Assembly (NCBI GenBank): GCA_025457885.1
Contig: JALOTN010000010.1
Location: 1-37,396, forward strand
Length of the DNA: 37,396 nt
Direction of reading: 5' to 3'
Source of the DNA: Thermoplasmatota archaeon
GTDB taxonomy: Archaea; Thermoplasmatota; E2; DHVEG-1
Below are positions 1-37,396 of the stretch, piece by piece. The position numbers and the translations under genes are program-made. Every line of letters begins with the position of its first letter. Position 1 is the first letter of the stretch. The notes below the pieces were generated by a model. It worked only from the letters and a program-made list of their open reading frames with translations, did not search any database and was not told the origin of the DNA.

Positions 1-2
1 AA

Positions 3-539
3 GGTATTACTCATACGGTCCTTATAGAAGTGAAGAATTGGAAATGCTATAACTATATTACACCTGATACCTTTAGAAAGAAGATATTACATCGTTTTCA
101 ACGGGTGGATACATCCAGGGAATATCCATGGGCATTAGCAATGAATATTCGGAATATACCTTTAATTGAATCCCGTTGTAGACGGCATCGTATCCATATT
201 TTACCCATGACTCATCATATTACACAAGAATCTATTGGTAATGATGATGTTTTACGTGAGTTGTTTAGTTCGTTCATAGATGCATTTTGCACATATATCA
301 CTGATGCTGTCCCAGAAGATGTGTATCCCTACCTTGCTGTTGAAAATCAAGGAAAAGATACGACTATTGGGATTATTCAGGATTTGTTCTTGGGTGTGCC
401 TTATGATGTTATTACTCTAAGATATGATGTGTCTGTTGATTATGTTAGGCGGTTGGCATCAGAATTAAGGGGTGCTGGTGCCTATCTACCTGATAGAAGG
501 GAAGAAGGATGGGTGGTTCAGCGGGCAATACAGGAATAG
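3..539 (+). CDS. PD-(D/E)XK nuclease-like protein with C-terminal HTH, 5' end missing
   Basis: The reading frame stays open to the left edge, so the GTG at 30 is probably internal and the gene starts outside the window. The residues before it read ..HTVLIEVKNW. An E-x-K after a hydrophobic strand is the core motif of the PD-(D/E)XK nuclease fold, as in restriction enzymes and Holliday-junction resolvases. The last 60 residues (GVPYDVITLRYDVSVDYVRRLASEL) look like a helix-turn-helix of the resolvase or sigma-region-4 kind. It lies inside the element integrated at tRNA-Arg, so a DNA-processing role in that element is plausible. The upstream catalytic Asp is not visible, so the nuclease call is tentative. 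Confidence 0.45.
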   Translation, partial: GITHTVLIEVKNWKCYNYITPDTFRKKILHRFQRVDTSREYPWALAMNIRNIPLIESRCRRHRIHILPMTHHITQESIGNDDVLRELFSSFIDAFCTYITDAVPEDVYPYLAVENQGKDTTIGIIQDLFLGVPYDVITLRYDVSVDYVRRLASELRGAGAYLPDRREEGWVVQRAIQE

Positions 540-734
540 AGGTTAGGGGGCAGGGTAAAGATATACAGTATAGGGGATATGTAGCTGTATGATTAGATGC
601 TTATGATACTAAACACATCAAAGGAGAAATATCTTACCTTTACCGTTACAAGATGCACACGGCACTAAGTTGTGTTTCTAGGGGTCTTTTTATTTAAGAA
701 CAGGATATGCTTTCTATAATTACACTGAAGCTGA
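540..734. other. Intergenic stretch with a T-rich putative terminator
   Basis: No coding region is seen. Around 686-698 a run of T follows a GGGG step, consistent with a transcription stop for the gene ending at 539. The stretch is AT-rich and belongs to the presumed integrated element. Confidence 0.3.
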
Positions 735-743
735 TTTTATATA
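735..743 (+). promoter_or_regulatory. TATA box of the integrase fragment gene
   Basis: The sequence TTTTATATA is centred about 27 bases upstream of the ATG at 766. This is the spacing expected for a leaderless archaeal transcript beginning at or next to the start codon, and no Shine-Dalgarno sequence is seen. Confidence 0.45.
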
Positions 744-765
744 CAATCTGTGAGTATGCATACGT

Positions 766-1035
766 ATGATGAAGAAACACTTGAATCTACTGATTGAGGC
801 TGGTTTATTACAAAAAGCAAGAGACAATGGACTGGTTATAAGTAAGTTTCTTGAGCTAAAATTACAGGAGTATTTCCAGTTTATTGATGCTGTGAGCAAG
901 TCTAGTAATCAACATCAGAAAAGAAGAGCGGACCTGTCGGGATTTGAACCCGAGTCAGAGGCTCCGGAGGCCTCTGTGATATCCAAGCTACACTACAGGC
1001 CCATGGACACAGCGGCTAATCCGCAGAAGAATTAA
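766..1035 (+). CDS. SSV-type integrase N-terminal fragment (IntN) running into tRNA-Arg
   Basis: The first 45 residues (KKHLNLLIEAGLLQKARDNG, then LVISKFLELKLQEYF) look like a ribbon-helix-helix segment of the kind found at the N-terminus of euryarchaeal tRNA-targeting integrases. After residue 53 the frame is the antisense of the tRNA-Arg gene and reads RADLSGFEPESEAPEAS. The SSV1 integrase carries a comparable PPGFEPG peptide because its attP lies inside the gene. The catalytic tyrosine-recombinase domain is absent, so the protein is an inactive remnant or is completed only when the element excises. The start is chosen from the TATA box 27 bases upstream; a second ATG follows directly. Confidence 0.6.
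   Translation: MMKKHLNLLIEAGLLQKARDNGLVISKFLELKLQEYFQFIDAVSKSSNQHQKRRADLSGFEPESEAPEASVISKLHYRPMDTAANPQKN
929..1002 (-). tRNA. tRNA-Arg(CCG)
   Basis: It folds as a 74-nt cloverleaf on the minus strand. The acceptor GGGCCTG pairs with CAGGTCC (one G-T pair) and has discriminator G. The D arm has three good pairs. The anticodon stem GAGGC/GCCTC encloses loop CTCCGGA, giving anticodon CCG. The T arm is TCGGG-TTCAAAT-CCCGA. CCA is not encoded and there is no intron. The 3' half is also the attachment site of the element to the left; tRNA-Arg(CCG) is the classical target of SSV1 in Sulfolobus. A TATA-like CTATTAATT (about 1033-1041) lies some 30-38 bases upstream of its 5' end. Confidence 0.93.
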
Positions 1036-1118
1036 TAGGTTTTGCTTCTCTGCGATAATGCCACATCCTATTCAACAGTAGTCCGAGAAAAAATTTATTA
1101 AAAAAATTAGGGAGGATA

Positions 1119-1292
1119 TTATGCTTTTTGTTCTTCTTGTTTTTTGGTTTTAAACTCGGTGTACCCACATTTCCCGCAGCTAGCCCGGTCCTTGTGATCC
1201 GCCAGGAAAACACCATCACCGCATTTCGGGCAGTTTTTCCGCTGCCGGACAATCTTATCGCCTTCGATTTTAAATACTTCTCTTTTTTCCAT
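1119..1292 (-). CDS. rps27ae: 30S ribosomal protein S27ae
   Basis: This 57-residue protein carries a zinc ribbon made of CPKC (residues 21-24) and CGKC (39-42), followed by GYTEF. The middle segment [16 protein letters not shown] is the archaeal S27ae signature, covering only the ribosomal part of the eukaryotic ubiquitin-S27a fusion. It binds the small subunit near the beak. It is the last gene of the rpo7-spt4-DUF359-rps24e-rps27ae operon, starting 3 bases after rps24e stops, which is the usual archaeal order. The C-terminus is a short Lys/Gln/Glu tail. The ATG is the only start that keeps the normal length. Confidence 0.95.
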
Positions 1293-1295
1293 GGA

Positions 1296-1661
1296 TTATT
1301 CCTTCTTCGGGGCTTTTTCCTTAGGTGCTTCTTTCTTGGCTTCGCCTTCCTTTGCTGCTTCTTTCTTTGGTTTCTTCTTTGAGCCTAAGCCATTCCGTTT
1401 CAGAATAGGATCTGACTCGCTTTTCTTCGCGTCTTCAATGGATTTGTAGATCTTCGCATATCCGATGGTCTTCCGGATACCGAAGGACGAGTGCATGTCA
1501 TTGACCATGATACATTCCTTTTTTGCATTTAATTTTTCAGCAAGTTCACTTCGAATCAACTCACGCTTCGGTGTTCCTTCCCCTTCATGATGAATGATAA
1601 AGCGGACTTCGGTTCGACCAAGCAGGACGTTATCGTTTTTTGATTGAATCTCAATTTCCAT
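1296..1661 (-). CDS. rps24e: 30S ribosomal protein S24e
   Basis: The 121-residue protein begins MEIEIQSKNDNVLLGRTEV and contains the S24e core (GTPKRELIRSELAEKLNA, then SFGIRKTIGYAKIY). It is a small-subunit protein shared by archaea and eukaryotes. The C-terminal 30 residues are a low-complexity Lys/Glu/Ala tail that extends beyond the compact fold and resembles the charged tails on S6e and Rpo7 in this window. It sits between the DUF359 kinase (6-base gap) and rps27ae (3-base gap), so it is certainly co-transcribed. Confidence 0.95.
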   Translation of the reverse strand: MEIEIQSKNDNVLLGRTEVRFIIHHEGEGTPKRELIRSELAEKLNAKKECIMVNDMHSSFGIRKTIGYAKIYKSIEDAKKSESDPILKRNGLGSKKKPKKEAAKEGEAKKEAPKEKAPKKE

Positions 1662-1667
1662 AGGACA

Positions 1668-2168
1668 TCACATTTTATCTAAGACTTCTTTGACTTTCTG
1701 TTTGTGGGCTTCTGTTGCTTTGACGACCACGACCCCCTTATTCGGCAATCCATATATTACTGTTACGCCTCGAGGGGCTAAGTAGATTGCTGCAAGCGAT
1801 GCAAGGTCTTCCTCCCCATCCACCTCGATGCGGACGGGTTGGTCCTGGGGGTTCTGATACACCTTTTTAATGGCACTCCAGAGGTCATCGGTGATGGTCC
1901 CCGGAGGGTTTTTTATAGTTAGATGGGTACGTCCGTATCCCTGGATAAGGGTTTTCATTTCCTCCGGATAGGTCTTGCGTTCCAGGATGAAATCCACAAT
2001 ACAGAGCAGGGGAGTAAACCCATGCTTCAAAACGGTGTAGGTGACTTTATCACCCACGGTGACAATTTTATGTTTTTTTTGCAGGATTTGGAAAAGACCT
2101 GGTTCGTCAACCAGTGTTCCGATATACCCTTTCAGGGTGTCTTTGAGGTCATCAGGGAGGACATGCAT
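1668..2168 (-). CDS. GTP-dependent dephospho-CoA kinase (DUF359)
   Basis: The 166-residue protein matches the archaeal DUF359 family, whose Thermococcus member phosphorylates dephospho-CoA with GTP as the last step of CoA biosynthesis. Visible family features are the N-terminal LPDDLKDTLKGYIGTLV, the VGDKVT motif (residues 38-43), the CIVDF strand with a conserved Asp (about 59), and the late motif VDGEEDLASLAAI followed by YGLPNKGVVVV. It is unrelated to bacterial CoaE. Its position between spt4 (2-base gap) and rps24e is the normal archaeal arrangement and supports the call. Confidence 0.9.
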   Translation of the reverse strand: MHVLPDDLKDTLKGYIGTLVDEPGLFQILQKKHKIVTVGDKVTYTVLKHGFTPLLCIVDFILERKTYPEEMKTLIQGYGRTHLTIKNPPGTITDDLWSAIKKVYQNPQDQPVRIEVDGEEDLASLAAIYLAPRGVTVIYGLPNKGVVVVKATEAHKQKVKEVLDKM

Positions 2169-2170
2169 CC

Positions 2171-2356
2171 TTAGCTGACCTTCAGGGCATATTTCCCTGG
2201 TTTGGTGATGTTCATTTTCTTGGCGACCTGGGAATGCTCAGGGTCTCGGACGATGACATAGCCGCGCCAGCGGCTCACGGTCTGATCGGAGCAGTTCGGG
2301 CAACGGTCTTTCTCGGTGAGGAGATGGCAGGTTTTGCAGGCGTTGAGGTTCCTCAT
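2171..2356 (-). CDS. spt4: Transcription elongation factor Spt4 (RpoE'')
   Basis: The 61-residue protein has two CxxC pairs (CKTC and CPNC) that form the Spt4 zinc site, then the conserved RWRGYVIVRDPEHSQVAKKM and the typical ending KPGKYALKV. It partners Spt5 to make a clamp that keeps archaeal RNA polymerase processive. Its start overlaps the 3' end of rpo7 by 4 bases (ATGA), which indicates coupled translation. It was formerly annotated as RNA polymerase subunit E''. Confidence 0.95.
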   Translation of the reverse strand: MRNLNACKTCHLLTEKDRCPNCSDQTVSRWRGYVIVRDPEHSQVAKKMNITKPGKYALKVS

Positions 2357-3000
2357 TTCTTGTCACCTTTTTCCGGTGGTTTTTCTTGTTGTTTTTCTGG
2401 GTGCTTGTCGTCTCGTTTTTCTTTGCGGTCGTCTCGTCGTCTCTCCCCGCGTTTTTCATCTTTTGGTTCTAGGAGCCATTCATGGGTCCCTAAGGCGGGT
2501 TGCCGCATGGTCAGTCCGATTTTACTTTCCCGAGCAGAGAGCTCGTTGAGGCTGACGGCGACGATGCGTGCTCGGAGGGGGTCGCCGACTTTGAGGATCC
2601 GTTTGGTTTCTTTTCCTTGGATCCGGCCGCTTTCCGCATCCACATCCACATAATCATTCATGATCTGGCTCATGTGCAGCAGTGCATCGAGGGGTCCGAT
2701 GTGACAGAAGGCGCCGAACTCGACGATCTCACAGACGATACCATCGACGAGCTCCTGGAGGAGCGGGTTGAAGGTGAGGGCTTCGAATTCGACTTTCTGA
2801 TACATCCCACCATCTCCATGGATGACGATACCTTCTCCAAGGAGGGTGATGTTGTCGACAACAACGATAAGCCCATGGTTCCGTCGAATGGTTCCTTCGA
2901 AGGTCTTCTGGACGATGTCGTTGACCGCGTCGTTCAGATCCTCCCCGAAACGTTCCGGTGGAACACGAATCGTATCTCGTATTTTTGCTAAGGTGTACAT
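2353..3000 (-). CDS. rpo7: DNA-directed RNA polymerase subunit Rpo7 (RpoE')
   Basis: The protein has the N-terminal RNP-like tip domain (residues 1-80: YTLAKIRDTIRVPPERFGED) and an S1-type OB domain (about 82-180: GIVCEIVEFGAFCHIGPLDALLHMSQI). With Rpo4 it forms the polymerase stalk that binds nascent RNA and helps open promoters. The C-terminal 35 residues are a highly charged Lys/Glu/Arg/Asp tail absent from the shortest archaeal homologues, so the protein (215 aa) is longer than the usual ~190. It heads the five-gene operon. The ATG at 3000 suits a leaderless transcript from the TATA box at 3022-3029. Confidence 0.95.
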   Translation of the reverse strand: MYTLAKIRDTIRVPPERFGEDLNDAVNDIVQKTFEGTIRRNHGLIVVVDNITLLGEGIVIHGDGGMYQKVEFEALTFNPLLQELVDGIVCEIVEFGAFCHIGPLDALLHMSQIMNDYVDVDAESGRIQGKETKRILKVGDPLRARIVAVSLNELSARESKIGLTMRQPALGTHEWLLEPKDEKRGERRRDDRKEKRDDKHPEKQQEKPPEKGDKK

Positions 3001-3021
3001 TCTCTCACTTTTTTTATCCTG

Positions 3022-3036
3022 ATTTTTAAGGTTCGA
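3022..3036 (-). promoter_or_regulatory. BRE/TATA promoter of the rpo7 operon
   Basis: Read on the minus strand this is CGAACC followed by TTAAAAAT, a purine-rich BRE next to a TATA box. Its centre lies about 26 bases upstream of the rpo7 ATG, so transcription probably starts at or next to the start codon. Confidence 0.5.
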
Positions 3037-3217
3037 ACTGGAATAGACTTATCCCTTAAATTCTTTTTGAATGCCAATAGAATGAAGAAAATAAGATAAA
3101 ATCCTCTGGTAGCCTCAAAGGAGTTGATAGTATTTTTAACTTAGGAGAAGATTTATAATCTGTAGTGTGAAATTTAATAGAACATTGTAGATTTAGGGAT
3201 TTTCAACAATTAATAAC

Positions 3218-3259
3218 GTTCTTATAGAAGAAAGGTGTTTAGAAAATAAACAATGGGGG
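3218..3259 (+). promoter_or_regulatory. Conserved promoter/leader of a secreted-protein gene (copy 1)
   Basis: The block begins GTTCTTATAGAAGAA, which contains a TATA-like CTTATAG, continues AT-rich, and ends in a GGGGG ribosome binding site 6 bases before the ATG at 3266. The same block in the same order occurs before the secreted-protein gene at 10025 (9975-10019). The distance from motif start to start codon is 48 and 50 bases respectively. Two such long, similarly spaced leaders suggest shared control or descent by copying. Confidence 0.5.
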
Positions 3260-3265
3260 AAAGCA

Positions 3266-4465
3266 ATGGATAGAAATCCTCTCAGTAAAAAATGTTTGGT
3301 GGTTGGATTTATCCTTTTGTTCGTAAGTGTCTTTTTTGCACCAAGTATCAATTCCACTATTGTCATTGCATCTAATGACAACGATCAGGTTCAAAACTCA
3401 GGTTTTTCAGGTTCCATAGTTATTAACAAATCTCTCTGTTATCTCTTCTCTCTAGGAAAAAAGTCGGATTCCATTGTTTGGAACAATTATGGATATAGCT
3501 ATGATTCTAACGCTCTCGCCTCACAGTTGGATTCTGTATATCCGCTCAATTGTCAAGTGGCTGATGATTTTTTGTTAGAGAATGATTGTCAAGTGACTGG
3601 CGTGCATTGGTGGGGTGTATTTTTTGGTGGTGATCCACCATGGCCAAATCCTTGTGATTTTAACATCATCTTCTACGCAGATGATGGGACAGGGAACAGG
3701 CCCACAGGAGTAGGTATGGAGGACCCAACCTCGACTGCACTAGCAGTGTATTTCATACCTCAAGTGAATGGGAGTCTCGTTGGTTCTTCTAATAGTTGGT
3801 TCGAATATGATGTTGTCTTACCTTCAGGGTTCACTGCTATGGCGAATACCAAGTATTGGATTGCAATACAAGCGGTATTTCCTATCTTTCCACAATGGGG
3901 TTGGGGGACAAATGGCCCTAATCCTGATCAGCTCCATGAGCCTGTGCAAGGATTCCCCTTGTTAGGTGTCCCGTATTGGACTATTGCGGGCTATGGTGAC
4001 ATGGCGTTCTATCTTTTTGGATACCATGTACCGCAGAAGGCTGATTTGGATTGTAGGGGGTCACTTGCCTGGTCTGATGTTAAACCAGGTGTAACAATCA
4101 CTGGAAACTTCCAGATTATGAACGTCGGAGAGCCAGACTCGCTGCTGAACTGGACCATAGCCTCGTTTCCTGACTGGGGCACCTGGACGTTCTCCCCCGC
4201 TTCAGGCATGAATCTTATTCCTCAAAATGGACCGGTAACGGTGAATGTCAGTGTCATCGCCCCCGACATTAAAGACAACGCATTCCAAGGTCAAGTCATC
4301 ATCGTCAACTCAGACAATGCCAGTGACTTCTATAAAATCCCTGTCAGCCTCATGACACCGTTCAACACAGGTATTATGCATGACGGATTTATGGCAATGC
4401 TATTGATAAGGTTCTCATATGCCTTTTCTGCCCTCAGACAATTCCTCCAACATGTTACATTATAG
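3266..4465 (+). CDS. Secreted beta-sandwich protein with Ig-like module and C-terminal tail
   Basis: The protein has 399 residues. Residues 1-36 form a signal peptide with the local VGFILLFV core (KKCLVVGFILLFVSVFFAPS). Residues 75-250 are an aromatic-rich beta domain (VADDFLLENDCQVTGVHWWG, then FNIIFYADDGTGNRPTG, then YWIAIQAVFP) resembling jelly-roll domains of bacterial and archaeal secreted proteins. Residues 255-365 are an Ig-like module (LDCRGSLAWSDVKPGVTITG, then WGTWTFSPASGMNLIP) also found in the protein at 16401. The end, VSLMTP plus about 32 residues containing LLIRFSYAFSALRQFLQ, fits the tail shared with three other secreted proteins here. No catalytic motif is seen. The function is unknown, probably surface binding. 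The GGGGG ribosome binding site supports the start. Confidence 0.75.
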   Translation: MDRNPLSKKCLVVGFILLFVSVFFAPSINSTIVIASNDNDQVQNSGFSGSIVINKSLCYLFSLGKKSDSIVWNNYGYSYDSNALASQLDSVYPLNCQVADDFLLENDCQVTGVHWWGVFFGGDPPWPNPCDFNIIFYADDGTGNRPTGVGMEDPTSTALAVYFIPQVNGSLVGSSNSWFEYDVVLPSGFTAMANTKYWIAIQAVFPIFPQWGWGTNGPNPDQLHEPVQGFPLLGVPYWTIAGYGDMAFYLFGYHVPQKADLDCRGSLAWSDVKPGVTITGNFQIMNVGEPDSLLNWTIASFPDWGTWTFSPASGMNLIPQNGPVTVNVSVIAPDIKDNAFQGQVIIVNSDNASDFYKIPVSLMTPFNTGIMHDGFMAMLLIRFSYAFSALRQFLQHVTL

Positions 4466-4532
4466 AAAAATTAAGATGTAACGAAAAACAAAAGAAGAAA
4501 ATAAAAATAGTAAAATCCTGAAGGATGCAATC

Positions 4533-6128
4533 ATGTCAAAGCGACAAAACATAGCATTCATCGTCTTATGCCTCGTCTTCCTGCTCAATGTCAACGCTGC
4601 ATATGCCATCACCCCTAAGGAGCAATCCACTGCTGAACTCCCACCTAGCGACGACACCTATATTAGTAGCAACTCGCCGAACCAGATTTTCGGTTTTTCC
4701 TCACGAGTTGGGTTGCGGAATGGAAGCGATATTAATTACGACATCCGTACCCTTATACAATTCAACCTTTCAGATATTCCAATTGGCACTCAAATCCACT
4801 ATGCTCATATCTATCTTTACTTCTACTTCTACAACCCTGATCACGGTAGTCCTGCTGGTAGGCCTTATACCGTCTACCGTCTCACCGAACCCTGGAACGA
4901 AGAGACCGTCTGCTGGAACAACCAGCCTAACAGTACTGCAGTTGCCACGGACTACGCCTACTGTCCGAACGAAACCGGCCAGTGGATTGATTGGAATGTC
5001 ACCAGCGACGTCCAAGCTTTTCTCAATGGGACCTTTGAAAACTATGGGTGGATCATCGCCGATGAGACCTCTGGGACGGGCGAGCTCCCTTACGCTGTTT
5101 TCCTTTCCAAAGAAGATGAAATCAACCACCCGTACCTCCTCGTTGACGTCGACATCAATTTTCCCCCCTTACCAGCTAGCAACCCCTACCCGGAAGACGG
5201 CCACCTGGATCTCCCAGGTAACACTGATATCTCCTGGGTCGGCAACGATCCTAATGTCGGGGAAAACCTCACCTTCGACGTCTACTTCGGTAATACATCT
5301 CCACCACCACTGTTGAGTAATAACCAATCCGCAACTACCTACGACCTTCCAAGGCTACATTCCTACTGCTATTACTACTGGAGGATTGACACCTGGGATA
5401 GTCATGGTGAATTCGCAGAAGGATTCCAGTGGCATTTCAGAACCAATCCAAACAAAGCTCCTAGTATACCAGAATACCCAAGTCCAGCCTTGGGAGCCGC
5501 CAACGTCAACCTGACACCCATCCTCGCTTGGTCAGCTTGTACAGATTGGGATGGAGACCCTGTTCTTTATGATGTCTATCTCGGTACGACAACACCTCCA
5601 CCACTCGTCAGTATTAATCAAACCCAAACGACCTTCCGCTCAGCGCCACTCTCATGCGCAACCAAGTACTATTGGAGAATCATTGCTCATGATGATTATG
5701 GTGGTTACACGAAAGGATCCCTCTGGTTTTTTACTACCATTGTGAACCACTTCCCAAATGTCCCCGTGATCAGTGGCCCGATCCAAGGCGAAATAGAGAT
5801 ACTGTATAACTATACCGCCGTTGCCACCGATTCTGAGAACCAGAGTCTCTCATACGAAGTTGACTGGGGAGACGGCATCGTCGACCCGTGGTATGGCCCG
5901 ATCCCCTCCGGCACCGTAATGAATTGTTCGCATGAATGGCTGCTGCAAGGCTCGTTTACGATAAAAGTCCGCGTCAAGGATACTGCGGGCGCTATCAGTG
6001 ACTGGGGGTATCTGACCGTAACAATGCCTTTTTCGTATCAACCACCGCATTTCCGTTTAATCAAGTGGTTGTTGGAACGATTCCCCGATGCATTCCCGAT
6101 ACTCCGATCGCTGCTGGATCTCAACTGA
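4533..6128 (+). CDS. Secreted DNRLRE-domain protein with Fn3-like and PKD-like repeats
   Basis: The protein has 531 residues: a signal peptide (1-25, ending NAAYA); a DNRLRE domain (about 37-205: DTYISSNSPNQIFGFSS, LIQFNLSDIP, LTEPWNEETVCWNNQPNS), a carbohydrate-binding-like sandwich; two Fn3-like repeats (about 212-308 and 309-405), each with an NPYPEDG/YPSPALG entry, FDVYFGNTSPPPL/YDVYLGTTTPPPL and a YYWRI core; and a PKD-like domain (about 408-495: YEVDWGDGIVDPWYGP, HEWLLQGSFTIKVRVKD). It ends VTMP plus a tail with LIKWLLERFPDAFPILRSLL, the clearest copy of the shared C-terminal motif. It lies 67 bases after the previous gene and may be co-transcribed. It is likely a cell-surface or extracellular polymer-binding protein; no catalytic domain is seen. 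Confidence 0.8.
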   Translation: MSKRQNIAFIVLCLVFLLNVNAAYAITPKEQSTAELPPSDDTYISSNSPNQIFGFSSRVGLRNGSDINYDIRTLIQFNLSDIPIGTQIHYAHIYLYFYFYNPDHGSPAGRPYTVYRLTEPWNEETVCWNNQPNSTAVATDYAYCPNETGQWIDWNVTSDVQAFLNGTFENYGWIIADETSGTGELPYAVFLSKEDEINHPYLLVDVDINFPPLPASNPYPEDGHLDLPGNTDISWVGNDPNVGENLTFDVYFGNTSPPPLLSNNQSATTYDLPRLHSYCYYYWRIDTWDSHGEFAEGFQWHFRTNPNKAPSIPEYPSPALGAANVNLTPILAWSACTDWDGDPVLYDVYLGTTTPPPLVSINQTQTTFRSAPLSCATKYYWRIIAHDDYGGYTKGSLWFFTTIVNHFPNVPVISGPIQGEIEILYNYTAVATDSENQSLSYEVDWGDGIVDPWYGPIPSGTVMNCSHEWLLQGSFTIKVRVKDTAGAISDWGYLTVTMPFSYQPPHFRLIKWLLERFPDAFPILRSLLDLN

Positions 6129-6406
6129 CCGTTAATCGTTGTCGTACCGGTAAACTAGGGTTCAAATCCATTCCCCCGCAGTTTTTTATTTTTTTTATCA
6201 ATTAAATAATAAATAGAAAAACTATAATGATTAGTATTCCTAAATCATTTTCCAACTTCCAAAATGAGCGATAAAAAAAAAAATAATAAAATTATAATCT
6301 TAGGGTCAAATCATACCAAATCTTTATAAAATACTCGCTATTCCCCTTCTTGTACCAGAGAGTTATAAAACTACTCCAGTAGAAGAATGTTTAGGAGAAA
6401 AGAATC
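6129..6406. other. Intergenic: tRNA-like remnant, T-run terminator and rps6e promoter region
   Basis: After the DNRLRE gene stops there is a tRNA-Leu-like 3' fragment (6155-6181), then T-rich runs at 6182-6199 that can end transcription. Two TATA-like sequences follow, TTTATAAA at 6323-6330 and TTATAAAA at 6363-6370, either of which could drive rps6e. A Shine-Dalgarno AGGAGA lies at 6393-6398. Confidence 0.45.
6155..6181 (+). repeat. tRNA-Leu-like 3' end remnant (possible attachment scar)
   Basis: The sequence TAGGGTTCAAATCC followed by ATTCCCCCGCA matches the T-loop and the acceptor end CCCCCGC plus discriminator A expected of an archaeal tRNA-Leu. The T stem is degenerate and no 5' half with GCGGGGG is present upstream. 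Archaeal integrative elements leave such 3' tRNA fragments at one border. It directly follows the secreted-protein genes at 3266-6128. Confidence 0.35.
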
Positions 6407-6844
6407 ATGGTTGAGTTCAAAGTCGTTGTCAATGACGTCCAAACAGGGAAATCCTACAACATCCCGGTGACTGGCCATCATGCCAATTCGTTGATCGGGA
6501 AGAAAATTAACGATGAAGTCGACGGTATCTTCGTCTCACTTCCAGGCTATAAGTTGCAGATTACTGGTGGGACTGATAAAGACGGGTTCCCCATGCGACA
6601 TGATGTGCCTGGCTCGACCCGTAGACGTTTGCTTCTGAGCAGAGGCTTGGGGTATAAACCAACGGAACGAGGGAAGCGGAAGAAAAAATCAGTCCGTGGG
6701 AATACGATTAACCAGGATATCGTTCAGGTGAACATGAAGGTCATGAAGCCTGGTGCCAAACCAATCGATGAGATCATCAAAGGGGAAGGAAAAGTAGAGA
6801 CAAAAGAGGCACCGGCGACGAAGGAGAAGAAAGAGGAGCAATAA
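6407..6844 (+). CDS. rps6e: 30S ribosomal protein S6e
   Basis: The 145-residue protein shows the S6e core: [50 protein letters not shown] and the basic [14 protein letters not shown]. It is a small-subunit protein. The last 25 residues are a Lys/Glu/Ala tail. The start has a Shine-Dalgarno AGGAGA 8 bases upstream. The stop codon overlaps the aIF2gamma start by one base (TAATG), so the two genes are translationally linked; S6e followed by aIF2gamma is a standard archaeal order. Confidence 0.96.
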
Positions 6845-8085
6845 TGAGTTTTCCGAAACCTCCTGAGGTTAACATCGGCATGATTGGGCATGTTGACCAT
6901 GGGAAGACGACACTGACCCAACGGTTGACGGGGAAGTGGACGGATGAGCATTCTGAGGAGTTGAAGCGAGGGATCTCGATTCGCCTTGGGTATGCGGATG
7001 CCGCGTTCTATAAATGTTCCACATGTGATGAGCCTTCGTGTTATTCGACGCAGAAGATCTGTCCGAACTGCAAAGGCAAGACCGAGCTGCTACGGGTTGT
7101 GTCTTTTGTAGATGCACCGGGTCATGAGACATTAATGGCGACCATGCTTTCTGGTGCGGCCATCATGGATGGTGCGGTGCTGGTGATCGCGGCAAACGAG
7201 GTGTGTCCTCAACCGCAGACACGAGAGCATCTCATGGCTTTGGAAATCATCGGAGCAAAACGCATCATCATTGTTCAGAACAAGATCGATTTGGTCTCAG
7301 AAGAAGACGCGATGAAGAACTATGAGCAGATCGTCAAGTTCGTAAAAGGAACCTGCGCGGAGGGGGCACCAATCATCCCGGTTAGTGCGCATCATGATAT
7401 CAACATTGATGTGCTTATTAAGACCATGGAGGAGCATATCCCGACGCCGAAACGAGACACCGATAAACCACCTTTGATGTATGTCGCCCGGAGTTTTGAT
7501 GTCAACAAACCAGGGACGAAGCTGAGCGAATTGAAAGGTGGTGTTGTTGGTGGGTCTTTGTTGCAGGGGACGTTGAAGAAAGGCGAACAGATTGAGATTG
7601 CACCCGGTCGGAAACGAGAAGTGGAGGGCAAATCTGTCCTTGAGCCGATTTTTACTACGGCGCATTCATTGATTACGGGTGGGACGATTACGAATGTTGC
7701 ATTGCCTGGTGGGCTGATTGCAATCGGCACCGAGCTGGACCCAACCATGGTTAAATCAGATTCACTCGCTGGTAAAATCGTTGGTCGACCCGGACAACTT
7801 CCACCGGTCCTCGAAATGATTGAATTATCCATGTGTTTGTTGAAACGGGCGGTGGGGACGATTGATGAGAAGAATGTGGAGCCGTTGAAGACCAATGAGC
7901 CGTTGATGCTTACGGTCGGAACCGCAACCACTGTAGGGATCATCAGTGAGCTGCGTCCGGATTGGATCCGGGTGAAACTGAAACTACCGGTGTGCGCGGA
8001 CCAAGGACAGCGGATCGCGGTGAGCAGACGCATTGAAGGAAAATGGCATCTGATCGGGTACGGGGAGATAAAATCCATAAAATAG
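6844..8085 (+). CDS. eif2g: Translation initiation factor aIF2 subunit gamma
   Basis: This GTPase subunit of the factor that brings Met-tRNAi to the 30S subunit has 413 residues, the normal length. The P-loop GHVDHGKT is at residues 15-22, switch I follows ([12 protein letters not shown]), a zinc knuckle of Cys58/61/73/76 (CSTC and CPNC) comes next, then DAPGHE at 90-95 and an NKID base-recognition motif near 148. EF-Tu-like domains II and III follow ([30 protein letters not shown]). It overlaps rps6e by one base and is followed by a PIN-domain gene, as in many Euryarchaeota. Confidence 0.96.
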
Positions 8086-8447
8086 TGATCCTGGATAGCA
8101 GTGCTATCCTGATGTTTTTTGAGTTTTCCAGGGATTGGGAAAACGAGCTGAAAAGTTTGGTTGGCGCGTATCATCTGGTTGTTCCTACCGCTGTTGTAAA
8201 AGAACTGCAGATGCTTGCGAGTCGAGCTGCTGGGCAGAAAAAAGCAGCTGCAGCCCTTAAACTCATCGAAAAATATGAGACAGTTGAGGATGATTCCTCC
8301 TATGCTGATGAAGCATTGGTAAAGATAGCACAGAAAACAAAAGGAATCGTGGTGACGAACGATACCGCATTGCGTCATCGGTTGAAAAAGCAGGGTAATT
8401 CAGTGATTTTTCTCCGGGGAAAGAAAAAACTGATGCTCGATGAGTAA
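8043..8447 (+). CDS. PIN-domain ribonuclease-like protein (Fcf1-type)
   Basis: A single PIN domain with the acidic residues of the RNase fold in order: Asp in VILDSSA, Glu in VVKELQ, Asp in DEALVKIA and Asp in TNDTALR. Archaeal Fcf1/COG1412-type PIN proteins are commonly encoded directly after aIF2gamma and are thought to act in rRNA processing rather than as VapC toxins; no antitoxin gene is adjacent here. Two starts are possible: ATG 8043 (134 aa, overlapping eif2g by 43 bases, with GAAGG just upstream) or GTG 8085 (120 aa, overlapping the eif2g stop by one base and beginning directly at the first strand). The second fits PIN architecture as well as the first. Confidence 0.85.
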
Positions 8448-8466
8448 AGAGGTTCTCTCAAGAAGG

Positions 8467-8475
8467 TTTTTATAA
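8467..8475 (+). promoter_or_regulatory. TATA box of tRNA-Met
   Basis: TTTTATAAA is centred about 31 bases upstream of the tRNA-Met 5' end, a normal distance for an archaeal tRNA promoter. Confidence 0.5.
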
Positions 8476-8501
8476 ACCGTCCCTATTCAGCATGCTGTTA
8501 C

Positions 8502-8616
8502 GTCGGGGTGGCTCAGCTTGGCCAGAGCGCCTGACTCATAAGCTCAGCTCAAAGGTTCGTTTTGCAGCTAACGCTAAGATATCTGGAGGTCGCGGGTTCA
8601 AATCCCGCCCCCGACA
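8502..8616 (+). tRNA. tRNA-Met(CAT), elongator type, with intron
   Basis: The acceptor GTCGGGG pairs perfectly with CCCCGAC and has discriminator A. The D stem is GCTC/GAGC and the T arm is GCGGG-TTCAAAT-CCCGC. The anticodon CAT is at 8537-8539. An intron of about 40 nt (roughly 8541-8580) interrupts the gene at the canonical position 37/38 and contains its own AGCT..AGCT stem. The anticodon stem CCTGA/TCTGG has one T-T mismatch (29:41). CCA is not encoded. The G1-C72 pair excludes most initiators; a tRNA-Ile with modified CAT is the other possibility but fits less well. Its 3' end is the core of the repeats that follow. Confidence 0.88.
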
Positions 8617-8682
8617 CCTTATTTATATACTCAACAGGAGAAAAAACAACCCTTTTTTCATGACTGCACTCTGAACCCGCAA
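8607..8682 (+). repeat. Left-end direct repeat, copy A (starts in tRNA-Met 3' end)
   Basis: This 76-base sequence begins with the last 10 bases of the tRNA-Met gene (core GCCCCCGACACCTT) and continues through TCAACAGGAG, a CCCTTTTTTC step and CTGAACCCGCAA. It recurs at 9731-9807 with one substitution and one extra A. Confidence 0.85.
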
Positions 8683-8718
8683 TGAAACAAAATATCGGAT
8701 GTTTAGAAATTTAACCGA

Positions 8719-8777
8719 TACCGATATATATCTACAATGACATATCGGTACAGTATGAAATACGACGATACCGATAT
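8719..8777 (+). promoter_or_regulatory. TACCGATAT operator repeats around the fic promoter and start
   Basis: TACCGATAT occurs at 8719-8727 and 8769-8777, and its exact inverse ATATCGGTA at 8742-8750; a partial copy ATATCGG is at 8692-8698. The first copy runs into the TATA box (GATATATATC, 8723-8732), the second lies in the transcript start region, and the third is inside the reading frame. Such placement suggests a repressor that blocks TBP or RNA polymerase, perhaps the Fic protein itself through its C-terminal HTH-like part. Confidence 0.55.
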
Positions 8778-9672
8778 TCTCATTAATGATTCCTTACTAC
8801 AAAAAATAGACGAAAAAAAGCATCGATTAGATAGCCTCAGACCTCTTCCAAAAGATGCTGTACAAAAACTCCTTGAAGACCTGCGACTTCGACATACCTA
8901 TCACTCTGATGCTATCGAAGGCAACACACTCACGCTCCAAGAAACCAAGCTCGTGATAGAGGAAGGAATCACCATTGGAGGCAAACCACTCAAAGACCAT
9001 ATCGAAGCACGAAACGATGCAGAGGCATTTGATTTCATGGTACACCTTGTTCAACAAAAGACACCGCTCTCCCCGGAAGTCATTCAACAAATTCATGATA
9101 TCGTTACTAGAGGTCTTCTGAAGGATGCCGGAAAGTACCGAACAGGAAACGTGAGAATCACAGGTTCCTCAATAACTCCACCAAGTTATACAAAAATCAT
9201 ATCCCTCATGGACGATTACATAAAAAATAGTAAAGCACTTCATTCTTATCCATTGAAAAAAGCTGCATACATCCACCATCGACTGGTATGGATCCATCCT
9301 TTCTTCGATGGAAACGGCCGAGTCGCTCGATTAGTGACCAACCTCTTTTTCATGCAACAGGGATATCCTCCGATCGTACTGAAACAAGACCAACGGAAAA
9401 CCTACTATCACGTGCTCCATCAATCAGACAAGGGACATCTATCACCTCTTGCCGAGTTTATCGCAAAAGCTATGAACGAATCACTTCAGCTCTATATCTC
9501 CGTGTTCATCGATGAAGACCATCTAATACCGCTAAAAGAGCTTGCAAAACAGGCCCCCTACTCTCAGGAATACCTTAGCCTACGAGCCAGACAAGGAAAA
9601 CTCGATGCTATCAAACTCGAACAAACATGGTACTCATCACGTAGAGCCCTAAAAGAATATATGAAAAAATGA
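8755..9672 (+). CDS. Fic-domain protein (AMP/nucleotidyl-transferase) with N-terminal inhibitory motif
   Basis: The Fic active-site loop HPFFDGNGRVAR is intact, so transfer of AMP or another nucleotide to a target hydroxyl is expected. The N-terminal segment HSDAIEGN matches the inhibitory (S/T)xxxE(G/N) helix, making this an autoinhibited class II Fic protein in which the Glu blocks the ATP site. The last 50 residues (LIPLKELAKQAPYSQEYLSL, WYSSRRALKEYM) resemble a winged-HTH or MerR-like DNA-binding segment. ATG 8755 is preferred because the TATA box at about 8727 would start transcription near 8753; an in-frame ATG at 8737 adds six residues but lies too close to that TATA. It is the only cargo of repeat unit 1. 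Confidence 0.9.
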   Translation: MKYDDTDILINDSLLQKIDEKKHRLDSLRPLPKDAVQKLLEDLRLRHTYHSDAIEGNTLTLQETKLVIEEGITIGGKPLKDHIEARNDAEAFDFMVHLVQQKTPLSPEVIQQIHDIVTRGLLKDAGKYRTGNVRITGSSITPPSYTKIISLMDDYIKNSKALHSYPLKKAAYIHHRLVWIHPFFDGNGRVARLVTNLFFMQQGYPPIVLKQDQRKTYYHVLHQSDKGHLSPLAEFIAKAMNESLQLYISVFIDEDHLIPLKELAKQAPYSQEYLSLRARQGKLDAIKLEQTWYSSRRALKEYMKK

Positions 9673-9699
9673 AGTCTCATGAAAAACATCTATTATTTA

Positions 9700-9744
9700 G
9701 TGGGAACTGTAACCCCGGGGGACTAAGTCTGCCCCCGACACCTT
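9700..9744 (+). repeat. Right-end sequence plus core, copy 1
   Basis: GTGGGAACTGTAACCCC is followed by GGGG, ten variable bases and the core GCCCCCGACACCTT. The same 45-base layout, with identical spacing, recurs at 13006-13050. The core equals the 3' end of tRNA-Met. Confidence 0.75.
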
Positions 9745-9807
9745 ATTTATATATTCAACAGGAGAAAAAAACAACCCTTTTTTCATGACTGCACTCTGAA
9801 CCCGCAA
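9731..9807 (+). repeat. Left-end direct repeat, copy B
   Basis: This 77-base near-identical copy of 8607-8682 differs by one C/T change and one extra A in the A-run. It starts at the core that ends the first right-end sequence, so one copy closes unit 1 and opens unit 2. A further TGAACCCGCAA follows at about 9820-9831. Confidence 0.85.
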
Positions 9808-9974
9808 AAAGCATAGACATTGAACCCGCAAAATAATGACAAAAAAGTTAGATCAATCTCGACTAATGAAATAATTCATACTCTATTCCATTCATCCAAT
9901 GGTTATTAGAATTATTTCGAAATGAGTTCACATTGCTCAGATGTCTAGTTGAGTTTAATTCAAAGGGAAATAAT
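9808..9974. other. Non-coding stretch after left-end copy B
   Basis: With the flanking repeats, 9673-10024 holds no gene. It contains the right- and left-end repeats, a second TGAACCCGCAA, and AT-rich sequence with no recognisable structure up to the conserved leader at 9975. Confidence 0.4.
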
Positions 9975-10019
9975 GTTCTTATAGGAGAACCTGCATTTAA
10001 AATATTGATAAAGGGGGAA
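9975..10019 (+). promoter_or_regulatory. Conserved promoter/leader of a secreted-protein gene (copy 2)
   Basis: It starts GTTCTTATAGGAGAA, continues with an ATTTAAAATATT stretch and ends GGGGGAAA just before the TTG start at 10025. It aligns with 3218-3259, including spacing and the GGGGG ribosome binding site. Confidence 0.5.
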
Positions 10020-10024
10020 AATCA

Positions 10025-11173
10025 TTGAAACAAAAATGGTTCGTAATAGGAATAATCCTTTTATTCGTTGGATCTGGTTTTATATCAACTTCTGCACAAA
10101 ATTTTGAAAAAATATCCCCAACATCAAGAGGAAATTGGTTGTATGTCGGTGGTACTGGTCCAGGGAATTATTCCAGGATCCAGGATGCGATTAACGAGTC
10201 ACAGGACGGAGATACCGTGTTTGTCTTTGATGATTCAGCACCCTATTATGAAAGTCTCATTATCAACAAATCTATTACTCTTATGGGGGAAAATAAGGAG
10301 ACAACAATCATTGATGGCACTGGGTTAACAGCAGAAGCAATGATTAAGGTAACTGCAATAACAGTCACCATTACAGGGTTCTGCTTTCAAAATTGTCAAA
10401 GTAATATCACGTATTGGACAGTGTATATTAGAAACAGTTTAGGTGAGCAACATCATATAACACAGAACATCTTCCGGAATAATAATAATAACGCCCTGTA
10501 TTTTATCGCAATGTATTCAGATATCTCAAATAATACATTCTATAATAATTCCGCTGCGCTCTTATTAGATTATGGTGGGAATCACACCGTGGAACATAAC
10601 GTGTTTTTGAATAACGATGAAAGTATTGGTCTGTATGAATGTCATTGGAACACTATCCATGGGAATAAGATTGCTAATTCTAGTATCCCTTTGTTAATTT
10701 TTATGTCTCATTACAACAACTTTTCTGAAAATATCCTCGATGGAAATAATCATGGCGGGCTCGATTCTATAGCTTCAAGTAAAAACATCTTCTATCGCAA
10801 CATATTTTCAAATAATCAGTATGGGATGACGTTGACAGCTTCACAGGGGAATACTATTATGGAGAATAATTTTATCAATAATTCAGATTACCAGGTGATT
10901 AGTATCTCTCACCCGCTTGTCGGGGTTGGTCTTTCATTATACTATCATCGCCAATATGTAAGGAATGGAAGTTTTTTCTCTCTTCTTGGAAGGAATAAAT
11001 GGGAGGCGAACTATTGGAGTGATTGGAACTCATCGTCACCAAGACCAATTGATCGAGTGATCTATTTTTGGAGTCTTCGTTTGTTAACTAGGATTACAGG
11101 GACGCCCTATCCCATCCGTCTTCCCCAATACGACTGGCACCCTGCACAAGACCCCTATGATATTAGGGGATGA
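10025..11173 (+). CDS. Secreted right-handed beta-helix (NosD/pectate-lyase-like) protein
   Basis: The 382-residue protein starts at TTG with a GGGGG ribosome binding site 7-11 bases upstream. Residues 1-25 are a signal peptide of the local type (KWFVIGIILLFVG, ending STSAQ). LYVGGTGPGNYSRIQDAIN and DGDTVFVFDD then open a parallel beta-helix whose coils are marked by repeated N-rich turns (FRNNNNNALY, NTFYNNSAALLLD, NVFLNNDESIGLY, NIFSNNQYGMTL, NNFINNSDYQ). The NosD/PbH1 fold often binds or cleaves polysaccharide, but no catalytic residues can be assigned. It is first in a three-gene operon; the next gene starts 4 bases after its stop. The shared C-terminal tail is absent. Confidence 0.8.
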   Translation: MKQKWFVIGIILLFVGSGFISTSAQNFEKISPTSRGNWLYVGGTGPGNYSRIQDAINESQDGDTVFVFDDSAPYYESLIINKSITLMGENKETTIIDGTGLTAEAMIKVTAITVTITGFCFQNCQSNITYWTVYIRNSLGEQHHITQNIFRNNNNNALYFIAMYSDISNNTFYNNSAALLLDYGGNHTVEHNVFLNNDESIGLYECHWNTIHGNKIANSSIPLLIFMSHYNNFSENILDGNNHGGLDSIASSKNIFYRNIFSNNQYGMTLTASQGNTIMENNFINNSDYQVISISHPLVGVGLSLYYHRQYVRNGSFFSLLGRNKWEANYWSDWNSSSPRPIDRVIYFWSLRLLTRITGTPYPIRLPQYDWHPAQDPYDIRG

Positions 11174-11176
11174 TCA

Positions 11177-11986
11177 ATGAAACGGAAATGGTTGGCGGTT
11201 GGAATCATTCTCTTGTTCGTTGGATTTTCCGTATCATCCATCGTCAATGCGAGCACTGTTGATAATGAATTATTAAAAATCAAGCATAATTCGCAGGAGA
11301 ATTTAGTTAAGGTTAATTGTTATGAATTTAAATCTGACGGAAGCATTGAAAAAACCACGATATTGCTTCCAAAGAGTGCCCATTTCCAGATGAGACAGGC
11401 TCTTTCGTTGACCACGTCTCTTGAGAAGAAACTCGAAGTCTATAAGAAATATGGTATTGTGCCATCGGATGCTAGCATTCAGAATATTAAGGAAAATTAT
11501 AATCAGTATCTTAGTGCGAAAAAAATCAATATTCCCGCTATTCCAAAATTGATGAGCAGTCATGAGATTATTCAACCTTCTGGTATCATGGTAAATAATC
11601 ATTGTGAGATCGCAGCAGTCGTTGGTCTTGGTATCAATGTGAATTTGGGGATGAGTGCATGGACGCAATGGTGGAATGGCTTCTGGGCTATGATTATTGA
11701 TGCATTGGATCTCTATTTAGATCCCCCGTATTCATTTTTTATACCCGGTATTGATTTGTATGGTTTCAGTATCTGCATGAGAACATTTGGTTGGACCTGG
11801 AATGGGACGTTATCAGATACTCAGTGGGATTTTGGATATGGGACGATGCTCTTGTTAGGTTTTATTGGATATTATGTAGAAGAATTTCCTTTACCTCTTG
11901 TTCTTTTCATTGGAGAATATGTCGGGTATACCGTCTCTGTTATGGCTGCTGGTCTGATGACGGTTGATGACCTCCTCTCGAATTAA
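11177..11986 (+). CDS. Secreted protein of unknown function, paralogue of 12008
   Basis: The 269-residue protein has a signal peptide of the VGIILLFVG type ending VNAS. Residues 30-115 match the next gene product in layout: V-x-C/T, then GSIEKTTILLPKSAHFQMRQ, a coiled helical stretch and YGIVPSDASIQNIKENYNQYL. The C-terminal half is hydrophobic and aromatic (WTQWWNGFWAMIIDALDLYL, FGWTWNGTLSDTQWDFGYG) and could insert in or lie on the membrane. I do not recognise the family; similar proteins seem to be lineage-specific to Thermoplasmata. It lies 21 bases before 12008, so it is operonic. Confidence 0.65.
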   Translation: MKRKWLAVGIILLFVGFSVSSIVNASTVDNELLKIKHNSQENLVKVNCYEFKSDGSIEKTTILLPKSAHFQMRQALSLTTSLEKKLEVYKKYGIVPSDASIQNIKENYNQYLSAKKINIPAIPKLMSSHEIIQPSGIMVNNHCEIAAVVGLGINVNLGMSAWTQWWNGFWAMIIDALDLYLDPPYSFFIPGIDLYGFSICMRTFGWTWNGTLSDTQWDFGYGTMLLLGFIGYYVEEFPLPLVLFIGEYVGYTVSVMAAGLMTVDDLLSN

Positions 11987-12007
11987 CTTGTAAGATTAGG
12001 AAATCAT

Positions 12008-12886
12008 ATGATAAAGAAATGTTTGATTGTTGGAATCATTCTCTTGTTCATTGATGTGATCATAGCACCAACTATCAACTTTCACACTGTGAAAGCATCC
12101 ATTGATGATGACCTGGTGGAAGTCACCACCCAAGCCTGTGGTATTAAAGGATTTGGGAATACCACGGTGAAACTCACCAGAGAACAATACCAGGACCTGG
12201 AGGAGTATCTGGTTGAGTTCAGAGCAAGGTTAAATAAAACTACAACAATGAAGGAAACTATTTCTCTTTTCAAGGAGGTTGTATTTGTATTAGATGATTA
12301 CAAGGTATTACCAGAAGGAATGAGCATTCAACAATGTATTGACTTGGTGACCGGGAAATACCTACTTAGAACACATATTCAGATTCCTCGGATGTTAATG
12401 GGGGAAATGGAAAATTATCTCTGTCTCATCGTAGGGCGAGGAAACCCCCTTGACCGTTATTTCTTTGTGGATGTGATGTGGGGAATCCTTTGGGAACTTG
12501 GGAATTTCGATATTGCATTTATATTATTGATTCCTGTCTTACTTATTACACTTATAATGATTCCAATATGGTTATATCCATTGAAATTAAATTCGTTTCT
12601 TTATTATGGGACAAGACAATACAATATGTATGAAGGATCTTCATATACACCGGCTGGCAAATGGGTCTGGACAAACGGCATGAACGGAATAAAGAATTGG
12701 GATGGTCCATTTTGGGGAAATATCAAATTAATTGAGTTTCAAACTGGTGTCGGGGGGGATATTATATCGACTTATGGCAGTTTAGGGGCGACTAATTTCA
12801 TAGGTCTTAAAATCGATTTATTAAATTTTTATTTGGGGGCAGTATCATGGATATCCTTATCTTATGAATATCCTTGGTCCACTTAA
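12008..12886 (+). CDS. Secreted/membrane protein of unknown function, paralogue of 11177
   Basis: The 292-residue protein has a signal peptide (KKCLIVGIILLFIDVIIAPT, ending TVKAS) nearly identical in pattern to that of the protein at 3266. The N-terminal domain (GFGNTTVKLTREQYQDLEEY, then YKVLPEGMSIQQCIDLVTGKYL) aligns with 11177. Residues 175-195 form a strong membrane segment (IAFILLIPVLLITLIMIPIW). The C-terminal 100 residues are Gly/Asn/Trp-rich (GKWVWTNGMNGIKNWDGPFWG), resembling an Ig-like or lectin-like surface domain. The function is unknown. It is last in the operon of unit 2 and is followed by the right-end repeat. Confidence 0.65.
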   Translation: MIKKCLIVGIILLFIDVIIAPTINFHTVKASIDDDLVEVTTQACGIKGFGNTTVKLTREQYQDLEEYLVEFRARLNKTTTMKETISLFKEVVFVLDDYKVLPEGMSIQQCIDLVTGKYLLRTHIQIPRMLMGEMENYLCLIVGRGNPLDRYFFVDVMWGILWELGNFDIAFILLIPVLLITLIMIPIWLYPLKLNSFLYYGTRQYNMYEGSSYTPAGKWVWTNGMNGIKNWDGPFWGNIKLIEFQTGVGGDIISTYGSLGATNFIGLKIDLLNFYLGAVSWISLSYEYPWST

Positions 12887-13005
12887 TCAAAGAAAATATA
12901 TCCATCTGAAATTGTCGAAATGAATTCTGAGGAAAACAGTTCTTAGAAGAAATAAACGTTTTATTGATATGTTGGTATCTTCCCGATTTTACATTATTTT
13001 TTTTG
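12887..13005. other. Intergenic with an orphan leader-like sequence
   Basis: The sequence CAGTTCTTAGAAGAAATAAACG at about 12937-12958 resembles the GTTCTTATAGAAGAA leader motif seen before the secreted-protein genes at 3266 and 10025, but no gene follows it; the right-end repeat begins at 13006. It may be what is left of a lost cargo gene's promoter. Confidence 0.3.
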
Positions 13006-13050
13006 GTGGGAACTGTAACCCCAGGGGTACGTTCCCGCCCCCGACACCTT
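13006..13050 (+). repeat. Right-end sequence plus core, copy 2 (palindromic)
   Basis: It has the same 17-base start and spacing as 9700-9744 and ends CCCGCCCCCGACACCTT, 17 bases identical to the tRNA-Met 3' end. In this copy the right end is an imperfect palindrome: GGGAAC (13008-13013) pairs with GTTCCC (13031-13036), and GTAACCCC pairs with GGGGTAC around a single A. Confidence 0.75.
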
Positions 13051-13090
13051 TTTTAAATATTTTTGAGGTGAAAACGCGGAGAAATTGTTC

Positions 13091-14506
13091 TTATGTTTTT
13101 CGTGGAAAAAGAAAACAAGCTACTACAAGGATTACGGTAGAGATGAGTAAAGCTAAGATACCTGGTAAGAAACCAAAATCAGGAAGGAGCTTATAATGGA
13201 ATAAAACAATCGATAGTTCCCCGATTACAATACTAGCCATACAACCATATTTCGTGGCTCTCTTCCAAAATAAAGCAGCAAGAGTCGTTGGACATAGAAC
13301 AATAAGACCTGAAAACGTTGTTTTCACAAGGGTTCCCATGATACCTTCATTAGGATCATACCCAGTAATAATAAACACAACCGTGAATAACGACAATACC
13401 ACAATCACCATCTTCCCATACCATACCTCTTGTTTTCTTTTCTTTAACCTCAGTAAATCATGAGAAAGCATGGTGGATAAAGAAAGCAGCTGAGAATCTG
13501 CTGTGGAGATGAGAGCAGCCAACGCCCCAGTCATGACAAAAGCAAAGAGAACAGGAGGAGCAAATCTCTGGACCATCATGGGAAGCACCATATCCTCAGA
13601 ACCAGAAGGAATAGGCAGACCTGCACCATGCGCCCACACACCAATGAGTACAGGAAATAAAAAGAAAAACGAGACGATAACAGGATACAAAATCATAGAA
13701 ACCTTCAGGGATTTTTGGTTCTTAGCAGTATAAAAAAGCGAAAAAAGCTGAGGAAACATCGGATCAACAAAGAACCAAAGGAGCATAAAAGAAAACCACA
13801 TCTGCATGGTGAAATATTCACCAACACCCGGGCGAGTGAATAAAACCGGGTTTGCTTGATATGCCAGAAGGTTCGCCTGTTCAAAACCACCCAGACTTAT
13901 AGCGACAAAAACAACCGCAAGAGTCATCGCGGTAATCATCAAAACACCCTGGAAGACATCAGCCCAGCCTGAGCCTCTCATCCCACCAAGCATCACATAC
14001 AGCATGACAACAACAATGGTAACAATTGCACCAATCTGCCAGCTGATAGCACCAGAGACATATTGAATAAGGATACCAGCCCCGACAGCCTGAACCGCTA
14101 AATACGGGATGGTAAACACAACCATCACACCCATGAAAAGGAGACGCAAAGACCTACTCTGAAAACGATCCCCGATAAGCTCCGGGGGAGTTATATACCG
14201 GTTCTCTTTGCCTAGTTTCCAAACCTTACGTCCTATGATAAAAAACATAAGAGCCATGAAGGCGGTGCCAAAACCCATAATCCCATACTGACCAAGACCG
14301 ATTTTATAGGCGTTCCCAGCAAATCCAAGGAACGTAAAGGCAGAAAAATTCGTCGCAGCCAAGGAAAAAAACAAAATAAGGGGGCCGAAGCTTCTTCCTG
14401 CGATGAAATAATCCTCAGGTGTTTTCTTTGTTTTTCTATACGCAATAAACCCCATGAGAAGAAGAAGAGAAAAATACCCTAGGATCATCAGAAGGAATGC
14501 TATCAT
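13091..14506 (-). CDS. Sodium:solute symporter (SSS family)
   Basis: The 471-residue membrane protein has about 13 hydrophobic segments. SSS features are visible: KKTPEDYFIAGRSFGP, then ATNFSAFTFLGFAGNAY on TM2, YVMLGGMRGSGWADVFQG and GALAALISTADSQLLSLSTM near TM9, which includes the Ser pair that contributes to the Na2 site. It should couple Na+ entry to uptake of a small organic solute such as a carboxylate, amino acid or pantothenate; the substrate cannot be read from sequence. It overlaps the upstream small membrane gene by 4 bases. Its 3' end faces the tRNA-Met-linked units, so it probably marks resumption of the ancestral chromosome. Confidence 0.92.
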   Translation of the reverse strand: MIAFLLMILGYFSLLLLMGFIAYRKTKKTPEDYFIAGRSFGPLILFFSLAATNFSAFTFLGFAGNAYKIGLGQYGIMGFGTAFMALMFFIIGRKVWKLGKENRYITPPELIGDRFQSRSLRLLFMGVMVVFTIPYLAVQAVGAGILIQYVSGAISWQIGAIVTIVVVMLYVMLGGMRGSGWADVFQGVLMITAMTLAVVFVAISLGGFEQANLLAYQANPVLFTRPGVGEYFTMQMWFSFMLLWFFVDPMFPQLFSLFYTAKNQKSLKVSMILYPVIVSFFFLFPVLIGVWAHGAGLPIPSGSEDMVLPMMVQRFAPPVLFAFVMTGALAALISTADSQLLSLSTMLSHDLLRLKKRKQEVWYGKMVIVVLSLFTVVFIITGYDPNEGIMGTLVKTTFSGLIVLCPTTLAALFWKRATKYGCMASIVIGELSIVLFHYKLLPDFGFLPGILALLISTVILVVACFLFPRKT

Positions 14507-14724
14507 TCCTCATCGCTCCAGAAAAACCGTGAAAACAAATAATAAGCAACAGATAACAATAACGTAAGAAACAACAGATACCACATCCACAAGGGTAGAC
14601 CCAAAAACAAAGGCTGGGAAGACCCCCAGTTCCAGAAATCCAATGACAACAAAAACAGTCCAAGGAATAAGAAAAACCACATGATGCTTTTCTTTTTTAG
14701 AAACCAGGATGGTTCGTTCTTCAA
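14503..14724 (-). CDS. Small membrane partner of the symporter (DUF3311-like)
   Basis: The 73-residue protein has two membrane helices (IMWFFLFLGLFLLSL and WMWYLLFLTLLLSVAYYLF) separated by a short Trp-rich loop. Small two-helix proteins of the DUF3311 or YhdT kind are often encoded just before SSS transporters and may assist assembly or function; this pairing is the main evidence. The start is TTG, with GGAGAGG about 10 bases upstream. Its ATGA overlap with the symporter gene indicates coupled translation. Confidence 0.65.
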   Translation of the reverse strand: MKNEPSWFLKKKSIMWFFLFLGLFLLSLDFWNWGSSQPLFLGLPLWMWYLLFLTLLLSVAYYLFSRFFWSDEE

Positions 14725-15008
14725 GGCTGAGTCCTCTCCTTCTTTGTTAAATCATACCATTTCCTGGTTTTACGGGCTGGAAAGGCAAAAAAACAATGCC
14801 CTTGTTTTACCATGAAATATCGTAGGGAATAAAAAAACTTGCTGGTCTTTTCGAACAGATAAACCCTAAGGAGAAATGTTTGTAGGTTCAAACTGAAAAA
14901 ATAAGTCGCATCGTCTTGGCAACCTTATAGTGATATTGTTTCTTCAAAACAGATAGGGGTAAGACTCCCCTGACGACGAAGTCGAATGGTATTATTATCT
15001 TTTCCAAA
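14725..15008. other. Intergenic between divergent genes, with a T-arm-like hairpin
   Basis: No gene is seen. The minus-strand symporter promoter probably uses TTAAATCATACC (14747-14758, read in reverse). A hairpin AGGGG-TAAGACT-CCCCT lies at 14955-14971, with the 5-bp stem and 7-base loop of a tRNA T arm, followed by TGACGACG. This could be a decayed tRNA 3' end, but the T-loop bases are not conserved. Confidence 0.35.
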
Positions 15009-15016
15009 ACATTTAA
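15009..15016 (+). promoter_or_regulatory. TATA-like box of the adhesin-like gene
   Basis: ATTTAAAT would place transcription start near 15038, which makes the ATG at 15017 unlikely as a start and favours ATG 15071, which has GGGGAAG about 10 bases upstream. Confidence 0.4.
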
Positions 15017-15070
15017 ATGAATCTAAGTCATATTTATCATTACTGTGTGTATAGGGGAAGACGAAAACAT

Positions 15071-16291
15071 ATGATAAGGAAAAAAACAATTGGAAAAGAA
15101 TTCTCTATATTGCTCATCGTATCATCATTGGTTCTCTCATCGTTCATCGGAACGGTAAATATACTGGCAAAAAGTGATGGGAAGGATGGAAATATTCCTG
15201 CTATTATGGAGCCTCAGGATTTTTTTGGACAAAGAAACCCGCACAACAAGGCGGTATTGTTCTCTGAAGGTTTTGAATGGGGATTTCCACCGACAGGATG
15301 GACACAAATTATCACAAACTCCGGGTATTGTGATAGTTACCCACAGTACTCCGCCTTCTGGAATCAATTTTCAGAAAATGTTCATAATGGATCAAGATCC
15401 GCGTATGTCTGGTGGGATTATCAACATCAAGACGAATGGTTAATCACTCCTGAAATTAATCTTGTTGATATTCCGAATGGAAAACTCACCTTTTGGTCCT
15501 ACGGGTACGAAGGATCGATACACGATGACCACTACTTCGTTAAATTATCAACGGATAATGGGACGACATGGACGGAGCTTTTTGATCTCAGTTCATTTCC
15601 ACCAAATCAAGGATGGAATTCGTATACCAGCCCCTATCTCATCGATTTATCTGACTATCACGGTCAGATAATAAAACTTGCTTGGCATGCAGTATCAACC
15701 CAAGAAGATGGACTCTGGTACCAATGGTGCATTGACGATGTACTTATTACGGGTGGAGACACCACACCACCAGTGACGACCTGTACGATAACTGGTGTGT
15801 ATGATGCGACCATCACCTTTACTGCGACAGATGACATGTCTGCTGTGGCCTATACAAAATACAAACTCAACAATGGCGCATGGACGGAGTATACAGTCCC
15901 AATCGTTGTTACTGCAATTGGTGATCATATCGTGTATTACTACTCCGTTGATACCGCAGGGAACGTCGAAGGGGAGAAAAGCAAGACGTTTACCATTCAA
16001 CTTCCAATAACCATCGCCATCCAAGGTGGAGTAGGTGTGACTGCAATCATAAAAAACGTAGGTTCAGCCGAATTAACCAACATTAACTGGTCAATGCAGC
16101 TTGACGGAAAGTTGATATTTGCTGGAAAAACCAAATCCGGGACCATTGTGAACCTTAACCCAGGTGAAGAATTCATAGTAAAAAACTCAGTGCTGGGTTT
16201 TGGAAAGACCAATATCGCGGTGAGTGCAGGAACTATCGATGCAATAGTATCAGGAAGGGTCTTCCTCTTCTTTGTCTGGGGCGTGAAATAA
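15071..16291 (+). CDS. Secreted cleaved-adhesin/choice-of-anchor-J-type protein with OmpL47-like module
   Basis: After a signal peptide (1-33, KEFSILLIVSSLVLSSFIG) residues 60-230 form a MAM/cleaved-adhesin-type sandwich: LFSEGFEWGFPPTGWTQI, DEWLITPEINL, KLSTDNGTTWTELFDL, WYQWCIDDVLITGG. Residues 233-310 resemble the OmpL47/bacterial surface module (DDMSAVAYTKYKLNNGAWTE, HIVYYYSVDTAGNVE). The last 95 residues (IAIQGGVGVTAIIKNVGSAE, VLGFGKTNIAVSAG, ending VFLFFVWGVK) form a beta module that ends in a short hydrophobic strand and differs from the F/L/R/P tail of the other secreted proteins. Its role is probably surface adhesion or binding. An in-frame ATG at 15017 adds 18 residues but is less likely given the TATA box. 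Confidence 0.75.
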   Translation: MIRKKTIGKEFSILLIVSSLVLSSFIGTVNILAKSDGKDGNIPAIMEPQDFFGQRNPHNKAVLFSEGFEWGFPPTGWTQIITNSGYCDSYPQYSAFWNQFSENVHNGSRSAYVWWDYQHQDEWLITPEINLVDIPNGKLTFWSYGYEGSIHDDHYFVKLSTDNGTTWTELFDLSSFPPNQGWNSYTSPYLIDLSDYHGQIIKLAWHAVSTQEDGLWYQWCIDDVLITGGDTTPPVTTCTITGVYDATITFTATDDMSAVAYTKYKLNNGAWTEYTVPIVVTAIGDHIVYYYSVDTAGNVEGEKSKTFTIQLPITIAIQGGVGVTAIIKNVGSAELTNINWSMQLDGKLIFAGKTKSGTIVNLNPGEEFIVKNSVLGFGKTNIAVSAGTIDAIVSGRVFLFFVWGVK

Positions 16292-16346
16292 CATTCCTGA
16301 GTTCATTTATTTTTTTTCCTGGTATTTCTCCTGAGTTTTACAGGAT

Positions 16347-16386
16347 TTAATATTCCAATAACCATATAAACCGTATGGAATATTAA
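16347..16386 (+). promoter_or_regulatory. 11-bp inverted repeat flanking the TATA box of the arylsulfotransferase-like gene
   Basis: TTAATATTCCA (16347-16357) and its exact inverse TGGAATATTAA (16376-16386) enclose 18 bases with the TATA box ATATAAA (16364-16370). A dimeric repressor bound here would cover the TATA box. Predicted transcription start is about 16393, 8 bases before the ATG at 16401. Confidence 0.55.
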
Positions 16387-16400
16387 TAGAATGATTCCCA

Positions 16401-18134
16401 ATGAAACGTCAGAAGAAAACTCATGTCTTGGTTTTTTTTATTTTTATCATGATAATGGTACCTATCCTCTCGTCTCTGAGTTCTTCGAAAGATCTTTCCT
16501 CCCTCAATGAACAAGCTTGTACGATGATGGATGGACAGATCTTATTCTCACCGTATTATACAACGACAACATACCTCATTGACCGTGAGGGAAACGTCAA
16601 TCATACGTGGCCAAGTTCGTATCAACCATTCACTGAAGCATATTGGTTGGGGAATGGGACCATCCTACGTCCGATTATTTCAGGGGGAGGTGGTCTTCAA
16701 AAAATCCTCTGGGATGGGACTCTTGCATGGGATTATCGATACCAGGTGAGTGGTTGCACGTGTCATCATGATATAAAATATCTGCCAAATGGGAACGTGT
16801 TAATGATTGTATGGGAGACCAAAACACGAAATGAGGCGATTGCTCAGGGACGGAACCCTAATACTATCCCTGGGAACATCTTCACCTCTGACAAGATTAT
16901 CGAGGTGAAACAAACCGGTCCGACGAGCGGAACTATCGTCTGGGAATGGAAAGTCTGGGATCACCTTATTCAGGATTATGATTCTTCAAAAGCAAATTAT
17001 GGTGTGGTCGGGGATCACCCGGAACTGATTGACATTAACTATGGGGATTCTTTTGTGGGGGATTGGTTGCATACGAACTCGGTTGATTATCACCCTGAGT
17101 TTGATCAAGTACTGATTGATATCCATAATTTCAATGAAGTCTGGGTGATAGACCATAGTACCACAACAGAGGAAGCCGCGGGTCATAGTGGTGGAAATAG
17201 CGGGAAAGGCGGGGACCTCTTGTACCGTTGGGGCAATGCTGAAGCATATGATGCAGGGGTAGCTGCTGATCAGAAATTATTCTTCCAACATGGCGCATCA
17301 TGGATACCATCAGGCTATCCTGGTGAGGGTCATATCCTTGTTTTTAATAATGGTAATAACCGTCCAGGTGGACAGTATTCCTCGGTGGATGAGTTTGCCC
17401 CACCAGTGGATTCTAATGGAGAGTATTATCTTGAGCCGGGTTCCTCGTACGGTCCTGAGGAGTATACATGGAGTTATACCGCAACACCGCCGTCATCGTT
17501 TTATTCTGTGGTTTTTGGTGGAGCGCTTCGTCTGAAGGATGGCAACACCCTTATCTGTGGTGGGACCTCAGGGAAGTTTTTTGAAGTCACCCCTGATGAA
17601 ACAAAGGTGTGGGAGTACACCAATCCTTATCCAAATCCGTCTCAGAATGATGTGTTTAAAATTGATTTCATTGCGTCCTCGGAGCCTCCGCAGCCTCCCC
17701 AGAATACTACCTCGGATTTGGAGTGTATGGGGAATTTGTCCTGGACGAATATTCAACCAGGCGCAACGGTGGTGGGGAGTTTTCAGCTTCACAATGTTGG
17801 GGATGCAGGGTCGTTGTTGAACTGGACGGTCAATGCCTCATCGCTTACGTGGGGGTCCTGGTCGTTTACTCCGGACTCAGGAGTAGGGTTGACTCCTGAG
17901 GAGGGAGTGGTGACGGTTCAGGTAACCGTTGTCGCTCCTGATGAAAAAAACATGGAATTCCAGGGGAGTCTTCTGGTGGAGAACCAGGGGAATTCCACGG
18001 ATTGTGAGGAAATCCCGGTGTATCTGAAGACGCCGTTGCAGCAGGAGTTGTTGTTACAAAGGTTTTTTGAAGGAGTCTTCCGGGTATTCCCGAAGGTGTT
18101 TTCCTTCCTGCGGTTATTGTTAGGATTCTCGTAA
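16401..18134 (+). CDS. Secreted arylsulfotransferase-like propeller protein with Ig-like module and tail
   Basis: The protein has 577 residues: a signal peptide (about 1-30) and a domain at 40-425 of the arylsulfate sulfotransferase (Arylsulfotran_2/ASST) type: TTTYLIDREGNVNHTWPSSY, CTCHHDIKYLPNGNVLMIVW, HTNSVDYHPEFDQVLIDIHN, GALRLKDGNTLICGGTSGKF. The conserved His positions of the propeller core are present. Such enzymes move sulfate between phenolic esters, but many family members are uncharacterised. Residues 435-545 are the Ig-like module (LECMGNLSWTNIQPGATVVG, WGSWSFTPDSGVGLTP) shared with 3266. The tail (YLKTP then LLLQRFFEGVFRVFPKVFSF) matches the shared C-terminal motif. It is probably active outside the cell. 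Confidence 0.8.
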   Translation: MKRQKKTHVLVFFIFIMIMVPILSSLSSSKDLSSLNEQACTMMDGQILFSPYYTTTTYLIDREGNVNHTWPSSYQPFTEAYWLGNGTILRPIISGGGGLQKILWDGTLAWDYRYQVSGCTCHHDIKYLPNGNVLMIVWETKTRNEAIAQGRNPNTIPGNIFTSDKIIEVKQTGPTSGTIVWEWKVWDHLIQDYDSSKANYGVVGDHPELIDINYGDSFVGDWLHTNSVDYHPEFDQVLIDIHNFNEVWVIDHSTTTEEAAGHSGGNSGKGGDLLYRWGNAEAYDAGVAADQKLFFQHGASWIPSGYPGEGHILVFNNGNNRPGGQYSSVDEFAPPVDSNGEYYLEPGSSYGPEEYTWSYTATPPSSFYSVVFGGALRLKDGNTLICGGTSGKFFEVTPDETKVWEYTNPYPNPSQNDVFKIDFIASSEPPQPPQNTTSDLECMGNLSWTNIQPGATVVGSFQLHNVGDAGSLLNWTVNASSLTWGSWSFTPDSGVGLTPEEGVVTVQVTVVAPDEKNMEFQGSLLVENQGNSTDCEEIPVYLKTPLQQELLLQRFFEGVFRVFPKVFSFLRLLLGFS

Positions 18135-18230
18135 GGAAGGACTCTCAGTTGCGTCGATTCTTTGTGTATATATTTTTTTTTGGGTGATAAAGCTTTTCTG
18201 GGAGTCTTCCCATACATGCTCTGGTGAGAG

Positions 18231-18818
18231 ATGCTGCAGGATTCACCGACTGAGAAGTTGACGACCGCGGTGTTTGGGTTCGCCCTCGCCGTTGGTGCGT
18301 TGTCTTTGACAAAGGCTAACCCTGAGACTATTATGGATGTTGTCGGGAGCCTGGTGTTGTTTAGTCTGAGTTTCATCATCCTGGTGGTGATCTGGTGGGG
18401 GACCAGTGAGATCATGTCAAAAATCAACCAGAGCAAACCGGTCACTGTTCTGTTGAATATTGTGTTGTTGTTTTTTGTCGCAATTGAGCCGTATCTGTTG
18501 AATATCTTGAATGCAAACGTGGCTCTGTTTCCATTGTCTTCGACGTTGTATGCGATGGATATGGCGTTCTTGATGGGGGTGTCCGCTGCGTTAAGTCAAA
18601 TCCTCCTGAAGGAAAATAAAACGACATTAACGCCTCAGCAACTCAGATATTTTAGAATCGGGAGAAATAATCAATTTATTTGTTCCTGTCTTTTTTTCCT
18701 TTCTTGTTTGCCATGGTTTCTCGATTGGACTATAGGTGGGTTGAATGTGCGAGTCCTCATCTGGTTTGTTACCTTGGCATTCACACTAATTATTTCGTCT
18801 CGGAAAAGATATTTATAA
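18231..18818 (+). CDS. TMEM175/DUF1211-like membrane protein
   Basis: The 195-residue protein has five to six hydrophobic segments. The first helix (KLTTAVFGFALAVGALSLTK) is in the position of the TMEM175 selectivity helix (RxxxFSDGVFAIAITLL) but has only a loose match, and SLVLFSLSFIILVVIWWGTS matches the later family helix. TMEM175 proteins are K+ channels; here the FSD triad is FGF, so channel function is doubtful. The start has GGTGAG just upstream. It lies 96 bases after the arylsulfotransferase-like gene, beyond a T-rich stop at about 18171-18181, so it is probably a separate transcript. Confidence 0.55.
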   Translation: MLQDSPTEKLTTAVFGFALAVGALSLTKANPETIMDVVGSLVLFSLSFIILVVIWWGTSEIMSKINQSKPVTVLLNIVLLFFVAIEPYLLNILNANVALFPLSSTLYAMDMAFLMGVSAALSQILLKENKTTLTPQQLRYFRIGRNNQFICSCLFFLSCLPWFLDWTIGGLNVRVLIWFVTLAFTLIISSRKRYL

Positions 18819-18863
18819 CGATCCAGGGAAAATTTTAAAAGAAAAAATTGACTACAAGAAGAT

Positions 18864-19010
18864 TCATCGCATCGCATAGGAAAATCCAAGGACATAGTCA
18901 CAGCAGGGACAGATATATATTCTGTCTTGATCGACAATCCCTTTCCCTTTCTTTTCGATGACGATGGTATTCAGATCAATATATTGTTTACAATATGGAC
19001 AGATCCCCAT
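18864..19010 (-). CDS. 48-residue zinc-ribbon protein
   Basis: This small protein opens MGICPYCKQYIDLN, continues with a basic linker (IEKKGKGIVDQDR) and closes YICPCCDYVLGFSYAMR. CPYC and CPCC form one zinc-ribbon site about 30 residues apart. Comparable 45-60-residue proteins with this layout and an LGFS ending are widespread in archaea, but their function is not known; nucleic-acid or protein binding is usual for such ribbons. It is too short for most gene finders. A TATA-like CTATAATTGG (19062-19071, read in reverse) lies about 55 bases upstream. No operon partner is seen. Confidence 0.75.
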   Translation of the reverse strand: MGICPYCKQYIDLNTIVIEKKGKGIVDQDRIYICPCCDYVLGFSYAMR

Positions 19011-19150
19011 AGGTCCCTCAAAGAAGATATTACTGTTTTCGGAACTATAATACTTTCCGTCCTATAATTGGACAAATCGAAAGAATCTTTTGTTTTTCCT
19101 CTTCTTTTAAACGATGATTTAAAAAGAGATATTAAAATTCTTTTTTACAA

Positions 19151-19158
19151 AAATTTAA
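19151..19158 (+). promoter_or_regulatory. TATA-like box upstream of the candidate RNA
   Basis: AAATTTAA is centred 27 bases before G19182, where the predicted helix GGGGAGTC starts. That is the spacing expected between a TATA box and an archaeal transcription start. Confidence 0.3.
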
Positions 19159-19181
19159 TCGGTATATTGAAATGAGGAAAC

Positions 19182-19261
19182 GGGGAGTCTGGGAGAAAGG
19201 AGGATAAAGAAGAGAAATACGATTTGGAAGAAATCTCTTTGAAATCTTCAAACGACTCCCC
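19182..19261 (+). ncRNA. Candidate structured non-coding RNA
   Basis: GGGGAGTC (19182-19189) pairs perfectly with GACTCCCC (19254-19261), closing an 80-base region. Inside, AAGAGA (19210-19215) pairs with TCTCTT (19234-19239) to form a second hairpin, extended by a G-T pair. No reading frame of note crosses it, and a TATA-like box sits at the right distance upstream. No known RNA family (tRNA, RNase P, SRP, box C/D) is recognised. The call rests on pairing and promoter spacing only. Confidence 0.35.
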
Positions 19262-19597
19262 ACTAATGATATTCGTCACAGTGCCTAAAAAACATGCGTT
19301 GAAAAATCCGGATATCTTTTAACTTTCTATGTATTTTTTTATCGTTTCGTGCAAAAACACGAAGGAAGGTTGATAGGTTCAGAGGTCCCATCAAAAACCC
19401 ATACCTGACTCAAATACATCATCATGGGAAACCCTCCCTCTAGAAGTTGTATAAAATAACAATTATTTATAAACGGATTTGCAAGAACCAGACAAAGACC
19501 ATGGTATACTCAATCAAAGAAAAAAATTAAATACACTGGCGTAAATAATGTTACTTGTGGAGGGACCCAGACGGAGAAAAAAACGATTAAAGTATCG
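19262..19597. other. Intergenic, nothing recognised except a small hairpin
   Basis: TTCGTG (19346-19351) and CACGAA (19358-19363) form a 6-bp hairpin, but the T-run precedes it, so it does not look like a terminator. The rest is AT-rich with no coding potential seen on either strand. Confidence 0.4.
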
Positions 19598-20074
19598 TTG
19601 CTGATGTATCTTGCATTGCTTCTCTGTGCATTGGTTGATTTAACGTTATCATACAATTATTACGTCTCTGACACTGATGTGTTTGTCACCAGTGAATCCA
19701 ACATCGAGTTTGTGAGATTTCTCACAGAGGGGGATTTCCCTCTCAATAATTTTCTAAAATTCACTCTTGCTCTCCCCTTGTTGTTGTTTCTCCTCAGCTG
19801 GTTTGACATCTTTCATGACCATATGCGGGGGACATCTGTTTATCTCCTCGAGCGTTTTGGTAGAATGTTTACCTTGGCAATCCCTGGTTTGTTCTGTGTA
19901 TCCTACAGTTTCTCAGGATTAACGTGGTACACGAATGCACCGATGATCTATGATATTCTTTCGATGCTACAGACAATGATTCAGGGATCAATCATCATCG
20001 TTATTTGCTCTCTTTTCTTGTTAACGATTTATCTCTTATGTAGTCAAGAATTTGTAGAACAAAGAAAAATATAA
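19598..20074 (+). CDS. Four-helix membrane protein of unknown function
   Basis: The 158-residue protein has four hydrophobic stretches (LALLLCALVDLTLSY; FLKFTLALPLLLFLLSWF; FTLAIPGLFCVSYSFSG; IIIVICSLFLLTIYLL) joined by short polar loops, including a charged cytoplasm-like segment FDIFHDHMRGTSVYLLERFG. I do not recognise the family. Start choice is uncertain: TTG 19598 or the ATG two codons later; no clear Shine-Dalgarno is seen. It converges with the SCP2-like gene, whose stop is 34 bases away. Confidence 0.55.
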   Translation: MLMYLALLLCALVDLTLSYNYYVSDTDVFVTSESNIEFVRFLTEGDFPLNNFLKFTLALPLLLFLLSWFDIFHDHMRGTSVYLLERFGRMFTLAIPGLFCVSYSFSGLTWYTNAPMIYDILSMLQTMIQGSIIIVICSLFLLTIYLLCSQEFVEQRKI

Positions 20075-20107
20075 TCCTAAAAAATTTCAATTTCTAAGTC
20101 AATCTGA

Positions 20108-20536
20108 TCATGAGGGAGAGGGTCCTTCTTCGAACTCATCAGTGACTTTCCGTAACGCATCAATGAGACCATCGAGCTGCTTAATGATTTTTAATGCTTC
20201 TACCTTGCTTCCTTTCAGTTTTATCCTGTTTTTCAGAATCGCCATCGCAGTTCCAACTTTCCCTTCAAAGATATCACGATAGGCTCCATAGGTGCCGGTG
20301 ATGACAAACACTGGTGTTTTTTCTGGGATAGTCGCACCAACACGCAGGATGAAATCGCTTAACTGACCGTTCTCAAGCTCCAGGTAAAAAGTCGTTGTTG
20401 AATCAGTTGGTGGAACATGCTCAATGACACCATGGAGCGATGTCGTCAGATTCCCTAGGTCCTTTGCAGGATCAAGGTTCCTGCGGATATACTCCTTGCC
20501 ATATTCAATCCATTCATCGGAGAGGAATTTTACCAT
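20108..20536 (-). CDS. SCP2 sterol-binding-domain-like protein
   Basis: The 142-residue protein has an SCP2-like pattern: FYLELENGQLSDFILRVGAT, PVFVITGTYGAYRDIFEGKV, then AMAILKNRIKLKGSKVEALK. The family folds around a hydrophobic tunnel that binds lipids or CoA esters. Its start is one base inside the stop codon of the upstream FAD/Fe-S oxidoreductase, so the two are translated together and probably work on the same, possibly lipid-like, substrate. That functional link is inference. Confidence 0.75.
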   Translation of the reverse strand: MVKFLSDEWIEYGKEYIRRNLDPAKDLGNLTTSLHGVIEHVPPTDSTTTFYLELENGQLSDFILRVGATIPEKTPVFVITGTYGAYRDIFEGKVGTAMAILKNRIKLKGSKVEALKIIKQLDGLIDALRKVTDEFEEGPSPS

Positions 20537-22506
20537 TACTCAATGTCTCCTAACAGCGAATGAAGCACGTCTTTAAACATCGTGTCTTCTTCAACAGTCA
20601 ATCCCTTTGGCAATGGATACAGAACATGTTCTTTTCGGTAAATCCCTTTAAAAAGATAGTTGATGAGAGTAAAAATCCCTCCAAGCACAAGAGATTGTTC
20701 GGTGGTTTCTAATAACGTTTTACTGATTCGCCCAGCTGCCTCAGGGTCATTGTGGTCATAGAAATAATCATATTCAATGTAGATGAACTTCCCATTATCC
20801 AATGGGCTGATAAATCCTAACGCGTGCTCCAACCGATGCTTATCTCCCACATCAGAGAAGATCTTAATCCATTTCAAGATATGAGCCTTATCACCAGCCC
20901 ATATCGCACCACCAGGTCCCATCGCCATCCGTTGTCGCATCAGTCGTGATGGTAGAATCCGGAATGCATGCAGCCAAACCACATCAGTAAATTCTGGTTT
21001 TGCATAGATTTTTTTAAAAAAATCCTGCAGGTCCTCATCATAGACCTTGGCGATGTTTGCAGGGGTCGCCTCTAACCCTTGTTCGAGGTGTTTCTTCATC
21101 GGGCCAGCAAAAATCGCCCGGAGGGGGTCTTTTTCCTCAGAAAGGATTTTCATAAACTCGCTGTTTTTCAGGGATGCAAGCTTTGGTGAACCTAGTATCA
21201 AGGTTCGCAGCATCGATTCATCAATGGTGTACCCAAGCAGGTCTTCAACGATTTGCTTATCCTCTTTTTTACACACCACATCGAGTACATACCGCAACTT
21301 AAGATAATTCTTACAGACATCTTCGAAGTCTGTTGCGATCTGCCGTGTAGGGCAGATAAACTCCGCGAGATATTTATACGACAGGACTGCGAGGGATAAT
21401 CCAACGCCGCGTCGTCCCAGCTCGATAACCGCGTCAAGAGCGTCTTCAACGTTATCAAACGGGACCATCACCGCCTCCTCATCATTAAAAACAGGGTAGA
21501 GTTTCACGGTTGTCTCCGTGATTATATAAGGTGGACTGAGGGAAATATTCGCAAATCCATTATCCACAGCATAGGGGTTGGATATCTCCAGGTCATGATG
21601 AGTCTTTATCACCCCGTCGTTGTCGACCAGCTGTAGGTCAATGAAATTATCCGCGAAACAGCCATAGGAATTTCCCCAGGTGGTGACAATCCCGGTTGTC
21701 GCGATATTCGCACAGACATGCGCTCCTGCTTCTGCGACATTCGCCCGGAGATGATGCTTATAGGCTTCCTTCTGCAGCTCAAATGATGTGACTCCCGCAC
21801 CAACAACTGCAGTGCTGCTCTCCGGATGGATTTCCAGCCTTTTCATCCGTAAGAGGTCGATGATGATACCATGTTCCAGGTTGGTGGCATTGGCAAGGAC
21901 CGTGGGGGATGCGACCGATAATGCAGTCCCACCGCTCCGTGGGAGGAAGGGCATGTTATTGGTGTTTGCAAATTGCACAATTTGTGATACTTGCTCGGTG
22001 GTCTCAGGCATAACGACATAAAAATCCAGGGGAACGTTGGGTGCGATAATCGATCGGATATAGGAAGCGATGATCACAGGGTCATTCGTCGCCCATTTTT
22101 CTCCAACGATTTTCTGCAAACCAGTAACAATAGCATCCTTGGGTATCTTTAAAAAATCCTTTGTATCAAGAGTAGCAACATAGTCTTTTATCGCTTGAGC
22201 GACTTTCTCGGGTCGAAGCTGTGTGGCAAAGTTACATTGTTTATCACAAAGACCACACAAAGAGCAGGATTCTGCGATTTCAATGAGTGCCTCTGTAGGT
22301 GGTATGGTTCCATCCGTAAGATGTTTTATCAGCTCCATGCGACCCTGTGGCCAATACGCGAGGTACCCGTGTTTTTTCCCAGAGGGACATAGACCGGTTC
22401 CGAGAAAATCAATCCGGCACATGCCACAATGTGTCCCTTTTGTGGCGATGGCAACGGCAGCATCAAAATCAGTTTTTTTTACGGTTACAAGCGGGTGGCG
22501 TGTCAT
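20536..22506 (-). CDS. FAD-linked oxidase (GlcD-like) with N-terminal Fe-S domain
   Basis: The 656-residue protein has its cysteines at the N-terminus: CGMCRIDFLGTGLC (about 27-40) and CSLCGLCDKQC (about 81-91), the latter the usual CxxCxxCxxxC [4Fe-4S] spacing. The FAD-binding PCMH domain follows (about 160-330): VVMPETTEQVSQIVQFANTN, FLPRSGGTALSVASP, AVVGAGVTSFELQKEA, with AEAGAHVCANIATTGIVTTWG as the flavin-contact loop. The C-terminal half is the substrate domain of the D-lactate/glycolate oxidase family. It probably oxidises a 2-hydroxyacid or related alcohol and passes electrons to the Fe-S centre; the substrate is unknown. In most homologues the Fe-S part is separate (GlcF) or C-terminal. 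The ribosome binding site GGGGGAA lies 6 bases upstream. Confidence 0.85.
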   Translation of the reverse strand: MTRHPLVTVKKTDFDAAVAIATKGTHCGMCRIDFLGTGLCPSGKKHGYLAYWPQGRMELIKHLTDGTIPPTEALIEIAESCSLCGLCDKQCNFATQLRPEKVAQAIKDYVATLDTKDFLKIPKDAIVTGLQKIVGEKWATNDPVIIASYIRSIIAPNVPLDFYVVMPETTEQVSQIVQFANTNNMPFLPRSGGTALSVASPTVLANATNLEHGIIIDLLRMKRLEIHPESSTAVVGAGVTSFELQKEAYKHHLRANVAEAGAHVCANIATTGIVTTWGNSYGCFADNFIDLQLVDNDGVIKTHHDLEISNPYAVDNGFANISLSPPYIITETTVKLYPVFNDEEAVMVPFDNVEDALDAVIELGRRGVGLSLAVLSYKYLAEFICPTRQIATDFEDVCKNYLKLRYVLDVVCKKEDKQIVEDLLGYTIDESMLRTLILGSPKLASLKNSEFMKILSEEKDPLRAIFAGPMKKHLEQGLEATPANIAKVYDEDLQDFFKKIYAKPEFTDVVWLHAFRILPSRLMRQRMAMGPGGAIWAGDKAHILKWIKIFSDVGDKHRLEHALGFISPLDNGKFIYIEYDYFYDHNDPEAAGRISKTLLETTEQSLVLGGIFTLINYLFKGIYRKEHVLYPLPKGLTVEEDTMFKDVLHSLLGDIE

Positions 22507-22653
22507 ATCTTTCCCCCAATGACAACAATTCTCATGATGAACTGATAAGAAAAGACCTAATAAATGTTTTTATCATCATTTCATACGATAGCAAATTCTC
22601 GGGAGTACATCCGAATTTTTTTTTGAAGTGGTTTCATCGTGGTTGTTAGGATG
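22507..22653. promoter_or_regulatory. Promoter region of the FAD/Fe-S gene
   Basis: Read on the minus strand, ACATTTATTAGG (about 22558-22569) is a TATA-like sequence some 55 bases before the ATG at 22506. The rest is the 3' flank of the protease gene, with no coding capacity. Confidence 0.35.
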
Positions 22654-24318
22654 TCATTCGATCAACGGAGAAAAAAGAAAAGAGAAAAGGTATGAAAGCA
22701 ACGGATGGTTCCTGAGAAACACCTGCAAGAAACTCCCATCGAACAGCAGGCTCTTTGGCATGGTCACATCCAAGGTCGCCCAGGGGCTTTCCATGCTGAA
22801 AAAGTCTTTTGCTTTAACCTTCACCTCATAAGATCCTTTCGCAGACCAGGAATGATTCGCATTAACCGGGGCTCCTGGTGGGAAGGGACCAAGCCATCCA
22901 CTGTTTGTTCCATCATCCCAGTCGAACCAATAATACAACGGGTCACCGTCAGGGTCCGCTGCAGAGGTGGTGTACATGTATTGCTGGTTCGGTTTGCCTT
23001 CAACTGTACCGGTGATGGTCGGAGTGTGAGGGGGGACATCAATGGTGATCGTATCGGATGCCGGTGTTGCATCAAAATTACTCACACTGTTTAATGTCAT
23101 CGTTTCAATTAGATGGGTCCCATGTGGAAGTGGAATGGTTGTAAAGGAATAGGATTCCACTGCTTGATTATAGAGTCCATCACTGGGTGCTGCTGTACTC
23201 CAACCACCTCCATCAAACCGCCAGAATACGCATGCGATGTTGTTTATTGTCACATCATTACCGGCACAGCCAGGTTGTGGGTTATTATTTGGATAGGGGA
23301 TCTCTGTGGCTATCCCAGTGTAGGATAACGCTGGGATGGGTGAAGGATCCTGCGGATAGGGATTTAAGACCGTCTCAGGAAATGTATCGATGATATCTTG
23401 AATCGTATCTCCATCAGTGTCCCGCCAGCCCACCTGCAACCGTGTCCCTGTTGACAGGCTGAGGACATTGGTGTCCATGAGGCACCCTGATCCTTCTACA
23501 TCCGCGGCATTGAGGTACCCACTGTATTCCGTGTATCCATCGTATTCATCGGTTGCCCAGAAAATATGACCAAATTCATGAGCCATGACTTGATTCATGC
23601 AGGAAATTCCCCATCCGTCATTATCATACGTCATCACGATGTACGGACCACCAAGATAAGCATACGCGAAATACCCATCAGAGAAATCACCGCCAATATC
23701 CACGCTACTATCCACGAGGAACACCGTTAATGCCCAATCTGTTCCTTTCGCAGTCCTCATAGCATTAACATAATCCCTGGTCCGTTGCATCCAATCACCT
23801 GAGCTGTACCCTAGGGAAGCCATCGCCTCGGACACCCAGAGTTTCTCATAGGTAGGATCGGTCATCGCAGAGGGATGGATAATCGGTTCATAACTCGTCG
23901 GTACCGCCGTGTGAACATCAAGCACATAATTTAGTCCAGCATAGATGTTCTGATTACACCACCAGGTCATCGCCTGATTAATTTGATTTTGAACATTGGT
24001 TGTTTCTGTTGAATCCCAATTCTCCGTACTTGGATCAATAGCACCATTGCTTTCTAGGAAAATCAGTCCAACTCCGACTGATCCGATGAGATATTCACTT
24101 GTATCATAATACCCAGGAGTTGGGTCATCGGTGCGACTCTTCTCCGAATCCCTATTTTCAAGATAACAGAGTAAATCGTTACTCAAGACCTGTATCTGCC
24201 CTGATGAACTTGATACTATCGTGGTATCCGGAGTATTTACTTGTGCTCCTGTTCCATAGGGGATGGTGCTTGCACAGATGAACAATAGCATACATAAACC
24301 GATTACTTTCTTTTTCAT
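22654..24318 (-). CDS. Secreted metzincin-like zinc metalloprotease with PKD domain and C-terminal tail
   Basis: After a signal peptide (1-25, VIGLCMLLFICASTIP) a catalytic domain covers about 70-330. The zinc motif is HEFGHIFWATD (247-257): His247, Glu248 and His251, with Asp257 at the +10 position that is the third ligand in HExxHxxGxxD metzincins, although the usual Gly is Trp. CLMDTN after it may be the Met-turn region. The PKD-like domain (about 440-525: YYWFDWDDGTNSGWLGPFPP, HSWSAKGSYEVKVKAKDF) is close to that of 4533. It ends VTMP plus a tail with LQVFLRNHPLLSYLFSFL. ATG 24318 is chosen because GGAGG lies 7 bases upstream; an in-frame TTG at 24330 would contain that GGAGG. Confidence 0.8.
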   Translation of the reverse strand: MKKKVIGLCMLLFICASTIPYGTGAQVNTPDTTIVSSSSGQIQVLSNDLLCYLENRDSEKSRTDDPTPGYYDTSEYLIGSVGVGLIFLESNGAIDPSTENWDSTETTNVQNQINQAMTWWCNQNIYAGLNYVLDVHTAVPTSYEPIIHPSAMTDPTYEKLWVSEAMASLGYSSGDWMQRTRDYVNAMRTAKGTDWALTVFLVDSSVDIGGDFSDGYFAYAYLGGPYIVMTYDNDGWGISCMNQVMAHEFGHIFWATDEYDGYTEYSGYLNAADVEGSGCLMDTNVLSLSTGTRLQVGWRDTDGDTIQDIIDTFPETVLNPYPQDPSPIPALSYTGIATEIPYPNNNPQPGCAGNDVTINNIACVFWRFDGGGWSTAAPSDGLYNQAVESYSFTTIPLPHGTHLIETMTLNSVSNFDATPASDTITIDVPPHTPTITGTVEGKPNQQYMYTTSAADPDGDPLYYWFDWDDGTNSGWLGPFPPGAPVNANHSWSAKGSYEVKVKAKDFFSMESPWATLDVTMPKSLLFDGSFLQVFLRNHPLLSYLFSFLFSPLIE

Positions 24319-24333
24319 TGAATCCTCCAATAA

Positions 24334-24352
24334 ATCATAACATGATTATGAT
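24334..24352. promoter_or_regulatory. 19-bp palindrome at the protease promoter
   Basis: ATCATAA-CATGA-TTATGAT has perfect 7-bp arms and lies 16 bases upstream of the protease ATG, next to its TATA-like stretch (24351-24362, read in reverse). The inner CATGATTATG recurs at 24402-24411 in the same intergenic region, nearer the divergent esterase gene. A shared regulator of both genes is possible. Confidence 0.45.
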
Positions 24353-24493
24353 ATTTATATATTTCTTTATAGAGTTTTTTCTTGATTATATGTTAAAATC
24401 GCATGATTATGTAAGTGAAAACGGGTGCAAATCGGGTAAAAAAATATATATTGAATACTTGATAATTTAATTAGAATAACCAACTGTGAGAGT

Positions 24494-25471
24494 ATGAAAG
24501 ATAGAAACGTATGGATATTATCTTTTGCAGTAATCGCAACCTCCATGGTCATCCTGATCAGTCTATCAGGGTGTATCCGGAAAGTCCCAGAGGACCCACA
24601 TACCGTGGAAAGAACGATCATATCAGATGGTCTTCTGCGTACTTATCGGATCCATATCCCACCAAATCTACCTGAAAACAGCACTCCTGCGTTGCTGTTT
24701 GTTCTTCATGGTGGTGGCGGTACCGGGGAAGGAATGGAGCGGAGTCTTACTCTCGGGGGTTTCAATACATTTTCTGACGAACAGGATGTTCTGGTAGTGT
24801 ACCCTGATGGAATTGAGAAAAACTGGAATGATGGAAGAACAAATGTAAGTGACCCTGCGCACGAACAACAGATCGACGATGTCGGTTTCTTCACTCTGCT
24901 AATTGAAAATCTCTCTGAGGAGTTCTCGGTTGACCCGAATCGAATCTTTGCTACAGGGATCTCAAATGGTGCAATGATGTCCTATCGGCTCGCTATCGAA
25001 TTACCTGAGAAAATCGCTGCGATCGCACCGGTTGCTGGTGCGCTCCCAATTGATTTGGTTTCCTTTAACAGGTCAAATATCCCAATCTCCGTCTGTGTGT
25101 TAAGTGGAACACAAGATCCCCTTGTCCCCTGGGAGGGTGGCTTGGTTGGGTTTCCGAGGAATCCTCGAGGTATCGTTCTATCCGTGCAGGATTCGGTGAT
25201 GTACTGGGTGGAACATAATAATTGTGTGAACACCCCAAACAGCACGCTTCTTCCGGATAGTGATCCAAAGGATAAAACCTGGGTGCAACAAGATATCTAT
25301 TCTTACGGTCAAAACAATACAGAGGTTGTTCTTTACACGATCTACAATGGTGGACATACCTGGCCGGATGGATTACAGTATCTCCCAGAATCTCTTGTTG
25401 GAAGGACTACTCATGATATTAACGCAAACAATGTGATATGGGATTTTTTTCTGACACATCCAAAAGAATAA
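24494..25471 (+). CDS. Lipoprotein esterase, LpqC/PHB-depolymerase-like
   Basis: The 325-residue alpha/beta hydrolase has a lipoprotein signal: hydrophobic stretch then LSGC with Cys27, so it is probably lipid-anchored outside the membrane. LLFVLHGGGGTGEGMER is the oxyanion-hole strand, GISNGAMMS the nucleophile elbow with catalytic Ser, CVLSGTQDPLVPW carries the Asp and NGGHTWP the His. The LpqC/Esterase_PHB family includes polyhydroxybutyrate depolymerases and feruloyl or acetyl-xylan esterases, so a polymer- or plant-ester-degrading role is plausible; the substrate is not determinable. It diverges from the secreted protease gene. A TATA-like AAATATATATTG lies about 45 bases upstream. Confidence 0.85.
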   Translation: MKDRNVWILSFAVIATSMVILISLSGCIRKVPEDPHTVERTIISDGLLRTYRIHIPPNLPENSTPALLFVLHGGGGTGEGMERSLTLGGFNTFSDEQDVLVVYPDGIEKNWNDGRTNVSDPAHEQQIDDVGFFTLLIENLSEEFSVDPNRIFATGISNGAMMSYRLAIELPEKIAAIAPVAGALPIDLVSFNRSNIPISVCVLSGTQDPLVPWEGGLVGFPRNPRGIVLSVQDSVMYWVEHNNCVNTPNSTLLPDSDPKDKTWVQQDIYSYGQNNTEVVLYTIYNGGHTWPDGLQYLPESLVGRTTHDINANNVIWDFFLTHPKE

Positions 25472-25516
25472 TATCATGACGAGTGTCACTAGATTTGTAT
25501 GAACTCAGTGAAGGCG

Positions 25517-26959
25517 TTAATATTTTGGTTTTTGATTCTGTTTTATATATAACTCGTTAATCTCATTTTTTAACTCCATCATCTTCATCTCTCGGTTCAC
25601 GGTGATGGTCTTATAGCGTTCCAGTTCATTGACCTTTACTTTTAACGCTTGTTCTATCTGTTTGTTCTCTGTGATGTCCTCCATGGTGGTATAGACGGAG
25701 AGGACCTTGCCAGTCTCATCGAACAGGAAGAAATCATGGGCGACGAAGAGTTTTTTCTCCCCGTTTTTCGTCAGATACTCCCGTTCACGTCCACCCGTGT
25801 AGGATTTCCCTTCAGAGATCTTCTGAGCAAAGGATTTCTGAGCTGAGGTTTTTTCTTTTTCTGAGATGAAATCAAAAATGGATTTCCCACAGACCTCGTC
25901 TTTTGTGTACCCGAACGCTTGGCACCATTTCTCGTTGACATCGGTGATAGAACCTTCGGGAGACAAGGTATGATACGGCACAGGTGCTTTTTCATAGAGC
26001 AGCTTGAATTTTTTCTCGGATTCCTCAAGGATCTTTTCAATGCGTTTCCGAGCGCTAATATCCTTCATGACCCCAATGGATCCAACCACCCGGTCTTCAT
26101 GGTTTTTCAGCACACTTAAGGAGATGTCCACGTCGAGTTGCTCATTATTTTTCTTTAATATTTTTGTTTCAAGATGATGTTGCATGCCTTTCTGCCGGAT
26201 ATGCTGTGACCGTATCTTTTTCCATTCAGCCTCCGGGTATAAGTCCCGGACGGGTTTGAGTAATAAATCCTCCTTGTTCATCCCCAGAAGCAGTTCAGCG
26301 TATCTGTTCCAGGAGATGATTCGCTCATGTTCATCGGTCATTGTGATTGCGACTGCAGAGTTATCGAAGATCGTCCGATATTTCTTCTCAGATTCCTTGA
26401 GTTCTTTTTCCACTTTTTTTAGCTCAGTAATATCAGTGATGATTGCGACAGATCCAACGAGTTCTCCTTTGAAACCCTTCAGGATGCAGATGGAAAGATC
26501 CACATCGAACGCTCCGTGGTCCTTCCTAATCATCTTGGTTTCCATTCGATATCGGATGCCTTTTTGTCGTACGTTTTCTTTGCGTATTTTTTCCCATTCC
26601 TCATGTGGGTAAAGAGTGCGGACTGGTTTCATGAACAAGTCTGCTTCCTGCATGTTAAGGAGTTCTTCGGTGTATTTATTCCAGGAGACGATGCGTTCCT
26701 CATTATCTGCTAGGGTTATAGCGACCGAGAAGTTCTCAAAAATGGTTTCGAATTTTTCTTGAGGGCTGACCAGATCGATGATCGTTCGTTTCGGTTCATA
26801 CCGGGAGGTTGGTTTTGAAGTGGTTGTTTGAGGAGTCTTTTGGTGACCAGAGGGTGGGGAGACCATTGTTGTATCTGTTGCTGTTGATGGTGAACTCTGA
26901 AGTGTACCAAGACGTTCCTCTTCCCGTAATATCTGGACGATATCAGGTTCATCGGTCAT
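25517..26959 (-). CDS. PAS-domain sensor protein without kinase domain
   Basis: The 480-residue soluble protein has three PAS/PAC units (about 68-190, 192-312 and 318-440). The first two are near repeats: FENFSVAITLADNEERIVSW and FDNSAVAITMTDEHERIISW, each followed by KPVRxLYPxxEWxKIR. The third (APVPYHTLSPEGSITDVNEK) is more divergent. The N-terminus is Ser/Thr/Pro-rich and disordered; the C-terminus is a short coiled coil (QALKVKVNELERYKTITVNR). No histidine kinase, HATPase, cyclase or HTH domain follows, so output must be through protein contact. No response regulator is nearby. Function is inferred as signal sensing only. Confidence 0.8.
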   Translation of the reverse strand: MTDEPDIVQILREEERLGTLQSSPSTATDTTMVSPPSGHQKTPQTTTSKPTSRYEPKRTIIDLVSPQEKFETIFENFSVAITLADNEERIVSWNKYTEELLNMQEADLFMKPVRTLYPHEEWEKIRKENVRQKGIRYRMETKMIRKDHGAFDVDLSICILKGFKGELVGSVAIITDITELKKVEKELKESEKKYRTIFDNSAVAITMTDEHERIISWNRYAELLLGMNKEDLLLKPVRDLYPEAEWKKIRSQHIRQKGMQHHLETKILKKNNEQLDVDISLSVLKNHEDRVVGSIGVMKDISARKRIEKILEESEKKFKLLYEKAPVPYHTLSPEGSITDVNEKWCQAFGYTKDEVCGKSIFDFISEKEKTSAQKSFAQKISEGKSYTGGREREYLTKNGEKKLFVAHDFFLFDETGKVLSVYTTMEDITENKQIEQALKVKVNELERYKTITVNREMKMMELKNEINELYIKQNQKPKY

Positions 26960-27073
26960 AGCATCTCATCCTCCGTCCTTTGAATGGAAGAAAGAAAAAT
27001 CCTAAGAAGTCTCACTAGAGGTAATATCCTAGTTTCCATTCTCCTGTTTGAATCTCCGTTACCACATCCCATC

Positions 27074-27103
27074 AAAGCATGAAATGCTTTCGTGATATAA
27101 AAG
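27074..27103 (+). promoter_or_regulatory. Palindrome and TATA box upstream of the HtpX-like gene
   Basis: AAAGCAT-GAA-ATGCTTT (27074-27090) is a perfect 17-bp palindrome ending 3 bases before the TATA box GATATAAAAG (27094-27103). It lies in the BRE position, where a bound regulator could block TFB or recruit it. Predicted transcription start is about 27124. Confidence 0.5.
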
Positions 27104-27155
27104 AGTACGTGTCAGCGCAACAAAAGAAAATTACTGATTGAGGTTGAAAGAATGA

Positions 27156-28196
27156 ATGAAAAAGGTAAGAGAAAATTTTAAATTCTCTGTTTTATACATG
27201 CCAATGGAGGCACTAGGTACTATGTGGTTACAAGCTCGTCTATATATCTTAGTAGGTCTAATGTTTGCGATCCTCTATGGAATTCTTGTTGGGATCGGAT
27301 ATTATCTTCAAATAACGGGTCTTACTTTTTATCTCTTCATCGTTGGAATCGCAGCAGCATTCGTCCTTATCCAATATGTGATCGGACCAAAAATCGTCGA
27401 ATGGTCCATGCGTATCAAATACGTCAATGAACAGGAATACCCACGGCTCCATCAGATGGTTGCAGAACTCTCAGAACGCGCAGGATTACCCAATAAACCA
27501 AAGGTTGGCATCTCACAACTGCCAATCCCCAATGCGTTTGCGTTTGGGAGAACCAAGAGAGGTTCTCGTGTTTGTGTCACCAAAGGACTCTTGGATCTCT
27601 TAAGCGAAGATGAGTTAAAAGCAGTCCTGGGTCATGAGATCTCCCATATCAAGCATCGTGATGTCGCAGTGATCACTATGCTAAGTGTCATCCCGATGAT
27701 CTGTTACATGATCTACGTGTCATTCCTCTGGGGTGGCATGGGGCGACGAGATCGGGACAGCGGTGGAGCAATCGCAATCGGGGTCCTTGCGTTGGTCGTC
27801 TACTTTATTACAAATCTCTTGGTGATGTACGGGTCACGTATCAGGGAGTACTATGCGGATCAAGGGAGCGCGGAATTAGGCAATCAACCGCACCATCTGG
27901 CGACCGCGTTGTATAAACTAACAGTCAGTTCTGCACGAACACCTCGGAATGCACTAAAACAGACAGAGGGGATGAAAGCGTTCTTTATCAATGATCCTTC
28001 CCGAGCAATGTTCGAGGTCCGGGAGCTTAAGGACATTGACATAGACATGAGTGGGACGATTGATCAAAGCGAGCTAATGATGCTGTCTACAAAGAAGATT
28101 TCCTTAAAGACCACCGATAAACTTATCGAGGTTCTCAGTACGCATCCAAATGTCGTCAAACGGATTAAGCATCTCGCCTCATTGACTATGAATTAA
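27156..28196 (+). CDS. htpX: HtpX-like M48 zinc metalloprotease
   Basis: The 346-residue integral membrane protease has two N-terminal membrane helices (about 30-85), a cytosolic catalytic domain with HEISHIKHRD (HExxH zinc motif), a further hydrophobic stretch (CYMIYVSFLWGG, then AIGVLALVVYFITNLLVMYG) and the third-ligand region REYYADQGSAEL with the conserved Glu/Asp. The C-terminal STHPNVVKRIKHLASL is the usual HtpX ending. It degrades misfolded membrane proteins. A longer-than-usual insert (DIDIDMSGTIDQSELMMLS) precedes the end. The next gene starts 14 bases downstream and may be co-transcribed. Confidence 0.92.
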   Translation: MKKVRENFKFSVLYMPMEALGTMWLQARLYILVGLMFAILYGILVGIGYYLQITGLTFYLFIVGIAAAFVLIQYVIGPKIVEWSMRIKYVNEQEYPRLHQMVAELSERAGLPNKPKVGISQLPIPNAFAFGRTKRGSRVCVTKGLLDLLSEDELKAVLGHEISHIKHRDVAVITMLSVIPMICYMIYVSFLWGGMGRRDRDSGGAIAIGVLALVVYFITNLLVMYGSRIREYYADQGSAELGNQPHHLATALYKLTVSSARTPRNALKQTEGMKAFFINDPSRAMFEVRELKDIDIDMSGTIDQSELMMLSTKKISLKTTDKLIEVLSTHPNVVKRIKHLASLTMN

Positions 28197-28209
28197 CAGG
28201 ATTATTCCT

Positions 28210-28539
28210 ATGAGGATCTGGGATATTCCACCAGAGCAGCTCTGTCGAAATCATTTATTAGGGGAACATCGAGAGCTTCATGCGATCTGGTCTATTTTAA
28301 TCAATGGGAAGAAAGGGTACGCGCATCATCCGGAGACGGTTCGATGGAAAGGGAAACAAAAAGCATTGTATCATCGCCATGAGGCACTCGTCAGGGAGAT
28401 GATGCGACGTGGATTTCATCATCAGAGCCCATTGGAGTCTCGCTATGCAGTTGGATTAGAGTCCCAAGAGGTCTTTGTGAATTCGTATGAGGAACAGGTT
28501 CTTCTGCTCCGTCAGAAACAATGTGGTTGTCGTGTTTAA
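28210..28539 (+). CDS. Pyrimidine-dimer DNA glycosylase/endonuclease V family protein
   Basis: The 109-residue protein resembles the small bacterial and archaeal proteins of this family: RIWDIPPEQLCRNHLLGEHR, ELHAIWSILINGKKGYAHHP, ETVRWKGKQKALYHRHEALV, EMMRRGFHHQSPL. The T4 prototype uses its N-terminal amine to excise UV-induced dimers; the first residues after Met here are Arg-Ile rather than Thr, so the chemistry may differ. It follows htpX by 14 bases in the same direction, suggesting a stress-related transcript. An A-rich and T-rich convergent gap follows. Confidence 0.75.
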   Translation: MRIWDIPPEQLCRNHLLGEHRELHAIWSILINGKKGYAHHPETVRWKGKQKALYHRHEALVREMMRRGFHHQSPLESRYAVGLESQEVFVNSYEEQVLLLRQKQCGCRV

Positions 28540-28565
28540 AAAAGAAAAAAAATGAGGGGGTTATT

Positions 28566-28814
28566 TTATTTTTGTACAACACCACCCCATTTTGATATAT
28601 AGACAATACCAACAACTGATACGACGGTGATTACTAATCCGACGACGATCCCAATAATAAGAGACATCGTGTCTGGAAATCCACCTTCTTGCCACAGTCC
28701 GGCTAATTGCATTGCTCCGACAATGATATCTTTCCAGATTAGAGCAATAATAAAACCGAAAGCCGCAGCTATTGATACTGCTATTGTGCTCTTGATTTCT
28801 TTTATGGTTACCAT
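28566..28814 (-). CDS. Small two- to three-helix membrane protein (DUF5654-like)
   Basis: The 82-residue protein starts with a short polar helix (VTIKEIKSTIAVSIAAAFGF) leading into a first membrane helix (AAAFGFIIALIWKDIIVGAM) and ends with a second (TMSLIIGIVVGLVITVVSVV, then GIVYISKWGG). The AFGFIIALIWKDII pattern is like DUF5654 membrane proteins of archaea. The function is not known. The start has GGGGAGG upstream on the minus strand. Confidence 0.6.
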   Translation of the reverse strand: MVTIKEIKSTIAVSIAAAFGFIIALIWKDIIVGAMQLAGLWQEGGFPDTMSLIIGIVVGLVITVVSVVGIVYISKWGGVVQK

Positions 28815-28898
28815 TTTTCACCTCCCCACAATCTTATTTAGACAGAAAATATCTCGGCGCTATATAATAATTTCGAAAAAAATCATCTTTTTTATGGG

Positions 28899-29909
28899 TT
28901 ATTCCAAGGGAATGAGTCTTTTTCCATAGAGGATACGTAAACAAAGTAACGGCCAGAGAATCATCACGATCAAGAGGAGACTTGGTAGGATGATATCAAA
29001 GTGTTCTGTGAGGTAGCTGAAAAGGACTACAGGGAGTAACAGCAGGGCGAGTCCCTCATGAATTCCTTCGTATCGGAGCATCTGATCCCGACGGTTGAGA
29101 GGAGCGGAAAGAATTCCCTGGGTGGTTATGAAGAGAATGAGAGCAAGTAGGAGATATCCACCAAGGGGTATTGGATATCCATTGAGCAGGAACGAGGAAT
29201 ATCCAAAAACAAACGGAAGCAGGGCGATACTCAAATGAAGGAGTAGGATTCCATAGGTATACATCACAAATGAGACGGGTTTTTTCAGCTGTATTCCAAT
29301 GGCATGAACACCGAAGAGGACAGGGGTGGTTTTGATCCCTAGCTGTGTGTCGAATTCAACATCCTTGAGATTAGCAGAGACCCCGACGCTGAAAACCCAT
29401 TGGAGGAAAGCAACACCTGAGATGATGACAGCAAACCCGGAGACCTCATCTGAGATGGTCAACGCACCGAAGATCCCATAGAGGAATACTGCGGCTCCGA
29501 GCACATATTCCATGAGGGGGAGTTTTTTACTGTATCGATTGTAGAGGGTCATGAGGATAAATGAGAGAAACAAAACGGTAAGAGACCATACAGAAAAGAA
29601 AAAAACGCAAGCAAGCAGTAGGGAGATGAAAAAGCAACCAAGGTAGAGGATTCGTGCGTTTGTTTGTGACAAGACCCCACTGGTGAGTGGTCGTTGGTCC
29701 ACGTATTTGGAGCGACGGTCGACTTCAACATCATAATAGTCGTTTTGGACGAAAACGAAGATGTGGCCAAGCAATCCGATCAGGAGCAGGATGCAGAGAC
29801 GAAAGATATCGAACTGCCCGTTGCATAAAGCCCCAAAGACCGGGGTAAAACCAATGAAGAGAATCCCATAGGGGCGAATGAGTTTCACATAGTCTTTTAG
29901 ATGGCTCAC
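28899..29909 (-). CDS. UbiA-family prenyltransferase
   Basis: The 336-residue polytopic membrane protein has both Asp-rich motifs of the UbiA superfamily: NDYYDVEVDRRSKYVDQRPL (first) and LKDVEFDTQLGIKT (second). The enzymes join polyprenyl chains to aromatic or glycerol acceptors. It lacks the INxPxRP signature of archaeal digeranylgeranylglyceryl-phosphate synthase (RSKYVDQRPL stands there), so a quinone, heme or other acceptor is possible. It starts 15 bases after the PTPS gene and belongs to the folP-folK-PTPS transcript, which raises the possibility of an acceptor linked to pterin or p-aminobenzoate metabolism; that is inference. Confidence 0.85.
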   Translation of the reverse strand: MSHLKDYVKLIRPYGILFIGFTPVFGALCNGQFDIFRLCILLLIGLLGHIFVFVQNDYYDVEVDRRSKYVDQRPLTSGVLSQTNARILYLGCFFISLLLACVFFFSVWSLTVLFLSFILMTLYNRYSKKLPLMEYVLGAAVFLYGIFGALTISDEVSGFAVIISGVAFLQWVFSVGVSANLKDVEFDTQLGIKTTPVLFGVHAIGIQLKKPVSFVMYTYGILLLHLSIALLPFVFGYSSFLLNGYPIPLGGYLLLALILFITTQGILSAPLNRRDQMLRYEGIHEGLALLLLPVVLFSYLTEHFDIILPSLLLIVMILWPLLCLRILYGKRLIPLE

Positions 29910-29924
29910 ACACTCAACTCAGCA

Positions 29925-30263
29925 TTAGAGGAGTATCTCTGCCCATTTTCCTTGTCCTTCCCAAAGCTTAATCGAAGAGACAGGGAGTTTTCCTTTGAGT
30001 TGCTCAGCGATCCAGTTAAGGATGTGTTCTGCGGTGGGGTTCTCGAAGAGCTCATTTAATGCTTGATGATCGAGTTTTTCAAGGACCGCTGTTTCGACAA
30101 TAACCTTCATTTTGGCAAAATCCACGACCATCCCGTCTTTCTTCACCCCGCCTTCAATGACGATTTCAAGCTTATAGGTATGTCCATGCAGCTTCTCGCA
30201 TTTTCCCTTATAGTTTGGGATGTAGTGGGCGGCATCAAAATAAAATTCACGACAGAGTCTCAT
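29925..30263 (-). CDS. 6-pyruvoyl-tetrahydropterin synthase/QueD family, dual CE motif
   Basis: The 112-residue tunnelling-fold protein has zinc ligands His13, His26 and His28. The active-site motif is Cys22-Glu23-Lys-Leu-His-Gly-His. Cys at this position is used by QueD and Glu by PTPS-III, which supplies the folate precursor when FolB is missing; proteins with CExxHGH have been described as bifunctional PTPS-I/III. The location right after folK and folP, with no folB in the window, fits a folate role, possibly in addition to the 7-deazaguanine (archaeosine) pathway. ATG 30263 is chosen for its GGAG site and family-typical N-terminus (MRLCREFYFDAAH); 19 upstream codons are possible but unlike the family. 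Confidence 0.88.
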   Translation of the reverse strand: MRLCREFYFDAAHYIPNYKGKCEKLHGHTYKLEIVIEGGVKKDGMVVDFAKMKVIVETAVLEKLDHQALNELFENPTAEHILNWIAEQLKGKLPVSSIKLWEGQGKWAEILL

Positions 30264-30320
30264 AAAGCAATGCTCCTTTTGTTTCTGTGGAAGAATCAAA
30301 TGGAGGAATATAAACATCAT

Positions 30321-30800
30321 CTATTTGTAGAGTGTGACTTTTTTTTCTTTTGAAACCTCGTTGTAGAGCGTTTGGATCGTTTTTTTGATGACAGGATGTT
30401 TGAGGGTAGGATTGAGATCCATCAGTGGTTGGAGGACGAAAAGTCGATCCTGTAGCAATGGGTGAGGGATGATAAGGTCTTCTGTATTTATGATCTGTTT
30501 GCCATAAAACAGGATGTCGATGTCAATGATCCGCGGCTCATGTTTTTTTGTTTTCACCCTGCCTAGCTTGTGTTCGATGGTATGAATAAAAGCAAGCAAT
30601 TCAGCAGGGTTTAGGGTGGTTTCTGCTTGTATTGCACAGTTTACATACCAGTCCTGCGGGATGGTGCTGATTGGTTCGGTAAGATAGAGTCGGGAGGTCT
30701 TTTTTATGGTGCAGTGTGTTGAGAGAAGCGTAAGGGCATTGGTGATCGCATGTTCTTTATCACCGACATTTGACCCAAGGCTCAGATAGACAATGGTCAT
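30321..30800 (-). CDS. folK: 2-amino-4-hydroxy-6-hydroxymethyldihydropteridine pyrophosphokinase
   Basis: The 159-residue protein is of normal FolK length. It opens MTIVYLSLGSNVGDKEHAI and has the active-site run EPRIIDIDILFYGKQIINTE with the two Mg-binding Asp residues, followed by IPHPLLQDRLFVLQPLMDL. It transfers pyrophosphate from ATP to the pterin hydroxymethyl group in folate synthesis. Its start overlaps the stop of folP by one base. This is a bacterial-type folate gene in an archaeon and may have been acquired. Confidence 0.95.
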   Translation of the reverse strand: MTIVYLSLGSNVGDKEHAITNALTLLSTHCTIKKTSRLYLTEPISTIPQDWYVNCAIQAETTLNPAELLAFIHTIEHKLGRVKTKKHEPRIIDIDILFYGKQIINTEDLIIPHPLLQDRLFVLQPLMDLNPTLKHPVIKKTIQTLYNEVSKEKKVTLYK

Positions 30801-31633
30801 CAGACGCTCCGTATCGCATCAATCACTTGAAGGGCTCGTTTGCATTGTTTCACATCATGGACCCGTATGATATTCGCACCGTTTTGGACTGCGATGGTGA
30901 CTGCCGCAAGTGTCCCTTCCAGGCGCTCATTCACGGGGAGACCCGTGATCGTTCCGATGAAGGATTTTCGGGAAGGACCAATCATCAAGGGACACCCAAG
31001 GTCGGTGAACCGCTCGAGATGTTTGAGGATTTGCAGGTTATGATGTAGGGTTTTCCCAAACCCAATCCCTGGGTCGATGATGAGCTGGGTAATCCCTGCG
31101 TTCTTCGCTGTTTTTATCTGGTGTTGAAAGAATGTATGGATTTCACCGATAACGTCTTGATAGACCGGGTTCTGTTGCATCATCTTAGGTGTACCAAGCA
31201 TATGCATCATGACCACAGGGACGTCATGAGCCGCAGCGACCTGCTGCATCCGAGGATTCGTCAATCCCGTGATGTCATTGATGAGATGCGCACCAGCCTG
31301 CAGACAAGCCTTGGCAACCCCTGGCTTATAGGTATCAACTGAGAGAGGGACATTAAGTTCTTTTTCTAAACAGGTGATAAGGGGGAGGACTCTTGAGAGT
31401 TCTTCTTTTTCAGAGAGAGGTTCTGAGCCGGGTCGGGTGCTCTCTCCGCCGATGTCAATGATATCAGCTCCATCAGTAACGAGTTGTTTTGCATGGGCAA
31501 CCGCGGCTTCTAATGTGTTAAATCGTCCACCATCGGAGAAGGAATCAGGGGTGACATTCAGGATACCCATAATCAGTGTTTTCTCAAAACGCAAGGTGAA
31601 CTTCTTACAAGTGATGGGTGCGAGCGGTTCCAT
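30800..31633 (-). CDS. folP: Dihydropteroate synthase
   Basis: The 277-residue TIM barrel has all the DHPS motifs: LIMGILNVTPDSFSDGGRF (pABA/pterin loop 1), DIIDIGGESTRPGSEPL (loop 2), SVDTYKPGVAKACLQAGAHL, LIIDPGIGFGKTLHHNLQ, LMIGPSRKSFIG and the final IIRVHDV. It joins p-aminobenzoate to the pterin diphosphate made by FolK. It is first in the folP-folK-PTPS-ubiA operon, with TAGGAGA about 8 bases upstream and a TATA-like GTATTAATAGG near 31658-31668. Its presence implies true folate synthesis rather than only methanopterin. Confidence 0.96.
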   Translation of the reverse strand: MEPLAPITCKKFTLRFEKTLIMGILNVTPDSFSDGGRFNTLEAAVAHAKQLVTDGADIIDIGGESTRPGSEPLSEKEELSRVLPLITCLEKELNVPLSVDTYKPGVAKACLQAGAHLINDITGLTNPRMQQVAAAHDVPVVMMHMLGTPKMMQQNPVYQDVIGEIHTFFQHQIKTAKNAGITQLIIDPGIGFGKTLHHNLQILKHLERFTDLGCPLMIGPSRKSFIGTITGLPVNERLEGTLAAVTIAVQNGANIIRVHDVKQCKRALQVIDAIRSV

Positions 31634-31768
31634 ATTTCTCCTAAAATAAGGACGACCTATTAATACCCAGTGATTAAGGAAAGGAGAACCTCTCTTTTGT
31701 AGTACCTATTTTTATAAAACTTATTATTATATAAATGGATAAGACCTGTACAACAAGACTTTATAAGC
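31634..31768. promoter_or_regulatory. Divergent promoter region between folP and the small ORF
   Basis: The region carries the folP promoter (TATTAATA near 31659-31666, minus strand) and two plus-strand TATA-like sequences, TTTATAAAA (31711-31719) and TTATATAAAT (31727-31736). The second would give a start near 31758, about 11 bases before the ATG at 31769. Confidence 0.45.
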
Positions 31769-31936
31769 ATGAAGACAACCCCAGATTGCATGATAGTCAT
31801 CGGACTTTTATCAACCGAGGAAGAAGCACAGGAAATCCAATTCATCGCAAAGATCTGCACCGTCGAAAACCGCATCCGATACCTGGCCCACGTCGACCGA
31901 ATAAAACAACTCGTAAGAAAAGAAGAAAACCTCTGA
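31769..31936 (+). CDS. 55-residue small protein of unknown function
   Basis: The frame reads MKTTPDCMIVIGLLSTEEEA, then QEIQFIAKICTVENRIRYLA and HVDRIKQLVRKEENL. The composition is that of a compact helical soluble protein rather than a random frame, with a good TATA box about 38 bases upstream. It stops 40 bases before the D-aminoacyl-tRNA deacylase gene and is probably the first gene of that transcript. I do not recognise a family. Confidence 0.55.
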   Translation: MKTTPDCMIVIGLLSTEEEAQEIQFIAKICTVENRIRYLAHVDRIKQLVRKEENL

Positions 31937-31976
31937 CACAAATTACAAAAACACCCTGCTGGTTCTCCAGTACCAT

Positions 31977-32849
31977 ATGACTGTTCTTATTATCTCATCA
32001 ACAGAGGACCCAGCAAGCACCCACATCAAACACGGTCTTTTAGAACACTCACCCTGGGAAGAACACGGGTCTTTTTACAACACCCCTGTGTATCGACACA
32101 CTTCAATGAAGAACCTAGCACTAGTAACAATCCCAGATAAAAAAATACGACATGAAAACATCGACATCGAGCTACATGACCAACTCAGCCTCACCCCAGA
32201 CATCGCCATCTTCCTCTCCAGACATCGGAGTAAAACAGGTGAACCAACCCTCACCGTCCACCCAATTGGTAATTTCAGTGACGCTTTGTTCGGTGGCCAA
32301 CCAAAGACACTAATACCCACCGTACCAAAACTGATGACCCACCTTCTCCGACTCATCGCAAAAAACCTCCAAAAAACAGATCTCACCTACAAAGTCTGCT
32401 ATGAAGTCACCCACCATGGACCATATCTTCAAATCCCCACCGTCTTCGTCGAGGTAGGCAGCACCGAAACCCAATGGCAGCAAAAAGAACCAGCAACCAT
32501 CATAGCCACATCGCTTTTGGAGATGCTCCCCTCCCATCAAAAGGAAGATGATTTCCCAAAAGACATCCCTGTTCTCATTGGCATCGGAGGAGGCCATTAC
32601 GCACCACGATTCACCGAAATAGCATTACAGAAGAACGTCGCATTCGGTCATATGATCCCAACCTACAAAATCGATGAAGGAGCAATCACCGATGAAATCC
32701 TCGAACAAGCAATGCAAAAAACACCAGGTTTCACTGGAGTCTACCTCCATAAAAAAGACCTCAAGAAATCCCAGGTGACCTACTTCCGGAACTGGTTCCA
32801 AACCCGAGGCATCACGGTAATCTCCAGCAAAGACCTCAAAGACCTATGA
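31977..32849 (+). CDS. dtdA: D-aminoacyl-tRNA deacylase, archaeal type (DtdA/DTD2)
   Basis: The 290-residue protein has the DTD2/GEK1 motifs: DIAIFLSRHRSKTGEPTLTV near 75-95, TYKVCYEVTHHGPYL (HHGP), FVEVGSTETQW, and IGIGGGHYAPRFTEIALQ. It removes D-amino acids mistakenly attached to tRNA. The length is usual for archaeal members. Its 3' end overlaps by 6 bases the 3' end of the convergent MGMT-like gene. Confidence 0.93.
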   Translation: MTVLIISSTEDPASTHIKHGLLEHSPWEEHGSFYNTPVYRHTSMKNLALVTIPDKKIRHENIDIELHDQLSLTPDIAIFLSRHRSKTGEPTLTVHPIGNFSDALFGGQPKTLIPTVPKLMTHLLRLIAKNLQKTDLTYKVCYEVTHHGPYLQIPTVFVEVGSTETQWQQKEPATIIATSLLEMLPSHQKEDDFPKDIPVLIGIGGGHYAPRFTEIALQKNVAFGHMIPTYKIDEGAITDEILEQAMQKTPGFTGVYLHKKDLKKSQVTYFRNWFQTRGITVISSKDLKDL

Positions 32850-33179
32850 TTTCCTTTTCTTTAAAGGATACATCGTCTGAAACCCGTCAAAGAACACAGA
32901 ATCAAAATCAACGATCTTCCCCTTTCTCACCTGGATCCCCTCGTTTTGTAACCGACGTATTTTATCCGGTAACCCCAAACCAAACCCACCTAAACTACCA
33001 TCAGAGCAAACGATTTTAAAACACGGCATTGTATTGGCATCTGGATTCCGATTCATATACAATCCAACGACCCGTGCATAGTTTTTATCCCCTAAGGCTT
33101 TGGCAACAGCCCCATAGGTTGACACACGTCCTTTCGGGATTTGCCTGACAAGATAATACGTATATTCGGAAAGATTCAT
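32844..33179 (-). CDS. MGMT-family DNA methyltransferase-like protein with PCFK active site
   Basis: The 111-residue protein consists of the C-terminal DNA-binding and active-site domain only: YYLVRQIPKGRVSTYGAVAK, VVGLYMNRNPD, MPCFKIVCSDGSLGGF. The alkyl-accepting Cys is present, unlike in ATL proteins where it is Trp, but the usual PCHR is PCFK, so the His that activates the Cys through water is replaced by Phe. Function could be reduced repair or an ATL-like role. The start is set at ATG 33179 because upstream codons do not fit the family and overlap the divergent gene at 33227. Confidence 0.8.
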   Translation of the reverse strand: MNLSEYTYYLVRQIPKGRVSTYGAVAKALGDKNYARVVGLYMNRNPDANTMPCFKIVCSDGSLGGFGLGLPDKIRRLQNEGIQVRKGKIVDFDSVFFDGFQTMYPLKKRKS

Positions 33180-33226
33180 ATGGACACATAGACATTGACC
33201 TAAAAAAAATTTTCCACAGGGAAACA

Positions 33227-33997
33227 ATGAACACTATTAAGTTCCTAGGCACCGCAGGAGCCCGCTTTGTCGTCATGAAACAGCTACGAGCCTCCGGTGG
33301 CATCTGGCTGACCCTTGATGAAACCCAAATACTCATCGATCCTGGCCCAGGGGCACTCCTCCGCTGCCTCTCCAGCAGACCAAAGCTTGACCCACAAGAC
33401 CTGGAAGGGATTATCCTGACTCACAAACATCTGGATCATTCCAATGACATCAATATCATGATCGAAGCGATGACCAACGGGGGATTCAAAAAGAAAGGCA
33501 TCGTGTTTGCACCCCAGGACGCACTCCAAGGAGACCCCGTGATATTCAAATATGTACGTGAACAAGTAAATCACATCGAAACCCTCAAAGAAAAAGGACA
33601 CTACCAAATCGGAAACATCTCCTTTGAAACCTCAAAACAGTTGAAACACGGTGTGGAGACCTACGGGTTAAACATACAGGGAAAACAACATACAATCTCC
33701 CTTATTGCTGACACCGATTATTTCCCTAAGCTCGCCTCCTATTTCCCTGGCGATATCCTCATCATCAACGTGGTGATGTTCGAGGACAAAAGCTCCATAG
33801 AACATCTCAGTCTGCCTGAGGCAGAACTCATTATCAAGGAAAACAAACCACGACTCGCCATCCTGACTCATTTCGGGATGGGAATGGTGAAAAGCAAACC
33901 ATGGGAGATCGCAGAGCAACTCACAAAAAAAATTGGTGTCCCCGTCCTGGCAGCTCAAGATGGTATGCAGGTGGATATCGACCAATATACAGCATAG
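33227..33997 (+). CDS. Metallo-beta-lactamase-fold hydrolase
   Basis: The 256-residue MBL-fold protein opens NTIKFLGTAGARF, then ILIDPGPGALLRCL, and has the metal motif THKHLDHSND (HxHxDH). Further metal-site residues are ADTDY and ILTHFGMGM late in the chain. It resembles ribonuclease Z-like archaeal hydrolases of small size, but lacks the tRNase Z exosite arm, so the substrate is unknown. It starts 48 bases divergently from the MGMT-like gene and is followed by the radical SAM gene 27 bases on, so the pair may be an operon. Confidence 0.85.
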   Translation: MNTIKFLGTAGARFVVMKQLRASGGIWLTLDETQILIDPGPGALLRCLSSRPKLDPQDLEGIILTHKHLDHSNDINIMIEAMTNGGFKKKGIVFAPQDALQGDPVIFKYVREQVNHIETLKEKGHYQIGNISFETSKQLKHGVETYGLNIQGKQHTISLIADTDYFPKLASYFPGDILIINVVMFEDKSSIEHLSLPEAELIIKENKPRLAILTHFGMGMVKSKPWEIAEQLTKKIGVPVLAAQDGMQVDIDQYTA

Positions 33998-34024
33998 TTT
34001 TTAACTTCCAACGGATATCAACAC

Positions 34025-35017
34025 ATGATGTTGGAACGGGAGCCCCTTCCAAGATATCATGAGATCCTTGAGGAGAACAGAAGTGCTGTCTATCGCGATT
34101 GTCAACACATCCCAGTTACATTTAACCTCTCCCAATCAACCGAGGTTCTCTGGAAGATACATGAGAAAGCGCTCCGTTCGTTCCACGTAAAAAACACGAA
34201 ACAAACCCCCTCGCTCCTTGATTTGAAGGTAGAACTTGCCGACCGCTTGTTCCAATCCTGTTGTTTCTGTGAGCACCGCTGCAAGGTAGACCGTCGGACG
34301 ACACCAGGTGTGTGCGGTGTGAAAGAAACTCGAATCGCTACCGAGTTCCTTCATTACGGAGAAGAAGCGGTCCTTGTTCCATCTCATACGATCTTTTTTT
34401 CCGGATGCACTTTCCAGTGTGTGTTTTGTCAGAACTGGGATATCAGTCAGTTACCCGGTGGTGCACCAATTAGTGCAGAAAAACTCGGAACCATCATAGA
34501 AGAACGGAAGAAGCAAGGATCTCGAAACGTGAACTGGGTGGGTGGTGACCCGACTTCAAACATGCTCTATGTCCTCCAGGTGCTCCAAGAGATGGATTCA
34601 AACATTCCTCAGGTGTGGAACTCAAATATGTACTGCTCTGAAGAGACCATGAAGCTCCTCCAGGGGGTTATCGACATCTATCTTACTGATTTCAAATACG
34701 GCAATGACGCCTGTGCAAAAAGACTGTCAAAAATCGATGGATATACGGAGGTGGTCAGAAGAAACCATCTGCTTGCCCATAAGCAGACTGAAATGATTAT
34801 CCGCCATCTGGTCCTTCCCAATCATTTTGAATGCTGTTCCAAACCAGTCCTGAGGTTTATCGCTGACCATCTACCAGACGTCCTGGTCAACATCATGGGG
34901 CAGTACCGACCAGAATACCGGGCAAACGAACACAAAGACATCTCTCGACCGGTGAGCCCTGAAGAAATCAATGCTGTCAAAGAATACGCTGATACCCTTG
35001 GAATCCATCAGGTTTGA
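34025..35017 (+). CDS. Radical SAM protein (PflA-like, AmmeMemo/YfmT-type)
   Basis: The 330-residue protein has the radical SAM cluster motif CTFQCVFC (CxxxCxxC) in SGCTFQCVFCQNWDISQLPG, and the SAM-binding NWVGGDPTSN. A second cysteine-rich region precedes it (CCFCEHRCKVDRR, then GVCGV), which may bind another cluster or metal. The layout is that of the archaeal and bacterial pyruvate-formate-lyase-activating-enzyme-like family of unknown substrate. It follows the MBL gene in the same direction. Its 3' end converges with the lplA gene, 3 bases apart. Confidence 0.88.
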   Translation: MMLEREPLPRYHEILEENRSAVYRDCQHIPVTFNLSQSTEVLWKIHEKALRSFHVKNTKQTPSLLDLKVELADRLFQSCCFCEHRCKVDRRTTPGVCGVKETRIATEFLHYGEEAVLVPSHTIFFSGCTFQCVFCQNWDISQLPGGAPISAEKLGTIIEERKKQGSRNVNWVGGDPTSNMLYVLQVLQEMDSNIPQVWNSNMYCSEETMKLLQGVIDIYLTDFKYGNDACAKRLSKIDGYTEVVRRNHLLAHKQTEMIIRHLVLPNHFECCSKPVLRFIADHLPDVLVNIMGQYRPEYRANEHKDISRPVSPEEINAVKEYADTLGIHQV

Positions 35018-35020
35018 TTT

Positions 35021-35785
35021 TCATCGTTTTCGATTCCATTTCTCTGTTAAGAACGTTTCTTTTTCGAATTGTTCAGCGAAGGTTTGTTCCTCGATGGTTA
35101 GTCCCCCCTCCACGAGATGGATTTGAAATTCTTCCTCAAAGCCTCGTCTCATGGCGTCGGCTACTTGAGTAAAACGAATGTGTTTTCCAAGACAATGATG
35201 AATCGATGTCACCCGTTGTTTGACATCAGCGATGAGTTTATCTTTTATTTTCTCGTTTGGGACTTTCAGCAATGAAAACATGGTGTCCACGTCGACATCC
35301 ATAAGGACGGTCCCATGTTGCAGCACGGTTTGGTGTTTTCTGGTTTGCGCGTTACCTGAGATCTTCCGACAATTTGTTACAATATCATTAATGGGAGCGT
35401 ATTCACTGTTGATTCCTAGCTGTTCCAATCCTTTCATTACTGCTCCGCAGATCCGGCCATAGCTTTGGAGGATATTCTTTGGAATCGAGGGATGGGATTC
35501 TGCAATTACGAGACTATAGGTGAGCTCTTTATCATGGAACACGGCTCCACCCCCGGTGATTCTTCGTACGCAATCAACCCCATATCGCTGACAAGCCTTA
35601 AGGTCGACTTCCTCCACAAGACTTTGGAAATACCCTATGGATATCGCAGGAGGAACCCAACCGTAGAACCGTACTGTGGGAGGCACCAGACCTTTGCTGT
35701 GTGAAACAAGAATGGCTTTATCTACTGCCATGTTGGTAAACGCCTTTGCATATCCTGTCTGTAGCAACCGCCATTCTTCGCTCAT
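35021..35785 (-). CDS. lplA: Lipoate-protein ligase A, catalytic subunit
   Basis: The 254-residue protein has the BPL/LplA fold motifs RRITGGGAVFHDKELTYS and NDIVTNCRKISGNAQTRK (with the catalytic Lys), followed by LQHGTVLMDVD. It attaches lipoate (or octanoate) to acceptor domains of 2-oxoacid dehydrogenase or glycine-cleavage complexes. The LipM-type Cys before the ND motif is absent (EYAPIND), favouring a ligase. It lacks the C-terminal domain of bacterial LplA, which is supplied by lplB. The start at 35785 overlaps the lplB stop (ATGA); an in-frame ATG three codons earlier is less likely. Confidence 0.9.
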   Translation of the reverse strand: MSEEWRLLQTGYAKAFTNMAVDKAILVSHSKGLVPPTVRFYGWVPPAISIGYFQSLVEEVDLKACQRYGVDCVRRITGGGAVFHDKELTYSLVIAESHPSIPKNILQSYGRICGAVMKGLEQLGINSEYAPINDIVTNCRKISGNAQTRKHQTVLQHGTVLMDVDVDTMFSLLKVPNEKIKDKLIADVKQRVTSIHHCLGKHIRFTQVADAMRRGFEEEFQIHLVEGGLTIEEQTFAEQFEKETFLTEKWNRKR

Positions 35786-36066
35786 AAGACACACAGAAGA
35801 ATCCCTTGGGTGAGTGCTTCTGCATTCAGGCCAATAAATTCGATATGATACTGTGAAATAAGAGAGGATATCTGTAGAAGTAATTTTTTTCGATCAAGAG
35901 GGGTGTCTTTCAGTTGTTCTTCGAGATGCTCCATTGCTTCTTCAGGGTATGCGAAGAAATCACCGGTGATGCGGATATGAAGTATCCTGTGTGTTGTTTC
36001 ATCATACTCTAAGTTGATCTTGAGTAATTTCCCTTGAGGGACTTTGTAAACAGAATGTGACTGCAT
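35782..36066 (-). CDS. lplB: Lipoate-protein ligase accessory subunit LplB
   Basis: The 94-residue protein matches the C-terminal domain of LplA (Lip_prot_lig_C): YKVPQGKLLKINLEYDETTH, ILHIRITGDFFAYPEEAMEH. In Thermoplasma acidophilum LplA needs this separately encoded LplB to make lipoyl-AMP. Here lplB precedes lplA and overlaps it by 3-4 bases, so the two subunits are made together. It lies 29 bases after lipA. Confidence 0.9.
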   Translation of the reverse strand: MQSHSVYKVPQGKLLKINLEYDETTHRILHIRITGDFFAYPEEAMEHLEEQLKDTPLDRKKLLLQISSLISQYHIEFIGLNAEALTQGILLCVL

Positions 36067-36095
36067 CGACTTCCTCTACCGTTTTATGATTTTTT

Positions 36096-36953
36096 TTATA
36101 CTAGATCCTTGTGAAGGGCATGTTGTGCATGGTAGGAGCTTCGAACCAATGGTCCTGATTCAACATGTGTAAAACCAAGTTGAACAGCAGATTCTTTCAT
36201 CTGTAAAAACTCAAGGGGCGTGTAATATTTTTGTATTGGGGCATGTGACGCGGTTGGTTGTAAATACTGTCCAATGGTCAAGAAATCCACCTGTGCCTTT
36301 CGTAAATCACGTAAGGTCCTAAGGATTTGCTCAGCGGATTCCCCAAGCCCGACCATGAGACCGGATTTTGTAGGAATGCTCGGTGTCTTGTTTTTGATCA
36401 TGGAGAGAAGCTGAAGACTCCGTTGGTAGCTTCCTTGGGGACGCAGGTGGGGAAATAAGTCTTCGACGACCTCGATATTATGGTTCATGACGTCAGGGGC
36501 TGCATCTATCACGGTTTGTAAGGATGCCTCATCACCTTTGAAATCAGGGATGAGTACTTCTATGAGTGTCTCAGGGGTAGTTCGCCGTATTGCATGGATA
36601 GTTTGAGAAAAGACACCGGCTCCGCCATCAGGGAGGTCATCGCGTGTCACTGAGGTTAACACCACATATTTTAAACCAAGGGTTTGGACGCTGGCAGCGA
36701 TATCCTCTGGTTCGGTTGGATTGAGAACAGTCGGCGTCCCATGTGTCACATGACAATAGCCACAGTGTCGTGTGCAGGTGTCTCCAAGGAGAAGAAAGAC
36801 GGCGGTGCCGTTTCCAAAACATTCCGCGATATTGGGACATCGTGCTTCTTCACAGATGGTGTGAAGTTTCGCAGACCGTAGCAGTGTTTTTACTTTGGAG
36901 TAATTTTCTCCACCACCGATGCGTACTTTGAGCCAATCAGGATGTCGCCTCAT
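36096..36953 (-). CDS. lipA: Lipoyl synthase
   Basis: The 285-residue radical SAM enzyme carries both cluster motifs: CEEARCPNIAEC (CX4CX5C, the sacrificial auxiliary cluster) and CTRHCGYC (CX3CX2C, the SAM cluster), plus the C-terminal RSSYHA that coordinates the auxiliary cluster through Ser. It inserts two sulfurs into octanoyl chains. With lplA and lplB downstream it gives both routes: synthesis on octanoylated protein and salvage. Its ATG overlaps the DUF63 stop by 4 bases. Confidence 0.96.
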   Translation of the reverse strand: MRRHPDWLKVRIGGGENYSKVKTLLRSAKLHTICEEARCPNIAECFGNGTAVFLLLGDTCTRHCGYCHVTHGTPTVLNPTEPEDIAASVQTLGLKYVVLTSVTRDDLPDGGAGVFSQTIHAIRRTTPETLIEVLIPDFKGDEASLQTVIDAAPDVMNHNIEVVEDLFPHLRPQGSYQRSLQLLSMIKNKTPSIPTKSGLMVGLGESAEQILRTLRDLRKAQVDFLTIGQYLQPTASHAPIQKYYTPLEFLQMKESAVQLGFTHVESGPLVRSSYHAQHALHKDLV

Positions 36954-37396
36954 ACTCCCATCGTCACCCGTAACAAATCACGTAACCCAGGGGAGACACC
37001 TAGGATGAAAATACCGATTTTTAGGAGATTGACGAACCGGGAATATCGTTCCAGTTCCTTTTTATAGAACACATCAAAGACATAGATGACAAGAATAATA
37101 AGCAGGAATTTCACGATGGGAAATAAGGGTGGCCATGCTTCCATCAGGCTGTTTGATGCCGGGTGTTTCTCTATGTAGGAGGGCAGCCCCATCTGGAGGG
37201 GATCATAGATACTTACATAACTGGTGATTCCATCGATGAGGTGACCTGCCAGCATCGAGAGATTCAACGGGAGTGTATAGACGACCAGGCGGTCGTTTTT
37301 GCGGAATTTCCATCCAATGAGGTACACGAAGGAGACGATGAGACTGACCAAGCCGATGACTAGGACCAGGACGTTGACATAGGTGCCATATGAAAG
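36950..37396 (-). CDS. DUF63-family membrane protein, 5' end outside the window
   Basis: The frame is open to the right edge (adding LSYGTYVNVLVLVIG), so the first codons lie outside the window. Several membrane helices are seen (VIGLVSLIVSFVYLIG, LIILVIYVFDVFY). The family-typical segment is MLAGHLIDGITSYVSI, followed by SYIEKHPASN. DUF63 proteins are archaeal polytopic membrane proteins of unknown function. Its overlap with lipA may be only positional. Confidence 0.8.
   Translation of the reverse strand, partial: LSYGTYVNVLVLVIGLVSLIVSFVYLIGWKFRKNDRLVVYTLPLNLSMLAGHLIDGITSYVSIYDPLQMGLPSYIEKHPASNSLMEAWPPLFPIVKFLLIILVIYVFDVFYKKELERYSRFVNLLKIGIFILGVSPGLRDLLRVTMGV

What the first reader, a model, noticed from the sequence alone, without database searches (positions are those of the whole stretch)
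8502..13050. Cassette-like tandem units behind tRNA-Met, each with the same left and right ends
The tRNA-Met 3' end (core GCCCCCGACACCTT) occurs three times: in the tRNA (8607), at 9731 and at 13037. A 76/77-base left sequence follows the first two copies with one substitution and one indel between them. A right sequence beginning GTGGGAACTGTAACCCC precedes the second and third copies, in both cases exactly 31 bases before the core. This gives tRNA - [left..Fic..right] - core - [left..three secreted genes..right] - core - chromosome. It is the pattern of two related elements inserted one after the other at a tRNA attB, or of a cassette array. No recombinase is inside either unit, so mobilisation in trans would be needed.
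Basis: partly seen in the sequence, partly recalled or inferred. Interest (0 to 1): 0.8.

Follow-up and report, generated by a model that had tools for sequence, protein, structure and literature searches.

The report
tRNA-anchored mobile gene cassette arrays
In this family of uncultured archaea, small gene packets without their own recombinase are stacked one behind another at the tail of tRNA genes, each ending in a copy of that tRNA tail, so the tRNA tail seems to serve as the docking site of an integron-like gene-swapping system; the window holds one two-packet example behind tRNA-Met.

Summary
The repeats are real. The tRNA-Met (8502-8616, with intron) 3' end occurs three times (8607, 9731, 13037; 0.15 expected). 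The same left end follows copies 1-2; the same right box lies exactly 31 bases before copies 2-3. They are not a local duplication: the 4.4 kb is absent at this tRNA in congeners, each of which (where sequence is held) has different genes there, one with an array of about five cassettes. The right box recurs in 7 of 9 genomes of the genus, up to 8 times.

This is one case of a family-wide system. Units of about 0.5-5 kb (median 1.4 kb, 1.7 genes), without a recombinase, sit behind tRNA-Leu, -Ser and -Met and end in tRNA-3'-end-like boxes. All 34 boxes counted downstream of such tRNAs lie on the tRNA's strand, whatever the strand of the genes. In the Leu/Ser type a cassette-borne half-site is fused at the T-loop TTCAAAT to the host tRNA's own 3' sequence, the signature of site-specific tyrosine-recombinase insertion. 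Homologous cassettes occur at different places in different species.

The recombinase is not identified. No attC motif, no clear Cas1. Closest known: 'additive' genomic islands at tRNAs. It works like an integron but is not one: a new variant of a known kind.

The parts
8502..8616 (+). tRNA-Met(CAT) gene with intron; host tRNA (attB) of the array
   Evidence: ARAGORN intron mode, Rfam RF00005
8607..8620 (+). core copy 1 (tRNA 3' end plus 4 nt)
8617..8682 (+). left end of cassette 1
   Evidence: 66/67-b match to 9741-9807; related block behind tRNA-Met in G004, G005, G006
8737..9672 (+). cargo gene of cassette 1: Fic-domain protein, 311 aa, catalytic motif HPFFDGNGRVAR present
   Evidence: Pfam Fic; PADLOC SoFic/PDC-S04 models; 80-85% relatives in other genera
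9700..9730 (+). right box (type A) of cassette 1
9731..9744 (+). core copy 2
9741..9807 (+). left end of cassette 2
10025..11173 (+). cargo of cassette 2: secreted beta-helix (NosD-like) protein, 382 aa
   Evidence: Pfam NosD/Beta_helix; homologues in many other cassettes
11177..11986 (+). cargo of cassette 2: 269-aa protein, signal-like N terminus, no Pfam family
12008..12886 (+). cargo of cassette 2: 292-aa protein; homologue in a tRNA-Leu-type cassette of G008
   Evidence: 38% identity to L203:9568-10512
13006..13036 (+). right box (type A) of cassette 2
13037..13050 (+). core copy 3 (displaced tRNA 3' end), border to the chromosome
6144..6180 (+). separate Leu-type hybrid box (GTACCGGTAAACTAGGGTTCAAATCCATTCCCCCGCA) of the same system, inside the insertion 3165-6325

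Best explanation
The region is a two-cassette array of recombinase-less gene cassettes inserted site-specifically at the 3' end of tRNA-Met, one local case of a cassette system spread over this archaeal family. Each cassette has a left end and a right box. Insertion joins an incoming (probably circular) cassette to the tRNA 3' end or to a box already behind it. The cassette supplies a new tRNA 3' end, so the tRNA stays intact, and the old 3' end is pushed to the far side of the cassette and marks its right border. Repeated insertion gives tRNA-[cassette]-core-[cassette]-core. Shown from sequence: the repeats, their orientation rule, the variable content at the same tRNA, homologous cassettes at different places, and (Leu/Ser type) the host-tRNA-specific 3' half of the boxes. 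Inferred: insertion by a tyrosine recombinase acting in trans, encoded elsewhere in the genome or on a visiting element; crossover in the T-loop for the Leu/Ser type, and in or near the acceptor 3' end for the Met type seen here.
For: Three cores, two boxes, two left ends. Different content behind tRNA-Met in congeners, with a five-cassette array in G006. Right box in 7 of 9 genus genomes, up to 8 copies. Arrays behind tRNA-Leu(taa, caa, gag) and tRNA-Ser(cga). Hybrid half-site in 26 genomes, all of the same family, 0 of 20 outside, reversed control 0. Box 3' halves copy the host tRNA: 9 of 19 at >=10/12 against 1.8 for random tRNAs, maximum 7 in 5000 draws. Cassette right ends conserved over ~65 nt between cassettes with different genes. 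34 of 34 downstream boxes on the tRNA strand while cargo genes lie on both strands, 45 against 34. Homologous cassettes in different contexts; Fic 80-85% identical in other genera, one with a D box downstream. Tyrosine recombinases in 8 of 9 genomes, often beside tRNAs.
Against: No recombinase is tied to the A box or to the arrays; one MAG (G003) has no PF00589 hit at all. No empty site within the same species, no circular junctions. In the Met type only ~14 bases are shared with the tRNA, so the crossover is not localised, and the two A boxes of the window differ between the right box and the core. Met arrays also contain B, C and D boxes, which implies more than one specificity or promiscuous recombination. 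About half of the 19 hybrid boxes do not match the nearest tRNA well. Genomes are MAGs of different species.
Confidence: 0.76

Rival explanations
1. Remnants of ordinary tRNA-integrated elements (plasmids, proviruses, genomic islands) that carried their own integrase, inserted in tandem and then lost it by deletion; the small units are leftovers rather than purpose-built cassettes.
For: Tyrosine recombinases beside tRNA genes are common here; tandem integration and integrase loss after integration are described for archaea (PMC8371274).
Against: Gene-bearing units are uniformly small (median 1.4 kb) and none of those in the genus contains a recombinase by position; both ends are intact and conserved between units with different genes; closely similar units recur at other loci and in other species as whole units. 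Independent decay should leave ragged units.
Confidence: 0.14
2. A true integron (attC cassettes and IntI) in archaea.
For: Array layout, one- to two-gene cassettes, recombination site at the cassette end; integrons are reported in archaeal MAGs (PMC9668308).
Against: 0 of 74 sites have RYYYAAC..GTTRRRY at attC spacing; the sites carry tRNA tails; ten tested recombinases score best with archaeal XerA, far below the integron-integrase cut-off; gene orientation is mixed.
Confidence: 0.02
3. Insertion by a Cas1 (casposon-like) or serine recombinase rather than a tyrosine recombinase.
For: Casposases can use tRNA 3' ends and make ~14-bp target duplications (own knowledge); the window's core is 14 bp; serine resolvase-family genes are present in all nine genomes.
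Against: Cas1 (PF01867) exceeds its cut-off in none of the nine genomes and has no hit in G000, G006 or G008; no inverted repeat joins the left end to the right box; the near-invariant overlap TTCAAAT with differing arms in the Leu/Ser type fits tyrosine-type exchange.
Confidence: 0.05
4. Local duplication of the tRNA tail, or RNA-level signals (tRNA-like processing sites) between genes.
For: The core is an exact piece of the tRNA and could be copied locally.
Against: Boxes contain a conserved non-tRNA half, recur at unrelated loci and in other species, and keep the strand of the upstream tRNA even where the genes point the other way; Rfam finds no RNA at the boxes.
Confidence: 0.03

Closest known systems
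Additive flexible genomic islands at tRNA genes (Alteromonas fGI1, PMC4119200; 'Ca. Methylopumilus' fGI-2 with repeats of the last 20 nt of tRNA-Lys, PMC10872708; 'Ca. Actinomarinales' fGI1, PMC7771536)
   Same: tRNA as repeated insertion target for gene cassettes; partial tRNA repeat at the end of inserted cassettes; variable length and content between relatives
   Different: Described in bacteria, with cassettes up to tens of kb. Here: archaea, mostly one- to three-gene units, a conserved cassette half-site shared by arrays at several different tRNAs, a junction mapped to the T-loop, and several box types mixed in one array
Integrons, including archaeal ones (PMC9668308)
   Same: Works alike: arrays of small cassettes, each with a recombination site at its end, moved as units, no recombinase in the cassette
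   Different: No attC, no IntI found, tRNA gene as platform instead of attI, several platforms per genome, cargo genes in either orientation
tRNA-integrated genomic islands and archaeal integrative elements (Islander, PMC4383910; archaeal tyrosine recombinases, PMC8371274; Haloquadratum GI3, PMC3119063)
   Same: Target tRNA regenerated by the element, displaced fragment marks the far end
   Different: Those elements are usually large and encode the integrase; here the units are small, lack it and are stacked
Tycheposons (as described in PMC10872708)
   Same: tRNA-bounded cargo elements tied to a tyrosine recombinase
   Different: 4-200 kb with a recombinase gene; here about 0.5-5 kb without one

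Membership tests
Additive tRNA cassette island | tRNA gene at the edge and repeats of its 3' end between inserted units | tested here: met
Additive tRNA cassette island | same location, variable unit content between relatives | tested here: met
   tRNA-Met and tRNA-Leu loci differ between species; strains of one species not available
Integron | attC sites (RYYYAAC .. GTTRRRY) | tested here: not met
   0 of 74 sites; random windows 0.25%
Integron | IntI integrase with attI | tested here: not met
   ten tested recombinases far below the integron-integrase cut-off; not all recombinases tested
Integron | cassettes mobile as units | tested here: inconclusive
   homologous units in different contexts, but no excision shown
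tRNA-integrated element with own tyrosine integrase | integrase gene inside the element | tested here: not met
   no PF00589 hit in the units of genus genomes by position
tRNA-integrated element with own tyrosine integrase | tRNA regenerated and displaced 3' fragment at the far end | tested here: met
Casposon | Cas1 and terminal inverted repeats | tested here: not met
Tycheposon | tyrosine recombinase in the element, 4-200 kb | tested here: not met
   definition
Trans-mobilised cassette system | a recombinase that acts on these boxes | not testable with these tools
   candidates only: XerA-like integrases beside tRNA-Ser (G008:C81, G006:C30) and a truncated one next to B boxes (G002:C85)

The most novel reading that the evidence does not exclude
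A distinct archaeal cassette system analogous to integrons: many recombinase-less cassettes of one to a few genes carry a conserved half-site that recombines, through the near-invariant T-loop overlap TTCAAAT, with many different tRNA genes, so that several tRNAs of one genome act as parallel capture platforms for a shared cassette pool, mobilised by recombinases in trans.
Probability: 0.45. Interest if true: 0.85.

Novelty: new variant of a known kind. Interest (0 to 1): 0.64.

Why it matters
It would explain how uncultured archaea of this Thermoplasmata lineage (relatives of SM1-50 and UBA33) gain and exchange small sets of genes, such as secreted beta-helix proteins, peptidases, transporters and a Fic enzyme, and it would add an archaeal, tRNA-based counterpart to integrons. 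Because a cassette end is half tRNA and half conserved half-site, simple sequence scans can census cassettes across genomes, and the question of what moves integrase-less gene cassettes behind tRNAs becomes testable with a defined DNA substrate.

Tried and rejected
IMG/VR scans: the A box gave three chance hits inside genes, B and D sites none, so no viral carrier was found. The tRNA-Ser-type integrase as the general recombinase: rejected, present in only 7 of 51 genomes. Integron: rejected. Cas1: no hit over the cut-off. RNA signal: rejected. Native-flank argument for the third core: the sequence after 13050 resembles the tRNA-Met flank of G002, but 17 of 300 shuffles score as well, so it is not used as proof. 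Exact breakpoints from pairwise cassette alignments were blurred by divergence; only the right end of the L062/L065 cassette clearly stops at the box. A first host-match test gave a weak signal because hosts were wrongly assigned and was replaced. The insertion at 3165-6325 was considered as a further tRNA cassette, but it is not at a tRNA and its box lies about 150 b inside, so it is kept apart.
Full report
1. The observation. The three core copies, the two right boxes at a fixed distance of 31 bases and the two left ends are in the sequence as described, far above shuffled expectation (0.15 and 0.07 matches). The tRNA is a real intron-containing tRNA-Met. The right box occurs nowhere else in the 2.07 Mb genome at up to two mismatches. 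The units hold a Fic gene, and a NosD-like beta-helix gene plus two unnamed proteins with signal-like N termini. No recombinase is inside.

2. The same place in relatives. The window is a whole contig of a MAG of a Thermoplasmata genus whose named members include SM1-50 and UBA33. Behind the same tRNA-Met the congeners whose downstream sequence is held carry other genes. G006 has a chain of about five gene-bearing cassettes: NosD-papain-type peptidase, ABC-transporter pair, a small lipoprotein-like gene, a beta-lactamase-family protein, DUF1801. The left-end block follows tRNA-Met in G004, G005 and G006 above all shuffles (weaker in G001) and is not found there in G002, G003 or the other genera examined, including the complete chromosome CP070724.1, where no downstream copy of the tRNA-Met end was found in the stretch held. 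So the 4.4 kb is not a fixed chromosomal segment. Limits: these are different species, not strains, and the G003 and G007 contigs end soon after the tRNA.

3. The right box is a genus-wide repeat. Allowing two mismatches it occurs in 7 of the 9 genomes of the genus, up to eight times in G006; the reversed control pattern gives 0-1 hits per genus genome. These A boxes share GRGGGAACTGTAACCCC..GTTCCCGCCCCCGACA or decayed versions of it.

4. A wider system. Other junctions carry boxes made from other tRNA tails: B (tRNA-Leu), C (tRNA-Ser gct-like) and D (palindrome AGAGATTTGAAC-N5-GTTYAARTCTCT followed by TCCCCTGCA). Site B occurs 14, 42 and 36 times in G000, G006 and G008 (true tRNAs included), control 0. 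Arrays start at real tRNA-Leu(taa), (caa), (gag) and tRNA-Ser(cga) genes. The hybrid motif TTACCGGTAAWYTGGNGTTCAAATC occurs in 26 of 51 genomes, all 26 among the 31 of the same family and none among the 20 outside it, control 0.

5. How the boxes are built. In the Leu/Ser type the 5' half (about 65 nt ending in ACCGGTAAYCTGGG) is cassette-borne and conserved among cassettes with different genes. The 3' half, from the T-loop TTCAAAT on, copies the host tRNA, including host-specific variants (Leu gag TCGTCCCCTGCA, Leu taa CCTTCTCCTGCA, Ser cga TCCTCCCCAGCG). Of 19 hybrid boxes with an upstream same-strand tRNA, 9 match it at 10/12 or better; random tRNAs give 1.8 on average and at most 7 in 5000 draws. 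This places the exchange in the T-loop and is what tyrosine-recombinase insertion into a tRNA gene leaves behind (the regenerated target and the displaced fragment, PMC4383910). For the Met type of the window only the last 14 or so bases are shared, so the exchange lies in or near the acceptor 3' end; the T-loop result is not transferred to it.

6. Orientation and size. Within 8 kb downstream of candidate host tRNAs 34 boxes lie on the tRNA's strand and none on the other; upstream the counts are 2 and 3. Genes between boxes are on both strands (45 same, 34 opposite). The 47 gene-bearing units tabulated have a median of 1424 bp and 1.7 ORFs (boxes were chosen by hand from the maps). The boxes therefore belong to the insertion process, not to transcription.

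7. Mobility. Homologous cassettes stand in different contexts: the ABC pair in G006 and G008 (89%), the G001 cassette directly behind tRNA-Met that lies on another contig of G006 (89%), and others at 78-87%. The window's Fic has 80-85% identical relatives in two other genera, one with a D box downstream, and no comparable full-length relative in the congeners. NosD-like genes are frequent cargo, and a NosD plus 292-aa-like gene pair sits in a tRNA-Leu-type cassette of G008.

8. Recombinase. PF00589 is found in 8 of 9 genomes, often beside tRNA genes, and the ten tested resemble archaeal XerA rather than IntI. None is tied to the A box. Cas1 exceeds its cut-off in none; serine resolvases are present in all. 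Mobilisation in trans by a tyrosine recombinase is the best reading but is inferred.

9. Known or new. tRNAs as targets for stacked cassettes are described in bacteria as additive flexible genomic islands (PMC4119200, PMC10872708, PMC7771536). Archaeal integrons are described (PMC9668308) but use attC, which is absent here. No paper describing this arrangement in these archaea turned up in the library searched; subscription literature was not searched. Verdict: the finding is real and its interpretation supported; it is a new variant of a known kind that works like an integron without being one.

Noticed in passing
window 3165-6325: Two secreted-protein genes plus a Leu-type hybrid box are an insertion upstream of the rps6e-like gene, absent in G001-G005 (empty site TTAAGGAGAAGATTTATAA^AATACT, short direct repeat TTTATAA); it is not at a tRNA and the box lies about 150 b inside the right end.
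   Followed up: partly
window 1-928 and G000:C68:4731-5768: tRNA-Arg(ccg) at 928-1002 marks a break in synteny: in relatives the next region lies on own contig C68, which starts with a tyrosine recombinase, so a separate integrase-bearing insertion behind tRNA-Arg is likely.
   Followed up: partly
window 18231-18818: A 195-aa membrane protein is 76% identical to a gene next to a box in G006:C138 (L202:8728-9372); the stretch 13-24.5 kb may hold further acquired units, since congeners rejoin the conserved gene order at different points.
   Followed up: no
L219:5398-6866, L218:6707-8181: XerA-like integrase plus a 181-aa partner of unknown family, directly behind tRNA-Ser(gct) and tRNA-Ser(gga), the tRNAs resembling box types C and S; 44% and 33% identical between G008 and G006.
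   Followed up: partly
L217:9871-11252: A truncated integrase (catalytic part only) sits beside two B boxes in G002:C85, the only recombinase found inside or beside such an array.
   Followed up: no
L371:6787, L372:6655, L384:5251: Hybrid half-sites whose 3' half is not a tRNA tail but a shared sequence TCGTATTGTCTGATG; possibly the free cassette form or another target.
   Followed up: no
L052:4046-4136, L052:8550-8649, L065:259-355, L065:3181-3387: Pairs of different box types only 80-126 b apart with no gene between, like empty mini-cassettes.
   Followed up: no
window 8674-8682, 9799-9807, 9823-9832: The short sequence TGAACCCGCAA recurs at the end of both left ends and once more just after the second.
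   Followed up: no
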